DNA from: Comamonas sp. B21-038 | GTDB taxonomy: Bacteria > Pseudomonadota > Gammaproteobacteria > Burkholderiales > Burkholderiaceae_C | DNA length: 64,000 nucleotides | Reading direction: 5' to 3' | Assembly (NCBI RefSeq): GCF_022387135.1 | Contig: NZ_CP092462.1 | Coordinates: 4,340,001-4,404,000, forward strand | Shown: positions 1-64,000 of the stretch, one piece after another | How the letters are laid out: each line of letters begins with the position of its first letter | Position numbering within the stretch: position 1 is the first letter of the stretch | The notes under the pieces: model-generated | What the model was told of the DNA's origin: nothing | What the model saw: the letters and a program-made list of their open reading frames with translations, nothing else | The model's database searches: none | Made by a program: the position numbers and the translations under genes

Positions 1-1195
1 GGCGCGGGTCAAACGGCTTGGGGATCAGGTACTCGGGGCCAAACGACAGGTCCTGGCCGGCATAGGCGTTGGCGACCTCTTCGGTCTGCTCGGCCTGGGC
101 CAGGTCGGCGATCGCATGCACCGTGGCGATTTCCATCTCGGTGGTGATCGTCGTCGCGCCGCAATCGAGTGCACCCCGGAAGATATAGGGAAAGCACAGC
201 ACGTTGTTGACCTGGTTCGGGTAGTCCGAACGGCCGGTCGCCATGATGATGTCGTCGCGCACGCCCTTGGCGTCTTCCGGCGAGATCTCGGGGTTGGGGT
301 TGGCCAGCGCAAAAATGATGGGGCGCACCGCCATGCGCTGCACCATATCGGGCTTGAGCACACCGCCCGCCGACAGCCCCAGGAACACATCGGCGCCATC
401 GATCACTTGCGACAACGTGCGCTTGTCGGTTTCCTGAGCGAAAAGCTCCTTATCTTCGTCCATCAGCTCGGTACGGCCCTTGTAGACCACGCCGACGATG
501 TCGGTGACCATCACGTTCTCGCGCTTCAGGCCGATCTCCAGCAGCAGGTTCAGGCAGGCCAGCGCCGCAGCGCCCGCGCCGGACGCCACCAGCTTCACGT
601 CCTCGATCTTCTTGCCGGCCACCTTGAGCGCATTGACCATGGCTGCCGCCACAGTGATGGCCGTGCCGTGCTGGTCATCGTGGAAGACCGGGATCTTCAT
701 GCGCTTGCGCAGTTCGCGTTCCACATAGAAGCACTCGGGCGCCTTGATGTCTTCCAGGTTCACGGCGCCAAACGTGGGCTCCAGTGCTGCGATCACATCG
801 ACCAGCTTCTGGGGGTCTTTTTCGTTGATTTCGATGTCAAAAACATCGACACCGGCAAACTTCTTGAACAGAACGCCCTTGCCTTCCATCACGGGCTTGG
901 AGGCCAGCGCACCGATATCGCCCAGGCCCAGCACCGCTGTGCCATTGGAGATCACCGCGACCAGGTTGCCCCGGCTGGTGTATTTGAAGGCTGCAGCCGG
1001 GTCCTTGACGATCTCTTCGCAAGGCGCCGCGACACCGGGCGAATAAGCCAGCGCCAGGTCATGCTGGTTGGCCATCGGCTTGGTGGCGGCAATCGCCACC
1101 TTGCCGGGGCGGGGAAACTGGTGGTACTCCAGTGCGGACTGGCGCAGCAGTGCGCGCTTGTCGACAGCAGTGGGGGTTGAATTCTTCTCAGTCAT
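1..1195 (-). CDS. maeB: NADP-dependent malic enzyme (MaeB-type), 3' end outside window
   Basis: Oxidative decarboxylation of malate to pyruvate in the cytoplasm, supplying NADPH. About 398 N-terminal residues are present; the gene runs off the left edge. It begins [20 protein letters not shown] and shows malic-enzyme signatures: [13 protein letters not shown] near residue 50, the HDDQHGTA metal/substrate segment, the Rossmann glycine motif [10 protein letters not shown] and a [15 protein letters not shown] segment. MaeB proteins of this class normally carry a C-terminal phosphotransacetylase-like domain (about 760 residues in all); that part would lie outside the window and cannot be checked. 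The ATG sits at a 5' gap of about 320 bases shared with a divergent gene. Confidence 0.93.
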
Positions 1196-1516
1196 GGCGG
1201 TCTCCGGCATCACGCAGCGTTCACTACGAAAAACAGCTGGAACATGCTGCCATCTGCATGCATGTCCCAACAGTATGTCCAAGGGCCCAGATCGATGTCC
1301 ACACAGCCGACAGCTGTGGATCGTATACAAGGCACGCTCCATTCTAGGCGCAGGCTAAAAATCAAGTATTCCAGTCGCCGACTAGAACTATGAAAAAGAT
1401 TTATAGCTTTTTCCACCTTATGCATAGTTAGCGCAAACGGTTCCACTGCTGCCAGAAGCGAAGGTCTACAATGGCTCACGTTTGCGCTATATAGGCTCCG
1501 CAAGGGCTCATTTGTC
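1196..1516. promoter_or_regulatory. divergent intergenic region, no gene seen
   Basis: This is the region between the malic enzyme and the divergent hypothetical gene, so it must carry promoters in both directions. It is more AT-rich than its surroundings. An AAAAAG/CTTTTT inverted repeat lies at 1393-1412, and GTATAC lies near 1323. I see no coding potential and could not assign a regulator. Confidence 0.4.
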
Positions 1517-2149
1517 ATGGATTTAATGCTTCTGGTCGTTCTCATCTTGGGCGTGAGCTTTGTGCTGCGTGCCAAGGCCCAAAAGCAGCGCATCGCCTTG
1601 TTGGCCCAATATTTGCGTAATTACGACATTGAAAAGCTGATGGAGCGCCTCGTCAGCAGCTATATGCGTGCGCTCGATGAGAAAGACAGCAACCGCCAGC
1701 AGCAAATCTGGGAGCTGCAGGCATCGGTAGAAAACAGCCTGGCCAGCCAGTTCAGCAGCTTTGCCGATACGCTGGCCAAGGCGCCCGAGCCCGCCAACGG
1801 CGCCAGCTTCAAGATCAGCACCCAGGCTTTCTACTTTCCGTTCTCGCACCTGCTGGAAAAATTGCAGGGCAACCGCCATTCCTTTGACCTGCGCACCGCC
1901 ATTCGCCTGCATGCTGACGGCATCGCCCGCGTGGTCGCCAACACGGCCGGCCGCAGCCCCAAGGACCGCGCTTTTACGCTGTTGGCCGAGATGTACCTGA
2001 TGCAGCACACCTGCCACTGGTACTGCAAATCCAAGGCCGTCGCATCGGCGCGCATGCAGCTGCGCAACCAGACCACCTACGAGCAGGTCATCCAGAGCGT
2101 GTCGCCCGAGACGCGCAATGCCTATCTGGCGCTGCTGGGCGAGCGCTGA
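1517..2149 (+). CDS. membrane-anchored hypothetical protein
   Basis: A 210-residue protein with one N-terminal hydrophobic segment (about residues 2-17, LMLLVVLILGVSFVL), followed by a soluble basic/helical region. This looks like a signal anchor with the bulk of the protein on one side of the inner membrane. I do not recognise the family. Two Cys and two His residues cluster near residues 155-165 (HTCHWYC), which could bind a metal, but this is only suggestive. Codon use is normal for the genome. The upstream SD is weak (AAGGG, about 12 bases before the ATG). It stands alone between the divergent malic enzyme and a small lipoprotein gene. Confidence 0.75.
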   Translation: MDLMLLVVLILGVSFVLRAKAQKQRIALLAQYLRNYDIEKLMERLVSSYMRALDEKDSNRQQQIWELQASVENSLASQFSSFADTLAKAPEPANGASFKISTQAFYFPFSHLLEKLQGNRHSFDLRTAIRLHADGIARVVANTAGRSPKDRAFTLLAEMYLMQHTCHWYCKSKAVASARMQLRNQTTYEQVIQSVSPETRNAYLALLGER

Positions 2150-2229
2150 TGTCCGCCATTGGCTGACAGCTGGGCGCAGCGCCAGCGGCGACAATCAGCG
2201 GATTGACACCACCAACCCAGGGAAAGCCC

Positions 2230-2601
2230 ATGCCAGCCATTCCAACCCGCCTTGCCGCCCTGGCAGCCGTTGTTGCCACCGCCAGCCTGCTCAGCGCCTG
2301 TGACGAGCGTCCCGGACCGATGAAGCCCATCTCCGGCACCGTCGCGGCATCGCGCCAGCCCCTGCCTGACAAGCCACTGTTCAACGCGCCCATTGTGGAT
2401 ACGCACTCGGTGCTGCCCCATGCCAAGGCCGACAAACACGACCCACTGCCCCCGGCTGTGCCGCTGGCCTCGGCCGACGACCCCAAGACCTCCAACGGCG
2501 GCACGACCGCTGAAGGCGGCAGTGTGAACCCCTCTGCCGGCATGGGCGCCGTCATCACCGACAGCAAGGGCGCGCAGCACGAAGCGGATGGCAAGCCATA
2601 A
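2230..2601 (+). CDS. small hypothetical lipoprotein
   Basis: About 123 residues. An N-terminal signal sequence (MPAIPTRLAALAAVVATASL) is followed by the lipobox LSAC at residues 20-23, so the mature protein should begin at the Cys and be membrane anchored. The rest is rich in Pro, Gly, Ala and Asp and looks disordered; I recognise no domain. The ATG at 2230 is preferred over one at 2203 because it puts a proper signal peptide at the N terminus. The following gene is 74 bases downstream in the same direction but is functionally unrelated. Confidence 0.7.
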   Translation: MPAIPTRLAALAAVVATASLLSACDERPGPMKPISGTVAASRQPLPDKPLFNAPIVDTHSVLPHAKADKHDPLPPAVPLASADDPKTSNGGTTAEGGSVNPSAGMGAVITDSKGAQHEADGKP

Positions 2602-2675
2602 GGCACAAGAAGCGGTTCATGGCGGACGGCCGCCACCTTAGCCCATCAGGCACCGTCCTTGCTTGCTAGCAGTTC

Positions 2676-3209
2676 ATGACCTCAGCCCCCCACATGCCCA
2701 CGCTGATCCTGGAGGCCCGGCCTCTGACGGCGCACAATTTCTCGGCCTTTGGCACCGTTATCGGCCTGGCCGACCCGAGCCTGCCCAGCCAGCCCATCAA
2801 CCAGGGCAACGCGTTGCGCTATGACCTGCTGCCCGATCTGCAGCTGACGGCACAAGGCGGCTGGCCCATGCTGGCGCTGTTCCGTGCGCAGGCGCGGCAG
2901 TTTCCGCTCATGGTGACCGAGGTCGAATGCCATGCGCTGGGCAGCCAGAGCTTTGTGCCGCTGGGCACGCAGCGCTTTGTTGTGGTGGTGGCCGCTGCCG
3001 GCCCTACCCCCAAGGCAGCGGATCTGCAGGCCTTTGTGACCGATGGCCGCCAGGGCATCGTGCTGGCACCCGGCACCTGGCACCATGCCCTGCTGGCCGT
3101 CGAGGGCGGCGATTTTGCCGTCATCGAGCGACGCGCCGATGCGCTGGACTGCCGCTGTGAAGCAATCAGCGAGCCGCTGCAGGTCCGCCTGCCGGCCGAC
3201 CTGGTCTAA
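2676..3209 (+). CDS. allA: ureidoglycolate lyase (AllA family)
   Basis: Predicted to split ureidoglycolate into glyoxylate and urea, the last step of allantoin/purine-ring breakdown. The 177-residue length and layout fit the family: an N-terminal EARPLTAHNFSAFGTVI, the conserved FRAQAR segment, and the C-terminal cupin stretch APGTWHHALLAVEG whose His residues are characteristic. It lies next to and convergent with an amidase operon and about 7 kb from an M20 carbamoyl-amino-acid hydrolase, which fits a ureide/amide nitrogen-scavenging neighbourhood. No other purine genes (allantoinase, xanthine dehydrogenase) are in the window. Confidence 0.85.
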   Translation: MTSAPHMPTLILEARPLTAHNFSAFGTVIGLADPSLPSQPINQGNALRYDLLPDLQLTAQGGWPMLALFRAQARQFPLMVTEVECHALGSQSFVPLGTQRFVVVVAAAGPTPKAADLQAFVTDGRQGIVLAPGTWHHALLAVEGGDFAVIERRADALDCRCEAISEPLQVRLPADLV

Positions 3210-3225
3210 GCACCTCTTCTAAAGC

Positions 3226-4413
3226 TCAAGCAGCTGCCGCCGCCAGCTGCTGCGCAATGGCAATCAAGCTGCGGTCCGTGCCTGCCGGGCCCAGCAGCGA
3301 GATACCCAAGGGCGCACCATTGCGGCTGGCCAGCGGCAGCGAGATCTGCGGAAAGCCGGACAACCCGGCCAGGCACAGCATCTGCACCGCCTGGTTGCGG
3401 TAGACCTCCAGCGATGCCTCGTCGGCCGTGCGCAGCGGCGCAATATCGGGCATGGTCGGCATCACCAGCACGCCATCGCTGCCCAGCACATCGGCCAGAT
3501 GCTGGCGGAAACGCGTGCGGAACTGCTCGGCCTCCTCTACCTGCGCATCCGTCACCTTGCTCGACCAGTCAAAGCGCTCCTTCACACCCGGGCCCAGCAC
3601 GGGCGCATAGCGGCTGATGAAGGCGCCATCAGTCATCCAGGCCTCACGGCCCTGGATGTAGCGAAAGCTCCAGTACATGGCATCGAAGGAATCGAGCACG
3701 GCCGTGCAGTCCTGCGCGCGGCCCAGCAGCTGCGTGATCTGCTGCAGCGCCCCGTCCCAGGCCGGGCGCACCGCGCTGTCCACCAGACCCCAGACGTCGC
3801 TGGGCATCAGCAAACGCGGGCGCGCAGGCAGCGGCGTGGTGTCGGGCGCCATCAGCACATCGGCCACGCGGGCAAAGGTCAGGGCATCGCGCGCAAACCA
3901 GCCGCAGGTGTCCAGGCTGTGGCACAGCGCCAGTGCCGATTCCAGGCTCACCCGGCCATGCGTGGGCCGTATGCCATACAGGCCGCAGTGGCTGGCAGGC
4001 GCGCGCACCGAGCCGCCCGTGTCGGTGCCCAGCGCAAAGTCGCAGAGCCGGCTGGACACTGCCGAAGCCGAGCCCGACGACGAACCCCCGGTGATGCGCT
4101 CGGGCGCGTTGCCGTTGATCGGCGCGCCAAAGTGGGCATTGTTGCCGTTCATCGAGAACGCCAGCTCGTCGGTCACTGTCTTGCCCGCCAGCGCCGCGCC
4201 TGCATCGAGCAGCTTTTGCACCGTGGGCGCCGTCTGCGTCTTGATGCCGGACAGGGCCAGCAGCAGCGGGTTGCCGCCACCGGTCGGGTAACCGGCAATG
4301 TCGAACAGGTCCTTCACCCCAAAGTACAGGCCGCTGAGCGGGCCGGTGCCCGCATGGCGCACAGGCACATCGGGGTAGGGAACAAAGGCATGGGCAGGGT
4401 CGTGCAAGGGCAT
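3226..4413 (-). CDS. amidase-signature hydrolase
   Basis: A 395-residue cytoplasmic amidase of the amidase-signature family, hydrolysing an unknown C-N amide bond. The catalytic triad can be read: Lys in FGVKDLFD near residue 34, the bridging Ser in GGSSSGSASAV, and the nucleophilic Ser in DTGGSVRAPA. It resembles the shorter AMI1-like amidases rather than GatA. The start at 4413 (MPLHDPAHAF) is chosen because in-frame upstream codons overlap the preceding transporter gene. It lies 40 bases downstream of the family-5 ABC transporter genes and is probably the last gene of that operon, so its substrate is likely what the transporter imports or a breakdown product of it. Confidence 0.85.
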   Translation of the reverse strand: MPLHDPAHAFVPYPDVPVRHAGTGPLSGLYFGVKDLFDIAGYPTGGGNPLLLALSGIKTQTAPTVQKLLDAGAALAGKTVTDELAFSMNGNNAHFGAPINGNAPERITGGSSSGSASAVSSRLCDFALGTDTGGSVRAPASHCGLYGIRPTHGRVSLESALALCHSLDTCGWFARDALTFARVADVLMAPDTTPLPARPRLLMPSDVWGLVDSAVRPAWDGALQQITQLLGRAQDCTAVLDSFDAMYWSFRYIQGREAWMTDGAFISRYAPVLGPGVKERFDWSSKVTDAQVEEAEQFRTRFRQHLADVLGSDGVLVMPTMPDIAPLRTADEASLEVYRNQAVQMLCLAGLSGFPQISLPLASRNGAPLGISLLGPAGTDRSLIAIAQQLAAAAA

Positions 4414-4453
4414 GGTGGAGTCAGTCCTGGGCAAAAAATGGAAATGCAGTGGC

Positions 4454-5470
4454 CTACGCGGCGGCCAGCACGTTGGGCGCATAGGCCGCCGCCGTTGCAG
4501 TGTGCACGCAGCGCGCCATATGGCCAGGCGCCAGCGTGACCGGCTCCGGCACCGCTTGCAGGCACGCGGCTGTGGCCAGCTTGCAGCGCGGCGCAAAGGC
4601 GCAGCCCGGCGGGATGGCGGTCAGATCGGGCGGCGCGCCGGCAATGGTCTGCAGCGGTTGGCCGCGCTCCATCGCGCCGTGCGAACGGCTTTGCAGCAAG
4701 GCCATGGTGTAGGGGTGGCGCGGGCTGCGGATCAGCTGTTCGGCCGTGCCTTCTTCGACAATCCGGCCGGCATACATCACCGCAATGCGGTCGGCCACTT
4801 CCACCGCTGCGCCAATGTCGTGGGTCACAAACACAATGCCCAGGCCCAGCTCACGCTGCAGCTCGCGCAGCAGCAGCAGGATCTGGATCTGCACCGTCGC
4901 ATCCAGCGCGGTGGTAGGCTCGTCGGCCAGCAGCACCTGGGGGTTGCAGGCCAGCGCCAGCGCAATCATCGCCCGCTGGCGCATGCCGCCCGACATCTCA
5001 TGCGGGTAGGCCTTGAGGCGCTGCTCGGGGCTGGGAATGCGCACCCGCTCAAACAACGCCAGCGCACGCTGCTGCGCCTCGCTCTGGCTCACGCGCTCGT
5101 GCCGGCGTATGGCTTCGACAATCTGCGCGCCCACCGGGTAGACCGGGTCCAGCGCCAGCAACGGGTCCTGAAAAATCATCGCGCAGGTCTTGCCGCGAAA
5201 GTCGTTGAGCGCGCCGCCGCGCAGCGCCAGCACATCCTGGCCTGCGACCTGGATCTGGCCCTTCATCGTGGTCGTGCGCTCGGGGTGCAGGCGCAGCAGG
5301 CTGCGCAGGGTCACGCTCTTGCCAGAGCCGGATTCGCCAATCAGCGCAACCGCTTCGCCCTTGGCGACCGACAGGCTCACGCCGCTGACGGCCTGGACCA
5401 CTTTCTTGCCGCTGGCAAACTGCACATTCAGGTCCTGGATACGGACCAGTGGAGGAGAGGCTGTGTTCAT
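4454..5470 (-). CDS. peptide/opine-type ABC transporter ATP-binding protein (DppD-like)
   Basis: First of two separate ATPases of a family-5 importer. Walker A GESGSGKS lies at residues 45-52, followed by the Q-loop [10 protein letters not shown], the signature MSGGMRQR, Walker [12 protein letters not shown] and the H-loop THD. The C-terminal oligopeptide/dipeptide extension contains the CxxxxR-type segment [10 protein letters not shown], typical of DppD/OppD. At 338 residues it is normal length. It follows its partner ATPase by 15 bases and precedes the amidase by 40 bases, all on the minus strand. Confidence 0.9.
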
Positions 5471-5485
5471 CGTGGTGCTCCGGGT

Positions 5486-6535
5486 TCAGGCGGCCAGCGC
5501 AGCAGCGGCGGCCAGGGGGTGGCCGCTGCCGGGCTCATGCACCAGGCAGCGCGCGGCATGGTGCAGCTGCACCGGGGTGACGGCCGGCGCGGCCTGGGCG
5601 CAGACCGGCGCCGCCTGCGGGCAGCGCGGGTGAAAGCGGCAACCGGTGGGCGGGTTGATGGGGTTGGGCGGGTCGCCTGCCAGCGGTGCCACCAAGGTGC
5701 GGTGGCTCGGGTCCATCGATGGCACCGACGACAGCAAGGCCTTGGTATAGGGGTGGGCCGGCGCGCCAAACAGCGCATCCGAGGGGCCGATCTCGGCCAC
5801 CTGGCCCAGATACATCACCATCACCCGGTCGCTGATGTAGTGCACCACGCCCAGGTCATGGCTGATGAACACATAGGTCAGGCCGAACTCGTGTTTCAGG
5901 TCGGCCAGCAGGTTCAGCACCTGGGCCTCCACCGATTTGTCGAGTGCCGAGACCGCCTCGTCCAGGATCACCATGCGCGGCTGCAACGCCAGCGCGCGGG
6001 CAATGTTGATGCGCTGGCGCTGGCCGCCCGAGAGCTCATGCGGGTAGCGCTCGGCAAAGCGGGCCGGCGCCAGGCCGACCCGGTCCATCAGGTGGTGGGC
6101 GCGGGCGACCGACTCCTTGCGCGAGACGCCATGCACCTGCGGGCCAAAGGCGATCGAGTCCTCGATCGTCAGGCGCGGGTTGAGCGAGGCATAGCTGTCC
6201 TGGAACACCATCTGCACCTGGCGGCGAAACTCCTTCAGGCTCAGGTCGCGCGAGCCCACCGTGCGGCCATCGAACACCAGCTCGCCAGCGGTCGGGTCCA
6301 TCAGGTGCATCAACAGGCGTGCGGTGGTCGATTTACCGCAACCGGACTCGCCCACCACACCCAGGGTCTCGCCCTTGAGCACCTCGAAATCCACGCCATC
6401 GACCGCGCGCACCAGCTTGCCGTTCTTGAGCGGGAAATGCTTGGTCAGGCCGCGCACCGTCAGCAGCGGCTGGGCCGGGCCGCCCACATCGGCGGCCAGC
6501 GCGGCGGCAGGGGCCAAAGAAGAATGCTGGAGCAT
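5486..6535 (-). CDS. peptide/opine-type ABC transporter ATP-binding protein (DppF-like)
   Basis: The second ATPase of the same importer, 349 residues. Walker A GESGCGKS is at about residues 62-69, then FQDSYASLNPR, the signature LSGGQRQR, Walker B MVILDEAVSALD and the H-loop SHD. The C-terminal oligo/dipeptide-permease extension has GCRFHPRCPQ. Its start is only 3 bases beyond the stop of the preceding permease gene, so it is translationally linked. Specificity cannot be read from the sequence; the adjacent amidase and carbamoyl hydrolase point to an amide- or ureido-type substrate. Confidence 0.9.
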   Translation of the reverse strand: MLQHSSLAPAAALAADVGGPAQPLLTVRGLTKHFPLKNGKLVRAVDGVDFEVLKGETLGVVGESGCGKSTTARLLMHLMDPTAGELVFDGRTVGSRDLSLKEFRRQVQMVFQDSYASLNPRLTIEDSIAFGPQVHGVSRKESVARAHHLMDRVGLAPARFAERYPHELSGGQRQRINIARALALQPRMVILDEAVSALDKSVEAQVLNLLADLKHEFGLTYVFISHDLGVVHYISDRVMVMYLGQVAEIGPSDALFGAPAHPYTKALLSSVPSMDPSHRTLVAPLAGDPPNPINPPTGCRFHPRCPQAAPVCAQAAPAVTPVQLHHAARCLVHEPGSGHPLAAAAALAA

Positions 6536-6538
6536 GGC

Positions 6539-7441
6539 TTAACCCTTGTTGTCCATGGCCGTGCGCAGGCCATCGGAGAGCAGATTGAAGGAGATGGAGG
6601 TGATGAAGATCATCAGCCCCGGCAAGGCTGCCACCCAGGGCTGGGTGTAGATTGCCGTGCGCAAGGTGTTGAGCATCAGGCCCCATTCGGGCTCGGGCGG
6701 CTTCACGCCCAGGCCCAGAAACGACAGGCCCGAGGCCAGGATCATCGACACCGCAATCAGGCTGGTGGCATAGACAAAGATGGGGCCCAGCACATTGCCC
6801 AGCACATGCACCCGCACGATGGTGAAGGCGCTGGCCCCGGTGGCCCGCGCCGCCTCCACATAGTCGCGGTTGCGGGCCTGGGCCGTCACGCTCTCGGCCA
6901 CGCGGGCGATCTGCGGGATGAAGACAATCGTCAGCGACACCAGCGAGTTGAAGATGCCCGCGCCCAGCGCGCCCGACAGCGCAATGGCCAGCAGCACCGA
7001 GGGGAAGGCGTAGAACACATCGATGGTGCGCATGATCACCGTGTTGGTGCGGCCACCGGCGTAGCCGGCCACAATGCCGATGCCCGTGCCGATCACAAAG
7101 GCCATCAGCACCGGGGTGATGCCCATGAACAGCGACAGGCGCGCGCCCATCATCAGGCGCGACAGCATGTCGCGGCCCAGCTCATCGCTGCCCAGCGGCA
7201 GGCCGGCCGTGCCAATGGGCTTGAGCCGCTTGAGCATCGAGGCCAGATAGGGATCGGACGGCGTGATCCACGGCGCCAGCGCGGCCACCGCAATCAGCAG
7301 CAAGATGACGGCGGCAGCGCCCATGGCCACCGGGTCGCGCAGCAGGCGCTGCAGCACCGAGGACCAATAGCCGCGTGAGCGCTGGGCCGGCAGCGGCTGC
7401 ACCTGGGCCGCTGCTGCATCGGGAAGGGTAAGACTGGTCAT
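6539..7441 (-). CDS. ABC transporter permease (DppC-like)
   Basis: A 300-residue inner-membrane permease. It has an N-terminal OppC-type region with one helix, then PLGSDELGRDMLSRLMMGAR and the binding-protein-dependent transport domain with about five further helices. The EAA loop reads EAARATGASAFTIVRVHVLGN, and the end has the typical SFLGLGVKPPEPEWG followed by SFNLLSDGLR. It pairs with the DppB-like permease directly upstream (27-base gap). Confidence 0.92.
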   Translation of the reverse strand: MTSLTLPDAAAAQVQPLPAQRSRGYWSSVLQRLLRDPVAMGAAAVILLLIAVAALAPWITPSDPYLASMLKRLKPIGTAGLPLGSDELGRDMLSRLMMGARLSLFMGITPVLMAFVIGTGIGIVAGYAGGRTNTVIMRTIDVFYAFPSVLLAIALSGALGAGIFNSLVSLTIVFIPQIARVAESVTAQARNRDYVEAARATGASAFTIVRVHVLGNVLGPIFVYATSLIAVSMILASGLSFLGLGVKPPEPEWGLMLNTLRTAIYTQPWVAALPGLMIFITSISFNLLSDGLRTAMDNKG

Positions 7442-7468
7442 GGGGACGGAACCTCCGGGGGTCTGCGC

Positions 7469-8419
7469 TCAGCGGGCAATGCGGGGATCGAGCAGGGTCT
7501 GCACCACATCGATGATGAGGTTGAGCAGCACAAAGAAAACGGCCAGCACCAGGATGGAGCCCTGCAGCAGCGGCAGATCGCGCTGGAAGATGGCCTGGTT
7601 GAGCAGAAAGCCGGTGCCCGGCCAGGAGAACACGGTCTCGATCAGGATGGAGCCGCCCAGCAGATAACCCAGCTGCAGGCCCATCACCGCCAACGCCGTG
7701 GGCGCCGCGTTCTTCAGCACATGGCGGAAGATGCCCAGATGGCCCAGGCCCTTGGCCTTGAGGCCGAGGATGAATTCCTGGTCCAGCAGCTCGGCCACCA
7801 GCGCCCGCACCGTGCGCGCAATGATGCCCATCGGAATCACCGACATCGTGATGGCCGGCAGGATCATGAACTGCACATGCGCCCAGTCCCAGGCCCAGTC
7901 ACCCGAGCCGCCCGGCCCCGCGCCGGTGGCGGGCAGCCACATCAGCTGCGACGAGAAGACGATCACCATCACCATGCCCAGCCAGTAGTGCGGCACGCTG
8001 ACGCCCAGCATCGACAGCATCGAGCAGCTGCGGTCCACCCAGGAGTTGCGAAAGTACCCCGCAACAAAGCCAAACAGGCTGCCCAGCACAAAGCCGATCA
8101 AGGTCGCCACGACGGCCAGGCGCAGGGTGTTGACCACGGCAGCCATCACCTCGGTGGTCACCGGCCGGCTGGTGGCAATCGACTGGCCCAGATCGCCTTG
8201 CAGCGCACGCCAGACCCAGCGCAGAAACTGCTCGGGCAGCGGCCGGTTGAAGCCATAGAGCTCGCGCATCTGGGCCTGCAGCTCGGCCGATGCATCGGCA
8301 GGCAAGACCGACACCAGGGGGTCACCCGGCGCGATATGCACCAGGGCAAAGCACAGCAGGGCCACGCCCAGCATGATGGGCAGGGTGTAGACAATGCGTC
8401 TGATCAGATAGGCAAGCAT
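7469..8419 (-). CDS. ABC transporter permease (DppB-like)
   Basis: A 316-residue inner-membrane permease starting MLAYLIRRIVYTLPIMLGVA, a canonical DppB/GsiC N-terminal helix. It has the HIAPGDPLV periplasmic segment, about six predicted helices, the EAA loop around GLKAKGLGHLGIFRHVLKNA, and the C-terminal NLIIDVVQTLLDPRIAR typical of the family. It lies between the binding-protein gene (126-base gap holding a stem-loop) and the DppC-like gene. Confidence 0.92.
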   Translation of the reverse strand: MLAYLIRRIVYTLPIMLGVALLCFALVHIAPGDPLVSVLPADASAELQAQMRELYGFNRPLPEQFLRWVWRALQGDLGQSIATSRPVTTEVMAAVVNTLRLAVVATLIGFVLGSLFGFVAGYFRNSWVDRSCSMLSMLGVSVPHYWLGMVMVIVFSSQLMWLPATGAGPGGSGDWAWDWAHVQFMILPAITMSVIPMGIIARTVRALVAELLDQEFILGLKAKGLGHLGIFRHVLKNAAPTALAVMGLQLGYLLGGSILIETVFSWPGTGFLLNQAIFQRDLPLLQGSILVLAVFFVLLNLIIDVVQTLLDPRIAR

Positions 8420-8492
8420 GGCGGTTCAAAGGTTCGTGGGGGAGAGGCGGACCATGCGGGGCCGCACTGGCGGGCTGGGCCATCGGCCTGCA

Positions 8493-8535
8493 CCCGGCAT
8501 GCAGCGGTGTCTCTGCACCGGTCTGCATGCCCGGG
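8493..8535 (-). other. intercistronic stem-loop between binding-protein and permease genes
   Basis: An imperfect inverted repeat lies in the 126-base gap after the solute-binding gene. Left arm CCCGGCATGCAGCGGTG and right arm CACCGGTCTGCATGCCCGGG pair with only small mismatches or bulges around a TCTCTG loop. There is no T tract, so it is not an obvious terminator. Such structures after binding-protein genes typically protect the upstream message and lower expression of the downstream permeases; that role is inferred here. Confidence 0.55.
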
Positions 8536-8545
8536 GCCGCCCGGC

Positions 8546-10216
8546 TTACTTCATCGTCATCGTCGCGATATCGATGAACCAGCTTTGCGGCTGCACCACG
8601 TTGCCGACCTTGGCCGACATCGCGCGTGGGCCTACATCGTGGGCCACAAAGAGGAACGGCGACTCATCGACCACCAGGGTGTGCAGCTCGGCCAGGGCCT
8701 TGTCGCGCTCCTTGGCATCAAAGGTGGTGCGGGCCTTGTCCACCACTGCATCGACCTGCTTGTTGCTGTAGAAACCCCAGTTGTTGGACAGCGGCGGGAA
8801 GGACTTGGTGCTGACAAAGCGCACCATCGCAAAGAAGGGGTCCATCGTGGCGGCCGTCACATTGGTGGCGCTGGCCTTGTTGGCACCCGGGTCCTTCGCG
8901 CCCAGGCGCCAGCCGGAGAACAGCGTGTTCCACTCCACCACGTCGAACTCCACATCAAAGAAGCATTCCTTGAGGTTCTGCTGGATGAACTCGTTCATCG
9001 GCAGCGGCTGCATCTGGCCCGAGCCCGAGGCCGAAGTCTGGATCTTCACCTTGATAGGCTTGCTGGCGCTGTAGCCGGCCTGGGTCATCAGCGCCTGTGC
9101 GGCCTTCACGTCGTACTTGATCTGAAAGCTGGGGCTGCCGCGCCAGGGGTGGCCGGGCTCAAAGATGCCGGTGGCCGGCTCCATCTGGCCGTTCAAGAGC
9201 TGCTTCATGCTGGCGCGGTCCACACACAGGTTGGCGGCATGGCGCACGCGCTTGTCCAGCCAGGGCGAGCCTTCCACAAACGAGAACTGCCATGGCCAGA
9301 TGTGGGGCTGCAAGTTGGAGTAGACCTTGAAGCCGCGCGCCTTGATCGCATCGAGTGCATCGGGCGCCGGCGCCTCGATCCAGTCCACCTGGCCGCTCAT
9401 CAGCGCAGCGGTGCGCGAGTTGGCCTCGGGCAGTGGCAGCAGCACCACCTTGTCGATGGTCGGTGTGCGCTTGGGGTCCCAGTAGCTGGCGTTCTTCACC
9501 ATCTCGAAGCGCTCACGCGGCACCAGGCGCGCGCCCTTGAAGGGGCCGGTGCCCGAGGGGTCGGCGGCGAACGCCGTCCATGCGGCCTTGCTGCGCTCGG
9601 CCTTGCCGCTGACGGAGGCCGGCACTGCAGCCAGCTTCTTGGCCCAGTGCGCGGGCGAGGCCATGAACAGATTGCTCAGGTTGATCGGCAGGAAGGAGTC
9701 GGGCTCGGTGGTGGTCAGCTCCACCGTCAGGTCATCGATCTTCCTGGCGGACTTGAGCGTCGGCATGCGCGATGCCGTCACGCCCACCTGGGCCGGGTCA
9801 AACTGCTCGGCCTCCTTGTCCAGCACCTTGTTCACGTTCCAGACCACGGCATCGGCATTGAAGGCGCTGCCGTCGTGGAACTTGACCCCGGGGCGCAGCT
9901 TGAACAGCCACTTGGTCTTGTCCTTGGCATCCACCTCCCACGAGAGCGCCAGGCCCGGCACCAGTTCGCTGGGCTTGTCGGCCTTGCTCAGGTCCCACTG
10001 GGTCAGCGCGTCATACATCGGAATGCCGGTGAAACGGTTGCCTTCAAAACCCTGGTCCGGCTGGCCCGAGGTGCGCGGGATATCGCCCGCAGTCATCGCA
10101 ATGCGCAGCACCTTTTCCTGGGCCAGGGCAGCACCTGCGCCCAGCGCCAGGGTGACAGCCAGAGCCAGGCTTTTGAGCGCGGGACGGGAGACGGAGAAAC
10201 CGGAAGACGCTTGCAT
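8546..10216 (-). CDS. ABC transporter substrate-binding protein, family 5 (DppA-like)
   Basis: A periplasmic receptor of about 556 residues. The start at 10216 (MQASSGFSVSRPALKSLALA) has a good GGAAAGG ribosome site and gives a classical signal peptide ending ALAQ at about residue 33. The mature part has the family-5 motifs YDALTQWD, PGLALSWE and the FKLRPGVKFHDG segment. It is the promoter-proximal gene of a minus-strand operon running through two permeases, two ATPases and an amidase. A divergent carbamoyl hydrolase gene starts 162 bases away. Confidence 0.92.
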   Translation of the reverse strand: MQASSGFSVSRPALKSLALAVTLALGAGAALAQEKVLRIAMTAGDIPRTSGQPDQGFEGNRFTGIPMYDALTQWDLSKADKPSELVPGLALSWEVDAKDKTKWLFKLRPGVKFHDGSAFNADAVVWNVNKVLDKEAEQFDPAQVGVTASRMPTLKSARKIDDLTVELTTTEPDSFLPINLSNLFMASPAHWAKKLAAVPASVSGKAERSKAAWTAFAADPSGTGPFKGARLVPRERFEMVKNASYWDPKRTPTIDKVVLLPLPEANSRTAALMSGQVDWIEAPAPDALDAIKARGFKVYSNLQPHIWPWQFSFVEGSPWLDKRVRHAANLCVDRASMKQLLNGQMEPATGIFEPGHPWRGSPSFQIKYDVKAAQALMTQAGYSASKPIKVKIQTSASGSGQMQPLPMNEFIQQNLKECFFDVEFDVVEWNTLFSGWRLGAKDPGANKASATNVTAATMDPFFAMVRFVSTKSFPPLSNNWGFYSNKQVDAVVDKARTTFDAKERDKALAELHTLVVDESPFLFVAHDVGPRAMSAKVGNVVQPQSWFIDIATMTMK

Positions 10217-10378
10217 CACAGGACCTTTCCAAGAAGTGGGGGATGACAAGTCCAAAGCAAGCTGCGTGCCACATCACACATATCGTTTATCGATACAAGT
10301 GATTGATTCATCGATATTTTTGGCATGCTTTATGCGAACGCTCTGCGCATTGTTCGCCTCACTTTCAGGAGTAACCGC
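10217..10378. promoter_or_regulatory. divergent control region with TATCGAT repeats
   Basis: This is the shared promoter region of the ABC importer operon and the M20 hydrolase gene. It contains TATCGATA at 10288-10295, ATCGATAT at 10310-10317 and ATATCG at 10280-10285, in an AT-rich patch, plus a GCGAAC/GTTCGC inverted repeat at 10334-10357. These are plausible binding sites for the IclR-type regulator encoded just beyond the hydrolase. An SD (CAGGAG) lies 8 bases before the hydrolase ATG. Confidence 0.5.
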
Positions 10379-11635
10379 ATGACCCAGATAGACCGCCTGC
10401 GCATTGATGACAACCGCCTCTGGCAATCGCTGATGGCCCTCGCCCAGATAGGGGCCACGCCCAAAGGCGGCGTCTGCCGCATCGCCTTGACCGACGAGGA
10501 CAAAGCCGGCCGCGACCAGGTGGTGCAGTGGTTCCGCGATGCGGGCCTGCAGGTGCGCGTCGATGAAGTGGGCAATGTGTTTGGCCGCCGTCCCGGCACC
10601 GACCCGCAGGCGCGCGCCGTGGCCACCGGCAGCCATATCGACACCCAGCCCACCGGCGGCAAGTTCGATGGCAACTACGGCGTGCTCGCCGGGCTGGAGG
10701 TGATGCGCACGCTCAACAGCCACGGCATCCAGACCGTTGCGCCGCTGGAAGTGGCCTTCTGGATGAACGAGGAAGGCACGCGCTTCACGCCGGTGATGAT
10801 GGGCTCTGGTGCATTTGCGGGAATTTTTGGTGCAGACCACATCCGCTCGCAACAAGATGGTGCAGGCCTTACCGTCGGCGAGGAGCTGGCCCGCATCGGC
10901 TACCTGGGCGATGTGGCCTGTGGCGATGTACCCGGTGGCGCCTTTGCCGCCTACTTTGAAGCGCATATCGAGCAAGGCCCGGTGCTCGAAGCCTATGACA
11001 AGCCCATCGGCATCGTCAGCGGCGCGCTGGGCCAGCAGTGGTATGACGTGACCGTCACCGGCATGGACGCCCATGCCGGCCCCACGCCGATGAACCTGCG
11101 CCATGATGCGATGCTGGCTGCTGCCCGCATGGTCGATGCCGTCAACCGCATCGCGCTGGACCAGGCGCCGCACGGGCGCGGCACCGTCGGCCATCTGCAG
11201 GTGCTGCCCAACTCGCGCAATGTGATCCCCGGCCAGGTCAAGTTCAGCGTCGACTTCCGCAACCTCTCGCAGACCGGGCTGGATGCGATGGACGCCGCTA
11301 TGCGCACGGAGTTTGCGCGCCTCGCCGACCAGTGCCAGTGCCAGGTGGAGATCACGCAGGTGGTGCGCTTTGCGCCCTGCATCTTCCACCCCGGCTGCGT
11401 GGCCAGCGTGCGCGGCGCGGCCGACCGCCTGGGCTATGCGCACATGGAGGTCGTCAGCGGCGCCGGGCACGATGCCGTCTACGTCCACAGCGTGGCGCCC
11501 ACCGCGATGATCTTTGTGCCCTGCAAGGATGGCATCAGCCACAACGAGATCGAGGACGCCAAATCCGAGCACCTGGCCGCTGGCTGCAATGTGCTGCTGC
11601 ATGCGATGCTGGCGCATGCCGGGGTGGCCGCTTAA
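10379..11635 (+). CDS. Zn-dependent M20-family hydrolase (N-carbamoyl-amino-acid hydrolase / beta-ureidopropionase-like)
   Basis: A 418-residue metallo-amidohydrolase. The motifs are GSHIDTQPTGGKFDG with the His and Asp metal ligands, the catalytic Glu pair in MNEEGTRF, AHIEQGPVLE, the dimerisation-domain GMDAHAGPTPM and the C-terminal metal/substrate segment GAGHDAV, ending DGISHNEIE. The DTQPTGGK signature is closer to beta-ureidopropionases and L-carbamoylases than to allantoate amidohydrolase AllC, so N-carbamoyl-beta-alanine or an N-carbamoyl amino acid is the likely substrate. The start is set by SD CAGGAG upstream of MTQIDRLRID. Its stop overlaps the stop of the convergent IclR gene by two bases. 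Confidence 0.88.
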   Translation: MTQIDRLRIDDNRLWQSLMALAQIGATPKGGVCRIALTDEDKAGRDQVVQWFRDAGLQVRVDEVGNVFGRRPGTDPQARAVATGSHIDTQPTGGKFDGNYGVLAGLEVMRTLNSHGIQTVAPLEVAFWMNEEGTRFTPVMMGSGAFAGIFGADHIRSQQDGAGLTVGEELARIGYLGDVACGDVPGGAFAAYFEAHIEQGPVLEAYDKPIGIVSGALGQQWYDVTVTGMDAHAGPTPMNLRHDAMLAAARMVDAVNRIALDQAPHGRGTVGHLQVLPNSRNVIPGQVKFSVDFRNLSQTGLDAMDAAMRTEFARLADQCQCQVEITQVVRFAPCIFHPGCVASVRGAADRLGYAHMEVVSGAGHDAVYVHSVAPTAMIFVPCKDGISHNEIEDAKSEHLAAGCNVLLHAMLAHAGVAA

Positions 11636-12522
11636 TCGGCCGGCAATAGCTGGGACACCGCCCGCGCGCATTCGATCACCAGCGGCGCCAGCGCCTGCTG
11701 GGCATCAGCCATGTTCCAGCGGCTGGTGGGCGGCGCCAGGTGGATGGCGCCCACCACCACGCCGCGCGCATTGAACACGGGCGCGGCAATGCCCATGTCG
11801 CCCAGGAACAGCTCTTCGCAGTTGGTGGCATAGCCCGTCTGCTGGCACTGCGCCAGTTGCGCCATGACCGCATCCACCGTCGTCAACGTGGCGCGGGTGC
11901 GTGGCGGCATCGGCGCCTGCTGCAGCAGTGCCTGGGCCTGCGCGGCCGGCAGCTGGCTCAGGTAGGCGCGGCCGCAGCTGCTGGCATACAGCGGCACCTG
12001 GGTGCCCACCGGTGTCAGCACCGGGATGTGCTGGGTCGTCAGCACCTGGGCCAGGTAGACCATGTGCGTGCCCGCAGGCTCGGACAAGGTCGCCGTCTCA
12101 CCGCTTTGCCGCGCCAGCTGCGCCAGATAGGTGTGGGCGGCGCTGATCATCGGATGCGCATCCAGGTAGTTGAAGCCCAGCTCCACCACACGCGGCAGCA
12201 GCACAAAGCGCCGCGTGCTCGGATGCTTGCCGATATAGCCCAACGCCTGCAAGGTGTGCACCGAGCGCTGCGCCGAGGCCTTGGTCATGCCGGCGGCCTG
12301 CGCAATCTCGGCCAGGGTCATGCTGCGGTGCGCCGCACTGAAGGCGCGCAGCACCTGCAGACCCTTGGCCAGCGAGAGATTGAACAGGCTGTCGGATGCA
12401 GGCCCAGACAAAGCCGCCACCGGTGGGTGTGCCGGTGGCGTGCCTGGGGATGTGCGGGGGGCTGCAGCGTCGGCTGACGCTGCGGTGTCCGAAGACCGGC
12501 GGTGGGCGGTGCTGGTGCGCAT
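11632..12522 (-). CDS. IclR-family transcriptional regulator
   Basis: About 296 residues. After a disordered Ala/Pro/Ser-rich N-terminal tail comes the winged helix (LAKGLQVLRAFSA to TRRFVLLPRVVELG) with recognition-helix segment MTKASAQRSVHTLQALGYIG, then the IclR effector domain with LYASSCGRAYLSQL and TNCEELFLGDMGIAAPVF. The tail makes the exact start uncertain; the ATG at 12522 (MRTSTAHRR) is chosen. It is placed between the carbamoyl hydrolase and the semialdehyde dehydrogenase and is the obvious candidate regulator of this catabolic region. Confidence 0.88.
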   Translation of the reverse strand: MRTSTAHRRSSDTAASADAAAPRTSPGTPPAHPPVAALSGPASDSLFNLSLAKGLQVLRAFSAAHRSMTLAEIAQAAGMTKASAQRSVHTLQALGYIGKHPSTRRFVLLPRVVELGFNYLDAHPMISAAHTYLAQLARQSGETATLSEPAGTHMVYLAQVLTTQHIPVLTPVGTQVPLYASSCGRAYLSQLPAAQAQALLQQAPMPPRTRATLTTVDAVMAQLAQCQQTGYATNCEELFLGDMGIAAPVFNARGVVVGAIHLAPPTSRWNMADAQQALAPLVIECARAVSQLLPAD

Positions 12523-12611
12523 GGTGCAAGGGCGGGAGGCAATGCCTTGGCCTTCGCAAGAAACGCACCAACTTGCAGCCGGGCCCATTGCGGGGCGGCT
12601 GCAGCAAGGTC

Positions 12612-14129
12612 TTAGCGGCTGCTGGGGAAGCTGAACACCGCACCGTCACGCACACCGGCGCTGGGCCAGCGCTGGGTGATGGTCTTGCGCTTGGTGTAGA
12701 AGCGCACGGCATCGGGCCCGTAGGCGTGCAGGTCACCAAACAGGCTGCGCTTCCAGCCGCCGAACGAGTGGTAGGCCACAGGCACAGGCAGTGGCACATT
12801 GATGCCGACCATACCGACCAGAATGTGGTCGCTGAAGTAGCGCGCTGCTTCGCCATCGCGGGTGAAGATGCAGGTGCCGTTGCCGTACTCGTGCGCGTTG
12901 ATCAGGTCCATCGCCTCCTGCAAGGTCTTGACCCGCACAATGCCCAGCACCGGGCCAAAGATCTCTTCCTGGTAGATCTTCATGCCAGGGCGCACGTTGT
13001 CGAACAGGCAGGGGCCGAGGAAGTAGCCGTCCTCATGGCCGGCCACCTGCAGGCTGCGGCCGTCGATCAGCAGCTTGGCGCCCTCTTCCACACCGCTGTC
13101 CACATAAGCCTTGACCTTCTCGAAATGCGGCTTGGTGATCAGCGGACCCATGTCGTTGCTGTTGTCGGTGCCCGGGCCCACCTTCATCTTGGCGATCTCG
13201 GCGCTCAGGCCGGCAATCATCTGGTCAGCCACCTCGTCGCCCACGGCCACCACCAGCGGCACGGCCATGCAGCGCTCACCGCAGCTGCCGTAGGCGGCGC
13301 CCATCATCGCGGTCACCGCGTTGCTGATGTCGGCATCAGGCATCACCACCGCATGGTTCTTGGCACCGCCCAGTGCCTGCACGCGCTTGCCGCTCTTGCA
13401 GCCTTCGCCATAGATGTACTCGGCGATCGGGGTCGATCCGACAAAGCTCACGGCCTTGACGCGCGGGTCATGCAGCAGGGTGTCGACCGCTTCCTTGTCG
13501 CCGTTGACGACGTTGAGCACGCCCGGTGGCAGGCCCGCTTCTTGCGCCAGCTGGGCAATGAAGAGCGCGCTGGTCGGGTCGCGCTCGGAGGGCTTGAGCA
13601 CAAAGGTATTGCCGCAGGCCACGGCCATGGGCCACATCCACAAGGGCACCATCGCGGGGAAGTTGAAGGGCGTGATGCCGGCCGTCACGCCCAATGCCTG
13701 GAACTCGCTCCAGCTGTCGATGTTGGGCCCCACATTGCGGCTGTGCTCGCCCTTGAGCAGCTCCGGCGCGTAGCTGGCGAACTCGACGTTCTCGATACCG
13801 CGTTGCAGCTCGCCATGCGCATCGGCCAGCACCTTGCCGTGCTCGGCGGTGATCATCGCGGCGATCTTGTCGGCGTTCTGCTCCAGCAGCACCTTGAGCT
13901 GGCCCATGATGCGCGCGCGCTTGAGCGGCGGCGTATTGCGCCAGGCGGGGAAGGCCTTTTCGCCAGAGGCAATCGCGGCCTCCACCGTGGCCTTGCTGGC
14001 CAGCTCCACGCTCACGGTCGATTGGCCCGTTGCCGGGTTGAACACCGGCTGCGTGCGGCCGCCATCGTGCACGATCTTGCCGTCGATCAAATGGCCTACG
14101 GTGGCCGTCACATTCTTGTCGTGGTTCAT
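12612..14129 (-). CDS. mmsA: CoA-acylating methylmalonate/malonate-semialdehyde dehydrogenase (MmsA)
   Basis: A 505-residue aldehyde dehydrogenase. It oxidises malonic or methylmalonic semialdehyde to acetyl- or propionyl-CoA with NAD and CoA. Family marks are GHLIDGKIVHDGG at the start, FNFPAMVPLWMWPMA, the NAD site FVGSTPIAEYIY, and the nucleophile Cys in GERCMAVPL, which sets MmsA apart from ordinary ALDHs. The start at MNHDKNVTATVG follows an AGAGAGA ribosome site. The aminotransferase gene upstream on the same strand would make the semialdehyde from beta-alanine. Confidence 0.92.
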   Translation of the reverse strand: MNHDKNVTATVGHLIDGKIVHDGGRTQPVFNPATGQSTVSVELASKATVEAAIASGEKAFPAWRNTPPLKRARIMGQLKVLLEQNADKIAAMITAEHGKVLADAHGELQRGIENVEFASYAPELLKGEHSRNVGPNIDSWSEFQALGVTAGITPFNFPAMVPLWMWPMAVACGNTFVLKPSERDPTSALFIAQLAQEAGLPPGVLNVVNGDKEAVDTLLHDPRVKAVSFVGSTPIAEYIYGEGCKSGKRVQALGGAKNHAVVMPDADISNAVTAMMGAAYGSCGERCMAVPLVVAVGDEVADQMIAGLSAEIAKMKVGPGTDNSNDMGPLITKPHFEKVKAYVDSGVEEGAKLLIDGRSLQVAGHEDGYFLGPCLFDNVRPGMKIYQEEIFGPVLGIVRVKTLQEAMDLINAHEYGNGTCIFTRDGEAARYFSDHILVGMVGINVPLPVPVAYHSFGGWKRSLFGDLHAYGPDAVRFYTKRKTITQRWPSAGVRDGAVFSFPSSR

Positions 14130-14175
14130 GTCAGTCTCTCTTGGGTTCCATTCAAAAACAGCACCGGCGCCACGA

Positions 14176-14337
14176 GGGGCCCTTTGCAAAACTCCCTGCC
14201 TTGGTCTGAACACGGACTCGGGCGATCCGCTGCGTTGTCTTCCTTGTCAATAGCTCGCTATTGACTGCGAAAGACGCCTTGCGTCTCATCCCCGATCCGC
14301 GTCCATCCCATTGGGCGAGGGTTCTGCAAAGGGCCCC
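14176..14337. repeat. 162-bp imperfect palindromic intergenic element
   Basis: The ends are a perfect 13-bp inverted repeat, GGGGCCCTTTGCA at 14176-14188 and TGCAAAGGGCCCC at 14325-14337. The centre holds a second perfect hairpin, GTCAATAGC-TC-GCTATTGAC. Between them the arms pair imperfectly, so the whole element can fold on itself. It lies between the mmsA and aminotransferase genes and has no coding sequence. It resembles the mobile or structural palindromic repeats scattered between genes in Comamonadaceae; only one copy is in this window. Confidence 0.6.
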
Positions 14338-14372
14338 ATATGACGCCAGATAGCAAATAGCTCTTACGGGTG

Positions 14373-15734
14373 TCAGTTGGTCTCAGCCAGCGCGTCACCC
14401 AGCGCGTTGATCAGGCGGTCGATCTCGGCCTTCTCGCTGATGAAGGGCGGCGCCAGCTGGATGGTGTCGCCACCATAGCGCACGTAGAAGCCTTTTTCCC
14501 AGCACTTCATCGCGATCTCATAAGGGCGCTTGGCGGGCTCGCCGGGCAGCGCGGCAATGGTGAAGCCTGCGGCCAGACCGTAGTTGCGGATGTCGGCCAC
14601 ATGCTTGGCGCCCTTGAGGCTGTGCACGGCGTTTTCAAAGTAAGGTGCCAGCGCCTTCACGCGGCCGGGCATGTCTTCCTTCTCCAGAATGTCCATCACC
14701 GCCAGGCCTGCCGCGCAAGCGACGGGGTGGGCCGAGTAGGTGTAGCCATGGGCAAACTCCAGCATGTACTCGGGGCCGCCTGCGGCCATGAAGGTGTCGT
14801 AGATCTCTTTCGTCACCACGCAGCCGCCGAGCGGCTGGGCGCCATTGGTCACCTGCTTGGCAAAGTTCATGATGTCGGGCACCACGCCAAAGGCTTCGGC
14901 ACCGGTCCAGGCACCGCAGCGGCCAAAGCCGGTGATGACCTCATCAAAAATCAGCAGAATGCCGTTTTGCGTGCAGATTTCGCGGATGCGTTCCAGGTAA
15001 CCCTTGGGCGGGATCACCACACCGGCCGAGCCCGAGAACGGCTCGACGATCACTGCGGCGATGTTGCTGGCGTCGTGCAGCGCGATCACATCGAGCAGCT
15101 TATCGGCCAGCGCGCGGCCGCCTTCATCGGACATGCCCTTCTGGAAGGTGCCGGCCGGTGGCTGGGTGTGCGGCAGGTGGTCGGCCACAATGCCCTGGCC
15201 AAACATCTTGCGGTTGCCGGCAATGCCGCCCACCGAGATGCCGCCGTAGTTCACGCCGTGGTAGCCCTTCTCGCGGCCCACCAGCACCGTCTTGCCGGCC
15301 TGGCCCTTGAGGCGCCAGTAGGCGCGCACCATCTTCAGCGAGGTGTCGGCCGCTTCGGAGCCCGAGCCGGTGAAGAACACATGGTCCAGACCTGCGGGCG
15401 TGTGTTCCTTGATCTTGTTGGCCAGCGCAAACGAGGCAGGGTGGCCAAACTGAAAAGCCGGTGCGTAATCGAGCTGCAACGCCGCCTTGCCAATCGCCTC
15501 GGCCACTTCCTTGCGGCCATGGCCAATGCCCGAGCACCACAGGCCCGAGAGGCCGTCAAAAATCTTGCGGCCATCGGCATCGGTGTAGTAGGCGCCCTGG
15601 CCGCTGACGATCATGCGGGGCTGCGCCTTGAAGTTGCGGTTGCCGGTGAAGGGCATCCAGTGCGCGTCCAGCCAGGCTGCATCGGTGCGCAGCGTGGTGC
15701 CTGCGTTTTGGTCGTCGATCTGCACAAAGCTCAT
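14373..15734 (-). CDS. omega-amino acid:pyruvate (beta-alanine:pyruvate) aminotransferase
   Basis: A class III PLP aminotransferase of 453 residues, transferring the amino group of beta-alanine (or another omega-amino acid) to pyruvate to give malonic semialdehyde. Marks are LDAHWMPFTGNRNFK near the start, FTGSGSEAADT, IFDEVITGFGRCG, and the PLP-lysine segment FAKQVTNGAQPLGG. The start MSFVQIDDQN follows a strong AAGGAG. It is upstream of mmsA on the same strand, and the two enzymes form a two-step beta-alanine route to acetyl-CoA. A palindromic element separates them, so co-transcription is uncertain. Confidence 0.9.
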   Translation of the reverse strand: MSFVQIDDQNAGTTLRTDAAWLDAHWMPFTGNRNFKAQPRMIVSGQGAYYTDADGRKIFDGLSGLWCSGIGHGRKEVAEAIGKAALQLDYAPAFQFGHPASFALANKIKEHTPAGLDHVFFTGSGSEAADTSLKMVRAYWRLKGQAGKTVLVGREKGYHGVNYGGISVGGIAGNRKMFGQGIVADHLPHTQPPAGTFQKGMSDEGGRALADKLLDVIALHDASNIAAVIVEPFSGSAGVVIPPKGYLERIREICTQNGILLIFDEVITGFGRCGAWTGAEAFGVVPDIMNFAKQVTNGAQPLGGCVVTKEIYDTFMAAGGPEYMLEFAHGYTYSAHPVACAAGLAVMDILEKEDMPGRVKALAPYFENAVHSLKGAKHVADIRNYGLAAGFTIAALPGEPAKRPYEIAMKCWEKGFYVRYGGDTIQLAPPFISEKAEIDRLINALGDALAETN

Positions 15735-16047
15735 GGTTTTCTCCTTGGAACGGCCGCGTTCCATTTTTCCAGTGTTGATAGGCGATTGTGGGCCGGTTCT
15801 TTTCTTATTCAAATATTGACATATCAAAGCTCACTTGCGGAATTTAGCAAGTAAAGCCGGTGACGCATCCGCGCAAGACGCGCCGCTCCTCCCGCCCCCT
15901 ATGCGGAGCCCTTCTGTCTGAAAAACGCTACTGAATAGATAGCTTCGAATGCAGACACAGAGCCTGTTTACACGCTGTTTCACGCTTCATCCCGGCGTCA
16001 CACAGCCCGGCTATCGTGGCGGTTTTTCTGCCATTGCTACCACCGCC

Positions 16048-17655
16048 ATGACCTCCCACGATCCCACTGCGCGCCGCCGCTTTCTGCTCTCTTCCACCGC
16101 CATCGCCGGCACCGGTCTGCTGCCCGGCATCCTGCGCGCGCAAACGGCGCCTGCGGCCATCACGCAGGATGCGGCGCGGCCCCTGCTGCTGTCGGGCCTG
16201 CAAAGCGGCGATGTGCTGGCCCACAGTGCCATCGTCTGGGCCCGGGCCAGCCGCGAGGCGCGCATGCGGGTGGAATGGTCCACCACCAGCCACTTCGCCC
16301 AAAGCACGCTGGTGCGCGGCCCCGACCTGCTGCCCGATACCGATGGCACTGGCCGTGTCGAGCTGCAGGGCCTGCCCGCCGGGCAGGACATCTTCTACCG
16401 CGTGGTGCTCGATGACCTGGCCAGCAGCAACACCCGCAGCCCGGCAGTGCTGGGGCATTTCCGCACCCCGCTGGCCAGCCAGGGCCCAGCCACCCGCCCT
16501 TTCCGCCTGGTGTGGAGCGGCGACACCGCCGGCCAGGGCTACGGCATCAACGAGGGCATCGGCGGCATGCGTATCTATGACGAGATGCGCAAGACCAACC
16601 CCGATGTCTTTCTGCACAGCGGCGACACCATCTACGCCGACGGCCCCATCCCCGAGACCATCGCGCTGCCCGATGGCAGCACCTGGAAGAACTTGGTCAC
16701 GCCCCAGGTTGCCAAGGTGGCCGAAACGCTCGACGAGTACCGGGGCCGCTACCGCTACAACCTGATGGACCAGAACGTGCGCGCGCTGGGCAGCGAGGTC
16801 GCGCAGATCTGGCAGTGGGATGACCATGAGGTCACCAACAACTACTCGGACAGCAAGAGCGTGGCCAACGACAAGCGCTATTCCGAAAAGAATGTGCAGC
16901 TGCTCACCGCCCGGGGCCGCCGCGCGTTTATGGAATACGCACCGATGCGCCCCTTTGGCGCGGCCGAGCAGCAGCGCGTCTACCGCCACCTGCCGCAGGG
17001 CCCGCTGGCCGATATCTTTGTGCTGGACATGCGCAGCTACCGGGGCCCCAACAGCCACAACCTGCAGGCGGTGGAAAGCACCGATACCGACTTCCTCGGC
17101 CGCCCCCAGCTGGACTGGCTGCTCGCCGGGCTCAAGGCCAGCACTGCCACCTGGAAGCTGATTGCCGCCGACATGCCGATCGGCCTGTTCGTGCCCGACG
17201 GCAAGGACGCCGAAGGCCGCGACCAGTGGGAAGCCATTGCCAACGGTGAGCACGGCGTGCCCAAGGGGCGCGAGCTGGAGATGGCGCGGCTGTTGAAGGG
17301 CATCAAGGATGCGGGCATCCGCAACGTCGTCTGGCTCACCGCCGACGTGCACTACACCGCCGCCCACCACTACAGCCCCGAGCGCGCGCAGTTCAAAGAC
17401 TTTGCGCCGTTCTGGGAATTCGTCTCCGGCCCCCTCAATGCCGGTGGCTTCGGGCCCAACGAGGCGGACCAGACCTTTGGTCTGGATGTTGTCTTCCACA
17501 AGGCGCCGCCGAAGGCCAACTCCGCCCCCAGCGAGGGCTACCAGTTCTTTGGCCAGCTCGACATCCACCACCAGAGCCGCGCGCTGACCGTGGTCCTCAA
17601 GGACCTGAACGGCGCCGCGCTCTACACCAAGACGCTGGAGCCGCAGCAGGCCTGA
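16048..17655 (+). CDS. phoD: Tat-exported alkaline phosphatase D (PhoD family)
   Basis: A 535-residue phosphodiesterase/phosphomonoesterase exported folded through Tat. The signal ARRRFLLSSTAIAGTG lies near residues 9-25. The mature part has the PhoD N-terminal domain (SGLQSGDVLAHSAIVWARA), then the metallophosphatase core with HSGDTIYADGP, WDDHEVTNNY and TADVHYT. The start at MTSHDPTARRR is preferred because a start at 15949 would put over 30 unneeded residues before the Tat motif. It is monocistronic, with a terminator downstream. I saw no convincing Pho box. Confidence 0.9.
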   Translation: MTSHDPTARRRFLLSSTAIAGTGLLPGILRAQTAPAAITQDAARPLLLSGLQSGDVLAHSAIVWARASREARMRVEWSTTSHFAQSTLVRGPDLLPDTDGTGRVELQGLPAGQDIFYRVVLDDLASSNTRSPAVLGHFRTPLASQGPATRPFRLVWSGDTAGQGYGINEGIGGMRIYDEMRKTNPDVFLHSGDTIYADGPIPETIALPDGSTWKNLVTPQVAKVAETLDEYRGRYRYNLMDQNVRALGSEVAQIWQWDDHEVTNNYSDSKSVANDKRYSEKNVQLLTARGRRAFMEYAPMRPFGAAEQQRVYRHLPQGPLADIFVLDMRSYRGPNSHNLQAVESTDTDFLGRPQLDWLLAGLKASTATWKLIAADMPIGLFVPDGKDAEGRDQWEAIANGEHGVPKGRELEMARLLKGIKDAGIRNVVWLTADVHYTAAHHYSPERAQFKDFAPFWEFVSGPLNAGGFGPNEADQTFGLDVVFHKAPPKANSAPSEGYQFFGQLDIHHQSRALTVVLKDLNGAALYTKTLEPQQA

Positions 17656-17692
17656 GCGAAGGGCAGGCACGCCAGCCAGGCCCAGATACAGA

Positions 17693-17723
17693 AGCCGCAG
17701 ACGCCATGGGTGCTGCGGCTTTT
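17693..17723 (+). terminator. rho-independent terminator after phoD
   Basis: The stem AGCCGCAG / CTGCGGCT (17693-17700 and 17713-17720) is followed by a short T run. It lies 38 bases after the phoD stop. Confidence 0.6.
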
Positions 17724-17827
17724 GACAAGGGCCACACCGGCCGAAGCGCGCCCCCCCGGGCCACGGTGGGCAAAGGCGCCGTTGGGGCGCATACTGCGCG
17801 CTGGAGTCCATCTTTGGAGCAAGCCCC

Positions 17828-18229
17828 ATGCCTACCACCCCACTGGTCGATGCCCTCGACCACCTGGTGCTCACCGTGCAGAGCATCCCGCGCAGCATCG
17901 CTTTTTACGAGCGGGTGCTGGGCATGGAGGCCCGAGAGTTCAAGCCCGGCCGTTATGCGCTGCATTTTGGCCGGCAAAAGATCAACCTGCACGAGCTGGG
18001 CCACGTGGTGGACCCGAACGTGAAACATGCAACGCCAGGCTCTGCCGATGTCTGCTTTCTGACCCGCATGCCGCTGGCCGAGGTGATCGCCCATCTGCAG
18101 CGCGAGCAGGTCGCCATCGTGCAGGGGCCGGTGCGGGCCACCGGTGCGCAGGCCACGCTGCAGTCGCTGTATTTCTACGACCCCGATGAGAACCTGATCG
18201 AGGTCGCGAACGAGGTGCAGGCTGGCTGA
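17828..18229 (+). CDS. VOC (glyoxalase/dioxygenase superfamily) protein
   Basis: A 133-residue single VOC domain: DALDHLVLTVQSIPRSIAFYERVLGM at the start, NLHELG in the middle and SLYFYDPDENLIEVAN at the end. The metal positions can be read as His (DHLVL), a central His/Glu pair and the terminal Glu (LIEV). Its substrate is unknown. It converges on a methylglyoxal-synthase-like gene 18 bases away, so a role in methylglyoxal handling is possible but not shown. Confidence 0.85.
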   Translation: MPTTPLVDALDHLVLTVQSIPRSIAFYERVLGMEAREFKPGRYALHFGRQKINLHELGHVVDPNVKHATPGSADVCFLTRMPLAEVIAHLQREQVAIVQGPVRATGAQATLQSLYFYDPDENLIEVANEVQAG

Positions 18230-18247
18230 TGACTGACGCGCTTGAAC

Positions 18248-19111
18248 TTACCGTTTGGCCGCCGCATCGCACCAGCGCTGGGCCACCGCTGGCGAGGTCA
18301 TGCACACCACCTCCTGGGTGACGGTCGTCACCGCCCGCTCCAGCAGCTGGATATCGGCCTCATGCTGGCGTGCCACATGCGGGTCTTCAAAGAAGATCGC
18401 GCGCTGGCAGCGGCGCTCCAGCACCAGGTCGGCGATTTGCGCATCTCCCCCCAATGGGCCGCTGTTGAAACGATCCACCCAAGGCTTGTCAGCCGGCCAG
18501 CCTTTGCTCCAGGCCAGCTCATTGAGCTTTTGGCCGGTGGTGCCGGTGCCCACGCGGCGGCGGTAGCGCGAGAGCAGCGCAAAATTGCGCTCGCAAAAGT
18601 CCAGCATCGCCGGCTTCATCGCATCGTGGGCGATCAGCGCCAGGGTCTGGTTGCCATAGTCGTGCAGGCGGTCGGCATGGCGGTCGGGCGCCAGCCCGGC
18701 GTGGATGCGTTCCATCTCCACCCAGTCGCGCGCGCTGGCTGCCGTCGAGATAAAGGGCTTGCCGTGGATCACGCACTGGCGCTTCAAGGCCAGCGCCTCG
18801 GGGAAGATCGACGACGGGTCCACCGGGTCGATCAGGTAGATGGCGCCGTCGAGCACGCGGTTGTCGCCCGGCATGCCCACCACCTCGGCCACCAGCTTCA
18901 TCAGCCCGCCTTCGCGGCCATAGGGGTAGCGCACCAGGCCCTTGTGGCCCTTGAGCATTTCTGCCGCTGCAATCGCGTCATAGGTGCGGCCCACCGCATG
19001 GAACCCGATGTTCAGCTCCCGAATGCCCTGCTCGCAGGCGCGCAAGAAGCTGAACAGCGCGGCATCCTCGTTCTGGTGGTGCAAACGGTTGGCGGCAAGG
19101 CCTAAAAGCAT
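18248..19111 (-). CDS. methylglyoxal synthase-like protein with two MGS-like domains
   Basis: A 287-residue protein, about twice the length of E. coli MgsA (about 152). The C-terminal half (residues about 154-280) matches MgsA closely: LALIAHDAMK (His162, Asp163, Lys166), the phosphate loop GTGTTG (188-193), SGPLGGD (Asp223) and QHEAD (His250, Asp253). The spacing from Asp223 to His250 (27) and to Asp253 (3 more) equals that of the catalytic Asp71, His98 and Asp101 of E. coli. The N-terminal half (residues 1-130) looks like a second MGS-like fold (GREGGLMKLV, IYLIDPVDPSSIFPEALAL, STAASARDW) but lacks these catalytic residues. The likely activity is dihydroxyacetone phosphate to methylglyoxal. 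Confidence 0.82.
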   Translation of the reverse strand: MLLGLAANRLHHQNEDAALFSFLRACEQGIRELNIGFHAVGRTYDAIAAAEMLKGHKGLVRYPYGREGGLMKLVAEVVGMPGDNRVLDGAIYLIDPVDPSSIFPEALALKRQCVIHGKPFISTAASARDWVEMERIHAGLAPDRHADRLHDYGNQTLALIAHDAMKPAMLDFCERNFALLSRYRRRVGTGTTGQKLNELAWSKGWPADKPWVDRFNSGPLGGDAQIADLVLERRCQRAIFFEDPHVARQHEADIQLLERAVTTVTQEVVCMTSPAVAQRWCDAAAKR

Positions 19112-19275
19112 GGTCTATCCCGTGGGTGTGGCAAGCGAGTGGAAAGCATAGCGCCAAATCTGCGCCGCCGGTATGACAGCCGACTGGCGCAGTGGCTCAA
19201 TGCTGCGCCCAATTCTTAACTTCGGACAACCATCGCCAATCAGCCACACTGCGCTCGCACTGCCATCCAGCCTGC

Positions 19276-20556
19276 TCAAGCCCGGCTGGCCCACCAGGTC
19301 TGCCACCGGAACCCCAGCCACAGCACCAGCAGCATGGCCGCGCCAAACACCCAGCCGCTCAGCGCACCGGCCATGCCGCCGGACAGCAAGGTGCCGACGG
19401 TGCAGCCAATACCGGTCATCGCGCCCCAGCCCAGCAGCACCCCGCCGAGCAAACCCCGGCCGGCATCCCGCCCGGTGGGCAGGCGCGGGCGGAACTGGCG
19501 GCTGGCAAAGGCGGCGATAAACGCGCCGGCCAGCAAACCCAGCAGCACCAGCGCATTGGGCGTGGCCCAGGTCGCAGCGGGCAAGGTGGCGCAGCCGGCA
19601 AAGCCATCCAGGCCATTGAGCCGCTCAGGCACCCAGCCCTGGCCTTGCAGCGCGCCGCGCACTTGGCTGCCGATCAGGGCCGTCACGCCCAGCGGCCGCA
19701 TGCGCACGATGGCGGCGGTGGCGATCAGCCCCACCAGCAGGCCGCCCAGGGCATAGTTCCAACGCCCTTGCCACAGGCTGCGCCACAGTGCGGGCAAGCT
19801 GCGCGGCGCCGCCCTTGCGGGATCTATGGGCGCAGTAGGCAGTGGCAGGCTGCGCCGGCGCTGCTGCACATGGCGCTGCCACACCCAGGCCGCCCAGGCC
19901 GCCAGCACGCCCAGCTGCAGCAGCAAGGCGCCGCCATAGCCCAGGTGCTGCGGCAGCCAGACAACGGGCGCATCGGCCACCGCCAGGCTGTAGAGCGGGT
20001 TCCAGGTCTGAAAACCCAACGCAAAGCCCAGCGCGGTACCCAGCAGCGCAAATGGCGATGCAGCCGACCCCTCGGCCAGCCGGTACCAGTGCGCGCTGAT
20101 GCAGGAGCCCGACACCAGCATGCCCGCCCCAAAGGCCAGGCCCGCCAGCACCAGCACCCAGCTGACCGGGCCAATGTGCATATCGGGCGGCAGTTGCCCC
20201 GCCTGGGGGTTGGGCACCCAGCTGCTCTGCACCACCGTCATGCCCACCAGCCCCACGGCCAGCGCCAGGATGATTGCCAAGATACCGCGCGGGTCATCCC
20301 GTTGCAGCCAATCACGCGCATGGCAGTAAAAGCAAAAGCGCGAGCGCTGCAGCACCACGCCCAGCGCCAGCCCAATCGCCAGCGCAAACACCAGGGTGCG
20401 CCCGCCATCGCGCTGCAACAAGGCCTGCTGCAATGGCCACAGCGCCAGCAGCAGCACGGCCGCTGCCACCGGCTGCCAATAGGCGCTGATGTCCCCGGCC
20501 GCGCGCTGCCCGGCAGCGCTGTCCGCCCCCCCCAAACCCACGCTGGAATCAGTCAT
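19276..20556 (-). CDS. YeeE/YedE (TsuA-like) thiosulfate/sulfur-compound transporter
   Basis: A 426-residue polytopic inner-membrane protein with about ten hydrophobic segments and two inverted repeats of the YeeE/YedE domain. The conserved cysteines are visible: RSRFCFYCHARD near residue 75, GSCISAHWYRLAEGS, and GIGCTVGTLLSGG near the C terminus, the sites proposed to relay thiosulfate in TsuA. The start MTDSSVGLGG is taken at 20556. It lies downstream of an exported rhodanese gene on the same strand, separated by a terminator-like hairpin. The neighbourhood suggests uptake of thiosulfate or persulfide sulfur. Confidence 0.87.
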   Translation of the reverse strand: MTDSSVGLGGADSAAGQRAAGDISAYWQPVAAAVLLLALWPLQQALLQRDGGRTLVFALAIGLALGVVLQRSRFCFYCHARDWLQRDDPRGILAIILALAVGLVGMTVVQSSWVPNPQAGQLPPDMHIGPVSWVLVLAGLAFGAGMLVSGSCISAHWYRLAEGSAASPFALLGTALGFALGFQTWNPLYSLAVADAPVVWLPQHLGYGGALLLQLGVLAAWAAWVWQRHVQQRRRSLPLPTAPIDPARAAPRSLPALWRSLWQGRWNYALGGLLVGLIATAAIVRMRPLGVTALIGSQVRGALQGQGWVPERLNGLDGFAGCATLPAATWATPNALVLLGLLAGAFIAAFASRQFRPRLPTGRDAGRGLLGGVLLGWGAMTGIGCTVGTLLSGGMAGALSGWVFGAAMLLVLWLGFRWQTWWASRA

Positions 20557-20568
20557 GGCATTCCATCC

Positions 20569-20595
20569 AAAAAAATGCCCGCGCTGGGCGGGCAT
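20569..20595 (-). terminator. rho-independent terminator between rhodanese and yedE-like genes
   Basis: On the minus strand the perfect 8-bp stem ATGCCCGC / GCGGGCAT, with a 5-base loop, is followed by seven T. It lies after the rhodanese stop (20638) and just before the transporter ATG (20556). It should terminate or attenuate transcription coming from the rhodanese gene. Confidence 0.75.
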
Positions 20596-20637
20596 TGAAC
20601 ACAGGACCGAGCCCATGCGGAGACATTCAAACCATGC

Positions 20638-21594
20638 TTATTTCGCAGCCCAGATCGTGCCGGCCGGGTTGTTGATCGGCACGCCAACGCTGTTGCCGTA
20701 TTCGGTCCAGGAGCCGTCATAGTTCTTCACCTGGTAGCCCAGGATCTTGCTGAGCGCAAACCAGGTGTGGCTGCTGCGCTCGCCAATGCGGCAGTAGGTG
20801 ATGATGGGCTTGCTGCCGTCGATGCCGGCATCGGCATAGAGCTTTTGCAGATCAGCCCGCGATTTGAAGGTGCCGTCCTCATTGACCGCCTTGCCCCAAG
20901 GCACATTCACCGCGCCAGGGATATGGCCGGCGCGGATCGACAGCTCCGGCACACCGGCAGGCGCAAACACCTTGCCCTGGTATTCATCGGCCGAGCGGAT
21001 ATCCACCAGCTGCGTGGCGCCCTTGCCCTCCACCGCCGCCAGCGCATCACCCAGGCGGGCCCGCAAATCGGTGTTGACCTGGCCCACGCGGTAGGTGGTA
21101 GCGGCGTAGTCCGGCGCGCGGTTGTTCAGCGCACGGTTCTCGGCCTCCCACTTCTTGCGGCCGCCATCGAGCAGCTTCACGTTCTTGACGCCATACACAT
21201 CAAACACCCAGGCGCCCCAGGCCGCAAACCAGTTGTTGGTGTCGCCGTACAGCACCACGGTCGTGTTGTCGCTCACCCCTCCCTTGGACAGCAATTGCTC
21301 AAACGCCTCCTTGCTGACAATGTCGCGGCGCACCTTGTCATTGAGGTCGTTGTGCCAGGAGAAGTTGACCGCGCCCGGAATATGCGCCCGCTCATACAGC
21401 CCCGGGTTCACGCTGACCTCGATCACCCGCACATCAGGCCGTTGCAGGTTGGCCGCCAGCCATTCAGTACTGACCAGCGCGCCCGCAGGCACCGCCTGCG
21501 GCGTGTTGGCAAAGGCAGGGCTTGCGCCCCAAACGGCTGCCGCTGCGGTACCGGCAATCAAAACGCGCCAAGGCGCTGCTGTGCGGATAGTCAT
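20638..21594 (-). CDS. exported sulfurtransferase with two rhodanese domains
   Basis: A 318-residue protein with a cleavable signal peptide (MTIRTAAPWRVLIAGTAAAA, cut near AFAN at about residue 29), hence periplasmic. The first rhodanese domain (VSTEWLAANLQ to LLDGGRKKW) is inactive-like. The second carries the active-site loop YCRIGERSSHT with the catalytic Cys. It transfers sulfane sulfur from thiosulfate or 3-mercaptopyruvate to an acceptor; the CRIGERS loop resembles thiosulfate-type rhodaneses. It is upstream of the YedE-like sulfur transporter and probably works with it. Confidence 0.9.
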   Translation of the reverse strand: MTIRTAAPWRVLIAGTAAAAVWGASPAFANTPQAVPAGALVSTEWLAANLQRPDVRVIEVSVNPGLYERAHIPGAVNFSWHNDLNDKVRRDIVSKEAFEQLLSKGGVSDNTTVVLYGDTNNWFAAWGAWVFDVYGVKNVKLLDGGRKKWEAENRALNNRAPDYAATTYRVGQVNTDLRARLGDALAAVEGKGATQLVDIRSADEYQGKVFAPAGVPELSIRAGHIPGAVNVPWGKAVNEDGTFKSRADLQKLYADAGIDGSKPIITYCRIGERSSHTWFALSKILGYQVKNYDGSWTEYGNSVGVPINNPAGTIWAAK

Positions 21595-21844
21595 GCTGTG
21601 TCGTCCTTCAGGTCATGGGAGAAAAGGCTGCCATCACGGCAGGGCCTGCTTGCACTGTGCATGTTGCAAGCAGCTACTCCAACTGAGGAATGCGCAGATG
21701 CATATGTGATCTGCGCGCTTGACAGGGGCCAAGCCTGAACGACCTAGGTGCAGCGCCAGCGTGCACTGCGCTGGGCTGCTTCCACTTTGGGAGCGAGAAC
21801 GCGTCCCTAGCGGCTTGCGCCAACCCCAGCCAAGCCGGGTTTTC

Positions 21845-22387
21845 TCAAGCCCGGCCGACCGAATCCGCCCACTGCTGCGCCGTCTGCAGCCGCGCACGCG
21901 GGCCAAAGCTGCTGGTGCTGCTGAGGGTGATGTTGTGGTGCGCAATCACCTGCTGCGGCGTGACGGCGGCATTGCCGCAAGTGGTGTGCGCATCCTCCAG
22001 CAGCACCACCGGGTAGCCATGGCGCAGCGCCGCGCGCGTGGTCACATCCACGCAGTACTCCGTGTGCATGCCGCCAATCACCAGCTCCTGCACGCCCAGG
22101 TTTTGCAGCATGGGCAATAGGTCGGTTTTCCAGAACGCATCGCCGGTGGTTTTGTCCAGGGTCAGGTCGCTGCTCTCCACCTGCAGGCCATCGGCCAGCT
22201 GCCATCCGGGCGTGCCTGCCTCCAGGCCAGGCTCGGCATGGCGCACCCAGATGATGGGGGTGTTGGCCTGGCGTGCGGCGGCGGTGACCTGGTTGATGCG
22301 GGCGATCAGGGCGGGGCAATCCCAGGCGGCGTTGGGGCCGGTGCAGAGGGATTGTTGGATGTCTATTAGGAGGAGGGCAGTGGGCAT
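21845..22387 (-). CDS. isochorismatase-like cysteine hydrolase
   Basis: A 180-residue cytoplasmic hydrolase of the isochorismatase/nicotinamidase superfamily. The triad is Asp in LLIDIQQSL (residue 9), a Lys in the middle (TLDKTTGDAF) and the nucleophilic Cys in GGMHTEYCVDVTTRAA. Substrate class cannot be fixed from sequence; YrdC/YecD-like amidohydrolases are closest in length and motifs. It is the last normal high-GC gene before the lower-GC island. Confidence 0.85.
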   Translation of the reverse strand: MPTALLLIDIQQSLCTGPNAAWDCPALIARINQVTAAARQANTPIIWVRHAEPGLEAGTPGWQLADGLQVESSDLTLDKTTGDAFWKTDLLPMLQNLGVQELVIGGMHTEYCVDVTTRAALRHGYPVVLLEDAHTTCGNAAVTPQQVIAHHNITLSSTSSFGPRARLQTAQQWADSVGRA

Positions 22388-22843
22388 GGGGGCGGAGCTG
22401 TTGCTGGAGGATGTGCAGGATTCTATGGTTCGATATGGGCGTGCATTACGCCGGTTGGTTCAGCTATGTTTTGGTGCTTGATATCTAGTTCCGCAAAGGC
22501 TGTAAGCGGCCTTACGTTCGTAATGCAACGAGCGGCTGCTTTCATCCAGAGCAGACGATCTCCCTGAGAGATCACCAGTTGCGTGAGTCTCTCCTAAATA
22601 CGCGGTGATTCACCAGCCTCTCCCTGTTGACCTCTGGGGAAGTCAACCTCGATGTTTAAGCTGACGGCAACCCAATGCACTGCGACCCACACTCAGACGA
22701 GGAGCACGTCGCCGACCACGTATGATTTTTCTGTTTGCCACGTGCTCGAAATTAGTTACACGATCCGATTCTTCAATATATTTTTATCCAAAACAGGTAA
22801 GTATTTAGTTTCCGTGCAGGACTTCACTGACAATCTTGGCTAT
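22388..22843. other. junction region, no gene seen, small hairpins
   Basis: GC content falls visibly here compared with the left flank. It holds a GTAAG-CGGC-CTTAC hairpin at 22502-22515 and GATCTC-CCTGA-GAGATC at 22557-22573. An open frame from 22652 continues into the toxin gene, but its first 64 residues have no recognisable homology and are AT-rich non-coding in style. I could not find integrase, tRNA or a flanking direct repeat that would mark an attachment site. Confidence 0.4.
22756..22784 (+). promoter_or_regulatory. candidate sigma70 promoter of the toxin-antitoxin pair
   Basis: A -35-like TTACAC at 22756-22761 and a -10-like TATTTT at 22779-22784 are separated by 17 bases in an AT-rich stretch. 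Transcription from here would start about 50 bases before the ATG at 22844, which supports that start over the upstream one. Confidence 0.35.
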
Positions 22844-23176
22844 ATGCCGCTTGAAATTGCGTTTCAGACGAGGGAGTTGCGTGCCACCTGCGAAAGCCAG
22901 ACGAGGGCGAAGCGGGAGCTTGGCGAGCTAGGAAGTAAGGCGCTACAACGGGTGCTGGCCGATATGCAGGCGGCCGAAACCGTCGCCGAACTGTTTGATA
23001 TGGGATTGGTAATTGAGTATTGCACGCAGGAACACGGAGTGCTAAGGTTCCAGCTAGACGGCGAACTAAGCCTGTTTTGCAACGTCAATCAGCAAAGCGC
23101 GCCGATGAATGGTGAAACGATTGATTGGGCCCAAGTTTCTAGACTCAAAGTCGCTCGCATCGGAGGCGGCAAGTGA
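22844..23176 (+). CDS. HigB/RelE-like toxin of a type II toxin-antitoxin pair
   Basis: 110 residues from MPLEIAFQTRELRATCES. The layout fits the HigB-type killer family that precedes HigA: a helical N terminus with LRATC, a middle segment QRVLADMQAAETVAEL, a beta region LRFQLDGELSLFCN, and the C-terminal IDWAQVSRLKVARIG. The expected activity is translation-dependent mRNA cleavage; that is family knowledge, and no catalytic residue can be assigned with certainty. It overlaps the next gene by GTGA, so the pair is translationally coupled. No good ribosome site is visible before the ATG. Confidence 0.65.
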   Translation: MPLEIAFQTRELRATCESQTRAKRELGELGSKALQRVLADMQAAETVAELFDMGLVIEYCTQEHGVLRFQLDGELSLFCNVNQQSAPMNGETIDWAQVSRLKVARIGGGK

Positions 23177-24246
23177 ATGTCTTCGCTGAATTTTACCCTA
23201 CATGGGCGTCACCTCCAGGCGACACTGTTAGAGATCTCGCTCAGCGGAAGGGACTGACACAAGCGGTTGTCGCTAATGCCCTCGGCGTTGCGGAACCCAC
23301 CCTCGCCCGCATGCTCAATGGCGATTTACCTATCACCGAAGCACGAGCTGAGAAACTTTCGGCCTGTGTCGGCGCTACGGCTCGCTTCTGGCTTACGCGT
23401 GAGGCGCAGTACCGCGATGCGTTGCAAGCGATTCAAGATGATGGCCGTGCGTGGGTATCTAGCCTCCCATTCGCGGACATGGCGAAGTTTGGATGGTTGG
23501 ATGCCGCAAACTCTGTCGCAGGAAAACTCCAACAAGCCTTCACCTTTTTCGGGGTGTCGAGCGTTGACGAGTGGCGAGATGCGTGGCTTTCTGAGCACGC
23601 CGGCTTGACGGCGTATAGGACCTCGCCAGTCTTCGCGATGCAAGGCGCGTCTGCGGCTGCTTGGCTTCGACAGGGTGAGCACATTGCGAGCGGCATCAGT
23701 ACCGCGCAATGGTCCCGCACAAACTTTGAACGAATCCTGCCAGAGTTGAAGTCGCTGACGCGGGTGGAGAAGCCCGCGGAGTTCATGCCTCAGCTTCAGC
23801 GTAGGTGCGCTGAGTGTGGGGTAGCCGTTGTCGTTGTCCGAGCTCCTAAAGGCTGCCCGGCAAGCGGCGCAACACGAGTCAAGAATGGTCAAGCCATCCT
23901 ACAACTCAGCGCTCGGTACCTGCGCGACGACAGCTTCTGGTTTACCTTCTTCCATGAAGCTGGGCACCTCGTTCTACACGAGGATCGCCTATTCCTTGAA
24001 TGGTCGGAGAAGCAGCATCTAGACGAGAAGGAAGAGCGGGAAGCCAATGACTTCGCTGGGAAAGCTTTGATTCCGCCAGCGCAAGAGGCTGAACTCCGTG
24101 CGCTTCCTCATGATTACAAGGCTGTCATGAGGTTTGCGCGAGATCTCTCAGTGTCGCCGGGAATCGTGGTCGGGCAACTTCAACACCGAGGCTTGGTGCC
24201 TCGGGAAAAGCTCAATTTTCTGAAGAAACGGTACACCTGGGGCTGA
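23173..24246 (+). CDS. HigA-like antitoxin with XRE helix-turn-helix and ImmA/IrrE metallopeptidase domain
   Basis: 357 residues from a GTG start. Residues about 15-80 are an XRE/HigA-type HTH (RKGLTQAVVANALGVAEPTL, then ITEARAEKLSACVGATARFW). The C-terminal part is an ImmA/IrrE zinc peptidase domain with HEAGH at 261-265 and a downstream EREANDFA segment giving the third ligand. This long form combines DNA binding/antitoxin function with a protease-like module and is known in HigA and phage-repressor-linked proteins. It ends 2 bases before the convergent base-modification-like operon. Confidence 0.8.
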   Translation: MNVFAEFYPTWASPPGDTVRDLAQRKGLTQAVVANALGVAEPTLARMLNGDLPITEARAEKLSACVGATARFWLTREAQYRDALQAIQDDGRAWVSSLPFADMAKFGWLDAANSVAGKLQQAFTFFGVSSVDEWRDAWLSEHAGLTAYRTSPVFAMQGASAAAWLRQGEHIASGISTAQWSRTNFERILPELKSLTRVEKPAEFMPQLQRRCAECGVAVVVVRAPKGCPASGATRVKNGQAILQLSARYLRDDSFWFTFFHEAGHLVLHEDRLFLEWSEKQHLDEKEEREANDFAGKALIPPAQEAELRALPHDYKAVMRFARDLSVSPGIVVGQLQHRGLVPREKLNFLKKRYTWG

Positions 24247-24248
24247 CC

Positions 24249-25172
24249 CTACCCGCGGAAAGGTAGGTACCTTCCGGGACTCTTCTGCCAGTTGCACATG
24301 GCGTCTTCCATGACCTGCATGCCGACGCCCAAGTGCTCCTCTAAGGCGGCAACGCGCGCTTCAAGCGTCTTAGGAGTGGTACGAGAGTCGAATTGTCCGT
24401 CGAATAGCAAGCGTGCCCCTTTCTTTGGACCAGTGGCCGCATTCATGTACGTCGAGTTGGCATCAATCGGGGCGAGGCCAATCTTGCCGAGCATTGTGAG
24501 GTAGTCGAACCGCCCAGTGCGGCCGAAGCTTTTGACCACCTCCATAGAGTCATACAACAGCGCGAATGCCTTTCTGGGGTGGCTATTTACCTGCGCAAGA
24601 GTGTTTGCGATCATCTGGTCGTGTGAGCCGTTTGCTTGGATCCATTCGACATAGGTCCTGATTACGACATTAGTGCCGCGAGCGCCTTGCTTGAGGGATT
24701 CGTACTTGCGGTGATTGCCAAACTTACCCTTGAAGTCAGCCCGGTTGTCCTCAAGCCATTCTCCATAAGCTACTGGGTCCCTGCCGACTCGCTGCCAGGT
24801 CCAAGGCGAGTCCTCGTGGGCGCCGTATAGCTCGCGTGAAAGCAGCCATTCGGTGCGCAGGTTCCGGCCGCAATGAGTGGCGAGGAATACTAGCCAAAAT
24901 GCCTCTTCCCGGTCCCCGTTCGACACCTTAAGCATTGCTGCCTTTATTGGGTCAAACAGGTCACTTTTGGGGTCGGCACGCAGGGGGCTAATGGGCCGGG
25001 CTTTTACCTTATGCACGTACTCCACGCGCTGTAGACTGTCAATGAGTTGACCTACGAAGGCTAGTAGGTTCTCCACTGGGACGATGCCGGTGAGCGGCAT
25101 CCGTTCTCTGTGGAACTCCAATAGCTGCGTTTCGAGGGTCTCTCGGCGCTCGTTCTTCTCGGTGCCTTTCAT
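24249..25172 (-). CDS. protein resembling alpha-glutamyl/putrescinyl thymine pyrophosphorylase clade 3 (AGPT-Pplase3)
   Basis: A 307-residue soluble protein. It resembles the predicted DNA-glycosylase-fold AGPT-Pplase3 family, named from studies of hypermodified DNA bases. Segments I associate with it are FLATHCGRNLRTEWLLSREL (residues 97-115), LYGAHEDSPWTW, GKFGNHRKYESL (149-160) and LTMLGKIGLAPIDANSTYMN (225-243). The assignment is from remembered family resemblance and biochemical function is unproven. It overlaps the thymidylate-synthase-like gene by 4 bases (ATGA), so the two are one operon. Codon use and GC are lower than the flanks, which indicates transfer. The C terminus faces the antitoxin gene with a 2-base gap. 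Confidence 0.6.
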   Translation of the reverse strand: MKGTEKNERRETLETQLLEFHRERMPLTGIVPVENLLAFVGQLIDSLQRVEYVHKVKARPISPLRADPKSDLFDPIKAAMLKVSNGDREEAFWLVFLATHCGRNLRTEWLLSRELYGAHEDSPWTWQRVGRDPVAYGEWLEDNRADFKGKFGNHRKYESLKQGARGTNVVIRTYVEWIQANGSHDQMIANTLAQVNSHPRKAFALLYDSMEVVKSFGRTGRFDYLTMLGKIGLAPIDANSTYMNAATGPKKGARLLFDGQFDSRTTPKTLEARVAALEEHLGVGMQVMEDAMCNWQKSPGRYLPFRG

Positions 25173-26182
25173 CTCACTTCCTTGGTTGAGGTGGCCTGAT
25201 CATCGAAGATCGACAGCTGATCCTTGTCGGAGACAAGTTTTCCGTGCCTCTTAATGTACGTTGAGTACACGTCATCGTGAATCCGCTTCTTCAGACGCCG
25301 TATTTCCGGTTGGTTGTTTGGAACGCGAGCAGCCTTGTGGATTGAAAGCAGGGTGGCCAAATCTTCCCAATATGGATCCATCGTCTCAGGAGGCGTCGGA
25401 ATGGCGCCTAGCCCAGCCCGCACCGTTTTCTCGAAATTGACGAGGCTTTCTACGGATTTCCACGGATCGCCCTTGGGCATTGGCGGCATTGGGCGACGCG
25501 TCTGCCAGCCCTCGCTTAAAAACCGGAGTGCTTTGTCGTGATGCTTATCGTAGAGATGCAAGCTGCCAACAGAGTGCTTGTACTCGCCCAGCTCAATGCC
25601 CACGGACCGGGCAATAAGCTCCTGAATCATGGTGAATGTGAAGACATCGTGTGGCAGGCCGAGCCAAGCGTCGTTGGAACGCATTGACGTCAAGAGGTGC
25701 AGCCGATTGTCACGCACTAGGAATTGAAGCGTACAGGTGCACGGTACATCCTTATGGTGTTCAAGCGTATCGGCGCGGTCAAACAACTGCAAGACTGCTT
25801 GACGGGAGTCTCGTTTCTCCTTCAGCAACTTGATAACGCGAGGGATTTGGTCATTTGGTGTCTTTCCGAACAGGCGTGGCCCGTAGGCACCATAAATGGT
25901 CTGCTTATCGTCAGAAAACTCGTCGTAGCTGGGGATGTAGTGCTGGATAAAGTCCAGTCGATTGCTGCCCGCAAGTATCCAAAGCAGTTCGCCGAGGCAG
26001 CTGAAGAGCAGGCCCCGCGATTCCGATCGGCTGAGGCGGACCCGTGGCGCCGAAAGCTTCAGCAGCATGCCGCTGGTTTCACGAGCCTCGCCCTTAGACG
26101 GTTTTATCGCGGTGCCACGGGCGAGAATTTGTTTGTATACCTTGAATAGCAAATCGTCGAGGGAGTCGGCTGCAAGGTACAT
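25169..26182 (-). CDS. thymidylate-synthase-fold pyrimidine (hydroxy)methylase, possibly dCMP-type
   Basis: A 337-residue TS-superfamily enzyme. The N-terminal region has the family's YGAYGPR segment (97-103) and DQIPRVIKLL. The nucleophilic Cys is probably Cys148 in VPCTCTLQF, and the phosphate/nucleotide segment is RSNDAWLGLPHDV (168-180), with HLY at 209-211. In ordinary TS the LGLPFN Asn selects dUMP. Here the aligned residue is Asp179, the change found in dCMP hydroxymethylases. The protein has a longer C-terminal tail (after about residue 240) that does not look like the canonical TS end. It lies 15 bases after a DUF4031 gene and overlaps the AGPT-Pplase3-like gene. It is probably not the housekeeping ThyA. 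Confidence 0.75.
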   Translation of the reverse strand: MYLAADSLDDLLFKVYKQILARGTAIKPSKGEARETSGMLLKLSAPRVRLSRSESRGLLFSCLGELLWILAGSNRLDFIQHYIPSYDEFSDDKQTIYGAYGPRLFGKTPNDQIPRVIKLLKEKRDSRQAVLQLFDRADTLEHHKDVPCTCTLQFLVRDNRLHLLTSMRSNDAWLGLPHDVFTFTMIQELIARSVGIELGEYKHSVGSLHLYDKHHDKALRFLSEGWQTRRPMPPMPKGDPWKSVESLVNFEKTVRAGLGAIPTPPETMDPYWEDLATLLSIHKAARVPNNQPEIRRLKKRIHDDVYSTYIKRHGKLVSDKDQLSIFDDQATSTKEVR

Positions 26183-26197
26183 GTCGTACTCACTAGG

Positions 26198-26494
26198 TCA
26201 AGCGAACAGACTGAACTGAGTCGGCTCGGTTGCGATGACGCAAGCCGGCAAGGTTGTTTGCAGACCTATTCGCACTGCGTCCCTAGCGGAGATTGCTATG
26301 GCACCGTGTTGAAGCGCGTACCGACGTTGGCTAGCAGTGACATCGTAGTGAGGGTGGCGCGCACCGCGATGGAAGGCGCGCGCGGGAAGACGGATGCTGG
26401 CCGCGAATTCATGCAGCTCGTCAACACTATCCGCCACGAGGTGGAACCACGCATAACCGTGCTTCAGAACCTCTGCATCATCAACATATATCAC
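26198..26494 (-). CDS. DUF4031-like small protein
   Basis: 98 residues, starting at GTG 26494 (MIYVDDAEV) about ten bases after a strong AAGGAG. The pattern fits DUF4031: YVDD, WFHLVADSVDELHEFAASI, the Arg/His stretch HRGARHPHYDV and GAIAIS. The family is common in phages and mobile elements and its function is unknown. It is the first clear gene of the minus-strand operon with the TS-like and AGPT-Pplase3-like genes. Confidence 0.7.
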   Translation of the reverse strand: MIYVDDAEVLKHGYAWFHLVADSVDELHEFAASIRLPARAFHRGARHPHYDVTASQRRYALQHGAIAISARDAVRIGLQTTLPACVIATEPTQFSLFA

Positions 26495-26521
26495 TTACAG
26501 TTCTTACTCCTTGGCCGGAAT

Positions 26522-26659
26522 TTACCACGTGGTGATATTCTCGTCATCAATGGATTTGTCTAGCGCATCTTCTGCTGGGGGGCCGGCGCAGAGCATGCGG
26601 CGTTTGCTGGCTAGCGCGGTGGGGACCAGGCTGGATTCGCGCGGCTTGCCGACGCCCAT
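26522..26659 (-). CDS. possible 45-residue small ORF upstream of the DUF4031 gene
   Basis: The reading frame MGVGKPRESSLVPTALASKR to DDENITTW stop begins at ATG 26657-26659 with GGAG just upstream (spacing is short). It ends 27 bases before the DUF4031 start. It has no recognisable family and could be a leader peptide, a real small protein, or chance. Its 5' half has the GC-rich codon style of the host flank while its 3' end is more AT-rich, so it may span the island junction. Confidence 0.25.
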   Translation of the reverse strand: MGVGKPRESSLVPTALASKRRMLCAGPPAEDALDKSIDDENITTW

Positions 26660-26822
26660 GTCTCCAACGGGTCAACCCTTAGCTATCCCCCACAGCACCC
26701 AGGTCGAAATATAGGAATACGCTGTACCCCGTTCCAGCTATCTGTCGATGCAGCCTCCGTACACAACCTGTGACGCACAGGGCCATCCACCTCCACAGCG
26801 CACAACCAACCGGACACCCCCC

Positions 26823-27986
26823 ATGCAAAGAACCACCGACCCGTCGCTCACCCCCGCCAGCACCACCACCCCCTCGCAGCTGTTCCAGCCCCTCACGCTC
26901 TCCCAGCTCACCCTCCCCAACCGCATCGTCATCGCGCCGATGTGCCAGTACTCGGCGCAAGAGGGCAATGCCAATGACTGGCATTTGATGCACTACGGCA
27001 GCCTGGCGGTATCGGGCGCGGGCATGCTGGTGCTGGAGGCCACGGCGGTGTCGGCGGTGGGGCGCATTACCGATAAGGACCTGGGCATCTACTCCGATGA
27101 CAACCAACAGGCGCTGGGGCGGCTGATGGGGTCGCTGCGCAAGCTCTCGGCGATTCCGGTGGCCATTCAGCTGGCCCATGCGGGCCGCAAGGCCTCCAGC
27201 CATCTGCCTTGGGAAGGCGCTGCGCAGATTGCGCCTGATGCGCCCCGGGGCTGGGTGGCGCAGGCGCCTTCGGCGATTGCCCATGCAGCGGGCGAGGTGC
27301 CGCCGGCTGAGATGAGCCCTGCCGAGCTGGCAGAGGTGAAGGATGCGTTTGTGGCAGCAGCCAAGGCGGCCGATGCGCTGGGCATCGAGGGCATCGAGAT
27401 CCACATGGCCCATGGCTATTTGCTGCACGAGTTCCTCTCGCCCCTGTCCAACACCCGCAGCGATGCCTACGGCGGCAGCCTGGAGAACCGCCTGCGCTAC
27501 CCGCTGGAGGTGTTTGCCGCCGTGCGCGCGGCCGTGCCTGCGGCCAAGCCGGTGTGGGTGCGTATCTCGGCATCGGATTGGGCGCCGGGCGGCTGGGATA
27601 TCGATGGCTCGATCGCGCTGGCCCAGGGGCTGAAGGCACTGGGTTGCAGCGCCATCCATGTGTCATCGGGCGGGCTGTCGACCGCCCAGCAGATCCCCGT
27701 GCAGCCGGGCTACCAGGTGGGTTTTGCCGAGGCCATCAAACAGGCTACGGGCCTGACCACGATTGCCGTCGGTTTGGTGACCGAGCCTGCGCAGGCCGAG
27801 CATATTGTGGCCTCGGGCCAGGCGGATGCCGTGGCCATTGGCCGCGCTGCTTTGTACGACCCGCGCTGGCCCTGGCATGCGGCTGCCAGCCTGGGCGCGC
27901 AGGTGGATGCACCGCGCCAGTACTGGCGCAGCCAGCCGCGTGAGTACAGCAAACTCTTCCGAGGCGCAGCGGTAGGCGTGCGCTAA
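26823..27986 (+). CDS. old yellow enzyme-type NADH:flavin oxidoreductase (YqjM-like)
   Basis: A 387-residue FMN ene-reductase. Family marks are TLPNRIVIAPMCQYSAQEG (the Cys and Tyr of the YqjM subgroup), QLAHAGRKAS, IHMAHGYLLHEFLSPLSN, SDAYGGSLENR, and the C-terminal FMN phosphate site VGLVTEPAQAE to AIGRAALYDPRWP. It reduces activated C=C bonds (enones, nitroalkenes) with NAD(P)H. The start MQRTTDPSLTP is chosen as upstream codons are not conserved in style. A LysR regulator gene follows 48 bases downstream on the same strand. Confidence 0.9.
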   Translation: MQRTTDPSLTPASTTTPSQLFQPLTLSQLTLPNRIVIAPMCQYSAQEGNANDWHLMHYGSLAVSGAGMLVLEATAVSAVGRITDKDLGIYSDDNQQALGRLMGSLRKLSAIPVAIQLAHAGRKASSHLPWEGAAQIAPDAPRGWVAQAPSAIAHAAGEVPPAEMSPAELAEVKDAFVAAAKAADALGIEGIEIHMAHGYLLHEFLSPLSNTRSDAYGGSLENRLRYPLEVFAAVRAAVPAAKPVWVRISASDWAPGGWDIDGSIALAQGLKALGCSAIHVSSGGLSTAQQIPVQPGYQVGFAEAIKQATGLTTIAVGLVTEPAQAEHIVASGQADAVAIGRAALYDPRWPWHAAASLGAQVDAPRQYWRSQPREYSKLFRGAAVGVR

Positions 27987-28034
27987 ACAGCTTCTGTAAA
28001 CACTGAGGGCGGCAGCAGCCAAAGCCGCTAAGCT

Positions 28035-29021
28035 ATGCGGATGCCTGCCCGCCCTCCCGTGTTTGCCTCCCCGCCCCACCCCCCTGCCGCTGCCCGCCGC
28101 GCCCGCGCGGTGCTGGGCCAGCTCAGCGATATGGATCTGCGGCTGCTGCAGGTCTTCAAGAGCGTGGTGGAGTGCGGGGGCATGTCGGCCGCCGAGCTGG
28201 AGCTCAACATCGGCACGTCGACCCTGAGCCGCCACATGAAGGACCTGGAGACCCGCCTGGGCATGGTGCTGTGCCGGCGCGGGCGCGCGGGCTTTGCGCT
28301 GACGCCGGAGGGCCACCAGGTCTACGAGGCCACCTTGCAGCTGCTGGGCGGCGTCGATCTGTTCCGCAGCCGCATTGACGATATCCACGCCCGCATGGGC
28401 GGCAATCTGGAGATCGCCATCTTCGACAAGACGGTGAGCAACCCGCAGGCCCAGATCCACCGCGCGATTGCGCAGTTCCACGGCCAGGCGCCGGATGTGA
28501 ACCTGCAGCTGCATGTCAGCTCGATCAACGCGATCGAGCGCGGGCTGATGGATGGGCGTTTCCATGTGGGCATCATCCCGGCGCACCGCAGCTCGGCCAG
28601 CCTGGTCTACCGCGATCTGTTTGCCGAGAACATGCAGCTGTACTGCGCCGCCGGCCATGACCTGTGGGAGCAGCAGCACCAGGCGCTGGACTGGGAGCAG
28701 CTGCGCAGCTACCCCTTTGCCGGCCTGGGCTACCACTCTCCCAATATGGAGCTGAGCCACAGCGTGCGGCTGCCGCGCGCGGCCACCGGGTTTGACCAGG
28801 AGTCGATTGCCACCTTGATTTTGTCCGGGTGTTTTTTGGGATTTTTGCCCGACCACTACGCGGCCAGTTTTGAAAACCAAGGTTTGATGCGGGCTGTACG
28901 GCCAGAACGCTTCCATTACCGTTGCCAATTCGTGGCCATGTGGCGCTTATCGCCCGCTCCGAGCCGTGTGGCGCAGGCCTTTATTGACTGCCTCCTCGAT
29001 GCCCACACAGCAGTTGACTAA
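28035..29021 (+). CDS. LysR-family transcriptional regulator
   Basis: 328 residues. After a basic, Pro-rich tail the HTH runs from MDLRLLQVFKSVVECGGMSA through LNIGTSTLSRHMKDLETRLG, then GFALTPEG, followed by the substrate-binding domain. It lies downstream of an ene-reductase gene and upstream of the PtxS-like gene; what it controls is not evident. Alternative starts a few codons downstream are possible. Confidence 0.87.
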   Translation: MRMPARPPVFASPPHPPAAARRARAVLGQLSDMDLRLLQVFKSVVECGGMSAAELELNIGTSTLSRHMKDLETRLGMVLCRRGRAGFALTPEGHQVYEATLQLLGGVDLFRSRIDDIHARMGGNLEIAIFDKTVSNPQAQIHRAIAQFHGQAPDVNLQLHVSSINAIERGLMDGRFHVGIIPAHRSSASLVYRDLFAENMQLYCAAGHDLWEQQHQALDWEQLRSYPFAGLGYHSPNMELSHSVRLPRAATGFDQESIATLILSGCFLGFLPDHYAASFENQGLMRAVRPERFHYRCQFVAMWRLSPAPSRVAQAFIDCLLDAHTAVD

Positions 29022-29038
29022 GTTGCTATGAAATTAAC

Positions 29039-29140
29039 TTATCCACAGAAACCGGCTTCCCGGTGTGCATTTCTTTCCTAGAGGGAGATTGCAGGGAGTT
29101 TCTCGCGCAACAACGGGAACATTGCACAAAATTATCCACA
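29039..29140. promoter_or_regulatory. two DnaA-box-like 9-mers upstream of the LacI-type gene
   Basis: TTATCCACA occurs perfectly at 29039-29047 and again at 29132-29140, in the same orientation 93 bases apart. This is the consensus DnaA box. The 240-bp intergenic region shows no AT-rich unwinding element or iteron array, so an origin is unlikely. Confidence 0.45.
29047..29060. promoter_or_regulatory. degenerate PtxS-type operator upstream of ptxS-like gene
   Basis: AGAAACCGGCTTCC matches 11 of 14 positions of the perfect operator at 30502-30515. It lies about 200 bases before the ptxS-like start and could serve autoregulation. It touches the first DnaA-box-like sequence. Confidence 0.4.
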
Positions 29141-29261
29141 GGGTGAGAATCGGAAAACTGCCGCTTTTGCACTGCAGCAAACGCCCGGCACCAACCGGGC
29201 CCCACGGGCCGCACCTGCGCGACTGCCCCCCTCCGCGCGCAGGCCGGCCAACGCGGCGGGC

Positions 29262-30413
29262 GTGCGGTTCGGCGCTACCATCGCTACCGTAACGACCACC
29301 CTGGACTGCCCCGTGCCCAAGCCTGCGCCCACCGCCACCCCATCGCGCCCCTGCCCGCCCGGCGCAGCCAAGCCTGCGGCCCCTGCCAAGGCCCGGGCCA
29401 CGATTGCCGATGTGGCGCTGGCGGCACAGGTCTCCAAGGCCACGGTGTCGCGCTACCTCAATGGCCGCACCGACATCCTCACCCCCGACATGGCCAAGCG
29501 CGTGCAGGAGGCCATTGCCCGCCTGCAGTACCGGCCCAGCCCGATGGCCCAGGCCCTCAAGCATGGCCGCACCCGCCTGATCGGCCTGGCGGTGGCCGAT
29601 GTGACCAACCCCTTCTCGGTGGCGGTGCTGCAGGGCGCAGAAAAAGCCTGCCAGGCCGCCGGCTACCTGCTGGTGCTGTTCAACCTGGGCAATGAGGCCG
29701 GGCGCGAGCGCGATGCCATGCATGCGCTGTCGGCCTACCAGCTCGACGGCATGATCCTCAACCGCGTGGACACCAGCGCCCAGCTCTGGCAGGACGCGCA
29801 ACTGCATGGCAAGCCCATCGTGCTGGTGGACCGGTTCCAGGAAGGGATGGACGCCGATTTTGTGACCGTGGACAACCCCGGCGTGGTGCAGATCGCGATG
29901 GACCATCTGCAGCAGCAAGGCTTTGACGAGGTGCTGCTGGTGACCGAGCCGATTGCCGATGTGAGCTCGCGCACCGCGCGCCAGCAGGCCTTTGCCCGCT
30001 ACATCCAAAGCCAGGCGCCCACCATGCAGGGCAGCGTGTGGGAAAGCACCGCCGACGGCGCCAGCGCCCTGCAGCAGCACCTGCAGCACTGGCAGCAGCA
30101 GGCGCAGCAAGCCGGCCGCCGCCCTGCGGTGCTGGCCGGCAATGCCGTGGCCAGCCTGCGCGTGGCCACTGCCGTGCATGCACTGGGCTGGGTGCCTGGG
30201 CGCGAACTGGGCATCATCGGTGTGGACGAGACCGACTGGGCCGCGCTGGTGGGCCCGGGCCTGAGCACGGTGGCCCAGCCCACCGATGCATTGGGGCAGG
30301 CCGCTGCCACCTGCCTGATTGAGCGCATCCAGGGCCTGCAAAGCCCCGCCCGAACAGTCGAGTTACCAGGCACCATCATTGTGCGCGGCTCCACAAAATC
30401 GCCAAGCAATTGA
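29262..30413 (+). CDS. ptxS: LacI-family regulator, PtxS-like (2-ketogluconate-responsive repressor)
   Basis: Up to 383 residues from GTG 29262; a GTG at 29313 is an alternative start, since the first 45 residues are a Pro/Ala-rich tail. The LacI HTH is ATIADVALAAQVSKATVSRY followed by LNGRTDILTPDMAKRVQEAI, then hinge YRPSPMAQALK and the periplasmic-binding-like effector domain. The name PtxS is based on context: the downstream promoter carries the 14-bp palindrome known for Pseudomonas PtxS, and the operon encodes KguE-, KguK- and KguD-like enzymes. It probably represses the downstream operon until 2-ketogluconate is present. Confidence 0.8.
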   Translation: MRFGATIATVTTTLDCPVPKPAPTATPSRPCPPGAAKPAAPAKARATIADVALAAQVSKATVSRYLNGRTDILTPDMAKRVQEAIARLQYRPSPMAQALKHGRTRLIGLAVADVTNPFSVAVLQGAEKACQAAGYLLVLFNLGNEAGRERDAMHALSAYQLDGMILNRVDTSAQLWQDAQLHGKPIVLVDRFQEGMDADFVTVDNPGVVQIAMDHLQQQGFDEVLLVTEPIADVSSRTARQQAFARYIQSQAPTMQGSVWESTADGASALQQHLQHWQQQAQQAGRRPAVLAGNAVASLRVATAVHALGWVPGRELGIIGVDETDWAALVGPGLSTVAQPTDALGQAAATCLIERIQGLQSPARTVELPGTIIVRGSTKSPSN

Positions 30414-30446
30414 TTCACAACGGTTAAAAAAGGCGTTACGCACCAA

Positions 30447-30464
30447 ACTAGGGCAAACCCTAGT
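30447..30464. promoter_or_regulatory. perfect dyad ACTAGGG-CAAA-CCCTAGT
   Basis: Seven-base perfect arms with a 4-base centre lie about 40 bases upstream of the PtxS-type operator and 68 bases before the first permease gene. This could be a second regulator's site, for example catabolite or nitrogen control. I cannot name the protein. Confidence 0.45.
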
Positions 30465-30501
30465 AATCGTTTCGTAACCTTCCGTTAAACTGCGGCGCTA
30501 C

Positions 30502-30515
30502 TGAAACCGGTTTCA
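30502..30515. promoter_or_regulatory. PtxS-type operator TGAAACCGGTTTCA
   Basis: A perfect 14-bp palindrome 16 bases upstream of the first gene of the ABC transporter/kgu operon. It is identical to the palindrome described for PtxS in Pseudomonas putida and is typical of LacI-family sites (central CG). This links the adjacent LacI-type gene to the operon. Confidence 0.8.
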
Positions 30516-30531
30516 AACGCGCCGCATCGCC

Positions 30532-31203
30532 ATGAACTACACGTTCCAATTCGACCAGGTCCTGGCAGCCTGGCCGCAGCTATTGCAGGGCACCTGGGTG
30601 ACCATCCAGCTGTCCTTTCTCGCCATGATCATCGGCCTGGCCGTCGCAATCGTCTGCGCCTGGGGCAAGACCTCGGGCCCGGCTCCGCTGCGCTTTGTCA
30701 TCAATGCCTACATCGAGCTGATCCGCAACACGCCCTTTCTGGTGCAGTTGTTTTTCTTCTTCTTTGCGTTGCCGGCCGTGGGCCTGCGCTGGTCGCCGCA
30801 AACCGCCGCACTGGTGGCCATGGTGGTCAACCTGGGCGCCTATGCCACCGAGATCATCCGCGCCGGCATCGAATCCATCCCCAAGGGCCAGATCGAAGCC
30901 GGCCTGGCGCTGGATCTGAAGCGCTGGGAAATCTTCCGCTTCGTGATCCTCAAGCCCGCGCTCAAGACCATCTACCCGGCGCTGACCAGCCAGTTCATCC
31001 TGCTGATGCTGAGCTCGGCCGTGGTGTCCGTGATCTCGGCCGACGACCTGACCTCGGTCGCCGCCAATATCCAGTCCGAGACCTTCCGCAGCTTTGAGGT
31101 CTACATCGTCGTAGCCGCCATCTACCTGCTGCTGTCGCTGGCCTTCAACCTGCTGTTCAAGCTCATCTACCAGATGGCCTTGAACTACCCAGACCGTCGC
31201 TAA
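30532..31203 (+). CDS. polar-amino-acid-type ABC transporter permease
   Basis: A 223-residue HisM/GlnP-type permease: QLLQGTWVTIQLSFLAMIIG at the start, YIELIRNTPFLVQLFFFFFALP, and the EAA loop around GLALDLKRWEIFRFVILKPAL. About five transmembrane helices are predicted. It is the first gene downstream of the PtxS-type operator, in an operon with 2-ketogluconate enzymes. Its substrate is therefore more likely a sugar acid than an amino acid (inference). Confidence 0.9.
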   Translation: MNYTFQFDQVLAAWPQLLQGTWVTIQLSFLAMIIGLAVAIVCAWGKTSGPAPLRFVINAYIELIRNTPFLVQLFFFFFALPAVGLRWSPQTAALVAMVVNLGAYATEIIRAGIESIPKGQIEAGLALDLKRWEIFRFVILKPALKTIYPALTSQFILLMLSSAVVSVISADDLTSVAANIQSETFRSFEVYIVVAAIYLLLSLAFNLLFKLIYQMALNYPDRR

Positions 31204-31234
31204 ACAAGCGCATAGCATTCCTGGAGAACAAAAA

Positions 31235-31888
31235 ATGCGTACTTTTGGTTGGCCCGAGTTGTGGTTCATCGTGGAAGCGGCCAAGTGGACCGTGGCCCTG
31301 TCCCTGATCGCCTTTATCGGCGGCGCCCTGGTGGGCCTGGTGATTGCGCTGTCGCGCACGTCAGAGAACGGCCTGGCGCGCGGCATTGCCACCGCCTTTA
31401 CCCAGATTTTTCAGGGCACGCCGCTGCTGCTGCAGCTGTTCCTGGTGTTCTTTGGCGCGCCCATTCTGGGCTTTGAGATCAACCCCTGGATTGCAGCGGC
31501 TGCTGCGCTGATTCTGAACAGCGGCGCGTTCCTCGGTGAAATCTGGCGTGGCTGTATCCAGGCTGTGCCACGCGGCCAGTGGGAAGCGGCCGATGCGCTG
31601 TCGCTGTCCTACTACTGGCGCATGCGCGCCGTCGTGCTGCCCCAGGCGATGAAGATTGCCGTGGCCCCCACCGTGGGCTACCTGGTGCAGATCATCAAGG
31701 GCACTTCGCTGGCAGCCATCATCGGCTTTACCGAGATCACCCGCGCCGGCCAGATCATCAACAACGCCACCTTCCAGCCGATGCTGGTGTTCGGTGTCGT
31801 GGGTGCCGTTTACTTCATCCTGTGCTGGCCGCTGTCACTGTGGGCAGGCCGCCTTGAGAAGCGCCAAGCCAAGGCCCTGGCGCGTTGA
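31235..31888 (+). CDS. polar-amino-acid-type ABC transporter permease, second subunit
   Basis: 217 residues with the same architecture: ELWFIVEAAKWTVALSLIAF, FTQIFQGTPLLLQLFLVFFG, and the EAA loop around ALSLSYYWRMRAVVLPQAM. It pairs with the preceding permease (31-base gap, SD GGAG) and probably forms a heterodimeric channel. Confidence 0.9.
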   Translation: MRTFGWPELWFIVEAAKWTVALSLIAFIGGALVGLVIALSRTSENGLARGIATAFTQIFQGTPLLLQLFLVFFGAPILGFEINPWIAAAAALILNSGAFLGEIWRGCIQAVPRGQWEAADALSLSYYWRMRAVVLPQAMKIAVAPTVGYLVQIIKGTSLAAIIGFTEITRAGQIINNATFQPMLVFGVVGAVYFILCWPLSLWAGRLEKRQAKALAR

Positions 31889-31932
31889 ACCTTTTTGGTT
31901 GTCGCTTGATTTTTCTACTAGGAGACATGAGC

Positions 31933-32724
31933 ATGCAGATTTCCCGCCGCACTTTCACCTCCGCTGCTGCCGCCCTGGCTGCCAGCGCCCTGTTGCCCCT
32001 GACCGCATCGGCCCAGTCGCTGGCCGATCTGAAGAAGAAGGGCAAGATAACCATCGGCATGCTGGTGGACTTCCCGCCCTACGGCATCCTGAACGGCAGC
32101 AACCAGCCTGACGGCTACGACGCCGATGTGGCCAAGCTGCTGGCCAAGGAATGGGGTGTGACCGCCGACATCGTGCCCGTGACCGGCCCCAACCGCATCC
32201 CGTTCCTGCTGACCAACAAGGTCGACATGCTGATCGCCTCGCTGGCCATCACGCCCGAGCGCGCCAAGCAGGTGCTGTTCTCCAAGCCTTACTCGGCCGC
32301 ATCGATCGTGCTGTACGGCGCCACCAAGACCGCCATCAAGGGCCCGGAAAACCTCAAGGGCCTGCGCGTGGGCGTGGCACGTGCCTCCACCCAGGACGTG
32401 GCCGTCACCAAGGCTGCGCCGGAAGGCACGCAAATCCGCCGCTTTGACGACGACGCATCGGCCATGCAAGCCCTGCTGTCGGGCCAGGTCGATGCCATCG
32501 GCTGCTCGGTGACCGTGGCCGCTCAGATCGCCAAGCGCGCCCCTGCGGGCCAGTTCGAGAACAAGTTCCAGCTGCTGCAGCAGAACATGGCAGTCGCCCT
32601 GCGCCCTGGCCAGGACGAAGTGGCCGAAGCTGTGAACGCCTTCATCGCCAAGAACACCGCCAATGGCGAGCTGAACAAGCTGTACCAAAAGTGGTTGGGC
32701 GCCGACCTGCCCAAGCTGGACTAA
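31933..32724 (+). CDS. ABC transporter substrate-binding protein (family 3)
   Basis: A 263-residue periplasmic receptor. The start at MQISRRTFTSAAAALAASAL is favoured by an AGGAG eight bases upstream. The signal has a Tat-like SRRTF motif and ends ASAQS near residue 29. The mature domain has KKKGKITIGMLVDFPPYG, the ligand-binding pattern GYDADVAKLLAKEWG and SLAITPERAKQVLFSKPY. It belongs to the amino-acid-binding family, yet sits in a ketogluconate operon. Confidence 0.88.
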   Translation: MQISRRTFTSAAAALAASALLPLTASAQSLADLKKKGKITIGMLVDFPPYGILNGSNQPDGYDADVAKLLAKEWGVTADIVPVTGPNRIPFLLTNKVDMLIASLAITPERAKQVLFSKPYSAASIVLYGATKTAIKGPENLKGLRVGVARASTQDVAVTKAAPEGTQIRRFDDDASAMQALLSGQVDAIGCSVTVAAQIAKRAPAGQFENKFQLLQQNMAVALRPGQDEVAEAVNAFIAKNTANGELNKLYQKWLGADLPKLD

Positions 32725-32739
32725 CCCTAGAACGGGCTA

Positions 32740-32810
32740 CCCCCCGAGGCGCTGCGCGCCTTCCCCCTGGAAGGGGGACGACAGCAGCGCTGCGGGGCGG
32801 CCCTTGCTGG
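32740..32810. repeat. GC-rich intergenic palindromic repeat, copy 1
   Basis: It has the pattern CCCCCGAGGCGCTGCGCGCC, then TTCCCCCTGGAAGGGGGA, then a GCTGCGGGGCGGCCCTTGCT tail. It aligns over its whole length with the copy at 33624-33707. It contains a GGCGC/GCGCC hairpin and a CCCCC/GGGGG hairpin. Sited between the binding-protein and ATPase genes, it could be an mRNA-stabilising structure. Confidence 0.7.
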
Positions 32811-32865
32811 CTGTCTCTTAGCTCGGGCATGCCAGTGTTGCAATCATCTTAAAAACGACTGCTTT

Positions 32866-33621
32866 ATGACGACCCCCTCGCAAGCACCCATCATTCGCCT
32901 CCAAGGCGTCGAGAAATGGTATGGCAACTTCCAGGTGCTGACCGATATCAACCTCGACGTGCGTGCTGGCGAGCGTATCGTCATCTGCGGGCCTTCGGGC
33001 TCGGGCAAGTCCACGATGATCCGCTGCATCAACCGGCTCGAAGCCATCCAGAAGGGCCAGATCACCGTGGACGGCACGGACCTGACCGGTGACAGCAAGG
33101 CCATCGACACCATCCGCAAGGAAGTGGGCATGGTGTTCCAGCAGTTCAACCTCTTTCCGCATCTGACGATTGTGGAGAACTGCATGCTGGCGCCGATGCG
33201 CTCGCGCGGCCTGAGCAAGGCCGAGGCGCAGGAGCGCGCAATGCACTACCTGACGCGGGTGCGCATTCCGGACCAGGCCAACAAGTACCCCAGCCAGCTG
33301 TCGGGCGGCCAGCAGCAGCGCGTGGCCATTGCCCGTGCGCTGTGCATGGCCCCCAAGATCATGCTGTTTGACGAGCCCACCTCGGCCCTCGACCCCGAGA
33401 TGGTCAAGGAAGTGCTGGACACCATGATCGGCCTGGCCGAAGACGGCATGACCATGCTCTGCGTGACCCATGAAATGGGCTTTGCCCGCAGCGTGGCTGA
33501 CCGCGTGATCTTCATGGCCGACGGCAAGATCATCGAGCAAGGCCCACCGGCTGCGTTCTTTGACAACCCCCAACACCCGAAGACCCAGCAGTTCCTGGGC
33601 CAGATCCTGAGTAATCACTAA
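32866..33621 (+). CDS. polar-amino-acid-type ABC transporter ATP-binding protein
   Basis: A 251-residue GlnQ-like ATPase: Walker A GPSGSGKS near residues 43-50, [11 protein letters not shown], the signature LSGGQQQR, Walker [14 protein letters not shown] and the H-loop [10 protein letters not shown]. It completes the importer with the two permeases and the binding protein. A GC-rich repeat lies on either side of it. Confidence 0.92.
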
Positions 33622-33623
33622 CA

Positions 33624-33707
33624 CCCCCTGAGGCGCTTCGCGCCTTCCCCCTCTCTCGCTACGCGGGAGGGGGACCCCACCTTCGCTGCGGGGCGGCCCT
33701 TGCTCGG
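33624..33707. repeat. GC-rich intergenic palindromic repeat, copy 2
   Basis: CCCCCTGAGGCGCTTCGCGCC is followed by a CCCCCTCTCTCGC/GCGGGAGGGGG hairpin and the tail GCTGCGGGGCGGCCCTTGCT, which is identical to that of copy 1. It begins 2 bases after the ATPase stop. Copies of this type are frequent between genes in Comamonadaceae, from general knowledge. Confidence 0.7.
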
Positions 33708-33830
33708 TGTGCGCCGATGGGCCGCGCCAGTTTTTGAGAACGTGCGAAGTTACTGCAGATTGTTTGCTCACTTATCAATAGCTGTCAACGCTTGGTATAC
33801 GGGCGTAAGCGGCCAAAAAATACGAAAACC

Positions 33831-34637
33831 ATGGCCTTGTCTTTGCAAAACGCGGGCTCGCCCGCCCTGATCTCCCTCACCTCCTTTGGCAATGCCGAAG
33901 TGCGCCGCCACGGCCAGCTCTACTTTGCCCAGCTCGCGCACCGCGCCGGTGCCAATGGCTATGAAGTGCGCGAAGAGCTGCTGCTGAACCCCGCCGACGA
34001 GCTGCCCGCGCTGGCCGCCTATGGCCGCGATCACCAGCTGGACCTGGTCTACTCCTGCCCCCAGCCGCTGTTTGCGATGGACGGCAACCTGAACACCGCT
34101 GCCCTACAACACGCGATCGCCGCCAGCCAGACCTTGGGGGCCACCTGGCTCAAGATGTCGATCGGCGGCTTTGCTAGCCAGTCGGTCGCGCATTCGGCCC
34201 AGGGCTTTGCGGCGCTGAAGAGCGCCATCGATGGCGCGGGCCTGACCCTGCTGATCGAAAACGACCAGACCACGGCCGCCGGCACCGTGCAAGCACTGCA
34301 GCGCTTTTTTGCCGCGGCCGATGCCGCCGGCCTGCCGCTGCCGATGACCTTTGACATGGGCAACTGGCACTACCTGGGCGAATGCGCGCTGCAAGCGGCC
34401 CAGCTGTTTGGCAGCCGCGTGGCCTATGTGCATGCCAAGGGCGTGCAACGCCTGCCGGCCAAATGGGTGGCAGTGCCGCTGGCCGAATCGGCCGCCGCCT
34501 GGCGCGCCATTTTGCGCGCGCTGCCCAGCGACGCACCCCGCGCCATCGAGTACCCGCTGATCGGCGACGACCTGGTCGCCGTCACCCGGCAGGAGCTGGC
34601 CGTGCTGCGCGATGCCACGGCACTGCAAGCCCGCTAA
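33831..34637 (+). CDS. kguE: KguE-like sugar isomerase/epimerase (TIM barrel)
   Basis: 268 residues of the xylose-isomerase-like TIM-barrel superfamily. SLTSFGNAEVRRHGQLYF starts the barrel, EVREELL is the first acidic strand end, LIENDQT the middle one, and TFDMGNWHYLGE and YVHAKGV give the late metal-binding strands. The small N-terminal difference from other sugar epimerases and its place before a KguK-like kinase match KguE of Pseudomonas 2-ketogluconate operons, whose exact reaction is not settled. The start MALSLQNAGS is chosen at 33831. Confidence 0.75.
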   Translation: MALSLQNAGSPALISLTSFGNAEVRRHGQLYFAQLAHRAGANGYEVREELLLNPADELPALAAYGRDHQLDLVYSCPQPLFAMDGNLNTAALQHAIAASQTLGATWLKMSIGGFASQSVAHSAQGFAALKSAIDGAGLTLLIENDQTTAAGTVQALQRFFAAADAAGLPLPMTFDMGNWHYLGECALQAAQLFGSRVAYVHAKGVQRLPAKWVAVPLAESAAAWRAILRALPSDAPRAIEYPLIGDDLVAVTRQELAVLRDATALQAR

Positions 34638-34683
34638 GTCCCCGATAAACCAACAGCCCACCGCACCCAAGAGAGACACGGCC

Positions 34684-35634
34684 ATGACCACCAAGACCTT
34701 CGACATCGCCACCTTTGGCGAAGCCATGATGCTGCTGATCGCCGACCGCGCCGGCCCGCTGGAGAACGCCGAGTTCTTCACCAAGCGCATTGCAGGCGCC
34801 GAGATCAATGTGGCCACCGGCCTGGCGCGCCTGGGCTTCAACACCCACTGGGCCAGCCGCCTGGGCGCCGATTCGATGGCGCGCTACCTCATCAACCAGA
34901 TGAAGAGCGAAGGCGTGCACTGCGAGCATGTGGTGATGGACCCGACGCAGAAGACCGGCTTCCAGATCAAGGGCCGCACCGATGACGGCAGCGACCCGCA
35001 GGTGGAATACCACCGCAAGGGCTCGGCCGCCAGCCTGATGACCCCGGCCGACATCGACGAGCCCTGGCTGGCCTCGGCCCGCCACCTGCATGCCACCGGC
35101 GTGTTTGCCGCGATCTCGCAGACCAGCCTGGCCACTGCCCAGCGTACCCTGCAGATCGCCCGCGCTGCGGGCAGCACCATCTCCTTTGACCCCAACCTGC
35201 GCCCCACCCTGTGGCAGGACGAGGCCACGATGCGCCGCGAGATCAATGCGCTGGCCGCTGGTGCGGACTGGGTCTTCCCCGGCCTGGCCGAAGGTGAGCT
35301 GCTGACCGGCCACAAGACGCCCGAAGCGGTCGCCCGGTTCTACCGCGACCAGGGGGCCAGCCTGGTGGTCGTCAAGCTTGGCGAAGAAGGTGCCTACTAC
35401 GATGACGCTGAGGCCGGCACCGGCTATGTGGCCGGTTGCCCGGTCGAGAAGGTGGTGGACACCGTGGGCGCCGGCGATGCCTTTGCGGTGGGCGTCATCA
35501 GCGGCCTGCTCGATGGCCGCTCGGTGGCCGATGCCGTCAAGCGCGGTTGCTGGATTGGCGCGCTGCAGGTGCAGGTGCTGGGCGACTCCGAAGGCTTGCC
35601 AACCCGCGAAGCCTTGACCGCCGCCGGCTATTGA
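34684..35634 (+). CDS. kguK: PfkB-family kinase, KguK-like (2-ketogluconate kinase)
   Basis: A 316-residue ribokinase-family kinase. ATFGEAMMLLIADRAGPL starts the protein; FTKRIAGAEINVATGLARLG is the PfkB signature 1 region; DPNLRPTLW lies in the middle; and DTVGAGDAFAVG holds the catalytic Asp and anion hole. It could be a 2-dehydro-3-deoxygluconate kinase, but the context (PtxS-type regulator, KguE-like and KguD-like genes) favours 2-ketogluconate to 2-keto-6-phosphogluconate. The start at MTTKTFDIAT leaves 46 bases after the preceding gene. Confidence 0.82.
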   Translation: MTTKTFDIATFGEAMMLLIADRAGPLENAEFFTKRIAGAEINVATGLARLGFNTHWASRLGADSMARYLINQMKSEGVHCEHVVMDPTQKTGFQIKGRTDDGSDPQVEYHRKGSAASLMTPADIDEPWLASARHLHATGVFAAISQTSLATAQRTLQIARAAGSTISFDPNLRPTLWQDEATMRREINALAAGADWVFPGLAEGELLTGHKTPEAVARFYRDQGASLVVVKLGEEGAYYDDAEAGTGYVAGCPVEKVVDTVGAGDAFAVGVISGLLDGRSVADAVKRGCWIGALQVQVLGDSEGLPTREALTAAGY

Positions 35635-35657
35635 TTTCAACGCATCCAGGAGCAGCA

Positions 35658-36647
35658 ATGAGCAGCACCCGCCACCAGATTTTGGTTTTTCGTGAACTGC
35701 CCGACGACCAGCTGGCCCGCCTGCAAGCCGCGCACGATGTGACCGTGGCCAACCCCCGCGTGGCTGCACAGCGCGATGCCTTTTTTGCAGCGCTGCCCCA
35801 GGCCCAGGCACTGATCGGGTCGAGCTACCCGATCACCGATGCGCTGCTCGATGAAGCACCGCAGCTGCGAGTGATCTCCAGCATCTCGGTGGGCGTGGAC
35901 AACTACCCGCTGGCCGCGCTGCGCGAGCGCGGCATTGCGCTGTGCCACACGCCGGGCGTGCTGACGGAGACCACGGCCGACACCATCTTTGCACTGCTGA
36001 TGGCCACCAGCCGCCGCATTCCGGAGCTGGCGATGTATGTGCGCTCGGGCCAATGGCAGCGCAATATTGGCGAGGACCTGTTTGGCTGGGATGTGCATGG
36101 CAAGACCCTGGGCATTCTGGGCATGGGCCGCATTGGCATGGCACTGGCCCGGCGCGCCGCGCTGGGCTTTGGCATGCGCGTGCTCTACAACAACCGCAGC
36201 GTTGTGCCCGACAGCGAACTGGGCGCGCTGGCCGGCCATGTGCACTATGTCGCCCGCGATGCGCTGCTGCGCGAGGCAGACTTTGTCGTCTCCGTCGTGC
36301 CGTCGACCCCCGAGACCAAGCACCTGCTGGGCGCCGAGGCCTTTGCACTGATGAAGCCCAGCGCCATCGTCATCAACGGTTCGCGCGGCGCGATCGTCGA
36401 CGAGGCTGCGTTGCTGCATGCGCTCGACACCGACCAGATCCGCGCCGCCGGCCTGGATGTGTTTGCCACCGAGCCGCTGCCGGTCGAATCCCCCCTGCGC
36501 ACCCATGCCAAGGTGGTGGCGCTGCCGCATATCGGATCGGCCACGCACGAGACGCGCCACGCGATGGCCGAGATGGCGACCAGCAACCTGCTGCAGGTGC
36601 TGGCGGGTGAACAACCTGCAGGCAGATTCGACCTGAGCCAGGCCTGA
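35658..36647 (+). CDS. kguD: D-2-hydroxyacid dehydrogenase, KguD-like (2-ketogluconate-6-P reductase)
   Basis: A 329-residue NAD(P)-dependent reductase. The NAD site is LGILGMGRIGMALARRAALG, the substrate Arg/Glu/His set lies in INGSRGAIVDEAALL, FATEPLPVESPL and LPHIGSATHETR, and the N-terminal catalytic part has VISSISVGVDNYPL. It is homologous to GhrB/2-ketogluconate reductases. As last gene of the PtxS-type operon its likely job is 2-keto-6-phosphogluconate to 6-phosphogluconate. The start MSSTRHQILV has SD CCAGGAG. Confidence 0.82.
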   Translation: MSSTRHQILVFRELPDDQLARLQAAHDVTVANPRVAAQRDAFFAALPQAQALIGSSYPITDALLDEAPQLRVISSISVGVDNYPLAALRERGIALCHTPGVLTETTADTIFALLMATSRRIPELAMYVRSGQWQRNIGEDLFGWDVHGKTLGILGMGRIGMALARRAALGFGMRVLYNNRSVVPDSELGALAGHVHYVARDALLREADFVVSVVPSTPETKHLLGAEAFALMKPSAIVINGSRGAIVDEAALLHALDTDQIRAAGLDVFATEPLPVESPLRTHAKVVALPHIGSATHETRHAMAEMATSNLLQVLAGEQPAGRFDLSQA

Positions 36648-36790
36648 GCCCACAGCGGCGCCATGGGGCTGCGCCGCGCGAGACTGAATAAGGGAAGGCA
36701 CGCCCGCATAATGGCCGCCAGACCTTCCGACGCTGGCCACCCGCTTAGGGGCCAGCGGCCTCCCCTCTCGTACCGTCTCTAGACTGCGGC

Positions 36791-37537
36791 ATGCCCTCCA
36801 CGCTCCAGGTTCTCTCCCTCTGCTCCCCCTCTGCCGGCTACCGCCGCATCCGCTTTGCCGGCGCGCAGCTGGCGCCCTTTTGCCAGCACGACAACATCCA
36901 CTGCCGCCTGGTGTTTCCGTCACCGCAACGCGACGGCGTCAGCAGCACGCGCGTCTACACTGTGCGTGCCTTCGATGCCGATGCGCAATGGCTGGAGATT
37001 GATTTCTTGCTGCATGCCGATGCCGGCCCGGGTGCCTGCTGGGCCCAGCAGGCGCAGGTCGGCGACCGGGTCGAGATCCTCAAGCCCGGTGGCCGCACGG
37101 CCCGCATCGCCGACTGGATGGTGCTGGCCGGTGACGACAGCGCACTGCCCGCGCTGGCCCGCATTGCAGAACAGCTGCCCGCCAGCACACGCGGCCATGT
37201 GGTCTGCGAGATAGCGGACCCGCAGGATGCCATCGATATCCGCCTGCCGGCCGGCATGCAGTGGCACTGGCTTTACCGCGCAGGCGCAGCAGCCGGCAGC
37301 GGCGAGCAGCTGCAGCAGGCCGTGCAAGCGCTGGATTGGAGCGCCGCACACACCACCGCAGGCGCAAGCCGCTTTTTATGGGTAGGTGCCGAATTTGCAA
37401 CCGCGCAGGCGCTGCGCGCATGGGCGGTGGACAGCCTGGGCCTGGGCAAGCAGGAGCAGCTGATCGTGGCCTACTGGCGCCGGGGCATGAGCGAGAACGA
37501 GCTGCGCGCGCCCAAGCTGGACCTGGAAAAAACCTAG
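36791..37537 (+). CDS. siderophore-interacting protein (ferric-siderophore reductase-like)
   Basis: A 248-residue FAD-binding protein of the SIP/ViuB family. The flavin motif RVYTVRAF lies near residue 54, followed by LEIDFLLHADAGPGACWAQQ and the pyridine-nucleotide domain start MVLAGDDSALPALARI. The C terminus WVGAEFATAQALRAW and YWRRGMSENE is typical. It reduces ferric siderophores or related chelates in the cytoplasm. A second SIP is at 56754. No clear Fur box was seen here. Confidence 0.87.
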   Translation: MPSTLQVLSLCSPSAGYRRIRFAGAQLAPFCQHDNIHCRLVFPSPQRDGVSSTRVYTVRAFDADAQWLEIDFLLHADAGPGACWAQQAQVGDRVEILKPGGRTARIADWMVLAGDDSALPALARIAEQLPASTRGHVVCEIADPQDAIDIRLPAGMQWHWLYRAGAAAGSGEQLQQAVQALDWSAAHTTAGASRFLWVGAEFATAQALRAWAVDSLGLGKQEQLIVAYWRRGMSENELRAPKLDLEKT

Positions 37538-37560
37538 GTCCTGTTAAGAACCTGTTTTTA
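37526..37560. terminator. bidirectional terminator between convergent SIP and GntR genes
   Basis: The stem AGGTCCT / AGAACCT (37536-37542 and 37547-37553, one mismatch) has a GTTA loop. It is followed by GTTTTTA on the plus strand and by a run of T on the minus strand. It overlaps the 3' ends of both convergent genes. Confidence 0.6.
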
Positions 37561-38433
37561 GATTTCCGCCGAGCGCGAAATATGCCGGCGCAGCAGCGCG
37601 GCGGCGTAGTCGGCATCGCCTTCTTTGAGCGCCTTGAGAATGCCCAGGTGGTCGGTGCAGGCCTGGCGGATGTGCTGCTCGCTCAAGTGGCTGAAGTGCG
37701 CGAACTCCGAGATCTTGCGCAGCGAGTTCTGCCGGCGCACCGACTCGATCAGAAAGCGGTTGCGCGACCAGGACACCAGGGTTTCATGAAAATTCGCATT
37801 GGCCTTGAACCACACATCCTGGCGCAGCTGCTCGACCGGCATCTGCAAGATGTCTGACTGCTCGCGAAACAGCTGCTGCAGCTGTTCGGGATCGGGCGCA
37901 AAGCCGGCCATCTTCAGCGCGCCGCACTCGACAATCAAGCGAAAGTCATAGCTCTCGTGCACGGCCTGGGGGTTGTCCAGGCTTTCGGTAAAGCGCCAGC
38001 CGTGGCCGGGCAGGCGCTCGGTCAGGCCCTCGGCGGCAAAGCGCATCAGCACGCGGCGCACGGCGCCCCGGGTCACGCCAAACAGCTCCACCAGTTGCGC
38101 CTCGGAGACTTCGCCAGCCAGCTGGCCGCTGGCGCGGTGGTTCATGATCTGGCTGTACAGCGCCTCGGCCTCAGACGGAGGCACCAGCTGCTCCAGTGCA
38201 TCGTCGCCATCGGGCACGCGCTCGACCCGAAAACCCCGGCCCGGGTGGTAGGCCACTAGGCCCTGGGCGGTCAGCAGCATCAGCGCCTGGCGCACCGGCG
38301 TGCGCGAGACCTTGAGCTCATCGGCCAGGTGCAGGTCGGAGATGCGGTCGCCCACGCGCCAGCGGCCAGCATGCATCAGCGCCGTCAGCTTGCGCGCGAC
38401 GTCGATCTGCAAAGAACTCAGCGATTGCTTCAA
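37558..38433 (-). CDS. GntR-family regulator with two winged-helix domains and an FCD domain
   Basis: A 291-residue regulator. The first wHTH spans about residues 8-70 (ISDLHLADELKVSRTPVRQA, then GLVAYHPGRGFRV). A second GntR-like wHTH spans about 88-148 (VSEAQLVELFGVTRGAVRRV, then GLTERLPGHGWRF). The C terminus is an FCD effector domain (about 155-290, with FRLIVECGALK, NANFHETLV and DHLGILKALKEGD). Most FadR-type regulators have one wHTH. It is divergent from the C45-led operon and is the probable regulator of it. Confidence 0.88.
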   Translation of the reverse strand: MKQSLSSLQIDVARKLTALMHAGRWRVGDRISDLHLADELKVSRTPVRQALMLLTAQGLVAYHPGRGFRVERVPDGDDALEQLVPPSEAEALYSQIMNHRASGQLAGEVSEAQLVELFGVTRGAVRRVLMRFAAEGLTERLPGHGWRFTESLDNPQAVHESYDFRLIVECGALKMAGFAPDPEQLQQLFREQSDILQMPVEQLRQDVWFKANANFHETLVSWSRNRFLIESVRRQNSLRKISEFAHFSHLSEQHIRQACTDHLGILKALKEGDADYAAALLRRHISRSAEI

Positions 38434-38613
38434 ACCGATTCTCCCCTGGGTTGTGCTGCGGCGGCCCGCGTCTGCGCAATGCGGTGGCAGTGGCGACGGC
38501 GCGCAGCCTCTTGTTTTTGCCGGCCAGCCCCGAGCATACGCGCCAGGCCTGGCGTGTTGGCAGCATCCTTCATCGTAGTTTCCCTAAGTTTTGTTTGATT
38601 CTATAAAAAACAA

Positions 38614-38626
38614 ATTGACAGTCAAT
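38614..38626. promoter_or_regulatory. candidate GntR operator ATTGACAGTCAAT
   Basis: A perfect inverted repeat ATTGAC-A-GTCAAT lies in the AT-rich 242-base region between the divergent GntR and C45 genes. Its TTGAC/GTCAA half sites fit the spacing of FadR-subfamily operators. The operon SD (AAAGGAAAAAG) is just before the ATG at 38676. Confidence 0.5.
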
Positions 38627-38675
38627 GACCACGAAATTAATGTATTAAAAGTTCACAAAACACAAAAGGAAAAAG

Positions 38676-39827
38676 ATGTCGCCGTTTCCACTCGTCACGC
38701 TGTCTGGCGCCCCCCAAGCCCGTGGGCGCCAGTATGGCGCGGCGCTCAAAGACCGCATTGCCCGCAGCGCAGCCCTCTATGGCGGCGCGCTGGAGAAGTA
38801 CGGCATCAGTGCCGCACACAAGGCCGCGCTGATCGCCGAGTACGCCCGCAAGATCGCCGATTTTGACGAGAACTACCTCGAAGAAATGCGCGGCATTGCC
38901 GAGGGCTCGGGCGTCGCGCTGGACGACATCGTGATGATCAATGCCCGCACCGAGGTAGTGGCCCTGGCGCGCGCCCAGTCCAGCAAGCCGGTCGATGACG
39001 AGCTCGACGACGGCTGCACCGGCGCCATGCTGCTGCCCGAGCGCAGCGCCTCGGGCAACCTGATCCATGGCCAGAACTGGGACTGGCGTGCCGAATGCGC
39101 CGAGACCGGTGTGGTGCTGCGCGTGCGCCAGGACCATGGCCCCGACTACCTGACCTTTGTCGAAGCCGGCGGCCTCGCCCGCAGCGGCCTCAATGCCGCT
39201 GGCATCTCGATCACCGCCAACTACCTGGAATGCGAGCGCGACTACACCAAGCTGGGCATTCCGCTGGGCCTGATCCGCCGCAAGGTGCTGGAACAGGAAC
39301 ACTTTGCGCTGGCCGCCAAGGCCGTGGCCACCACGCCCAAGTCCTGCTCCAACAACATCATGGTGGCGTCGGCCGCAGGCTTTGGCATTGACTTTGAGTG
39401 CGCGCCCGACGAGGCCTTCCCGCTCTACCCCGAGGACGGCATGATCGTGCACGCCAACCACTGGGTCAGCCCGGTGGCGCTGGCCAAGCTGCGCGATACC
39501 GGCATCCCCCATGTGCCCGAGAGCTTTTACCGCGACTGGCGGGTGCGCAAGATCCTGCAGGAGCAGGGCCGCCTGCTGACGCGCGAATCGCTGAAGAAGG
39601 CGCTGTTTGACGACTTCCTCTCGCCCTACGCGGTCTGCCGCCCGCCCCGCCCTGCCGATGGCGGCAACCTGACCGCCACCGTCGCGATGATCGTGATGGA
39701 GCCGGCGCTGGGCATCATGGAGATTGCACCGCTGCCCGCCATCAACCGCCAGTTCACCACCTACCGCCTGCATGGCGATGGCGCGGCTGAACCCTCGGCA
39801 GCGGCCGCTGCGGCGCTGGAGCACTGA
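38676..39827 (+). CDS. C45-family acyltransferase/amidohydrolase (acyl-CoA:6-APA acyltransferase-like, Ntn hydrolase)
   Basis: A 383-residue member of the C45/AAT family, made as a precursor that cuts itself before the nucleophile. The nucleophile is Cys114 in DDGCTGAML, and the strictly conserved GQNWDW lies at about 132-137. AHANHWVSP-type and GDGNLTATVA-like motifs follow in the C-terminal half (VHANHW, GGNLTATVAMIVM). Members hydrolyse or transfer acyl groups on amides, such as beta-lactams or N-acyl amino acids; the substrate here is unknown. It is the first gene of the nine-gene operon. Confidence 0.85.
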   Translation: MSPFPLVTLSGAPQARGRQYGAALKDRIARSAALYGGALEKYGISAAHKAALIAEYARKIADFDENYLEEMRGIAEGSGVALDDIVMINARTEVVALARAQSSKPVDDELDDGCTGAMLLPERSASGNLIHGQNWDWRAECAETGVVLRVRQDHGPDYLTFVEAGGLARSGLNAAGISITANYLECERDYTKLGIPLGLIRRKVLEQEHFALAAKAVATTPKSCSNNIMVASAAGFGIDFECAPDEAFPLYPEDGMIVHANHWVSPVALAKLRDTGIPHVPESFYRDWRVRKILQEQGRLLTRESLKKALFDDFLSPYAVCRPPRPADGGNLTATVAMIVMEPALGIMEIAPLPAINRQFTTYRLHGDGAAEPSAAAAAALEH

Positions 39828-39832
39828 CCGCC

Positions 39833-40777
39833 ATGTGGAAATTCGCTGCCACCCGAATCGGCATGGCGATTCCGACCTTGGTGATCGTGGCACTGGCCGT
39901 CTTCATCCTGGTGCGCCTGATCCCCGGTGATCCGGCAGCGCTGATGCTGGGTGACTCGGCCGATGCCGCATCGCTGGCGGCCCTGCGCGAGCAGCTGGGC
40001 CTCAACGCCAGCCTGCCCACGCAGTTCCTGGTCTGGTCCGGCCATGTGCTGCAGGGCGACCTGGGCCAGTCCATCTCCAACCGCCAACCCGTCGCCGCGC
40101 TGATCTGGCAGCGCTTTGCCGTCAGCGCCCAGATCGTGCTACCTGCCGTGCTGCTGGCCACCTTGGTGGCCGTGCCGTTGGGCATGCTGGCGGCATGGCG
40201 CCAAGGCCGCCTCACCGACCTGGCCCTGGTCGCCACCGCCACCTTGCTGCTGTCGCTGCCCGCGTTCTGGATGGGGCTGCTGCTGCTGATGTTCTTTGCG
40301 CTCAAGCTCGGCTGGTTTCCGGTGGTCGGCTTTGTCGCCTTTGGCGAGAACCCGCAGCAAGCACTGCTCTACCTGGTGCTGCCCATCACCACCTTGCTGC
40401 TGCACGAGATCGGCGTGATCCTGCGCATGACCCGGGCCTCCACCTTGGAAGTGCTGCACCTGGACTACATCACCCATGCCCGCGCCAAGGGCCTGAGCGA
40501 GATGACGGTGATGCTGCGCCATGCCTTCAAGAGCTCCTTTGGCCCGACCTGGACCCTGCTGGGCCTGATCCTGGGCAACCTGCTCGCCGGGGTGGCGGTG
40601 ATCGAGACCGTGTTCACCATTCCGGGCCTGGGCCGGCTGCTGGTCGATGCGATCTTTGCCCGCGACTACCCGCTGATCCAGGGCTGCCTGCTCTTCATCG
40701 CCAGCATCTATGTCCTGGTGAACCTCTTTGTGGACCTGCTCTATCCCATCTTCGACCCGAGGGTGGCCGCATCATGA
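39833..40777 (+). CDS. family-5 ABC transporter permease (DppB-like)
   Basis: 314 residues: KFAATRIGMAIPTLVIVALA at the start, VRLIPGDPAALM, the EAA loop HARAKGLSEMTVMLRHAFK, and the ending NLFVDLLYPIFDPRV. Six helices are predicted. It starts 5 bases after the C45 stop and its stop overlaps the next permease start (ATGA). Confidence 0.92.
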   Translation: MWKFAATRIGMAIPTLVIVALAVFILVRLIPGDPAALMLGDSADAASLAALREQLGLNASLPTQFLVWSGHVLQGDLGQSISNRQPVAALIWQRFAVSAQIVLPAVLLATLVAVPLGMLAAWRQGRLTDLALVATATLLLSLPAFWMGLLLLMFFALKLGWFPVVGFVAFGENPQQALLYLVLPITTLLLHEIGVILRMTRASTLEVLHLDYITHARAKGLSEMTVMLRHAFKSSFGPTWTLLGLILGNLLAGVAVIETVFTIPGLGRLLVDAIFARDYPLIQGCLLFIASIYVLVNLFVDLLYPIFDPRVAAS

Positions 40778-41592
40778 AACGCCGCTCCCTCTCCTTCTGG
40801 CTGGGCGCTGGCCTGGTCTCCGTGGTGGTCGCCGTGGCCCTGCTGGCCACGTTCTGGACGCCGTATGACCCGCTCAAGCTCGACTTCAAGACCCGCCTGG
40901 CAGCGCCCGGCTGGCAGCACTGGATGGGCACCGACGAGCTGGGCCGCGATGTGCTCAGCCGCCTGATGCGTGGCACTGCCACCAGCATCCGCATCAGCAT
41001 CAGCACCGTGTTTCTGGCCACCTTCTTTGGTGTGCTGATCGGCGCGCTCAGCGGCTACCTGCGCGGCTGGCCCGACCGCATCCTGATGGCCATCAACGAT
41101 GCGCTGCTGGCCTTCCCGGGCCTGTTGATGGCCCTGGGCCTGCTGGCGGTGTTTGGCGCCAGTGCCAGCGGCATCATCATCGCGCTGGCACTGGCCTATG
41201 CGTCGTCGGTAGTGCGGGTGGTGCGCGGCACGGTGCTGGGCCTGCGCGAGCGTGATTTTGTGCGCGCCTCGCGCGTCATGGGCAACTCCGAGACCTACAC
41301 CCTGCTGCGCCATGTGCTGCCCAATTGCATCGCCCCGGTGATCGTCATGGCCACCTCGATGTGCGGCTGGATCATCCTGGCCGAGAGCTCGCTGAGCTTT
41401 CTGGGCCTGGGCGTCGCGCCACCGGCGCCCACCTGGGGCAACATGCTGGCGGGCAGCCGCTCCTATGTCAGCCAGGCGGCCTGGCTGGCGATTTTCCCGG
41501 GGCTGGCGATCTCGCTGGCACTGCTGGGCATCAACCTGCTGGGCGACGCCTTGCGCGACCGGCTCGACCCACGCATGCGGAGGCGCGTATGA
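40774..41592 (+). CDS. family-5 ABC transporter permease (DppC-like)
   Basis: 272 residues: the N-terminal helix SFWLGAGLVSVVVAVALLAT, then HWMGTDELGRDVLSRLMRGT, the EAA loop RASRVMGNSETYTLLRHVLP, SFLGLGVAPPAPTWG and the ending LLGDALRDRLDPRMR. It is translationally coupled on both sides by ATGA overlaps. Confidence 0.92.
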   Translation: MKRRSLSFWLGAGLVSVVVAVALLATFWTPYDPLKLDFKTRLAAPGWQHWMGTDELGRDVLSRLMRGTATSIRISISTVFLATFFGVLIGALSGYLRGWPDRILMAINDALLAFPGLLMALGLLAVFGASASGIIIALALAYASSVVRVVRGTVLGLRERDFVRASRVMGNSETYTLLRHVLPNCIAPVIVMATSMCGWIILAESSLSFLGLGVAPPAPTWGNMLAGSRSYVSQAAWLAIFPGLAISLALLGINLLGDALRDRLDPRMRRRV

Positions 41593-43265
41593 CCACATCC
41601 CCTGCCTTGCTGCAGATCCAGAACCTGAGCCTCTCGGCCGGCCCCGGCAAGCAGGTCGTGCGCGATGCATCCTTGCAGCTGGCCGCTGGCGAGATTGTCG
41701 GCATCGTCGGCGAATCGGGCTCGGGCAAGACCATGCTCAGCCGCGCCGTGATGCGGCTCACGCCCCATGCCATCAGCCGCAGTGGCGGCGGCATCCTGCT
41801 CGACGGCCAGTCGCTCTATGCGATGAACGAGCGCCAGCTGCGTGCTGTGCGCGGCCCGCGCGTGGCCATGGTGTTCCAGGAGCCGATGACCTCGCTCACG
41901 CCCACCCTGAGCATTGGCGAGCAGCTGCTCGAAGGCCTGCGCATGCACTTGCCCCAGGCGCGCAATGAGCACATGCCGCGCATCCATGCGATGCTGGAGC
42001 GCGTCGGCCTGCGCGATACCCAGCGCATCCTGAGCGCGTTCCCGCATGAGTTCTCGGGCGGCATGCGCCAGCGCATCATGATCGCCTCGGCCATGCTGCT
42101 GCGCCCGGCGCTGCTGATTGCCGACGAACCCACCACGGCGCTGGACGCGGTGGTGCAGCGCGAAGTGATGGAGATGATGCTGGAGCTGACCCGTGAGAAC
42201 GGCACCGCCGTGCTGCTGATCAGCCATGACCTGCCGATGGTGGCCCGCTACGCCGACCGCATGGTGGTGATGAAGCAAGGCGACATCGTCGAGACCGGCC
42301 CCACCGCCCAGGTGCTGGCCGCCCCCGCGCATGACTACACGCGCCAGCTGCTGCGCACCCTGCCCCAGCGCCGCGCGCCGCGCCAGATCGACCGCACGGC
42401 GCCGCTGATGTCGGCCCGCGACCTGGTGCTGGAGTTTGGCGGCCGCCAGCGCTGGTTCCGCAAGGGGGCGCCGGCGCGTGTGCTCAAGGGCATCAGCCTG
42501 GATATCTTCCCCGGCGAGGTGGTGGCCGTGGTCGGCGAATCGGGCTCGGGCAAGACGACCTTGGGCATGATCCTGTCGGGCCTGCTGCAGCCCACCAGTG
42601 GCAGCCTGCTGTACAAGGGCCAGCCCTTGCGGCCGGGCAGTCCAGGGTTCAAGGACTACCGCTACAACTGCCAGATGGTCTTCCAGGACCCGTACTCCTC
42701 GCTGGACCCGCGCATGACGGTGCAGGCGCTGGTGGCCGAGGCGCTGCGAATGGCCGAGGGCCTGAGCGCCAGCGACAAGCGCGAGCGCGTGCAGCAGGCG
42801 CTGGCCGATGTGGGGCTGGGCGGCGATTTTGCGACGCGCTACCCGCATGAGCTCTCGGGCGGCCAGCGCCAGCGCGTGGCCATTGCCCGCGTGCTGGTGC
42901 GGCGCCCGGCGCTGATGATTGCCGACGAGGCGGTCTCCGCGCTCGATGTGACGGTGCGCGCCCAGGTGCTGGACCTGCTGGCCGAGCTGCAGCAGCGCTA
43001 TGGCTTCTCGTGCCTGTTCATCAGCCACGACCTGGGCGTGGTCGAGCAGATTGCCGACCGGGTCATCGTCGTGCAGGGCGGCGTGATTGCCGAGCAGGGC
43101 ACGCGCGATGCCGTGTTTGACCAGCCGCAGAACCCCTATACGCGCCAGCTGCTCGATGCGATCCCGATGCTGCAGGCCACGCCCGATGGCGGCGTGCACC
43201 TGCGCTGGCGCCATGCCGAGGGCCGCGCCACCGCCCCTGCAGACAGCGCCGCCTGCCCTGCCTAA
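41589..43265 (+). CDS. fused two-domain ABC transporter ATPase (DppD-DppF / GsiA-like)
   Basis: 558 residues with two complete ATPase domains. Domain 1 has Walker A GESGSGKT near residues 41-48, signature FSGGMRQR and Walker [13 protein letters not shown]. Domain 2 has Walker A GESGSGKT near 316-323, FQDPYSSLDPR, signature LSGGQRQR and Walker B MIADEAVSALD. One protein therefore does the work of both ATPases. The fusion contrasts with the separate ATPases of the other family-5 importer in the window. Confidence 0.92.
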   Translation: MTTSPALLQIQNLSLSAGPGKQVVRDASLQLAAGEIVGIVGESGSGKTMLSRAVMRLTPHAISRSGGGILLDGQSLYAMNERQLRAVRGPRVAMVFQEPMTSLTPTLSIGEQLLEGLRMHLPQARNEHMPRIHAMLERVGLRDTQRILSAFPHEFSGGMRQRIMIASAMLLRPALLIADEPTTALDAVVQREVMEMMLELTRENGTAVLLISHDLPMVARYADRMVVMKQGDIVETGPTAQVLAAPAHDYTRQLLRTLPQRRAPRQIDRTAPLMSARDLVLEFGGRQRWFRKGAPARVLKGISLDIFPGEVVAVVGESGSGKTTLGMILSGLLQPTSGSLLYKGQPLRPGSPGFKDYRYNCQMVFQDPYSSLDPRMTVQALVAEALRMAEGLSASDKRERVQQALADVGLGGDFATRYPHELSGGQRQRVAIARVLVRRPALMIADEAVSALDVTVRAQVLDLLAELQQRYGFSCLFISHDLGVVEQIADRVIVVQGGVIAEQGTRDAVFDQPQNPYTRQLLDAIPMLQATPDGGVHLRWRHAEGRATAPADSAACPA

Positions 43266-43294
43266 AAATTCAGCAACCTTCCAGGAGTCCTCTT

Positions 43295-44158
43295 ATGTCA
43301 TCCTCTCCCGCCCGCCAGGGCCACGGCATCAAGCTGAGCTACTACGACTTTGGCGCCACCACCTTTTTTGCCAGCCAGTACGACCAGCGCTTCAGCTACT
43401 GCCTCTACGTGCCCAAGAACTACAGCGAGAGCGAGGACAAGGTCTATGACCTGGCGGTGATCGTGCACGGCACCGGCCGCACCGCCAGCCAGTACCGCGA
43501 CCGCTTTGCCGATTTTGCCGACCGCAATGACTGCATCGTGCTGGCGCCGCTCTTTCCCGCCGGCATTGGCGTGGCGGGCGACCTGGCCAACTACAAGCGC
43601 ATTCTTTTCCATGGCATCCGCTATGACCAGGTGCTGCTGTCCATGGTTGACGAGGTGGCGGCCAAGTACCGCGTGCGCAGCGAGCGCTTCATGCTCTACG
43701 GCTTCTCGGGCGGCGGGCAGTTCAGCCAGCGCTTTTTTCTGCTGCACCCGGAGCGCCTCCATGCCGTGTCGATCGGCGCGCCGGGCGTGGTCACCCTGCT
43801 CAACACCGACTACGACTGGTGGGTGGGCGTGCGCGACATCGAGCAGCGCTTTGGCCGCAGCCTCAACCTGGCGGCGATGCGCGCGGTGACGGTGCAGACC
43901 ATCATCGGCACGGCGGACACCGCCACCTGGGAGATCACCATTCCGCGCGACAGCGCGCTGTGGATGGATGGCGCCCAGCTGCAGGGCGACAACCGCATCG
44001 AGCGCATCACCGCACTGGCCGACAGCTTTGCCGCGCATGGCATCCGCGTGCAGCGCGACACGGTGCCCGGCATTGCGCATGAGCCCTTCAAGGTCATCGA
44101 GCCGGTCGAGGCCTTCTTGCAGCAGTGCCTGCGCGCGCCGCAAGCCGCCCCGCTGTAA
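43295..44158 (+). CDS. alpha/beta hydrolase, PHB-depolymerase/esterase-like
   Basis: A 287-residue soluble alpha/beta hydrolase with no signal peptide. It shows VIVHGTGRTAS (oxyanion region), the nucleophile elbow GFSGGGQFS, an acidic residue region near GTADTATWE and a late His (VPGIAHEPF). The DRNDCIVLAPLFPAGI segment resembles the esterase/depolymerase group. It lies between the ABC ATPase and the binding-protein gene, and probably hydrolyses an ester or amide in the imported compound. Confidence 0.82.
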   Translation: MSSSPARQGHGIKLSYYDFGATTFFASQYDQRFSYCLYVPKNYSESEDKVYDLAVIVHGTGRTASQYRDRFADFADRNDCIVLAPLFPAGIGVAGDLANYKRILFHGIRYDQVLLSMVDEVAAKYRVRSERFMLYGFSGGGQFSQRFFLLHPERLHAVSIGAPGVVTLLNTDYDWWVGVRDIEQRFGRSLNLAAMRAVTVQTIIGTADTATWEITIPRDSALWMDGAQLQGDNRIERITALADSFAAHGIRVQRDTVPGIAHEPFKVIEPVEAFLQQCLRAPQAAPL

Positions 44159-44206
44159 GCCCCTGTCCCAAGCCCCCACGCCAACGTCACCACCACAAGG
44201 AAGACC

Positions 44207-45769
44207 ATGCCCACCAGCCGCTCTCTTTGGTCGCCCGCGCTGCTTGTTGCAGCCTGCGCGCTCAGTGCCCACAGCCAGGCCGCCGGCGCCCCCGATATGC
44301 TGCGCGTGGCGCTGCATGCCGATATCGCCAGCGTCAACCCCGGTGTCAACCGCGACGCCAACTCCGACATGGTGATGGCCCATGTGGTCGAGGGCCTGGT
44401 CGCCTATGGCGAGGACCTCACTGTCAAGCCCATGCTGGCCAGCAGCTGGACAGCCAATGACGACAGCACCAGCTACGACTTCAAGCTGCGCCCGAATGTG
44501 CGTTTTCACAATGGCAAGACCTTGTCGGCCGCCGATGTGGTGTGGAACTTCAAGCGCTACCTCGATCCCAAGACCAACTTCCAGTGCATCAACCGCTACA
44601 ACGGCAAGATCGGCCCGGCGCTGCAGGAGGTGAAGGCCGTCGATGCGCAAACCGTGCGTTTCAGCTTCTCGGCGCCCGCGCCCAACTTCCTGATGACCCT
44701 GGCCACCATCCAGTGCACGCCCTGGATCATCCACCCGGAGTCGGTAACAGCCAACGGCAGCGTCAGCCAGGTCATCGGCACTGGCCCCTACCGCTTTGCC
44801 GAAAAGCAGACCGGCCGCTACACCGAGCTCAAGCGCTTTGCCGACTACAGTGCGCTGCCCGGCGCGCGCGATGGCTATGCCGGCAACAAGCAGGCCAGCA
44901 TTGCCACCCTGCGCTTTGTGACCGTGCCCGATGCCAGCACCCGCTCCAACGGCGTGCTCTCGCGCGATCTTGATGTGATCGACGATGTAGACCCCGACAC
45001 CATCAAGGAGCTCAAGGGCAAGGGCGTGCAGGTGGAGGTGCAGCCCACCCCGAGCTGGGTGGTGCTGCAGGTGCAGACCGAGGCGCCCGCGCTCAAGGAT
45101 GTGCGCATGCGCCAGGCCATTGCCAAGGCGCTGAGCCTGCCCGATGTGGCCGAGGCCGCCGGCAAGGGCCTGTTTACCGCCAACCCCTCGGTGATATCGC
45201 CGCTGAGCCCCTACTACGACCAGCGCAGCAAGGCCTGGCCCGGCTATGACCCGGTGGGCGCCAGCGCGCTGGCCAAGCAGGCGGGCTACAAGGGCCAGCC
45301 CATCAGCCTGCTGGTGGCCAACCGCCAGGAGCGCGTGCAGCTGGCCACCATTCTGCAGGCGCTGCTGGGCTCAGCCGGCATCAATATCGACATCAAGGTG
45401 CGCGACTGGGCCTCGCAGCTGGATCTGTATGGCAAGGGCCAGTACGAGCTGGCCATCTTTGCCTACTCGGCGCGGCTGGACCCCTTGCTGATGTATGAAT
45501 CGCTGATTGGCGACAAAAAGGCCGAGCCCACCCGCCAGTGGGACGATGCGCAGGCCTCGGCCTTGCTCAGGCAGGTGGCGATGGAGCGCGACCCGGCCCG
45601 CCGCAAGGACCTGTTCAACCAGCTCCATGCACTGATGGCCAAGGAGGTGCCGATCATCGGCCTGTACAACCTGCCCGTCGTCACCGCGATGGCGCCCAGC
45701 ATCAAGGGCTACAAGGGCTGGCCTGCCGGCACGCACCGCTTCTGGGGCGTGAGCCGCGCAGCGCCCTAA
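44207..45769 (+). CDS. family-5 ABC transporter substrate-binding protein
   Basis: A 520-residue periplasmic receptor with a signal peptide ending SHSQAAGA near residue 26. Typical segments are VVEGLVAYGEDL, YDFKLRPNVRFHNGKTLSAA, ADVVWNFKRYLDP and GTGPYRF. It belongs to the transporter encoded upstream (DppB, DppC and fused ATPase). SD AAGGAAG precedes the ATG. Confidence 0.9.
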   Translation: MPTSRSLWSPALLVAACALSAHSQAAGAPDMLRVALHADIASVNPGVNRDANSDMVMAHVVEGLVAYGEDLTVKPMLASSWTANDDSTSYDFKLRPNVRFHNGKTLSAADVVWNFKRYLDPKTNFQCINRYNGKIGPALQEVKAVDAQTVRFSFSAPAPNFLMTLATIQCTPWIIHPESVTANGSVSQVIGTGPYRFAEKQTGRYTELKRFADYSALPGARDGYAGNKQASIATLRFVTVPDASTRSNGVLSRDLDVIDDVDPDTIKELKGKGVQVEVQPTPSWVVLQVQTEAPALKDVRMRQAIAKALSLPDVAEAAGKGLFTANPSVISPLSPYYDQRSKAWPGYDPVGASALAKQAGYKGQPISLLVANRQERVQLATILQALLGSAGINIDIKVRDWASQLDLYGKGQYELAIFAYSARLDPLLMYESLIGDKKAEPTRQWDDAQASALLRQVAMERDPARRKDLFNQLHALMAKEVPIIGLYNLPVVTAMAPSIKGYKGWPAGTHRFWGVSRAAP

Positions 45770-45860
45770 GCCAACCTCCGCGCGCGTGGCCAAAACGCTC
45801 TGGTTCTGCCACGCGCATGCCGCTTTCTCCGCATTCCGATCGCTGCGTTTCACACCCTGT

Positions 45861-47297
45861 ATGTCTTTCTCTGCAACCGATTACCGCCATGCCGATGCCA
45901 CGGCTCTGGCCCAGGCCATCCGCGCTGGTGCGCTCACCCCGCAGGCCGCGGTGGACCATGCCTTTGACGCCATCGAGCGCTGCAACCCCCAGCTCAATGC
46001 CGTGATCCTGACCATGCGCGCGCAGGCAGACGAGCAGCTGCGCCAGCTGCCGGCCGATGCGCCGCTGCGCGGCGTGCCGGTGCTGCTCAAGGACGACTGC
46101 CCCAGCTATGCGGGCGCAGCGATGTCGTATGGCTCGCGCGCGGCACTGGGCAACGTCTCGGCCACTTACCACACCTTGGTGCGCCGCTACCAGCAGGCGG
46201 GCATGGTCATCGTCGGCAAGACGAATCTGCCCGAGTTCTCGGCCAATGTGGCGACCGCGCCCAGCCTGCATGGCCGCACCTTGAACCCCTGGAGTGCTGC
46301 GCACAATGTCGGCGGCTCCTCGGGGGGCTCGGCCGCCGCAGTGGCCGCCCGCATGGTGCCGCTGGCCTATGGCAATGACGGCGCGGGCTCGATCCGCATA
46401 CCGGCGGCCTGCACGGGGCTGTTTGGCCTGCGCCCCTCGCGCGGCCGCGTGGCCTGCGGCCCTGTCTCCAGCGAGAACTGGGGCGGCCTGGTGAGCCACC
46501 ATGTGCTGACGCGCAGCGTGCGCGACTCGGCCCTGATGCTGGACCTGAGCGATGCGCTGGAGCCCGGCTCGCTCTATGCAGCGCCGGCCAAGGCGGAAGA
46601 CTTCAGCCAGGCGCTGCTGCGCCCGCCCGGGCGACTGCGCATTGGCGTGCTGCAGGAGGCAGGCCCGGGCCAGGCGCTGGACAGCAGCATCCTGCAAGGC
46701 CTGCAGGACAGCCGCCGCCTGCTGCAGGAACTGGGCCATGTGACCGAAGAGGCGCAATGGAACTTCTCGCACGCCGACCTGGCCGCCGCCTTCAGCCGCA
46801 TCATTGCCGCCTACACCGCGCTGGAGGTGGATGACCTGGTGCGCAGCACCGGCAGGCCAGCGACGGCGGAGTTCTTTGAACCGGTGAACCTGGGCCTGGC
46901 GGAGCAGGGCCGGCGCCTGGGCGCTGTCGAGCTATTGGCCGCGCGCAATACCTGCAACAGCATCGCCCGGCGCCTGGGCGAGATGTTTGGCCGCTATGAC
47001 CTGCTGCTCTGCCCGGTGATGCCGACCCTGCCCCAGGGCCTGCAGGCGCTGGATGTGCGCCAGCCCGATGCGCAGCACTTCATGCAGGAGTTCATGGATG
47101 CCACCGTGTTCACCCGCCCGGCCAATGCCGCCGGCGTGCCCGCGATGAGCGTGCCGCTGTGGCAAAGCGCCAGCGGCCTGCCCATGGGCATGCAGTTCAT
47201 CGCCCCCTATGGCGCAGAAAGCCGGCTGCTGCAGCTGGCCGCGCAGCTGGAGCAGGCGCTGCCCTGGGACCAGCGCCTGCCCCCCGTCCACGCCTGA
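45861..47297 (+). CDS. amidase-signature hydrolase, second
   Basis: A 478-residue amidase: Lys in VPVLLKDDCPSYAG, the bridging Ser in GGSSGGSAAAVAAR, and the nucleophilic Ser in NDGAGSIRIPAACTG followed by LFGLRPSRGRV. The DGAGS reading (instead of DxGGS) places it in the broad 6-aminohexanoate-cyclic-dimer-hydrolase-like subgroup. The start MSFSATDYRH is chosen at 45861. It follows the receptor gene and probably cleaves an amide in the imported compound. Confidence 0.87.
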   Translation: MSFSATDYRHADATALAQAIRAGALTPQAAVDHAFDAIERCNPQLNAVILTMRAQADEQLRQLPADAPLRGVPVLLKDDCPSYAGAAMSYGSRAALGNVSATYHTLVRRYQQAGMVIVGKTNLPEFSANVATAPSLHGRTLNPWSAAHNVGGSSGGSAAAVAARMVPLAYGNDGAGSIRIPAACTGLFGLRPSRGRVACGPVSSENWGGLVSHHVLTRSVRDSALMLDLSDALEPGSLYAAPAKAEDFSQALLRPPGRLRIGVLQEAGPGQALDSSILQGLQDSRRLLQELGHVTEEAQWNFSHADLAAAFSRIIAAYTALEVDDLVRSTGRPATAEFFEPVNLGLAEQGRRLGAVELLAARNTCNSIARRLGEMFGRYDLLLCPVMPTLPQGLQALDVRQPDAQHFMQEFMDATVFTRPANAAGVPAMSVPLWQSASGLPMGMQFIAPYGAESRLLQLAAQLEQALPWDQRLPPVHA

Positions 47298-47320
47298 TAT
47301 ATCTCTGACTCGCCCCTCTC

Positions 47321-47956
47321 ATGCTCTACACCAAACCCTATTACCAACCCCAGCAGCCCGCGCAGATCAAGGAGCTGGTCGACCGCGTGGTGCTGGGCAC
47401 CCTGGTCACGCCGCACAGCGAAGGCGTGGCGCTGTCCCACCCGGTGTTCCGGCTCGACACCACGCGCGGCGCGCTGGGCACGGTGGTGTCGCACGTCGCA
47501 TCGGCCAGCGACCATGTGCGCTTTCTGCGCCAGGGCCTGCCGAGCATCGCCATCCTGATGGACCCGGGCAGCTATATCTCGCCGTCCTGGTACCCCCACT
47601 ACCCGCATCGCGACAGCGCGCCGACCTGGGGCTTCCAGGTGGTTCACCTGCATGGCACCCCGCGCATGCTGCAAGAAGATGAACTGGTCGCCCACCTGCA
47701 GGACCTGGTGGGCCACATGGAGCGCGGCCGCGGCTGCCCATGGGACAGCAGCGAGCTGGGCCCCGGCGGCCTGGAGCGGCGCCTGCCCGGCATTGTGGGT
47801 TATGAGATGCCGGTGGCGCGCTGTGAAGCCAAGTTCAAGCTCGGCCAGGACGAGCGCCCCGCTGACATGCGCGGCGCCGTGGCGCGCCTGCGCGAGCAGA
47901 ACCAGCATGCGCTGGCCGATACCATAGAGCAACACTGCCAACTCCAACAACCATGA
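47321..47956 (+). CDS. PaiB-family FMN-binding protein
   Basis: A 211-residue split-barrel protein of the PaiB family. Marks are MLYTKPYYQPQQPAQ at the start, LSHPVFRL, the stretch YISPSWYPHYPHRDSAPTWG with the conserved Trp residues, and the C-terminal LGQDERPADMRG. PaiB of Bacillus was described as a negative regulator; most homologues are thought to bind flavin or haem. It is translationally coupled to the next gene (ATGA overlap). Confidence 0.8.
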   Translation: MLYTKPYYQPQQPAQIKELVDRVVLGTLVTPHSEGVALSHPVFRLDTTRGALGTVVSHVASASDHVRFLRQGLPSIAILMDPGSYISPSWYPHYPHRDSAPTWGFQVVHLHGTPRMLQEDELVAHLQDLVGHMERGRGCPWDSSELGPGGLERRLPGIVGYEMPVARCEAKFKLGQDERPADMRGAVARLREQNQHALADTIEQHCQLQQP

Positions 47957-48741
47957 CCTCCGCCGACACACAGACTGACCCTATCGCCCAGGCCATTGCG
48001 CGCCACCAAAGCGGCCTCAGCGCCGTGCCGGAGGCTGCTGCCTTCCATGCCTGGGTGGCGCAGCAGCGCGGCAGTTGGAGTGGGCTGATGCCCGGCCTGG
48101 CGCAGGCGCGCATGGGCCACGTCGATTTTCGCAACGCTGACTCTGCCGTGGCCGCCGCCAGCGCCAGCATGGACCGCGAGGGTGCCATCCGCGCCTACGA
48201 GGCCCTGCAGAACCGCCAGGGTTTTGACATGGGTGTGGGCCACTGGATGGAGCAGCGCTGTGTCTACCAAAGCAGCAACTACGCATCCACCCGGCTGGAA
48301 GGCGCGATGCGCGACTGCCACCTGGGCGTAGACCTGTTTGCGCCAGCGGGCACCGCGCTGCGGCTGCCGCTGGCCGCGGAGGTGGTGGTGGCTGAGGTGC
48401 GTGATATCCGGCTGGATTACGGCGGCATGCTGGTGCTGCGCCACCAGGGCCCTGCGCACCCAGAGTTTTTCAGCATCTGGGGGCATCTGAGCCATGCATC
48501 GGCCCGGCGCTGGCAGCCGGGCGATCAGATTGCCGCAGGCAGCGAGTTTGCCCACCTGGGCGACTTTGCAGAGAACGGCTGGTGGCTGCCCCATCTGCAC
48601 CTGCAGCTGTGCCTGCTGCGCCTGCCCGACTTCAGCGATGCGCCCGGTGTCGGCGAGCAGGCCTTTGCACCGGTCTGGCAGGACATCTTCCCGAACCCGG
48701 CGCCGCTGCTGCGCGCCAACGATGAGGCGCTGCGCAGCTGA
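47953..48741 (+). CDS. M23-like peptidase domain protein without signal peptide
   Basis: 262 residues. The C-terminal half is a LytM/M23 metallopeptidase fold: HLGVDLFAPAGT gives the first His and Asp, SIWGHLSHAS follows, and WWLPHLHLQL gives the final HxH. There is no signal peptide, so it may act in the cytoplasm on an imported molecule rather than on the cell wall. M23 domains are also found fused to class III aminotransferases and phosphotransferases in amino-acid metabolism, which could be the better analogy. Last gene of the operon. Confidence 0.78.
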   Translation: MTSADTQTDPIAQAIARHQSGLSAVPEAAAFHAWVAQQRGSWSGLMPGLAQARMGHVDFRNADSAVAAASASMDREGAIRAYEALQNRQGFDMGVGHWMEQRCVYQSSNYASTRLEGAMRDCHLGVDLFAPAGTALRLPLAAEVVVAEVRDIRLDYGGMLVLRHQGPAHPEFFSIWGHLSHASARRWQPGDQIAAGSEFAHLGDFAENGWWLPHLHLQLCLLRLPDFSDAPGVGEQAFAPVWQDIFPNPAPLLRANDEALRS

Positions 48742-48750
48742 GGGCTGCGC

Positions 48751-49050
48751 TTATTGGCCAGCCGGGTCGCAGCGCACCTGGTTCATGTAGATCGAGCAGT
48801 TGTACTTGTTGCCTTGAAAGCTTGCCTGGTAGCGCGTCGATTCACGCTGCCGGTCAAAGCCGAAGACCTGCACATGCGCCTCGGTGCTGCTGAAGTAGTT
48901 GGCGGTTTTCTCGGCAATGGCCTGGTCCGACAGCACGGCATTGCTGCCAATGGGCGCCACCACGTCGCAGCCCTGCAAGGCCAGCACGGCGGCACAGAGC
49001 GTGGGCCAGGCGGCCAGGGACAATCGCTTGCGTGAAATGGAGGGGGTCAT
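48751..49050 (-). CDS. small hypothetical lipoprotein
   Basis: 99 residues with a signal peptide and lipobox LQGC near residue 28 (AAVLALQGCDVVA). The mature part has two further Cys residues (YNCSIY and VRCDP), possibly a disulfide. It resembles short DUF-type lipoproteins of the family with no known role. It is convergent with the M23-like gene. Confidence 0.7.
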   Translation of the reverse strand: MTPSISRKRLSLAAWPTLCAAVLALQGCDVVAPIGSNAVLSDQAIAEKTANYFSSTEAHVQVFGFDRQRESTRYQASFQGNKYNCSIYMNQVRCDPAGQ

Positions 49051-49118
49051 CGGTGCATCCTGTGGGTAGCGGCAATGCGCTACTGTCGCACATCCGGCCG
49101 CTGCTGTCAGGGGGCCTG

Positions 49119-49379
49119 TCAGCTGGCTTGCACCGCTACGGGCGCGGTTGCCACAGCGGCAGCTGAGCGCGCATTCCAGCGCTGCCAGGCCTTTTCATGG
49201 AAGAAAAAGGCAAAGGCCTGCACCGTGGGCTCCAGCAGGCTCAGCGTGAGCGAGGCGATCAGGTTGCCGGTGACGGCGTACGCCACCATCGCGGCGACCG
49301 TGATGTGGATCAGGTAGTAGCTGGCGGTCTTCTTCAGCGTTTGGCGGTTGTTCTGCAGGCTGCGGCGGATGGAGGACAT
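49119..49379 (-). CDS. DUF2061 membrane protein
   Basis: 86 residues with two hydrophobic helices. The DUF2061 pattern is visible: LKKTASYYLIHITVAAMVAY, then a TG and SLLEPTVQAFAFFFHEKAWQ. This small family of predicted inner-membrane proteins has no established function. It appears monocistronic, with about 210 bases of intergenic sequence on its 5' side. Confidence 0.8.
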   Translation of the reverse strand: MSSIRRSLQNNRQTLKKTASYYLIHITVAAMVAYAVTGNLIASLTLSLLEPTVQAFAFFFHEKAWQRWNARSAAAVATAPVAVQAS

Positions 49380-49593
49380 GGCGGGCTCTTTCTTGCAATA
49401 AATCGATGGCAGTGCTGTAAATGATATTTATTAGCAATGGCAAAAGCCAATGAATCCTCGCTAAAAAAACCATAGGCCTGGCTAATACCGCCAGTCGCAC
49501 GCTGGCGGCCCGCGCGCCAAGCCCTGCGCTATGATGCGGTGCGGTTGCCGAATGGGCGCCTCCATAACACCTTCATAACAAGCCAGACGACCT

Positions 49594-51153
49594 ATGACGA
49601 CGGACCAGCAACGCAGCTATACGGCGCCCTGCCCGGGCTGCGGTGCACCTGTGGAATTTGCCAGCGCCCAGTCCGCCTTCGCTGTCTGCCCGTATTGCCA
49701 AAGCTCCATCGTGCGCAATGGCGATATCCTGAAGCGCATCGGCAAGATGGCCGAGGTCTTCAACGACTACAGCCCGCTCAAGCTGAACCAGACCGGCCAG
49801 TTCGCCAAGGGCAGCCAGGGCAAGCCCGAGGGCTTCCGCCTGGTGGGCCGGCTGCAGTACAAGGGCGAGACCGGCAGCTGGAACGAGTGGATGGCGCTGG
49901 GCGACAGCGGCGAGACCGCTGTCATCAGCGAAGACAATGGCCAGTTTGTGCTGAGCCGCGCCAGCCAGGCCGCCACCAAGAACCTGCCGCCGGCCGACCG
50001 CTGGCAACCGGGCCAGCGCATTGCGATCAGCGGCGTGCAGTACAGCGTGACCAGCGTCGTACTGGCCCAGCTGATGGCGGCCGAGGGCGAGATGCCGCAC
50101 CAGCCCGAATTGGGCAAGCCCTTTACCGTGGTGGAGCTGCGCACCGAGGACGACAAGGTGCTGTCCATCGACTACAGCGAGAACCCGCCCGCCGTCTACC
50201 TGGGCGCGCCGGTGCTGCTGGGCGCGCTCAAGATTGCAGGGCTGAAGACCACGTCCAACAAGAAGGACGAGGGCCGGCACTTCAACTGCCCGCGCTGCGC
50301 GGCGCGGGTCGATATCAAGCTGGACACGACCCAGGCGCTGACCTGCCCGAGCTGCGGCTCGCTCATCGATGTGTCGCAAGGCATTGGCGGGGAGCTGCGC
50401 GCCGCCATCCAGAAGGACCCGGTCAAACCTCTGGTGCCGCTGGGCAAGATAGCGAACCTGGCTGGCAGCAAATGGCAGCTGGTGGGGTTTCAGCACCGCA
50501 TCGGCATCGAGCCCGATGACGACGAATACTTTGGCTGGGACGAGTACCTGCTCTACCACAGCCAGCAGGGCTTCCAGTTCCTGGTCAACAGCAGCGAAGG
50601 CTGGAGCCTGGTCAAGACCCTGACCGGCGCGCCCGACTACCGCGCAGGCCGCAGCACGGCGACCTGGAAGCAGCAGACCTACCAGCTGCAATCGCGTTAC
50701 CGCGCCGAGACCACCTATGTACTGGGCGAGTTCTACTGGCCGGTGGCCCGGGGCGACAAGACCGACAATGTGGACTTTGCCCGGGGCAAGGATGGCGCGC
50801 AGCTGCTGAACCTGGAGCAGGGCCCGCGCGAGCTGAGCTGGTCGCTGGGCCGCAAGATGACGCCCGAGTCGGTGGCATCGGCCTTTGGCATGGGCGACCA
50901 GGTGGCGCTGTTCAAACCCGAGACCAGCAGCTTCACGGTGCCCAAGCTCGGCTGTATGCCGGTCATCATTGGCCTGTTCCTGCTGTTCTTTTTGCTCATC
51001 TGGTTGTGGCCCAAGGGCTGCGATACTGCGCTGGAGCGGCGCAAACTGGCCGCCGACCCGACCTATGTGAGCAAGTGCAGCAGCAGCACGGGCAGCGGCC
51101 GGTCGTCCAGCGGTTCATGGGGTGGCTACAGCTCCGGCGGCAGCCACAAATAA
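49594..51153 (+). CDS. DUF4178 protein with two zinc ribbons and a C-terminal membrane helix
   Basis: 519 residues. A first CPGC/CPYC zinc ribbon (Cys 13, 16, 32, 35) is followed by a DUF4178-like domain (LNQTGQFAKGSQGKPEGFRL and beyond). A second CPRC/CPSC ribbon lies near residues 231-255, then another DUF4178-like stretch (DEYFGWDEYLLYHSQQGFQF). A transmembrane helix lies near residues 452-468 (IIGLFLLFFLLIWLW), and the tail is Ser/Gly-rich. It heads an operon with DUF350, spermidine-synthase-like and FAD-oxidoreductase genes, an arrangement found in other bacteria but not explained. Confidence 0.82.
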   Translation: MTTDQQRSYTAPCPGCGAPVEFASAQSAFAVCPYCQSSIVRNGDILKRIGKMAEVFNDYSPLKLNQTGQFAKGSQGKPEGFRLVGRLQYKGETGSWNEWMALGDSGETAVISEDNGQFVLSRASQAATKNLPPADRWQPGQRIAISGVQYSVTSVVLAQLMAAEGEMPHQPELGKPFTVVELRTEDDKVLSIDYSENPPAVYLGAPVLLGALKIAGLKTTSNKKDEGRHFNCPRCAARVDIKLDTTQALTCPSCGSLIDVSQGIGGELRAAIQKDPVKPLVPLGKIANLAGSKWQLVGFQHRIGIEPDDDEYFGWDEYLLYHSQQGFQFLVNSSEGWSLVKTLTGAPDYRAGRSTATWKQQTYQLQSRYRAETTYVLGEFYWPVARGDKTDNVDFARGKDGAQLLNLEQGPRELSWSLGRKMTPESVASAFGMGDQVALFKPETSSFTVPKLGCMPVIIGLFLLFFLLIWLWPKGCDTALERRKLAADPTYVSKCSSSTGSGRSSSGSWGGYSSGGSHK

Positions 51154-51221
51154 ACAATCGCTGGCAACAGCACTGCGCACAGCCCGATAAGGGCGCGCTT
51201 TTGACGAAGGAGAGAGTTGTG

Positions 51222-51440
51222 ATGGATTTGGAATGGTTCCGCCCTGCGGCGTTTTTTGGCTCCATCCTGTTCGCCATGGTGGGCGTTGTGGTCTTCTGGC
51301 TGTGCTTTCTGATCATCGACAAGATCACCCCCGTGGACATGTGGGCCGAGATTGTGGAAAAGCAGAACCTCGCGCTGGGCGTGGTGGTGGCGGCGATGAG
51401 CCTGGGCATCAGCATCATCGTGGCAGCGGCGATCGGCTAG
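51222..51440 (+). CDS. DUF350 small membrane protein
   Basis: 72 residues from ATG 51222, after a good AAGGAG. It has two helices (FFGSILFAMVGVVVFWLCFL and VVVAAMSLGISIIVAAAI) with the DUF350 pattern. DUF350 proteins (YjfL type) accompany spermidine-synthase or glutathionylspermidine-synthase-like genes in several phyla. It is followed after 22 bases by the aminopropyltransferase-like gene. Confidence 0.8.
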   Translation: MDLEWFRPAAFFGSILFAMVGVVVFWLCFLIIDKITPVDMWAEIVEKQNLALGVVVAAMSLGISIIVAAAIG

Positions 51441-51462
51441 CTCTGCGCCTGCGCGGGCGCTG

Positions 51463-53235
51463 ATGGCCATAGCTGTCAGCCGCCTATTGCCACGCTGGCG
51501 GCGCCTGGCCTGTGCGCGGGCGCCCTGTCTTTTTTCTCTTTTTCAGCCAACACTGCGGGCGCCTGCGCGCCCTGCACGGCTTCTGCAGCTCCCGCCCGTG
51601 TCGACCTCCACCCCCGCCACCCCTTCTGCCAACGCATCCCCCAGCCCCAGTCCGGGCAGCCCCCTGGGCGCGCGCGACGCGCTGGAGTTTGGCCATGCTG
51701 CCCTGCCGGAAGGCGAGGTGCGGCGCGCCAGCCCGCTGGAAGTGGCGATGCTGTTCAGCGTGTTTGTGGTGGCAGCCTGCGGCCTGCTGTACGAGCTGGC
51801 CGCAGCAGCGCTCGCGTCCTACCTGCTGGGCGATTCGGTGCTGCAGTTCTCCACCATCATCGGCACCTACCTGTTTGCGATGGGCATCGGCTCCTGGCTG
51901 TCGCGCTACCTGGTGCGCGAGCTGCCGGCGCATTTTCTGCGCATCGAGCTGATGGTGGCGCTGGTGGGCGGGGCCCTGCCTGCCGTGCTGTCCATCATCA
52001 ACGCCTATGTGCCCAGCGCCTTCCACTGGATGCTGTATGGCACGGTGCTGGTGGTGGGCACCCTGGTGGGGCTGGAGATACCGCTGGTGATGCGCATCCT
52101 CAAGCGCAATGTGGTGCTGCGCGATCTGGTCTCCAAGGTGCTGACCTTTGACTACCTGGGCGCGCTGGCGGTGTCGCTGGCCTTTCCGCTGCTGCTGGTG
52201 CCGCACCTGGGGCTGATCCGCACCGGGCTGGTGTTTGGCCTGCTCAATGCGCTGGTGGCAGTATGGGCGCTGTTTCTCTTCAAGGAAGAGCTGCGCCGCT
52301 TTGGCAGCCATGTGCTGGCCTGCGGCCTGGTGATTGCCGCCTTACTGGGCGGCCTGGTGGGTGCCGAGCGGCTGACATCGCTGACCGAGGACCACTTCTA
52401 CCAGGAGCCCATTGTGCTGGCGCGCACCACGCCCTACCAGCGCATTGTGGTGACCCAGGGCAAGCGCGGCGCGCGCCTGTACCTGAACGGCAACCTGCAG
52501 TTTGCCCAGAGCGATGAATACCGCTACCACGAGGCGCTGGTGCACCCGGTGATGAGCCGCTTTGGCGCGCCGCGCAAGGTGGCGGTGTTTGGCGGCGGCG
52601 ACGGCATGGCCGTGCGCGAGGTGCTCAAGTACCCCTCGGTCGAATCGGTGACCCTGGTCGAGCTGGACCCGCAGATGACCAACCTGTTCAAGAACGTGCC
52701 GAGCATGCAGGCGCTCAACAGCAATGCCTTGAACGACCCCAAGGTGCGCATCATCAATGCCGATGCCTTCCAGTGGCTGCAGAAGGCCGACGAGGTGTTC
52801 GATGTGATCATCGTGGACTTCCCCGATCCGACCAATTTTGCGGTGGGCAAGCTGTTCACCAACAGCTTTTACGCAATGCTGGGCCAGCATTTGGCGGCCA
52901 GCGGTTTTGCGGTGATCCAGACCACCTCGCCACTGATCGCGCGCGAGAGTTTCTGGACCGTGGTGACCACCGTCGAATCGGTGGGCATGCAGGCCACGCC
53001 CTACCACGCCCATGTGCCCAGCTTTGGCGAATGGGGCTTTGTGATTGCCAGCCGCCGGCCCTGGAGCCTGCCGAGCACCTTGCCCGAAGGCATGCGTTTT
53101 TTGAGCCTGCCCAGCCTGCCGCTGTTGTTTGACTTTCCGCCCGACATGGCGCGGGTGCCGACCGAGGTGAACCGCCTGTCCAACCAGGTGCTGGTGCACA
53201 CCTATGAGCGCGAATGGGGCAAGGTGGCGCACTGA
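51463..53235 (+). CDS. membrane-bound spermidine-synthase-like aminopropyltransferase
   Basis: Up to 590 residues. The N-terminal 45 residues look non-native and a GTG at 51598 is an alternative start. About seven transmembrane helices lie between residues 90 and 310. A C-terminal spermidine-synthase domain follows: YLNGNLQFAQSDEYRYHEAL, the SAM-type motif FGGGDGMAVREVL, LVELDP, and the active-site DFPDPTNF. Its predicted reaction is aminopropyl transfer from decarboxylated SAM, but the donor enzyme is not encoded here and the acceptor is unknown. Confidence 0.85.
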   Translation: MAIAVSRLLPRWRRLACARAPCLFSLFQPTLRAPARPARLLQLPPVSTSTPATPSANASPSPSPGSPLGARDALEFGHAALPEGEVRRASPLEVAMLFSVFVVAACGLLYELAAAALASYLLGDSVLQFSTIIGTYLFAMGIGSWLSRYLVRELPAHFLRIELMVALVGGALPAVLSIINAYVPSAFHWMLYGTVLVVGTLVGLEIPLVMRILKRNVVLRDLVSKVLTFDYLGALAVSLAFPLLLVPHLGLIRTGLVFGLLNALVAVWALFLFKEELRRFGSHVLACGLVIAALLGGLVGAERLTSLTEDHFYQEPIVLARTTPYQRIVVTQGKRGARLYLNGNLQFAQSDEYRYHEALVHPVMSRFGAPRKVAVFGGGDGMAVREVLKYPSVESVTLVELDPQMTNLFKNVPSMQALNSNALNDPKVRIINADAFQWLQKADEVFDVIIVDFPDPTNFAVGKLFTNSFYAMLGQHLAASGFAVIQTTSPLIARESFWTVVTTVESVGMQATPYHAHVPSFGEWGFVIASRRPWSLPSTLPEGMRFLSLPSLPLLFDFPPDMARVPTEVNRLSNQVLVHTYEREWGKVAH

Positions 53236-53277
53236 CATGATGGCCTGCCACCCTTGCCCACTGCGGACCGCCCAGTG

Positions 53278-54993
53278 ATGCAGCGCCGCTCTGTCCTGAA
53301 AGGCGCCGCCGCGCTGGCCGGCAGCACTGCGCTGGCCGGCTGCAAGCCCGCGCCACCCAGCACCAGCGCCGCCCATATCCAAGGCGGCTTTGTGGGCCAG
53401 GCCTGGGAGCGCGGCCATGCGATGCGCGACCGCCTGGCGCAAGGCCTGCCGCTGCCCGCGCCCAGCCGAATCCACCGCGTGAAGGTGCTGATTGCCGGCG
53501 GCGGCATAGCCGCGCTGTCGGCCGCCCGCGCCTTGCGGCTGGCAGGCACCAGCGATGTGGCCCTGCTGGAGCTGGAAGACCAGGCCGGCGGCAACAGCCG
53601 TGGCGGCACCGTGCAGGGCCTGCGTTGCCCCCTGGGCGCCCACTACCTTCCGGTGCCTGGTGACAACGCCCCCGAGGTGCAGGACCTGCTCGAAGAGCAG
53701 GGCGTGCGCCAGCGCGTGGCCGGCCGCTGGCAGTACCAGGACGAGTACCTGTGCTTCAGCCCGCAGGAGCGCCTTTTTATACACGGCGAATGGCAGGAAG
53801 GCCTGCTGCCCACGCAGGACGTGGCCGCCAGCACCCTGGCCCAGTACCAGCGCTTTGCCCAGCTGGTGGACCAGGCCATGCGCGCCCAGCCCTTCAGCAT
53901 GCCAACGATGCGCAGCTGGCACGCCCCAGGCGGCCTGGCGCCCGCCCACCAGGCGCTGGATGCCATCCGCTTTGACACCTGGCTGGCCCAGCAGCAGCTG
54001 GACGACCCGCACCTGCGCTGGTACCTGGACTATGCCTGCCAGGACGACTTTGGCGCCGGCTGCGCCCAGGTATCGGCCTGGGCCGGCCTGCACTACTTTG
54101 CCAGCCGCCACGGCTTTCAGGCGCCAGGCACGGCGGACGATGCGCATGACAGCGTGCTGACCTGGCCGCAAGGCAATGGCTGGCTCAGCGAGCAGCTCAC
54201 GGCCCCGGTGCAGGCCGCCGGCTGGCTGCACAGCGGCCACACGGTGATGCGGATTGCCGAGACGCGCCAAGGTGTGGAGATCGACAGCTTCAACCACGCC
54301 AACCAAAGCATGCAGCGCTGGCTGGCCGCGCACTGCATCGTCGCACTGCCGACCTTTATCGCGGCCCATGTGGTGCAAGACCCGCCCGACTTTCTGCGCG
54401 CCGCCGTGCAGGCGCTGGACTGGGCACCCTGGCAGGTAACCAACGTCCACATCCGCGCGCCGCTGCGCGACCGCCCCGGCGCCGAACTGGCCTGGGACAA
54501 TGTGCTGTACGACGATGTGGCCCACGGCGGCCTGGGCTACGTCAACGCCGGCCACCAGCGCCTGAATGCAATGCAGCAACTGCCCACCGTGCTGACCTGC
54601 TACCGCGCGCTAGGCGGCAACCAGCCCGGCGCCAGCGCCCGCAGCGCCCGCCAGCAACTGCTGGCCCAAACCTGGGAAGCCGCACGCGACCAAACCCTGG
54701 CCACCCTGGCCCGCGCGCACGCCGACATCTACGAAAAAATCACCCATGTCGAGGTCATGCGCTACGGCCACGCGATGGCCATCCCCCGCCCCGGCACCCA
54801 GACCGTGCTGAGCCGCATCGGCCAACCTGCCAGCAGCGCCAAGCGCCCAGCGCTGATCAACGGCGAACGCCTCCAAGCCCTGCCGACCCCCAGCACCGGG
54901 CGCCTGCATTTTGCGCACAGTGATTGGTCGGGGTATTCGGTGTTTGAGGAGGCGTTTACGCGGGGGTTTTATGCGGGGTTAAACGCGGGGTAA
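53278..54993 (+). CDS. Tat-exported FAD-dependent amine-oxidase-like protein (lipoprotein)
   Basis: About 571 residues from MQRRSVLKGAAALAGSTALA. A Tat signal (QRRSVLK) precedes a lipobox LAGC at about 20-23, so it should be an exported lipoprotein. The FAD site is VLIAGGGIAALSAARALRLA, then LLELEDQAGGNSRGG. The C-terminal end (GRLHFAHSDWSGYSVFEEAF) resembles the terminal FAD-binding part of flavin amine oxidases. It follows the aminopropyltransferase-like gene by 42 bases and may oxidise its product or a related amine in the envelope. Confidence 0.8.
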   Translation: MQRRSVLKGAAALAGSTALAGCKPAPPSTSAAHIQGGFVGQAWERGHAMRDRLAQGLPLPAPSRIHRVKVLIAGGGIAALSAARALRLAGTSDVALLELEDQAGGNSRGGTVQGLRCPLGAHYLPVPGDNAPEVQDLLEEQGVRQRVAGRWQYQDEYLCFSPQERLFIHGEWQEGLLPTQDVAASTLAQYQRFAQLVDQAMRAQPFSMPTMRSWHAPGGLAPAHQALDAIRFDTWLAQQQLDDPHLRWYLDYACQDDFGAGCAQVSAWAGLHYFASRHGFQAPGTADDAHDSVLTWPQGNGWLSEQLTAPVQAAGWLHSGHTVMRIAETRQGVEIDSFNHANQSMQRWLAAHCIVALPTFIAAHVVQDPPDFLRAAVQALDWAPWQVTNVHIRAPLRDRPGAELAWDNVLYDDVAHGGLGYVNAGHQRLNAMQQLPTVLTCYRALGGNQPGASARSARQQLLAQTWEAARDQTLATLARAHADIYEKITHVEVMRYGHAMAIPRPGTQTVLSRIGQPASSAKRPALINGERLQALPTPSTGRLHFAHSDWSGYSVFEEAFTRGFYAGLNAG

Positions 54994-55171
54994 TGGGTGC
55001 TGCGCTGCACTCAGGCTGGGGAGCAATTTCCTGGAGGCTGTGAGTGAAGCGGGTGGCTGCGGTGTTTTAGTCTCTTGCTGGTGCCTATTGGTCAGGAGCT
55101 GTCGTTCGCGGTTTAGAAAGCGGTCTCTCAGCGTTGGCGCTCAGCAGCAGGCCCGGAATTCGCGCAACGAG

Positions 55172-55597
55172 TCAAGCGTTTTTCGATTCGCTCCAAAAGG
55201 ATCTGTCACGCGCAAGGGCTGCAAACAACCAAACAACGCTTCCTGTGTCGGCGAAAAGAATCACCAAGCTGGCGACCGCTACCAACAGCTTTCCCCAGGC
55301 AACTAAAACCGCAATTGCTGCAAGGATTGATCCAATCAGTGGAATCCCAGAAGCATGCTTGTAGCCTTCCATTGATTTGTCATGGAGCTTGGCGTATAGC
55401 GCAGGTCGTAAATACGAAAGGTGAAGATTGATTGTCATTGCCATCGATGCAAGCGCAATCAGCACCCAAGCTGTTGCAGGCTCTTTAGTGCCACTAGGAG
55501 CAATCAAAGCAGACCACCCAGATCCGATAGAAAGCGCCACAGGCGATGCCATCAGTGCAGCGAAGGCTAGATTTTTGACGGCAAGCGTGACACGCAT
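55172..55597 (-). CDS. hypothetical four-helix membrane protein
   Basis: 141 residues from MRVTLAVKNLAFAALMASPV (start chosen at 55597). Four hydrophobic segments are visible (LAFAALMASPVALSIG, TAWVLIALASMAMTINLHLS, IPLIGSILAAIAVLVAWG and LLVAVASLVILFADTGSVVWL). A short loop YAKLHDKSMEGYKHASGI lies between helices two and three. No family was recognised. GC is lower than the flanks, which suggests that this 55-56.7 kb stretch is an acquired or degraded patch. Confidence 0.6.
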   Translation of the reverse strand: MRVTLAVKNLAFAALMASPVALSIGSGWSALIAPSGTKEPATAWVLIALASMAMTINLHLSYLRPALYAKLHDKSMEGYKHASGIPLIGSILAAIAVLVAWGKLLVAVASLVILFADTGSVVWLFAALARDRSFWSESKNA

Positions 55598-56169
55598 GGA
55601 GATTGCTTTCGACCAATCACAGTTGAACGACCAATATAGTCTGTCCAATGAGCGGGCCGACAAGTGAAGGACTTGACACATCGACTGGCGACTTTGCCGA
55701 TGCTATGCAATGAACTGTTCAGCGTCAGCTACTCCGGTTCGGGGTTTACGAGAGCTGCCGTTCAGGCTGTTTGGCGCAGTGCGATCCAGCCAGCTTCCGG
55801 TTTGAGGCGCATAGCAGACGTCTGACCTGGTAGCAGGTCAATGTCTGGAATTGGCGGTTGCTGCCGCCCAGGCGCTGGGCCATGAACGACTCAGATCAGC
55901 CTTAAGCAGTCGCCTGAGGGCAGCCTTTCACGGCCGCATACCGGCCAGAAGCGGTGATTTAGATGCGTGGCAGAATTTGGGCCGCAGCTAGGCCTCAAAA
56001 CGTCCTGGGTACCGCACGAACGTGTCGATGCATGGGTGCATTACGAGTTCCGCGACAGCGTGCTTGCGCTTGTCATTCTCTCGCGTCCGAAGTCGTAGTT
56101 CGGCCATGAGTGGCCGTTTACGGCTCGTGCGCAATTAGGCGCTCCCCGCCACCGAACGAAAGTACGTTG
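55598..56169. other. gene-poor stretch
   Basis: About 570 bases with no supported coding sequence on either strand. Base composition is more even than the flanks. The short open frames that exist overlap each other and show no family or ribosome site. I see no repeat, IR pair or IS remnant that I can name. Confidence 0.4.
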
Positions 56170-56439
56170 ATGCCTTTGTACACCTACATCGTTTCCTACA
56201 AAGGTGCTACCCACGTAGCGCAGGGAAGTCACAGCAACTATCGAGGATTCATATCAACCTGGTGTTCAAATATGCCTTCTGGCGCGCTTCCTGCGTTGAC
56301 TCCCGCACTTCGAAAAGAACTCGCCTCAAAGGCATACGGCGAGTTCTGCGCTGTCTCAAACATGAAGCATGCATGGCGCAAGTCTGTTGACGTCGGTGGA
56401 AGCGAATGCATCGTGGTCGTCGTTCAAACTCAGCAGTAG
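56170..56439 (+). CDS. small hypothetical protein
   Basis: 89 residues from MPLYTYIVSYKGATHVAQGS to the terminal IVVVVQTQQ. The start is put at 56170, because the upstream in-frame part looks like intergenic sequence. It shows a compact alpha/beta pattern: beta YTYIVSYKG, a middle helical LRKELASKAYGEF, and a beta end. I recognise no family. It may be a cargo gene of the gene-poor patch. Confidence 0.5.
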   Translation: MPLYTYIVSYKGATHVAQGSHSNYRGFISTWCSNMPSGALPALTPALRKELASKAYGEFCAVSNMKHAWRKSVDVGGSECIVVVVQTQQ

Positions 56440-56753
56440 TGATGGTGGTTGAAGACAACAAGGCCTGCGGCCAGCAGCATTGCTTAGCGAAAGCCCCAGT
56501 AAGTCCTCGTTGCCGAGTCACGCTGCCTGTTGAATTTCAACTAGGGAGCCACCCAAGCCATTGAAGCCCTGCATCCCATCCGCAAACCGTCGCATCACTG
56601 CATACCTACAGTCTTTGCGCACACCCCCCACCCTTTCGCAACCCCACCCCCGCCATAGCCACACCCCAACCAGGGATTGCCACCCCGCCCTAGCCGCAGG
56701 AATGGTTCTCATTTAAGATAAAAGATATATCTTAGAAACGGATTGAACACACC
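56440..56753. promoter_or_regulatory. intergenic region with iron-type control sites for the SIP gene
   Basis: About 310 bases with no gene that I can support. AATGGTTCTCATT at 56701-56713 is an inverted AATG/CATT pair like a half-conserved Fur box. AAGATATATCTT at 56722-56733 is a perfect 12-bp palindrome of the kind bound by PadR-type regulators such as YqjI. Both lie within 55 bases of the SIP ATG. Confidence 0.5.
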
Positions 56754-57596
56754 ATGCCCTTGCAACTGAGCCTTCCCACTTCCCCTTCCCCCGAGCTGTT
56801 GGCTGCGCGTGCGCCTGAGCGGGCGCGCCATGAGATCAAGCTGCGCCGTACCACTGTCGAATCGGTGGAGCAGCTGACGCCGCATATGCTGCGCATCCGT
56901 TTGCGGGGTGCCGACCTGGCGGGTTTCAGCAGCCTGGGCTTTGATGACCATGTGAAGCTGCTGTTTCCGGATGCCAATGGCGAGCTGCAATTGCCGCCAC
57001 CCGGCAGCGAAGGCCTGCCGCCCGCGATGCGCGAGGCGATGCGGGACTACACGCCCCACTCTTACGATGCGCAGGCGCAGACCTTGACGATTGACTTTGC
57101 GGTGCATGAGGCCGGCCCTGCCACGGCCTGGGCGCTGCAGGCGGCCAGTGGCCATGCGCTGGGGATTGCGGGGCCGCGCGGCTCCTTTATCGTGCCCACG
57201 GCGTTTGATGGGCATCTGCTGATTGGTGATGATGCGGCGCTGCCAGCGATCACGCGCCGCCTGCGCGAGCTGCCTGCCGGCACCCAGGCGGTGGTGGTGG
57301 TGGAAGTGAATGACGCGGCCGATGAGCAAAAACTGGACAGCGCTGCCGATCTGCAGGTGCACTGGGTGCACCGCCAGGGCCAGCCGGCCGGCGATGCCGA
57401 GCGGCTGCTAGCGGCTTTGCGCCAGATTGATGCGCCTGCCGGCGATTACTACAACTGGGTGGCGCTGGAATCGACGGCCGCCAAGGCGCTGCGTGCAGCG
57501 CTGATTGCCGAGCATGGTGCCCACCCTAAATGGACCAAGGCAGCGGCCTACTGGAAGCGTGGAAGCTCCGGTGTGCATGAAGTCATTGAAGAGTGA
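56754..57596 (+). CDS. siderophore-interacting protein, second
   Basis: 280 residues. The N-terminal FAD domain has HEIKLRRTTVESVEQLTPHM and the flavin motif region RDYTPHSYDA (a His replaces the second Arg of RxYTxR). LTIDFAVHEAGPATAWALQA is followed by the NAD-binding domain LLIGDDAALPAITRRLRELP. The C-terminal YWKRGSSGVHEVIEE is typical. It reduces ferric siderophores. Sites for an iron-responsive and a PadR-type regulator lie upstream, but no PadR gene is next to it in this window. Confidence 0.87.
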   Translation: MPLQLSLPTSPSPELLAARAPERARHEIKLRRTTVESVEQLTPHMLRIRLRGADLAGFSSLGFDDHVKLLFPDANGELQLPPPGSEGLPPAMREAMRDYTPHSYDAQAQTLTIDFAVHEAGPATAWALQAASGHALGIAGPRGSFIVPTAFDGHLLIGDDAALPAITRRLRELPAGTQAVVVVEVNDAADEQKLDSAADLQVHWVHRQGQPAGDAERLLAALRQIDAPAGDYYNWVALESTAAKALRAALIAEHGAHPKWTKAAAYWKRGSSGVHEVIEE

Positions 57597-57609
57597 CCGC
57601 TCACATCCA

Positions 57610-58083
57610 TCATTCGGGATAGGAACGCAGATAGCCCAGCAGTTGCACGATGCGCGCCTTGGTCAGGCTGTTGCGGTACTCGCTGCGCGACAGCGCTGAG
57701 GAGCTGCCAAAGTCTTTGGCGTTCCAGGTGCCGTCGATAAAGGCGGCTTCGGTGGTCGTAAAGCTCAGCCAGTTGCGCTGCGCGGCGCGCAGCTTTTGCG
57801 AGCCAGCGGCGCCCACCTTGACCATCAGCTCGCGGTAGATCTGGTTCAGCTCCACATCGAGCTGCTTGGCATAGGCGCTGCTGGCGCGCAGCATGTCTGC
57901 CGTCGTGTTCTGGTTGCCGATGGCGGCCTCCAGCGGCTGTATGCGCTGCTCGAAGGCGGCCAGGCGGTCGGGGGTATCGGGGTTGTCCACGGCCATCGCG
58001 GCGGTCGATGCCAACATGGCAGCGCCCAGGCATGTGGCGCGCATCCATTGCCAGCGGGTCTGGCGGCGGTGGTTGAAGACCAT
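57610..58083 (-). CDS. LprI-like (DUF1311) exported protein
   Basis: 157 residues with a signal peptide ending AAMAV near residue 32. The C-terminal 70 residues carry the LprI pattern YAKQLDVELNQIYRELM then LRAAQRNWLSFTTTEAAFID, the family of lysozyme-inhibitor-like proteins. Its periplasmic location next to a class A PBP gene suggests an envelope role; inhibition of lysozyme is not shown. Alternative starts: MRATCLGAAM a few codons downstream. Confidence 0.75.
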   Translation of the reverse strand: MVFNHRRQTRWQWMRATCLGAAMLASTAAMAVDNPDTPDRLAAFEQRIQPLEAAIGNQNTTADMLRASSAYAKQLDVELNQIYRELMVKVGAAGSQKLRAAQRNWLSFTTTEAAFIDGTWNAKDFGSSSALSRSEYRNSLTKARIVQLLGYLRSYPE

Positions 58084-58123
58084 GGTTTACTCCTTAAAAC
58101 TGCTTAAAAACTGGGCAATGGGA

Positions 58124-60814
58124 TCAGTTGATCTCGCTGGCCGCAATACCTGCATTGCCGGACTGCGGGGCCGCCGCGCCAGACGGCGCCGCCCGGCGCC
58201 AGACCATGCCGCCATCGGCCGTGGGCACCGGTTGGCCCACGCTGCCGGATGACACCGGCGAGACGACCACGCCGCGCTCAATCGGCGGTGGGTTGCCCGA
58301 CGGCTGGCTCTGAGGTGCGCTGGCGCTACCGGGGAAGGCCGGTGCCGCCGGTGCCGGGTTGGATGGCACGGGGTTGGACGATGGGCCAGGCACCACGACA
58401 CCGGGTTGCGGCTGGCCCGCATCGGCCGGGCGCTGCGCGGGCATTTGCGGCTGCTGCGCTGGCGGTGGGTTGTTCTGGAAGACGGGGTAGTCGCCCTCAC
58501 CACTCGGGCCGCGCGGGCCCGCGCCGCTCTGGCCTATCGGCCGCGCTTCGGGGTCGTCGATCACAGGCGCATCCCCGGGGTTGCCGCGATCGGGCAGCGG
58601 CTGCATTGCAGGCGGTTGCTCAAACGGATCGACCGCTGGCTTGTTGTCGCCAAAGCCCAGCATCCAGCTGCGCAGGCGCTGCACAAAGGTGTTGTTCTCG
58701 GCCGGCATCTCAAAGCGGGCCTGTGCCTGCACCAGCTTGGCGCGCTGCGATGCGGCGGCCACCTCGGCGACGACCGGCAGCGCACTGTGGGCGCCCTGGC
58801 CCCAGTAGTCGTTCAGCTGCACGCGGCTGTCGTTGAAGCCGACCCAGGCGCCGCCCACCCAGTCAGGGTGCGCCAGCATGAACCAGCCGTCGGCATTGTC
58901 CTGCGTGGTGCCGGTCTTGCCGATCCAGTCGCCGCTGACGCCGTAGCGCGCCACCCCCCGGCCGGTGCCCTTGGTGATGACGCCACGCATCATGTCGATC
59001 AAGCCATAGGTCACGCCGCTGTCCAGCGCCAGCTCGGTCTGGGGTGGCTCAAACTCGGCCAGTACCTTGCCGTCGCGGTCGCTGATACGGGTGACCATGA
59101 CCGGCGCGCGGTAGCCGCCGCCATTGGCCAGGGTGGAATAGGCGGTCACCATCTCCTGCAAGGTGACCGGGCTGGTCCCCAGCGCCAGCGACATCACATC
59201 TTCAAGCTTGCTGTCGCGCACGCCCAGCGCCCGCGCCAGCTTGGCCACCTTGGCAGGGCCGACCTTGGCCATCACCTGGGCGGTGATGGTGTTCTTGGAG
59301 TAGGCCAGGCCATCGGCCAGGGTCATCGGCTGATCGGATGGCGGGCCACCATCGGTGGGGCGCCAGAACTGACCGCCGCCCAGCGGAATGCGCACAGCCT
59401 CGTCCATCAGCTGGTCGCTGGGCAAGGCGCCGTCCTGCAGTGCCGCGCCATAGACAAAGGGCTTGAAGGTGGAGCCGGGCTGGCGGCGCGCTTGCGAGAC
59501 ATGGTCAAACGGGTCGATGGCAAAGTCGCGGCTGCCCACCCAGGCCAGCACATGGGCACTGCGCGGGTCCATCGCCATAAAGCCCACCTGCACACGCACC
59601 TTGTCCTGGCGCAGGTTGGCCATGAAGTCGGCATCGGCCAACAGGCGCTGCAGCGCTTCGTCCTTGTCCTGGCCATCGGCCACCGCCTGGCGGTAGACGG
59701 CGCTTTCGCGCACAAAGCTTTGCACCAGCGGGTTCTTGGCGGTCCATTGGTTGCGGTTGCTCCACAGGCCATTGGCCGTCACCTGCAACTGCCGGCCCTG
59801 GCGCGCTACGGCCTGGTTGGCCCATTGCTGCACGCGCGAGTCGATGGTGGTCTGCACCACCAGGCCATCGGCGTAGATGTTGTAGTCGTTGGCATCGGCC
59901 CATTCGATCAGCCATTTGCGCAGCGCCTGCGCAAAATGCGGCGCCATGCCCACGGCCTCGTCCTGGCGCTCAAAATCCAGCTTGATGCCGCGTTTTTTGA
60001 AGGTCTCGAAATCCTGGTCGCTGAGCTTGCCGTGCTTGTTCATCTGCGCCAGCACGGTGTTGCGGCGCTGCTGGGCCCGCTCGGGGTTTTGCACGGGGTT
60101 GTAGTAGCTGGTGCCCTTGAGCATGCCGACCAGGGTGGCAGCTTCGAGCACGCTCAGCTTCTGGGCAGGCTTGTCAAAGTAGGTGCGTGCGGCCATCTCG
60201 ATGCCAAACGCGTTGTAGAGAAAGGGCACGGTGTTGAGGTAGGTCTCCAGGATCTCGTCCTTGGTGTAGGCCGATTCGATCTTGTAGGCCGTCACGGCCT
60301 CCTTGAGCTTGCGGTTGAGCGAGCGGGCGCGGCCGATTTCCTCGGGGAACATATTGCGCGCCAGCTGCTGGGTGATGGTGGAGCCGCCCTGGGGCCGGCC
60401 CATGGCCGTGTGCAGCACCGAGCCAAAGGTGCGGCGCCAATCGAGCGCGCCATGCTCATAAAAACGGTGGTCTTCGGTCGCGATCAGCGCGTTGATGACG
60501 TTGGGCGAGATGTCCTTGAGGGCCACCCATTCGCGGTTGGAGCGCTTGTACTGCGCCAGCACCTTGCCGTCGGCCGACAGCAGCTGGGTGGGCGCCTCGA
60601 CCTTGTTTTTCTGGATATCGCCGATCGACGGCGTCAGCGGAATCAGCAGCAGCACATAGAGCAGCAGCAGGACTGGCAAGGCCGCCACCGCCAGCAGCCA
60701 TTGCTTTTTGCTGCGCGCGGCCAGCCACTGGCGCAGGCGCCGCGCCAGCACGGGCAGGACGCTCGCTGCGCGGCGCAAGGTGGTTGTCAAAGCGGAAATA
60801 AAAGGGATCGCCAT
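58124..60814 (-). CDS. class A penicillin-binding protein (PBP1, transglycosylase/transpeptidase)
   Basis: 896 residues from MAIPFISALT. One N-terminal membrane helix (WLLAVAALPVLLLLYVLLLI) is followed by the GT51 transglycosylase domain with catalytic Glu in ATEDHRFYEHGALDW, then GSTITQQLARNMF, RKLKEAV and NTVPFLYNAFGIEMAA. The transpeptidase domain has the serine motif GSTFKPFV, SKN and KTGTT. The C-terminal 150 or so residues form a Pro/Gln/Gly-rich disordered tail. It builds and cross-links peptidoglycan. The overlapping opposite frame is a shadow. Confidence 0.93.
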   Translation of the reverse strand: MAIPFISALTTTLRRAASVLPVLARRLRQWLAARSKKQWLLAVAALPVLLLLYVLLLIPLTPSIGDIQKNKVEAPTQLLSADGKVLAQYKRSNREWVALKDISPNVINALIATEDHRFYEHGALDWRRTFGSVLHTAMGRPQGGSTITQQLARNMFPEEIGRARSLNRKLKEAVTAYKIESAYTKDEILETYLNTVPFLYNAFGIEMAARTYFDKPAQKLSVLEAATLVGMLKGTSYYNPVQNPERAQQRRNTVLAQMNKHGKLSDQDFETFKKRGIKLDFERQDEAVGMAPHFAQALRKWLIEWADANDYNIYADGLVVQTTIDSRVQQWANQAVARQGRQLQVTANGLWSNRNQWTAKNPLVQSFVRESAVYRQAVADGQDKDEALQRLLADADFMANLRQDKVRVQVGFMAMDPRSAHVLAWVGSRDFAIDPFDHVSQARRQPGSTFKPFVYGAALQDGALPSDQLMDEAVRIPLGGGQFWRPTDGGPPSDQPMTLADGLAYSKNTITAQVMAKVGPAKVAKLARALGVRDSKLEDVMSLALGTSPVTLQEMVTAYSTLANGGGYRAPVMVTRISDRDGKVLAEFEPPQTELALDSGVTYGLIDMMRGVITKGTGRGVARYGVSGDWIGKTGTTQDNADGWFMLAHPDWVGGAWVGFNDSRVQLNDYWGQGAHSALPVVAEVAAASQRAKLVQAQARFEMPAENNTFVQRLRSWMLGFGDNKPAVDPFEQPPAMQPLPDRGNPGDAPVIDDPEARPIGQSGAGPRGPSGEGDYPVFQNNPPPAQQPQMPAQRPADAGQPQPGVVVPGPSSNPVPSNPAPAAPAFPGSASAPQSQPSGNPPPIERGVVVSPVSSGSVGQPVPTADGGMVWRRAAPSGAAAPQSGNAGIAASEIN

Positions 60815-61092
60815 GGAAGGTGTCTGCAAAGCCTGGGGCCGGCATCGCGCTGCGCGCAGCGCTGCTGAGGCCAATCCGCCATTGTCGGGCAGGCGGGGTT
60901 TCCCCGCCTGCCGGCTGTGCAAAGCAGACTGCAAACCATGTAACAAATGTGGGCTGCTGCCAACGCCAGACGCGGCGCCTACAGCGCATTTTCAGCGGTT
61001 TTAGCTGATTTAATCATCAGATTAACAGCGGATAGCGCCTGGCATCCCGCGTCCCCCATGCTTTGTGCCTGGCGTGTTGCCGCAGACCGGTA

Positions 61093-61881
61093 TCACTCCA
61101 TGAACCAGCCGTGGCTGACGATCAGCGACTGCCCTGTCAGCGCATTGGTGGGAAAGGCCGCGAAGAACAGCGCGACACGCGCCACATCATCCACGGTGGT
61201 GAACTCGCCATCGACGGTGTCCTTGAGCATCACGTTCTTGATCACATCGGCTTCGCTGATGCCCAGCTCCTTGGCCTGCTCGGGGATCTGCTTGTCCACC
61301 AGGGGCGTGCGCACATAGCCCGGGCAGATCACATTGGCGCGCACACCTTGTGGTCCCCCTTCCTTGGCGACCACTTTGGCCAGGCCTTCGAGCCCATGCT
61401 TGGCCGTCACATAAGGGGCCTTGAGCTTGGAGGCCTCTTTGGAGTGCACCGAGCCGGTGTAGATGATGCTGCCGCCACGGCCCTGCGCATACATGTGCTT
61501 GATGCAGGCGCGGGTGGTGAGGAAGGCGCCATCGAGCTGGATGGTCAGCATTTTTTGCCACTCCTGCAGGCTGAATTCCTGCACCGGCTTGACGATCTGG
61601 ATGCCAGCATTGCTCACCAGGATATCGATGCCGCCATAGGCCTTCACCGCGGCTTCGACCGAGGCGTCCACCTGGTCTTCCTGCGTCACATCGACCGCCA
61701 GCCCCAGGGCGGTACCGCCCTTGCCTGCAATATCCTTGGCCGCCGCCTCGGCAGCTTCCTGCTTCAGATCGGCGATCACCACCTTGGCGCCCTGCTGCGC
61801 ATACAGATCGGCGATGGCCTTGCCAATGCCACTGGCGGCGCCCGTCACATAGGCCACCTTGCCTGCGAGTTGCTGAACCAT
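61093..61881 (-). CDS. bdhA: 3-hydroxybutyrate dehydrogenase
   Basis: A 262-residue classical SDR. The NAD site is [14 protein letters not shown], then NAGI, the Ser in [18 protein letters not shown], and the YxxxK as YVTAK. The lid and C-terminal part with [20 protein letters not shown] and the terminal SHGWFME match 3-hydroxybutyrate dehydrogenases. It oxidises D-3-hydroxybutyrate to acetoacetate, fitting a PHB-storing betaproteobacterium. The start [10 protein letters not shown] has SD AAAGGAAG. Confidence 0.92.
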
Positions 61882-62080
61882 TTCTTCTTCCTTTCGACCG
61901 CAAAAGCGGTCACAAATCCCAAGTCTCGCGCTGCACTGCAGCATGCATCCGTAGGAGAGCAAGCCGTTTGCATGACAAGCGCCAAACCCTTGGCGCGGCC
62001 CCTGCCATCCGGCCCCGCGATGGAGCGCAGCGGCGGCAAGCCCTACACTTGCGGTTTTGCCAGACTCTTCAAACAAGACC

Positions 62081-62551
62081 ATGAACATCACCAAAGACTG
62101 CGCCGTCACCATCCAATACAAGGTGACCGATGCGCAAGGCAAGCCGCTGGACAGCGGCAACCTCGCCTACCTGCATGGCGGCTATGAAAACATCTTCCCC
62201 AAGGTGGAAGCCGCTTTTGAAGGCCAGGCCGTGGGTTTCAGCACCAGCGTGGATCTGGCGGTGGAAGATGCCTTTGGCGAACGTGACGAGAGCCTGGTGC
62301 GTGTCATCCCCAAGAGCGAGTTCCCACCGGGCGTGAAGGTGGGCGGCCAGCTGCGCGGCGCCAATGACCGTGGCGAGCCCCAGGCCTTCTACGTCAAGAA
62401 GATCAAGGGCCCGGAAGTGCACCTCGATGGCAACCACCCGCTGGCCGGCCTGGCGCTGCGCTTTAGCGGCAAGGTGGTCGATGTGCGTGCGGCCAGCGAA
62501 GAAGAAATTGCCCACCGCCATGTGCATGGCGCGCACGGCCACCACCATTGA
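62081..62551 (+). CDS. slyD: FKBP-type peptidyl-prolyl isomerase SlyD
   Basis: 156 residues. The FKBP domain with an inserted flap (IF) domain is visible: [38 protein letters not shown], and the insert [19 protein letters not shown], closing with [11 protein letters not shown]. The C-terminal His-rich tail ([12 protein letters not shown]) is the metal-binding part. It is a cytoplasmic folding helper with possible Ni/Zn role. Confidence 0.93.
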
Positions 62552-62665
62552 TACCGGGTGCAGCAGGGCGCTTTAGAGCCCGCTGCGCTTGGCATTGTTG
62601 ATCATCCCAGCGGCTCACGCAGATGCCTTGCGTGCCAGCCGCTTTTTCATTCATGAAAGCCACCC

Positions 62666-63229
62666 ATGACCGCCCCCCTGATCGAGCCCCGCACCGCCCG
62701 CCTGCAGCTGCGCCAATGGCAGCCGCAAGACCGGGAAGCCTTTGCCGCGATGACGGCCGACCCTGAGGTGATGCGCTACTTTCCCGCGCCGCTGACCCGG
62801 CCGCAAAGCGATGCGATGGCGGACCGCTGCGAGGCGCTGATGGCAGAGCGTGGTTGGGGCGTCTGGGCGGTGGAGCGGCTGGAAGACCAGCAATTCATTG
62901 GCATCGTTGGGCTGCATGTGCCGCAGGCCGACCTGCCTTTTTCTCCCTGCGTTGAAATCATGTGGCGCCTGGCGCGCCATGCATGGCACCAGGGCTTGGC
63001 CACCGAGGCGGCGCAAGCAGCACTGGCCGTGGGCTTTGGCCCGTTGCAGCTGGCTGAAATCGTGGCCTTCACCACCACCAGCAACCTGCCATCGCAGGCG
63101 CTGATGCAGCGCCTGGGCATGGAGCGCGACCAGGCGGGAGACTTTGAACACCCTGCCCTGCCCGAAGGCCACCCGTTGCGCACCCATGTGCTGTATCGCC
63201 TGCCCGCTTCAACATTTGCAGCAAGCTAA
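62666..63229 (+). CDS. GNAT-family N-acetyltransferase (RimJ/RimL-like)
   Basis: 187 residues: TARLQLRQWQPQDREAFAAM at the start, GVWAVERLEDQQFIGIVGL, the acetyl-CoA region IMWRLARHAWHQGLATEAAQ, and the end TSNLPSQALMQRLGMERD. The substrate is unknown. Confidence 0.88.
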   Translation: MTAPLIEPRTARLQLRQWQPQDREAFAAMTADPEVMRYFPAPLTRPQSDAMADRCEALMAERGWGVWAVERLEDQQFIGIVGLHVPQADLPFSPCVEIMWRLARHAWHQGLATEAAQAALAVGFGPLQLAEIVAFTTTSNLPSQALMQRLGMERDQAGDFEHPALPEGHPLRTHVLYRLPASTFAAS

Positions 63230-63509
63230 AAACGCGCAGCGCCCTGCAGCCAGGGCCGTCTGCTGGGGACGGTCCGCCGCGTTTCAAGCCCATCGCTGCC
63301 CCGCCCGGCCGTCCGAACGCCTCCCCTTGGGGCTGTAGGACGCTTGATCTTTCTCAGGGCTTTTACGCATATTGACCATGTCGCGGTCTGAGCTGCAGTT
63401 TTGCGCGTTAGGATGTATCTAACTCAATGCCGCAAGGCGATGGCCTTCGCGGCATCCGGTTGTCAAAGCTGGGCCGCCCGCCCAGCAAGTTCGAGAAAGG
63501 AGCACATCC
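63230..63509. promoter_or_regulatory. intergenic region before the HPF-like gene
   Basis: No gene is supported. A TTGATC...CATATT pair around 63342-63375 could be a promoter. A strong AAAGGAG lies 7 bases before the HPF start at 63510. I see no other structure. Confidence 0.35.
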
Positions 63510-63872
63510 ATGCAAGTTCAAGTGCACGCTGGTGACAATGTCCAAGGCGGAGAATCTCTCTCCCAATGGGCACAGACCGAGGTACAAAACAAGCTTTCGC
63601 GCTTTCGCGAATATGTGACCCGTGTGGAGGTTTACCTCACCGATGTGGACGCGCTGAAAAACGGCGGCAAGGGCAAGCGCTGCGTCATGGAGACACGGGC
63701 CAACGGGCGCCAACCCCTGGCGGTCAACGCCGAGGCCGAGAAGGTTGCCGAGGCCTTCAATGCGGCTCTGGAAAAGCTGCACCGCGCGCTGGATACAGAC
63801 GTCGCCAAGATGCGCGACAAGAGCAACCGCGAAACCATCCGCACCGCCACCGACGAAGACGCCGAAGCCTGA
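63510..63872 (+). CDS. HPF/RaiA-family ribosome-associated protein
   Basis: 120 residues: MQVQVHAGDN, then the conserved LSRFREYVTRVEVYLTDVDA, RCVMETRANGRQPLAV and AFNAALEKLHRALDTDVAKM. It is the short, single-domain HPF/RaiA-like form and should bind the small subunit to restrain translation under stress. A clear terminator follows. Confidence 0.87.
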   Translation: MQVQVHAGDNVQGGESLSQWAQTEVQNKLSRFREYVTRVEVYLTDVDALKNGGKGKRCVMETRANGRQPLAVNAEAEKVAEAFNAALEKLHRALDTDVAKMRDKSNRETIRTATDEDAEA

Positions 63873-63910
63873 GGGCTGAAACGGGCCTGAAAAGGCCCTT
63901 CTCCTGAACA

Positions 63911-63936
63911 AAGCACCGCCTAGCGGTGCTTTTTTG
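63911..63936 (+). terminator. rho-independent terminator after the HPF-like gene
   Basis: Perfect 8-bp stem AGCACCGC / GCGGTGCT (63912-63919 and 63923-63930) with a CTA loop, followed by six T. Confidence 0.9.
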
Positions 63937-64000
63937 CGTCTGGGCTGATGCGTTTTGCTGGCCATGTGCCTGGAGCTTGGAGGTTTGCTCCCGGCCCGCT

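Follow-up and report, generated by a model that had tools for sequence, protein, structure and literature searches.

Hydroxymethylcytosine and hypermodified thymine protect the DNA of phages, and the phage pathway for thymidine hypermodification comprises a dUMP hydroxymethylase, a 5-hmdU DNA kinase and an ADDT (amino acid:DNA transferase)/aGPT-Pplase enzyme. In the thymidylate synthase (TS) superfamily, cytosine-type enzymes carry an Asp in place of the TS Asn. For MilA, the CMP 5-hydroxymethylase of mildiomycin biosynthesis, the available text reports that a Ser/Arg pair switches the enzyme to dCMP (PMC5175136). PD-lambda-2 of E. coli, as described in the accessible part of its report, combines a HigB-like gene with an Xre-peptidase gene and is proven to defend against phages (PMC9519451). 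In the available sections of the DefensePredictor study, aGPT-Pplase figures among the defence domains that are predicted but unvalidated, and a thymidylate synthase among those newly validated (PMC13092281). Relatives of these proteins meet at one locus in a 64,000-nt stretch of the genome of Comamonas sp. B21-038 (GCF_022387135.1, NZ_CP092462.1, positions 4,340,001-4,404,000, forward strand), hereafter the window. We found no account of the four-gene cassette described below in the literature searched, and an earlier description may exist.

Gene order, conservation and spread of the cassette

The original prediction had singled out three minus-strand genes of low GC, encoding a DUF4031 protein, a TS-fold enzyme and an aGPT-Pplase3-like protein, as an operon for pyrimidine or DNA-base modification. 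The three ORFs are arranged as predicted: 15 bases separate the DUF4031 gene from the TS-like gene, which overlaps the aGPT-Pplase3 gene by 4. Two plus-strand genes that had been missed, themselves overlapping by 4 bases, converge on this trio across a 2-base gap and are part of one unit (Table 1). The low GC was also confirmed, as positions 22844-26494 (0.561) fall under every one of 517 overlapping sliding windows of equal length drawn outside 22000-27000 (0.601-0.687). The start of ORF1 was picked by alignment; a longer frame runs from 22652. No sequence common to both outer ends of the cassette rose above shuffles in the window. Among 75 other loci, 3 surpassed the highest of 15 shuffles by at least 2, at least one of them being of low complexity, and a shared operator at these ends was rejected.

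Table 1. Genes of the cassette in the window
Feature	Position	Strand	Remarks
ORF1, 110-aa HigB/RelE-like small protein	22844-23176	+	first gene of the putative sensor/regulator arm
HTH (Xre)-ImmA/IrrE zinc metallopeptidase	23173-24246	+	PF06114, PF13560
aGPT-Pplase3/ADDT-family protein, 307 aa	24249-25172	-	PF18746, PF18724
TS-superfamily predicted dCMP 5-hydroxymethylase (MilA-like), 337 aa	25169-26182	-	PF00303
DUF4031 protein, 98 aa, optional member	26198-26494	-	PF13223

A core consisting of the TS-like and aGPT-Pplase3 genes facing the HTH-ImmA gene and the small gene was present in 80/80 genome loci, taken as the best matches out of 203, and was convergently arranged in all of these except L062. 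The expected co-occurrence outside phages was thus borne out, while the trio as such was not supported as the unit. It is the convergent HTH-ImmA and small genes that recur as constant partners, and DUF4031 is optional (31/112 loci). Pairwise distances of the four core proteins correlated across 105 loci (rho 0.50-0.67), with a maximum of 0.13 in 50 permutations. MilA-like TS genes also occur without aGPT-Pplase3 (G550 and G525), as does aGPT-Pplase3 without TS (G329).

The cassette was found in several phyla as well as on plasmids (8 records) and viral contigs (25 loci). Its distribution is patchy, with PF18746 detected in 4/398 phylum genomes and other ORFs occupying the cassette slot in two close relatives. 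At least 80% of the cassette is carried by 226 of 5,426 complete E. coli genomes, in copies nearly all near-identical to one another, and all 239 places found in this species are chromosomal. A search for aGPT-Pplase3 in 50,697 phage records gave no match at E 1e-5. The earlier statement that phage genes are missing held in part: in the window it agrees with the two flanking genes scanned, and neither phage nor conjugation genes separate these from the cassette, but a relative with a 91% identical aGPT-Pplase3 adjoins ORFs resembling terminase subunits (judged by eye) on a viral contig.

Residues and tails of the minus-strand proteins

The middle gene encodes a TS-fold protein, as had been proposed (PF00303, Thymidylat_synt, E 7.4e-29, above cut-off). 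With a profile of the family, however, the best PDB match was MilA (1.3e-71), compared with 8e-28 for the best thymidylate synthase. C148, R168, S169, D179, H209 and Y211 were each conserved in 115 or more of the 118 rows of the alignment, which contained duplicates and fragments. For the catalytic C148 and the cytosine-type D179 the count was 115 each, the other three rows being gaps or misaligned fragments, and the deoxy-type pair was present as S169 in 115/118 rows and R127 in 107/118 (with 8 Lys and 3 gaps). Because MilA is the nearest solved relative and both the Asp and the Ser/Arg pair are present, the TS-like enzyme looks cytosine-specific and is a predicted dCMP 5-hydroxymethylase. 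An ordinary ThyA supplying thymidylate was rejected because the match to ThyA weighs less than that to MilA together with the cytosine-type Asp.

The last gene belongs, as predicted, to the aGPT-Pplase3 family over nearly its full length (PF18746, E 2.1e-97, 326.3 bits against a cut-off of 25; residues 38-307, profile positions 5-279 of 279). The protein also scores as an ADDT (PF18724, E 7.6e-80). Residues conserved in at least 93% of sequences over 105 loci include N153, H154, R155, K156, Y157, G217, R218 and D223, together with E289, D290, C293, N294, W295, Q296 and K297. Aligned with 18 HhH-GPD proteins using hhalign, it gave 0.25% probability, and the glycosylase fold ascribed to it in the original prediction was not confirmed. 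Of the original prediction, then, the TS fold, the aGPT-Pplase3 assignment and the co-occurrence stand; the trio as unit is not supported, nor is the thymine chemistry, in place of which the residues and the nearest solved relative indicate cytosine and dCMP.

The DUF4031 protein (PF13223, E 3.2e-23, above cut-off) carries a C-terminal motif, QFSLF, that resembles the C-terminal sliding-clamp consensus of the QL[S/D]LF or QxxLF type given in the accessible text of two reports (PMC12309361, PMC4549789), and the TS-like protein of the window has QLSIF near its C-terminus. The first pattern predates the listing of the tails, and the wider ones were drawn up once the tails had been seen. Such a motif lies within the last 20 aa of 28/31 cassette DUF4031 proteins (shuffle mean 0.89; 22/31 with the first, narrower pattern), though none was seen in L119, L120, L121, L169 or L170. 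Among TS proteins it was present in 17/111 (25 with a looser pattern; 12/114 with the first) and absent from the E. coli TS, and the rate in unrelated ORFs was 9/1233. A third, very wide pattern, which matched 30/65 TS tails (shuffle mean 4.8), was given no weight. These tails suggest that most cassette DUF4031 proteins and a minority of the TS-like proteins, including that of the window, are putative sliding-clamp binders. Motif matches in the HTH-ImmA protein (10/111 with the wider pattern against 1.9 by shuffle; 0/115 with the first) probably reflect a conserved family segment instead.

The HTH-ImmA arm and neighbouring genes

The HTH-ImmA protein matches PF06114 (E 3.3e-10) and PF13560 (E 5.4e-7), and HExxH is kept in 114/115 of its best matches, duplicate loci included. 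An ORF related to ORF1 is present in 109/112 loci, and the exceptions (L092, L093 and L103) stop at or near that spot. No Pfam match to ORF1 was obtained up to E 1, and a Pfam scan of 32 family members gave single weak matches only (best E 0.0031). The ORF1 profile nevertheless aligned with 22 HigB-like PF05015 proteins at 64% probability (hhalign, E 6.5e-5), compared with 0.1-0.3% for the unrelated profiles tried.

Next to the E. coli copy read furthest (L288, cassette at 6158-9500) we found a type I restriction-modification (RM) run. A dGTPase-family gene lies beside another copy (L290), all three E. coli copies read have a MazG-like neighbour, and in L285 a MilA-like TS is near ORFs that by eye resemble dCTP and dCMP deaminases. 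We scanned 116 neighbouring ORFs, mostly of at least 200 aa and hand-picked from L011-L067 only (288 references were listed for L011-L090). Among the matches listed, the first 25 of 166 PADLOC families and the first 25 of 100 Pfam families, each PADLOC family had at most 2 of the 116 ORFs as matches. Two DnaN neighbours (L065, L066) sit in chromosomal-looking dnaN-gyrB stretches, and a cassette-encoded sliding clamp was rejected. Likewise rejected was the replacement of TS by a UDG-like gene in L001, as the TS lies upstream in a longer stretch (L116). The UDG identity of an accessory 268-aa family outside the window was not confirmed (hhalign 0.4% against a family-4-like set and 0.5% against a MUG-like set; motifs by eye only).

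Candidate function and comparison with known systems

A conflict or defence role, which the original prediction had raised, is plausible. The explanation we favour, although tentatively and with less than even confidence, is a mobile, two-armed conflict cassette, probably anti-phage, in which the ImmA arm controls the writing of 5-hydroxymethylcytosine at replicating DNA and aGPT-Pplase3 processes the product. ORF1 and the HTH-ImmA peptidase would act as a toxin-antitoxin or sensor pair like PD-lambda-2AB, keeping the system off and releasing it once perturbed by an invader. The TS-like enzyme would then produce 5-hydroxymethyl-dCMP close to the replication fork, where, in the window copy, clamp-binding tails might hold it together with DUF4031. 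Once hydroxymethylcytosine had entered replicating DNA, the aGPT-Pplase3/ADDT-family protein could act on it, by transfer of an amino acid or similar group or by base processing, leaving the invader DNA unusable or marked. A more specific version, an immune system whose ImmA-released, clamp-tethered hydroxymethylase writes a modified base into invader DNA that the ADDT-family enzyme turns into a lethal or processable adduct, is doubtful. In favour of the general scheme are the recurrent four-gene core with its correlated distances, the dCMP signature, the ADDT score, the clamp-like tails, the resemblance to PD-lambda-2, the patchy and mobile distribution, the RM and dGTPase-family neighbours in E. 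coli and the two DefensePredictor domains. Against it, the core carries no DNA kinase, polymerase or nuclease. The separate occurrence of the two enzymes, and a TS tail motif that is confined to a minority under patterns widened afterwards and is lacking in E. coli, also speak against it, as do the failure to find a common outer-end sequence in the window and the small PADLOC counts among the neighbours scanned.

The plasmid and viral-contig copies, one of them beside the terminase-like ORFs, would fit a cargo that hypermodifies cytosines of its own plasmid, prophage or host to evade restriction, its ImmA-type regulator triggering on movement. Mobile elements are controlled by ImmA/HTH regulators. 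According to the available text, phages modify their DNA by means of TS-type hydroxymethylases (PMC5175136). We consider this unlikely in view of the wholly chromosomal E. coli places, the RM genes visible in the stretch around one of these copies, the window flanks with neither phage nor conjugation genes in between, the missing polymerase and DNA kinase, and the absence of aGPT-Pplase3 from the phage records at the threshold used. The dGTPase-family, MazG-like and deaminase-like neighbours would fit an attack on nucleotide pools, and nucleotide-depletion defences exist. In such a scheme the TS-like enzyme would drain dCMP or dCTP and folate while aGPT-Pplase3 hydrolysed or trapped nucleotides, no base being written; a pool enzyme would gain little from a clamp-binding tail, however, and aGPT-Pplase3 is kin to the DNA-acting ADDT family, so that we judge it no less unlikely than the cargo.

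The HigB-like and HTH-ImmA pair could also be a plain addiction module in which the TS-aGPT pair, as toxic or protective metabolism, only stabilises the element. The accessible text on PD-lambda-2 reports that the B protein alone is toxic and is neutralised by A (PMC9519451). We regard this as quite improbable, as two enzymes with active-site or family residues conserved in nearly every copy, in a near-fixed four-gene layout, exceed what an addiction module needs. Synthesis of a hydroxymethylcytosine nucleoside similar to mildiomycin or bacimethrin, suggested by MilA being the closest solved relative, is very unlikely given the deoxy-type Ser/Arg in place of the Ala/Lys of MilA. If the favoured explanation is true, it would give aGPT-Pplase3 and DUF4031 a concrete context, and since 226 complete E. 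coli genomes carry most of the cassette, the defence system would be directly testable in this species with standard laboratory phages.

Of the described systems, PD-lambda-2 resembles the plus-strand arm most closely. The window HTH-ImmA protein matches the PADLOC profile PD-Lambda-2_B (E 1.3e-25), and in both a small HigB-like gene overlaps the HTH-ImmA gene that follows, as far as the accessible text describes (PMC9519451). PD-lambda-2, however, has a third gene after the HigB-like and Xre-ImmA/IrrE genes where the window has the convergent TS-aGPT3 operon. A close copy (L165; B profile E 3.9e-184) encodes a HigB_toxin-type first protein (PF09907, 23.8 bits, cut-off 27) and a Beta_protein, whereas ORF1 has no PF09907 match and no Beta_protein was seen among the window proteins scanned. 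The DefensePredictor candidate (Fig. 6F) shares the aGPT-Pplase domain, and the abbreviations in its legend include HTH and UDG; the available text, by which alone it is set apart, contains no clamp motif, dCMP specificity or convergent layout (PMC13092281).

The alignment of the TS-like enzyme with MilA does not stop at the TS core but continues into the C-terminal extension. The enzyme has the Asp at the same position, but carries Ser169 and Arg127 where MilA has Ala176 and Lys133, the change that in the accessible text switched MilA to dCMP (PMC5175136). It shares predicted dCMP specificity and the Ser and Arg with T4 dCMP hydroxymethylase, set beside it by the description in the same text, and differs from the T4 enzyme in its C-terminal extension and in belonging to a bacterial ImmA/aGPT-Pplase3 cassette with no glucosyltransferases. 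As in phage thymidine hypermodification, described in the available part of one report (PMC11955845), an aGPT-Pplase/ADDT-family protein is paired with a source of hydroxymethylpyrimidine. In contrast to that pathway, the TS here has the cytosine-type Asp, the five window proteins have no kinase matches, and the cassette is bacterial with a toxin-antitoxin-like arm; if our explanation is true, it would turn the phage logic of DNA modification round, under a toxin-antitoxin-like switch and in part tethered to the clamp.

Layout of the cassette in the window and across genomes

The original prediction had recognized three minus-strand genes (DUF4031, a thymidylate synthase-fold enzyme and aGPT-Pplase3), separated by a 15-base gap and then a 4-base overlap, which we find placed as described. 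The low GC content reported for this region was also borne out, as 22844-26494 has a value of 0.561, under that of all 517 overlapping same-length windows outside 22000-27000. The trio does not, however, stand as the whole unit, since a plus-strand pair of genes, ORF1 and HTH-ImmA, converges on it and ends 2 bases from the end of the aGPT-Pplase3 gene. ORF1 overlaps the HTH-ImmA gene by 4 bases, and the HTH-ImmA protein matches the PADLOC PD-Lambda-2_B profile with an E value of 1.3e-25.

Genes of the cassette in the window
Gene	Position	Strand	Remarks
ORF1, 110 aa	22844-23176	plus	start picked from the ORF1 alignment (A4); frame open from 22652
HTH-ImmA/IrrE gene, 357 aa	23173-24246	plus	Peptidase_M78, HTH_31, PADLOC PD-Lambda-2_B
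aGPT-Pplase3 gene	24249-25172	minus	trio member
TS-fold gene	25169-26182	minus	trio member
DUF4031	26198-26494	minus	trio member

Using the aGPT-Pplase3 protein of the window or its alignment as query, relatives were sought on plasmids (8 records matched, 7 of which were read), in phages (50,697 records, none of them matching), in GTDB genome contigs (203 relatives, the best 80 of which were kept) and in viral contigs (25 loci). Profiles built from the five window proteins and one 268-aa protein of another locus (L001) were run on mechanical ORFs of 116 loci, and 112 were counted after four duplicates were dropped. With near-identical loci kept in the counts (16 pairs >97% are listed), we detected the thymidylate synthase-like (TS-like) protein in 111, HTH-ImmA in 111, ORF1 in 109, DUF4031 in 31 and the 268-aa family in 34. 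The sole locus without TS, L001, is a stretch that ends early, and TS is present in the longer L116; for the loci without ImmA or ORF1 (L092, L093 and L103), the sequence stops at that place. All four core genes were present in 80 of the 80 genome loci, a set picked by aGPT-Pplase3 likeness in which distant members are undersampled. The order is TS, an accessory gene in some cases, aGPT-Pplase3 and then, on the opposite strand, HTH-ImmA and ORF1, with mostly small intergenic gaps. The exceptions are L029, L031 and L032, with TS 370-391 bases away, L016, with an ORF1 match 1,556 bases away, and L062, in which the second arm is inverted and 1,142 bases away. The unit is thus the four-gene core, of which the trio covers only half.

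Pairwise distances of the four proteins correlate across 105 loci (rho 0.50-0.67, with a maximum of 0.13 in 50 label permutations), indicating that they mostly travel together. Two broader draws by Pfam family, of 100 and 398 genomes, contained aGPT-Pplase3 in 2 and 4 genomes, respectively; of these five distinct genomes, four carry the cassette and one (G329) has a lone divergent aGPT-Pplase3. Of 396 genomes, five have a TS resembling MilA, the CMP 5-hydroxymethylase of mildiomycin biosynthesis; it belongs to a cassette in three of them and lies in other settings in two (G550 and G525). Neither enzyme is therefore strictly tied to the other. Judged by record title, carriers belong to several phyla and include Leptospira and Arthrobacter plasmids. 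In four cassettes (L004, L016, L027 and L030), the aGPT-Pplase3 or TS frames are split, which points to sequencing errors or to cassettes decaying in some hosts.

Predicted chemistry and clamp-like tails

The TS-like profile matches MilA at 1.3e-71 over 265 positions, compared to 8e-28 for the best thymidylate synthase. Catalytic C148 is present and D179 is an Asp at the Asn position of TS; C148, S169 and D179 occur in 115 of the 118 rows aligned, and the remaining rows are gaps or misaligned fragments. Asn versus Asp at this position is a substrate rule in the TS superfamily. The A176S/K133R substitutions in MilA are reported to reverse its preference from CMP to dCMP (PMC5175136), and the corresponding positions in the cassette enzymes hold Ser in 115, and Arg in 107, Lys in 8 and gaps in 3. 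Given the MilA match, the Asp and the Ser/Arg pair, the TS-like protein looks like a cytosine enzyme, and we predict dCMP 5-hydroxymethylation rather than dTMP or hmdUMP synthesis. Separately, a non-cassette MilA-like TS (L285:4006-6280) adjoins ORFs that by eye resemble deaminases of dCTP and dCMP; together they may form a second set of genes directed at cytidylates.

In the aGPT-Pplase3 protein, one region is matched by both the aGPT-Pplase3 and the amino acid:DNA transferase (ADDT) profiles, and conserved blocks include N153-Y157, G217-R218, D223 and E289-K297. Profile comparison with HhH-GPD glycosylases showed no similarity (probability 0.25%), and the glycosylase fold of the original prediction is a putative one. 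The family makes it plausible that the protein acts on a hydroxymethylpyrimidine in DNA; the cassette has no DNA kinase.

The motif for binding the sliding clamp is described as QL[S/D]LF or QxxLF, often C-terminal (PMC12309361, PMC4549789). A first clamp pattern, sought in the last 45 residues, occurs in 22 of 31 cassette DUF4031 proteins (shuffle mean 0.15) and 12 of 114 TS rows (0.38), and in none of 34 accessory, 115 aGPT-Pplase3, 115 HTH-ImmA and 109 ORF1 rows; the sequences are related, such that clamp-motif counts are not independent. After the tails had been viewed, the pattern was widened to Q[LMIFV]x[LMIF][FL], which is found in the last 20 residues of 28/31 DUF4031 proteins (shuffle mean 0.89) and the last 30 of 17/111 TS proteins (0.87), with Qxx[LMIF][FL] in 25/111 TS proteins (3.7). 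Controls for the wider pattern gave 0/34 for the accessory, 0/112 for aGPT-Pplase3, 2/109 for ORF1, 10/111 for HTH-ImmA (shuffle 1.9) and 9/1,233 for unrelated ORFs. The window tails read QLSIF for TS and QFSLF for DUF4031. Among seven non-cassette DUF4031 proteins inspected, the motif is absent from five (L119, L120, L121, L169 and L170), one (L118) is without a clear end and one (L168) ends in QLNLW. The E. coli TS is without the motif and no DUF4031 was found at the E. coli copies, so only some members of the family, the window copy among them, would have the putative tether. The QLNLW-tailed gene, in L168 (G131:C4:506000-515000), lies with metallophosphatase and MazG/MazG_C genes, and an upstream ORF resembles TniQ by eye; the locus may encode another nucleotide system that is tethered to the clamp and carried by a transposon.

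Genomic settings

The window slot at 22388-26747, from the isochorismatase to the flavin-oxidoreductase gene, is an insertion hotspot. Two same-genus relatives (G007 and G048) share 95% and 99% identity in the flanking oxidoreductase and have other ORFs in the slot, and aGPT-Pplase3 was not found in their genomes; the slot length varies in others. At least 80% of the E. coli cassette L288 is present in 226 of 5,426 complete E. coli genomes, with at least 99% identity in nearly all of them, and the 239 sites are all chromosomal. In L288, a MazG-like gene comes after the cassette, along with remnants of transposases and a type I RM run of helicase, methylase and specificity genes. Two further E. 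coli copies (L289 and L290) show the same succession of MazG-like and helicase genes up to the end of their stretches, and L290 has an upstream dGTPase-family gene. ORF1, though unannotated, is found in all three. On a viral contig, a relative with a 91% identical aGPT-Pplase3 adjoins ORFs that by eye resemble terminase subunits.

In a sample of 116 neighbour ORFs chosen by hand at other loci, phage integrase (4) and Mrr_cat (4) were the most frequent of the Pfam matches listed. No PADLOC family had more than two matches among those listed, and we therefore claim no enrichment of defence neighbours. Related ORFs of 231-263 aa adjoin the cassette in L012, L015, L018, L019, L061 and L082 and are probably among the Mrr_cat restriction endonuclease-like matches; an annotated restriction endonuclease is near L006 too. 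Could these ORFs be an optional nuclease partner? In L065 and L066, from a proteobacterial MAG and a Burkholderia, the cassette adjoins gyrB-like and dnaN genes, and this setting may be a site of repeated insertion. On a viral contig of 118,644 bases, the cassette occurs at two places towards the contig ends (L104/L105), with an aGPT-Pplase3 99.4% identical to the Pantoea plasmid copy (L006); the contig may reflect a phage-plasmid, a duplication or redundant assembly.

Proposed mechanism and relation to known systems

ORF1 matches HigB-like toxins (PF05015) with 64% probability and an E value of 6.5e-5, compared to 0.1-0.3% for the unrelated profiles tested. Fusobacterium has a distant relative (tblastn E 7e-4; ORF1 profile 3.2e-14) without a Pfam hit, and the 123-aa ORF that follows it matches the HTH-ImmA profile. 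HExxH is kept in 114 of the 115 best HTH-ImmA matches. We infer that ORF1 and HTH-ImmA (arm 1) would sense invasion, freeing the TS-like/aGPT-Pplase3 operon (arm 2). The TS-like enzyme, by the chemistry predicted from its residues, would make hmdCMP, in the window copy near the clamp, and aGPT-Pplase3 would act on this product such that replicating invader DNA is spoiled or marked; trigger, target and final product are part of this inference.

The DefensePredictor study lists aGPT-Pplase among predicted defence domains that are not validated, and a thymidylate synthase among those newly validated in defence (PMC13092281); the cassette may already be drawn in its figure or supplements. The portions of the literature covered by our searches, with older nucleotide-conflict papers outside this coverage, gave no description of the four-gene unit, the dCMP signature or the clamp tails. 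PD-lambda-2, reported to defend E. coli against lambda, comprises a HigB-like gene, an Xre-peptidase that is toxic alone and neutralised by the HigB-like partner, and a third gene (PMC9519451). The cassette ORF1 is of another family and this third gene (Beta_protein in L165) is absent, and we therefore did not file the cassette as PD-lambda-2, although arm 1 shares its layout of a small HigB-like gene with HTH-ImmA.
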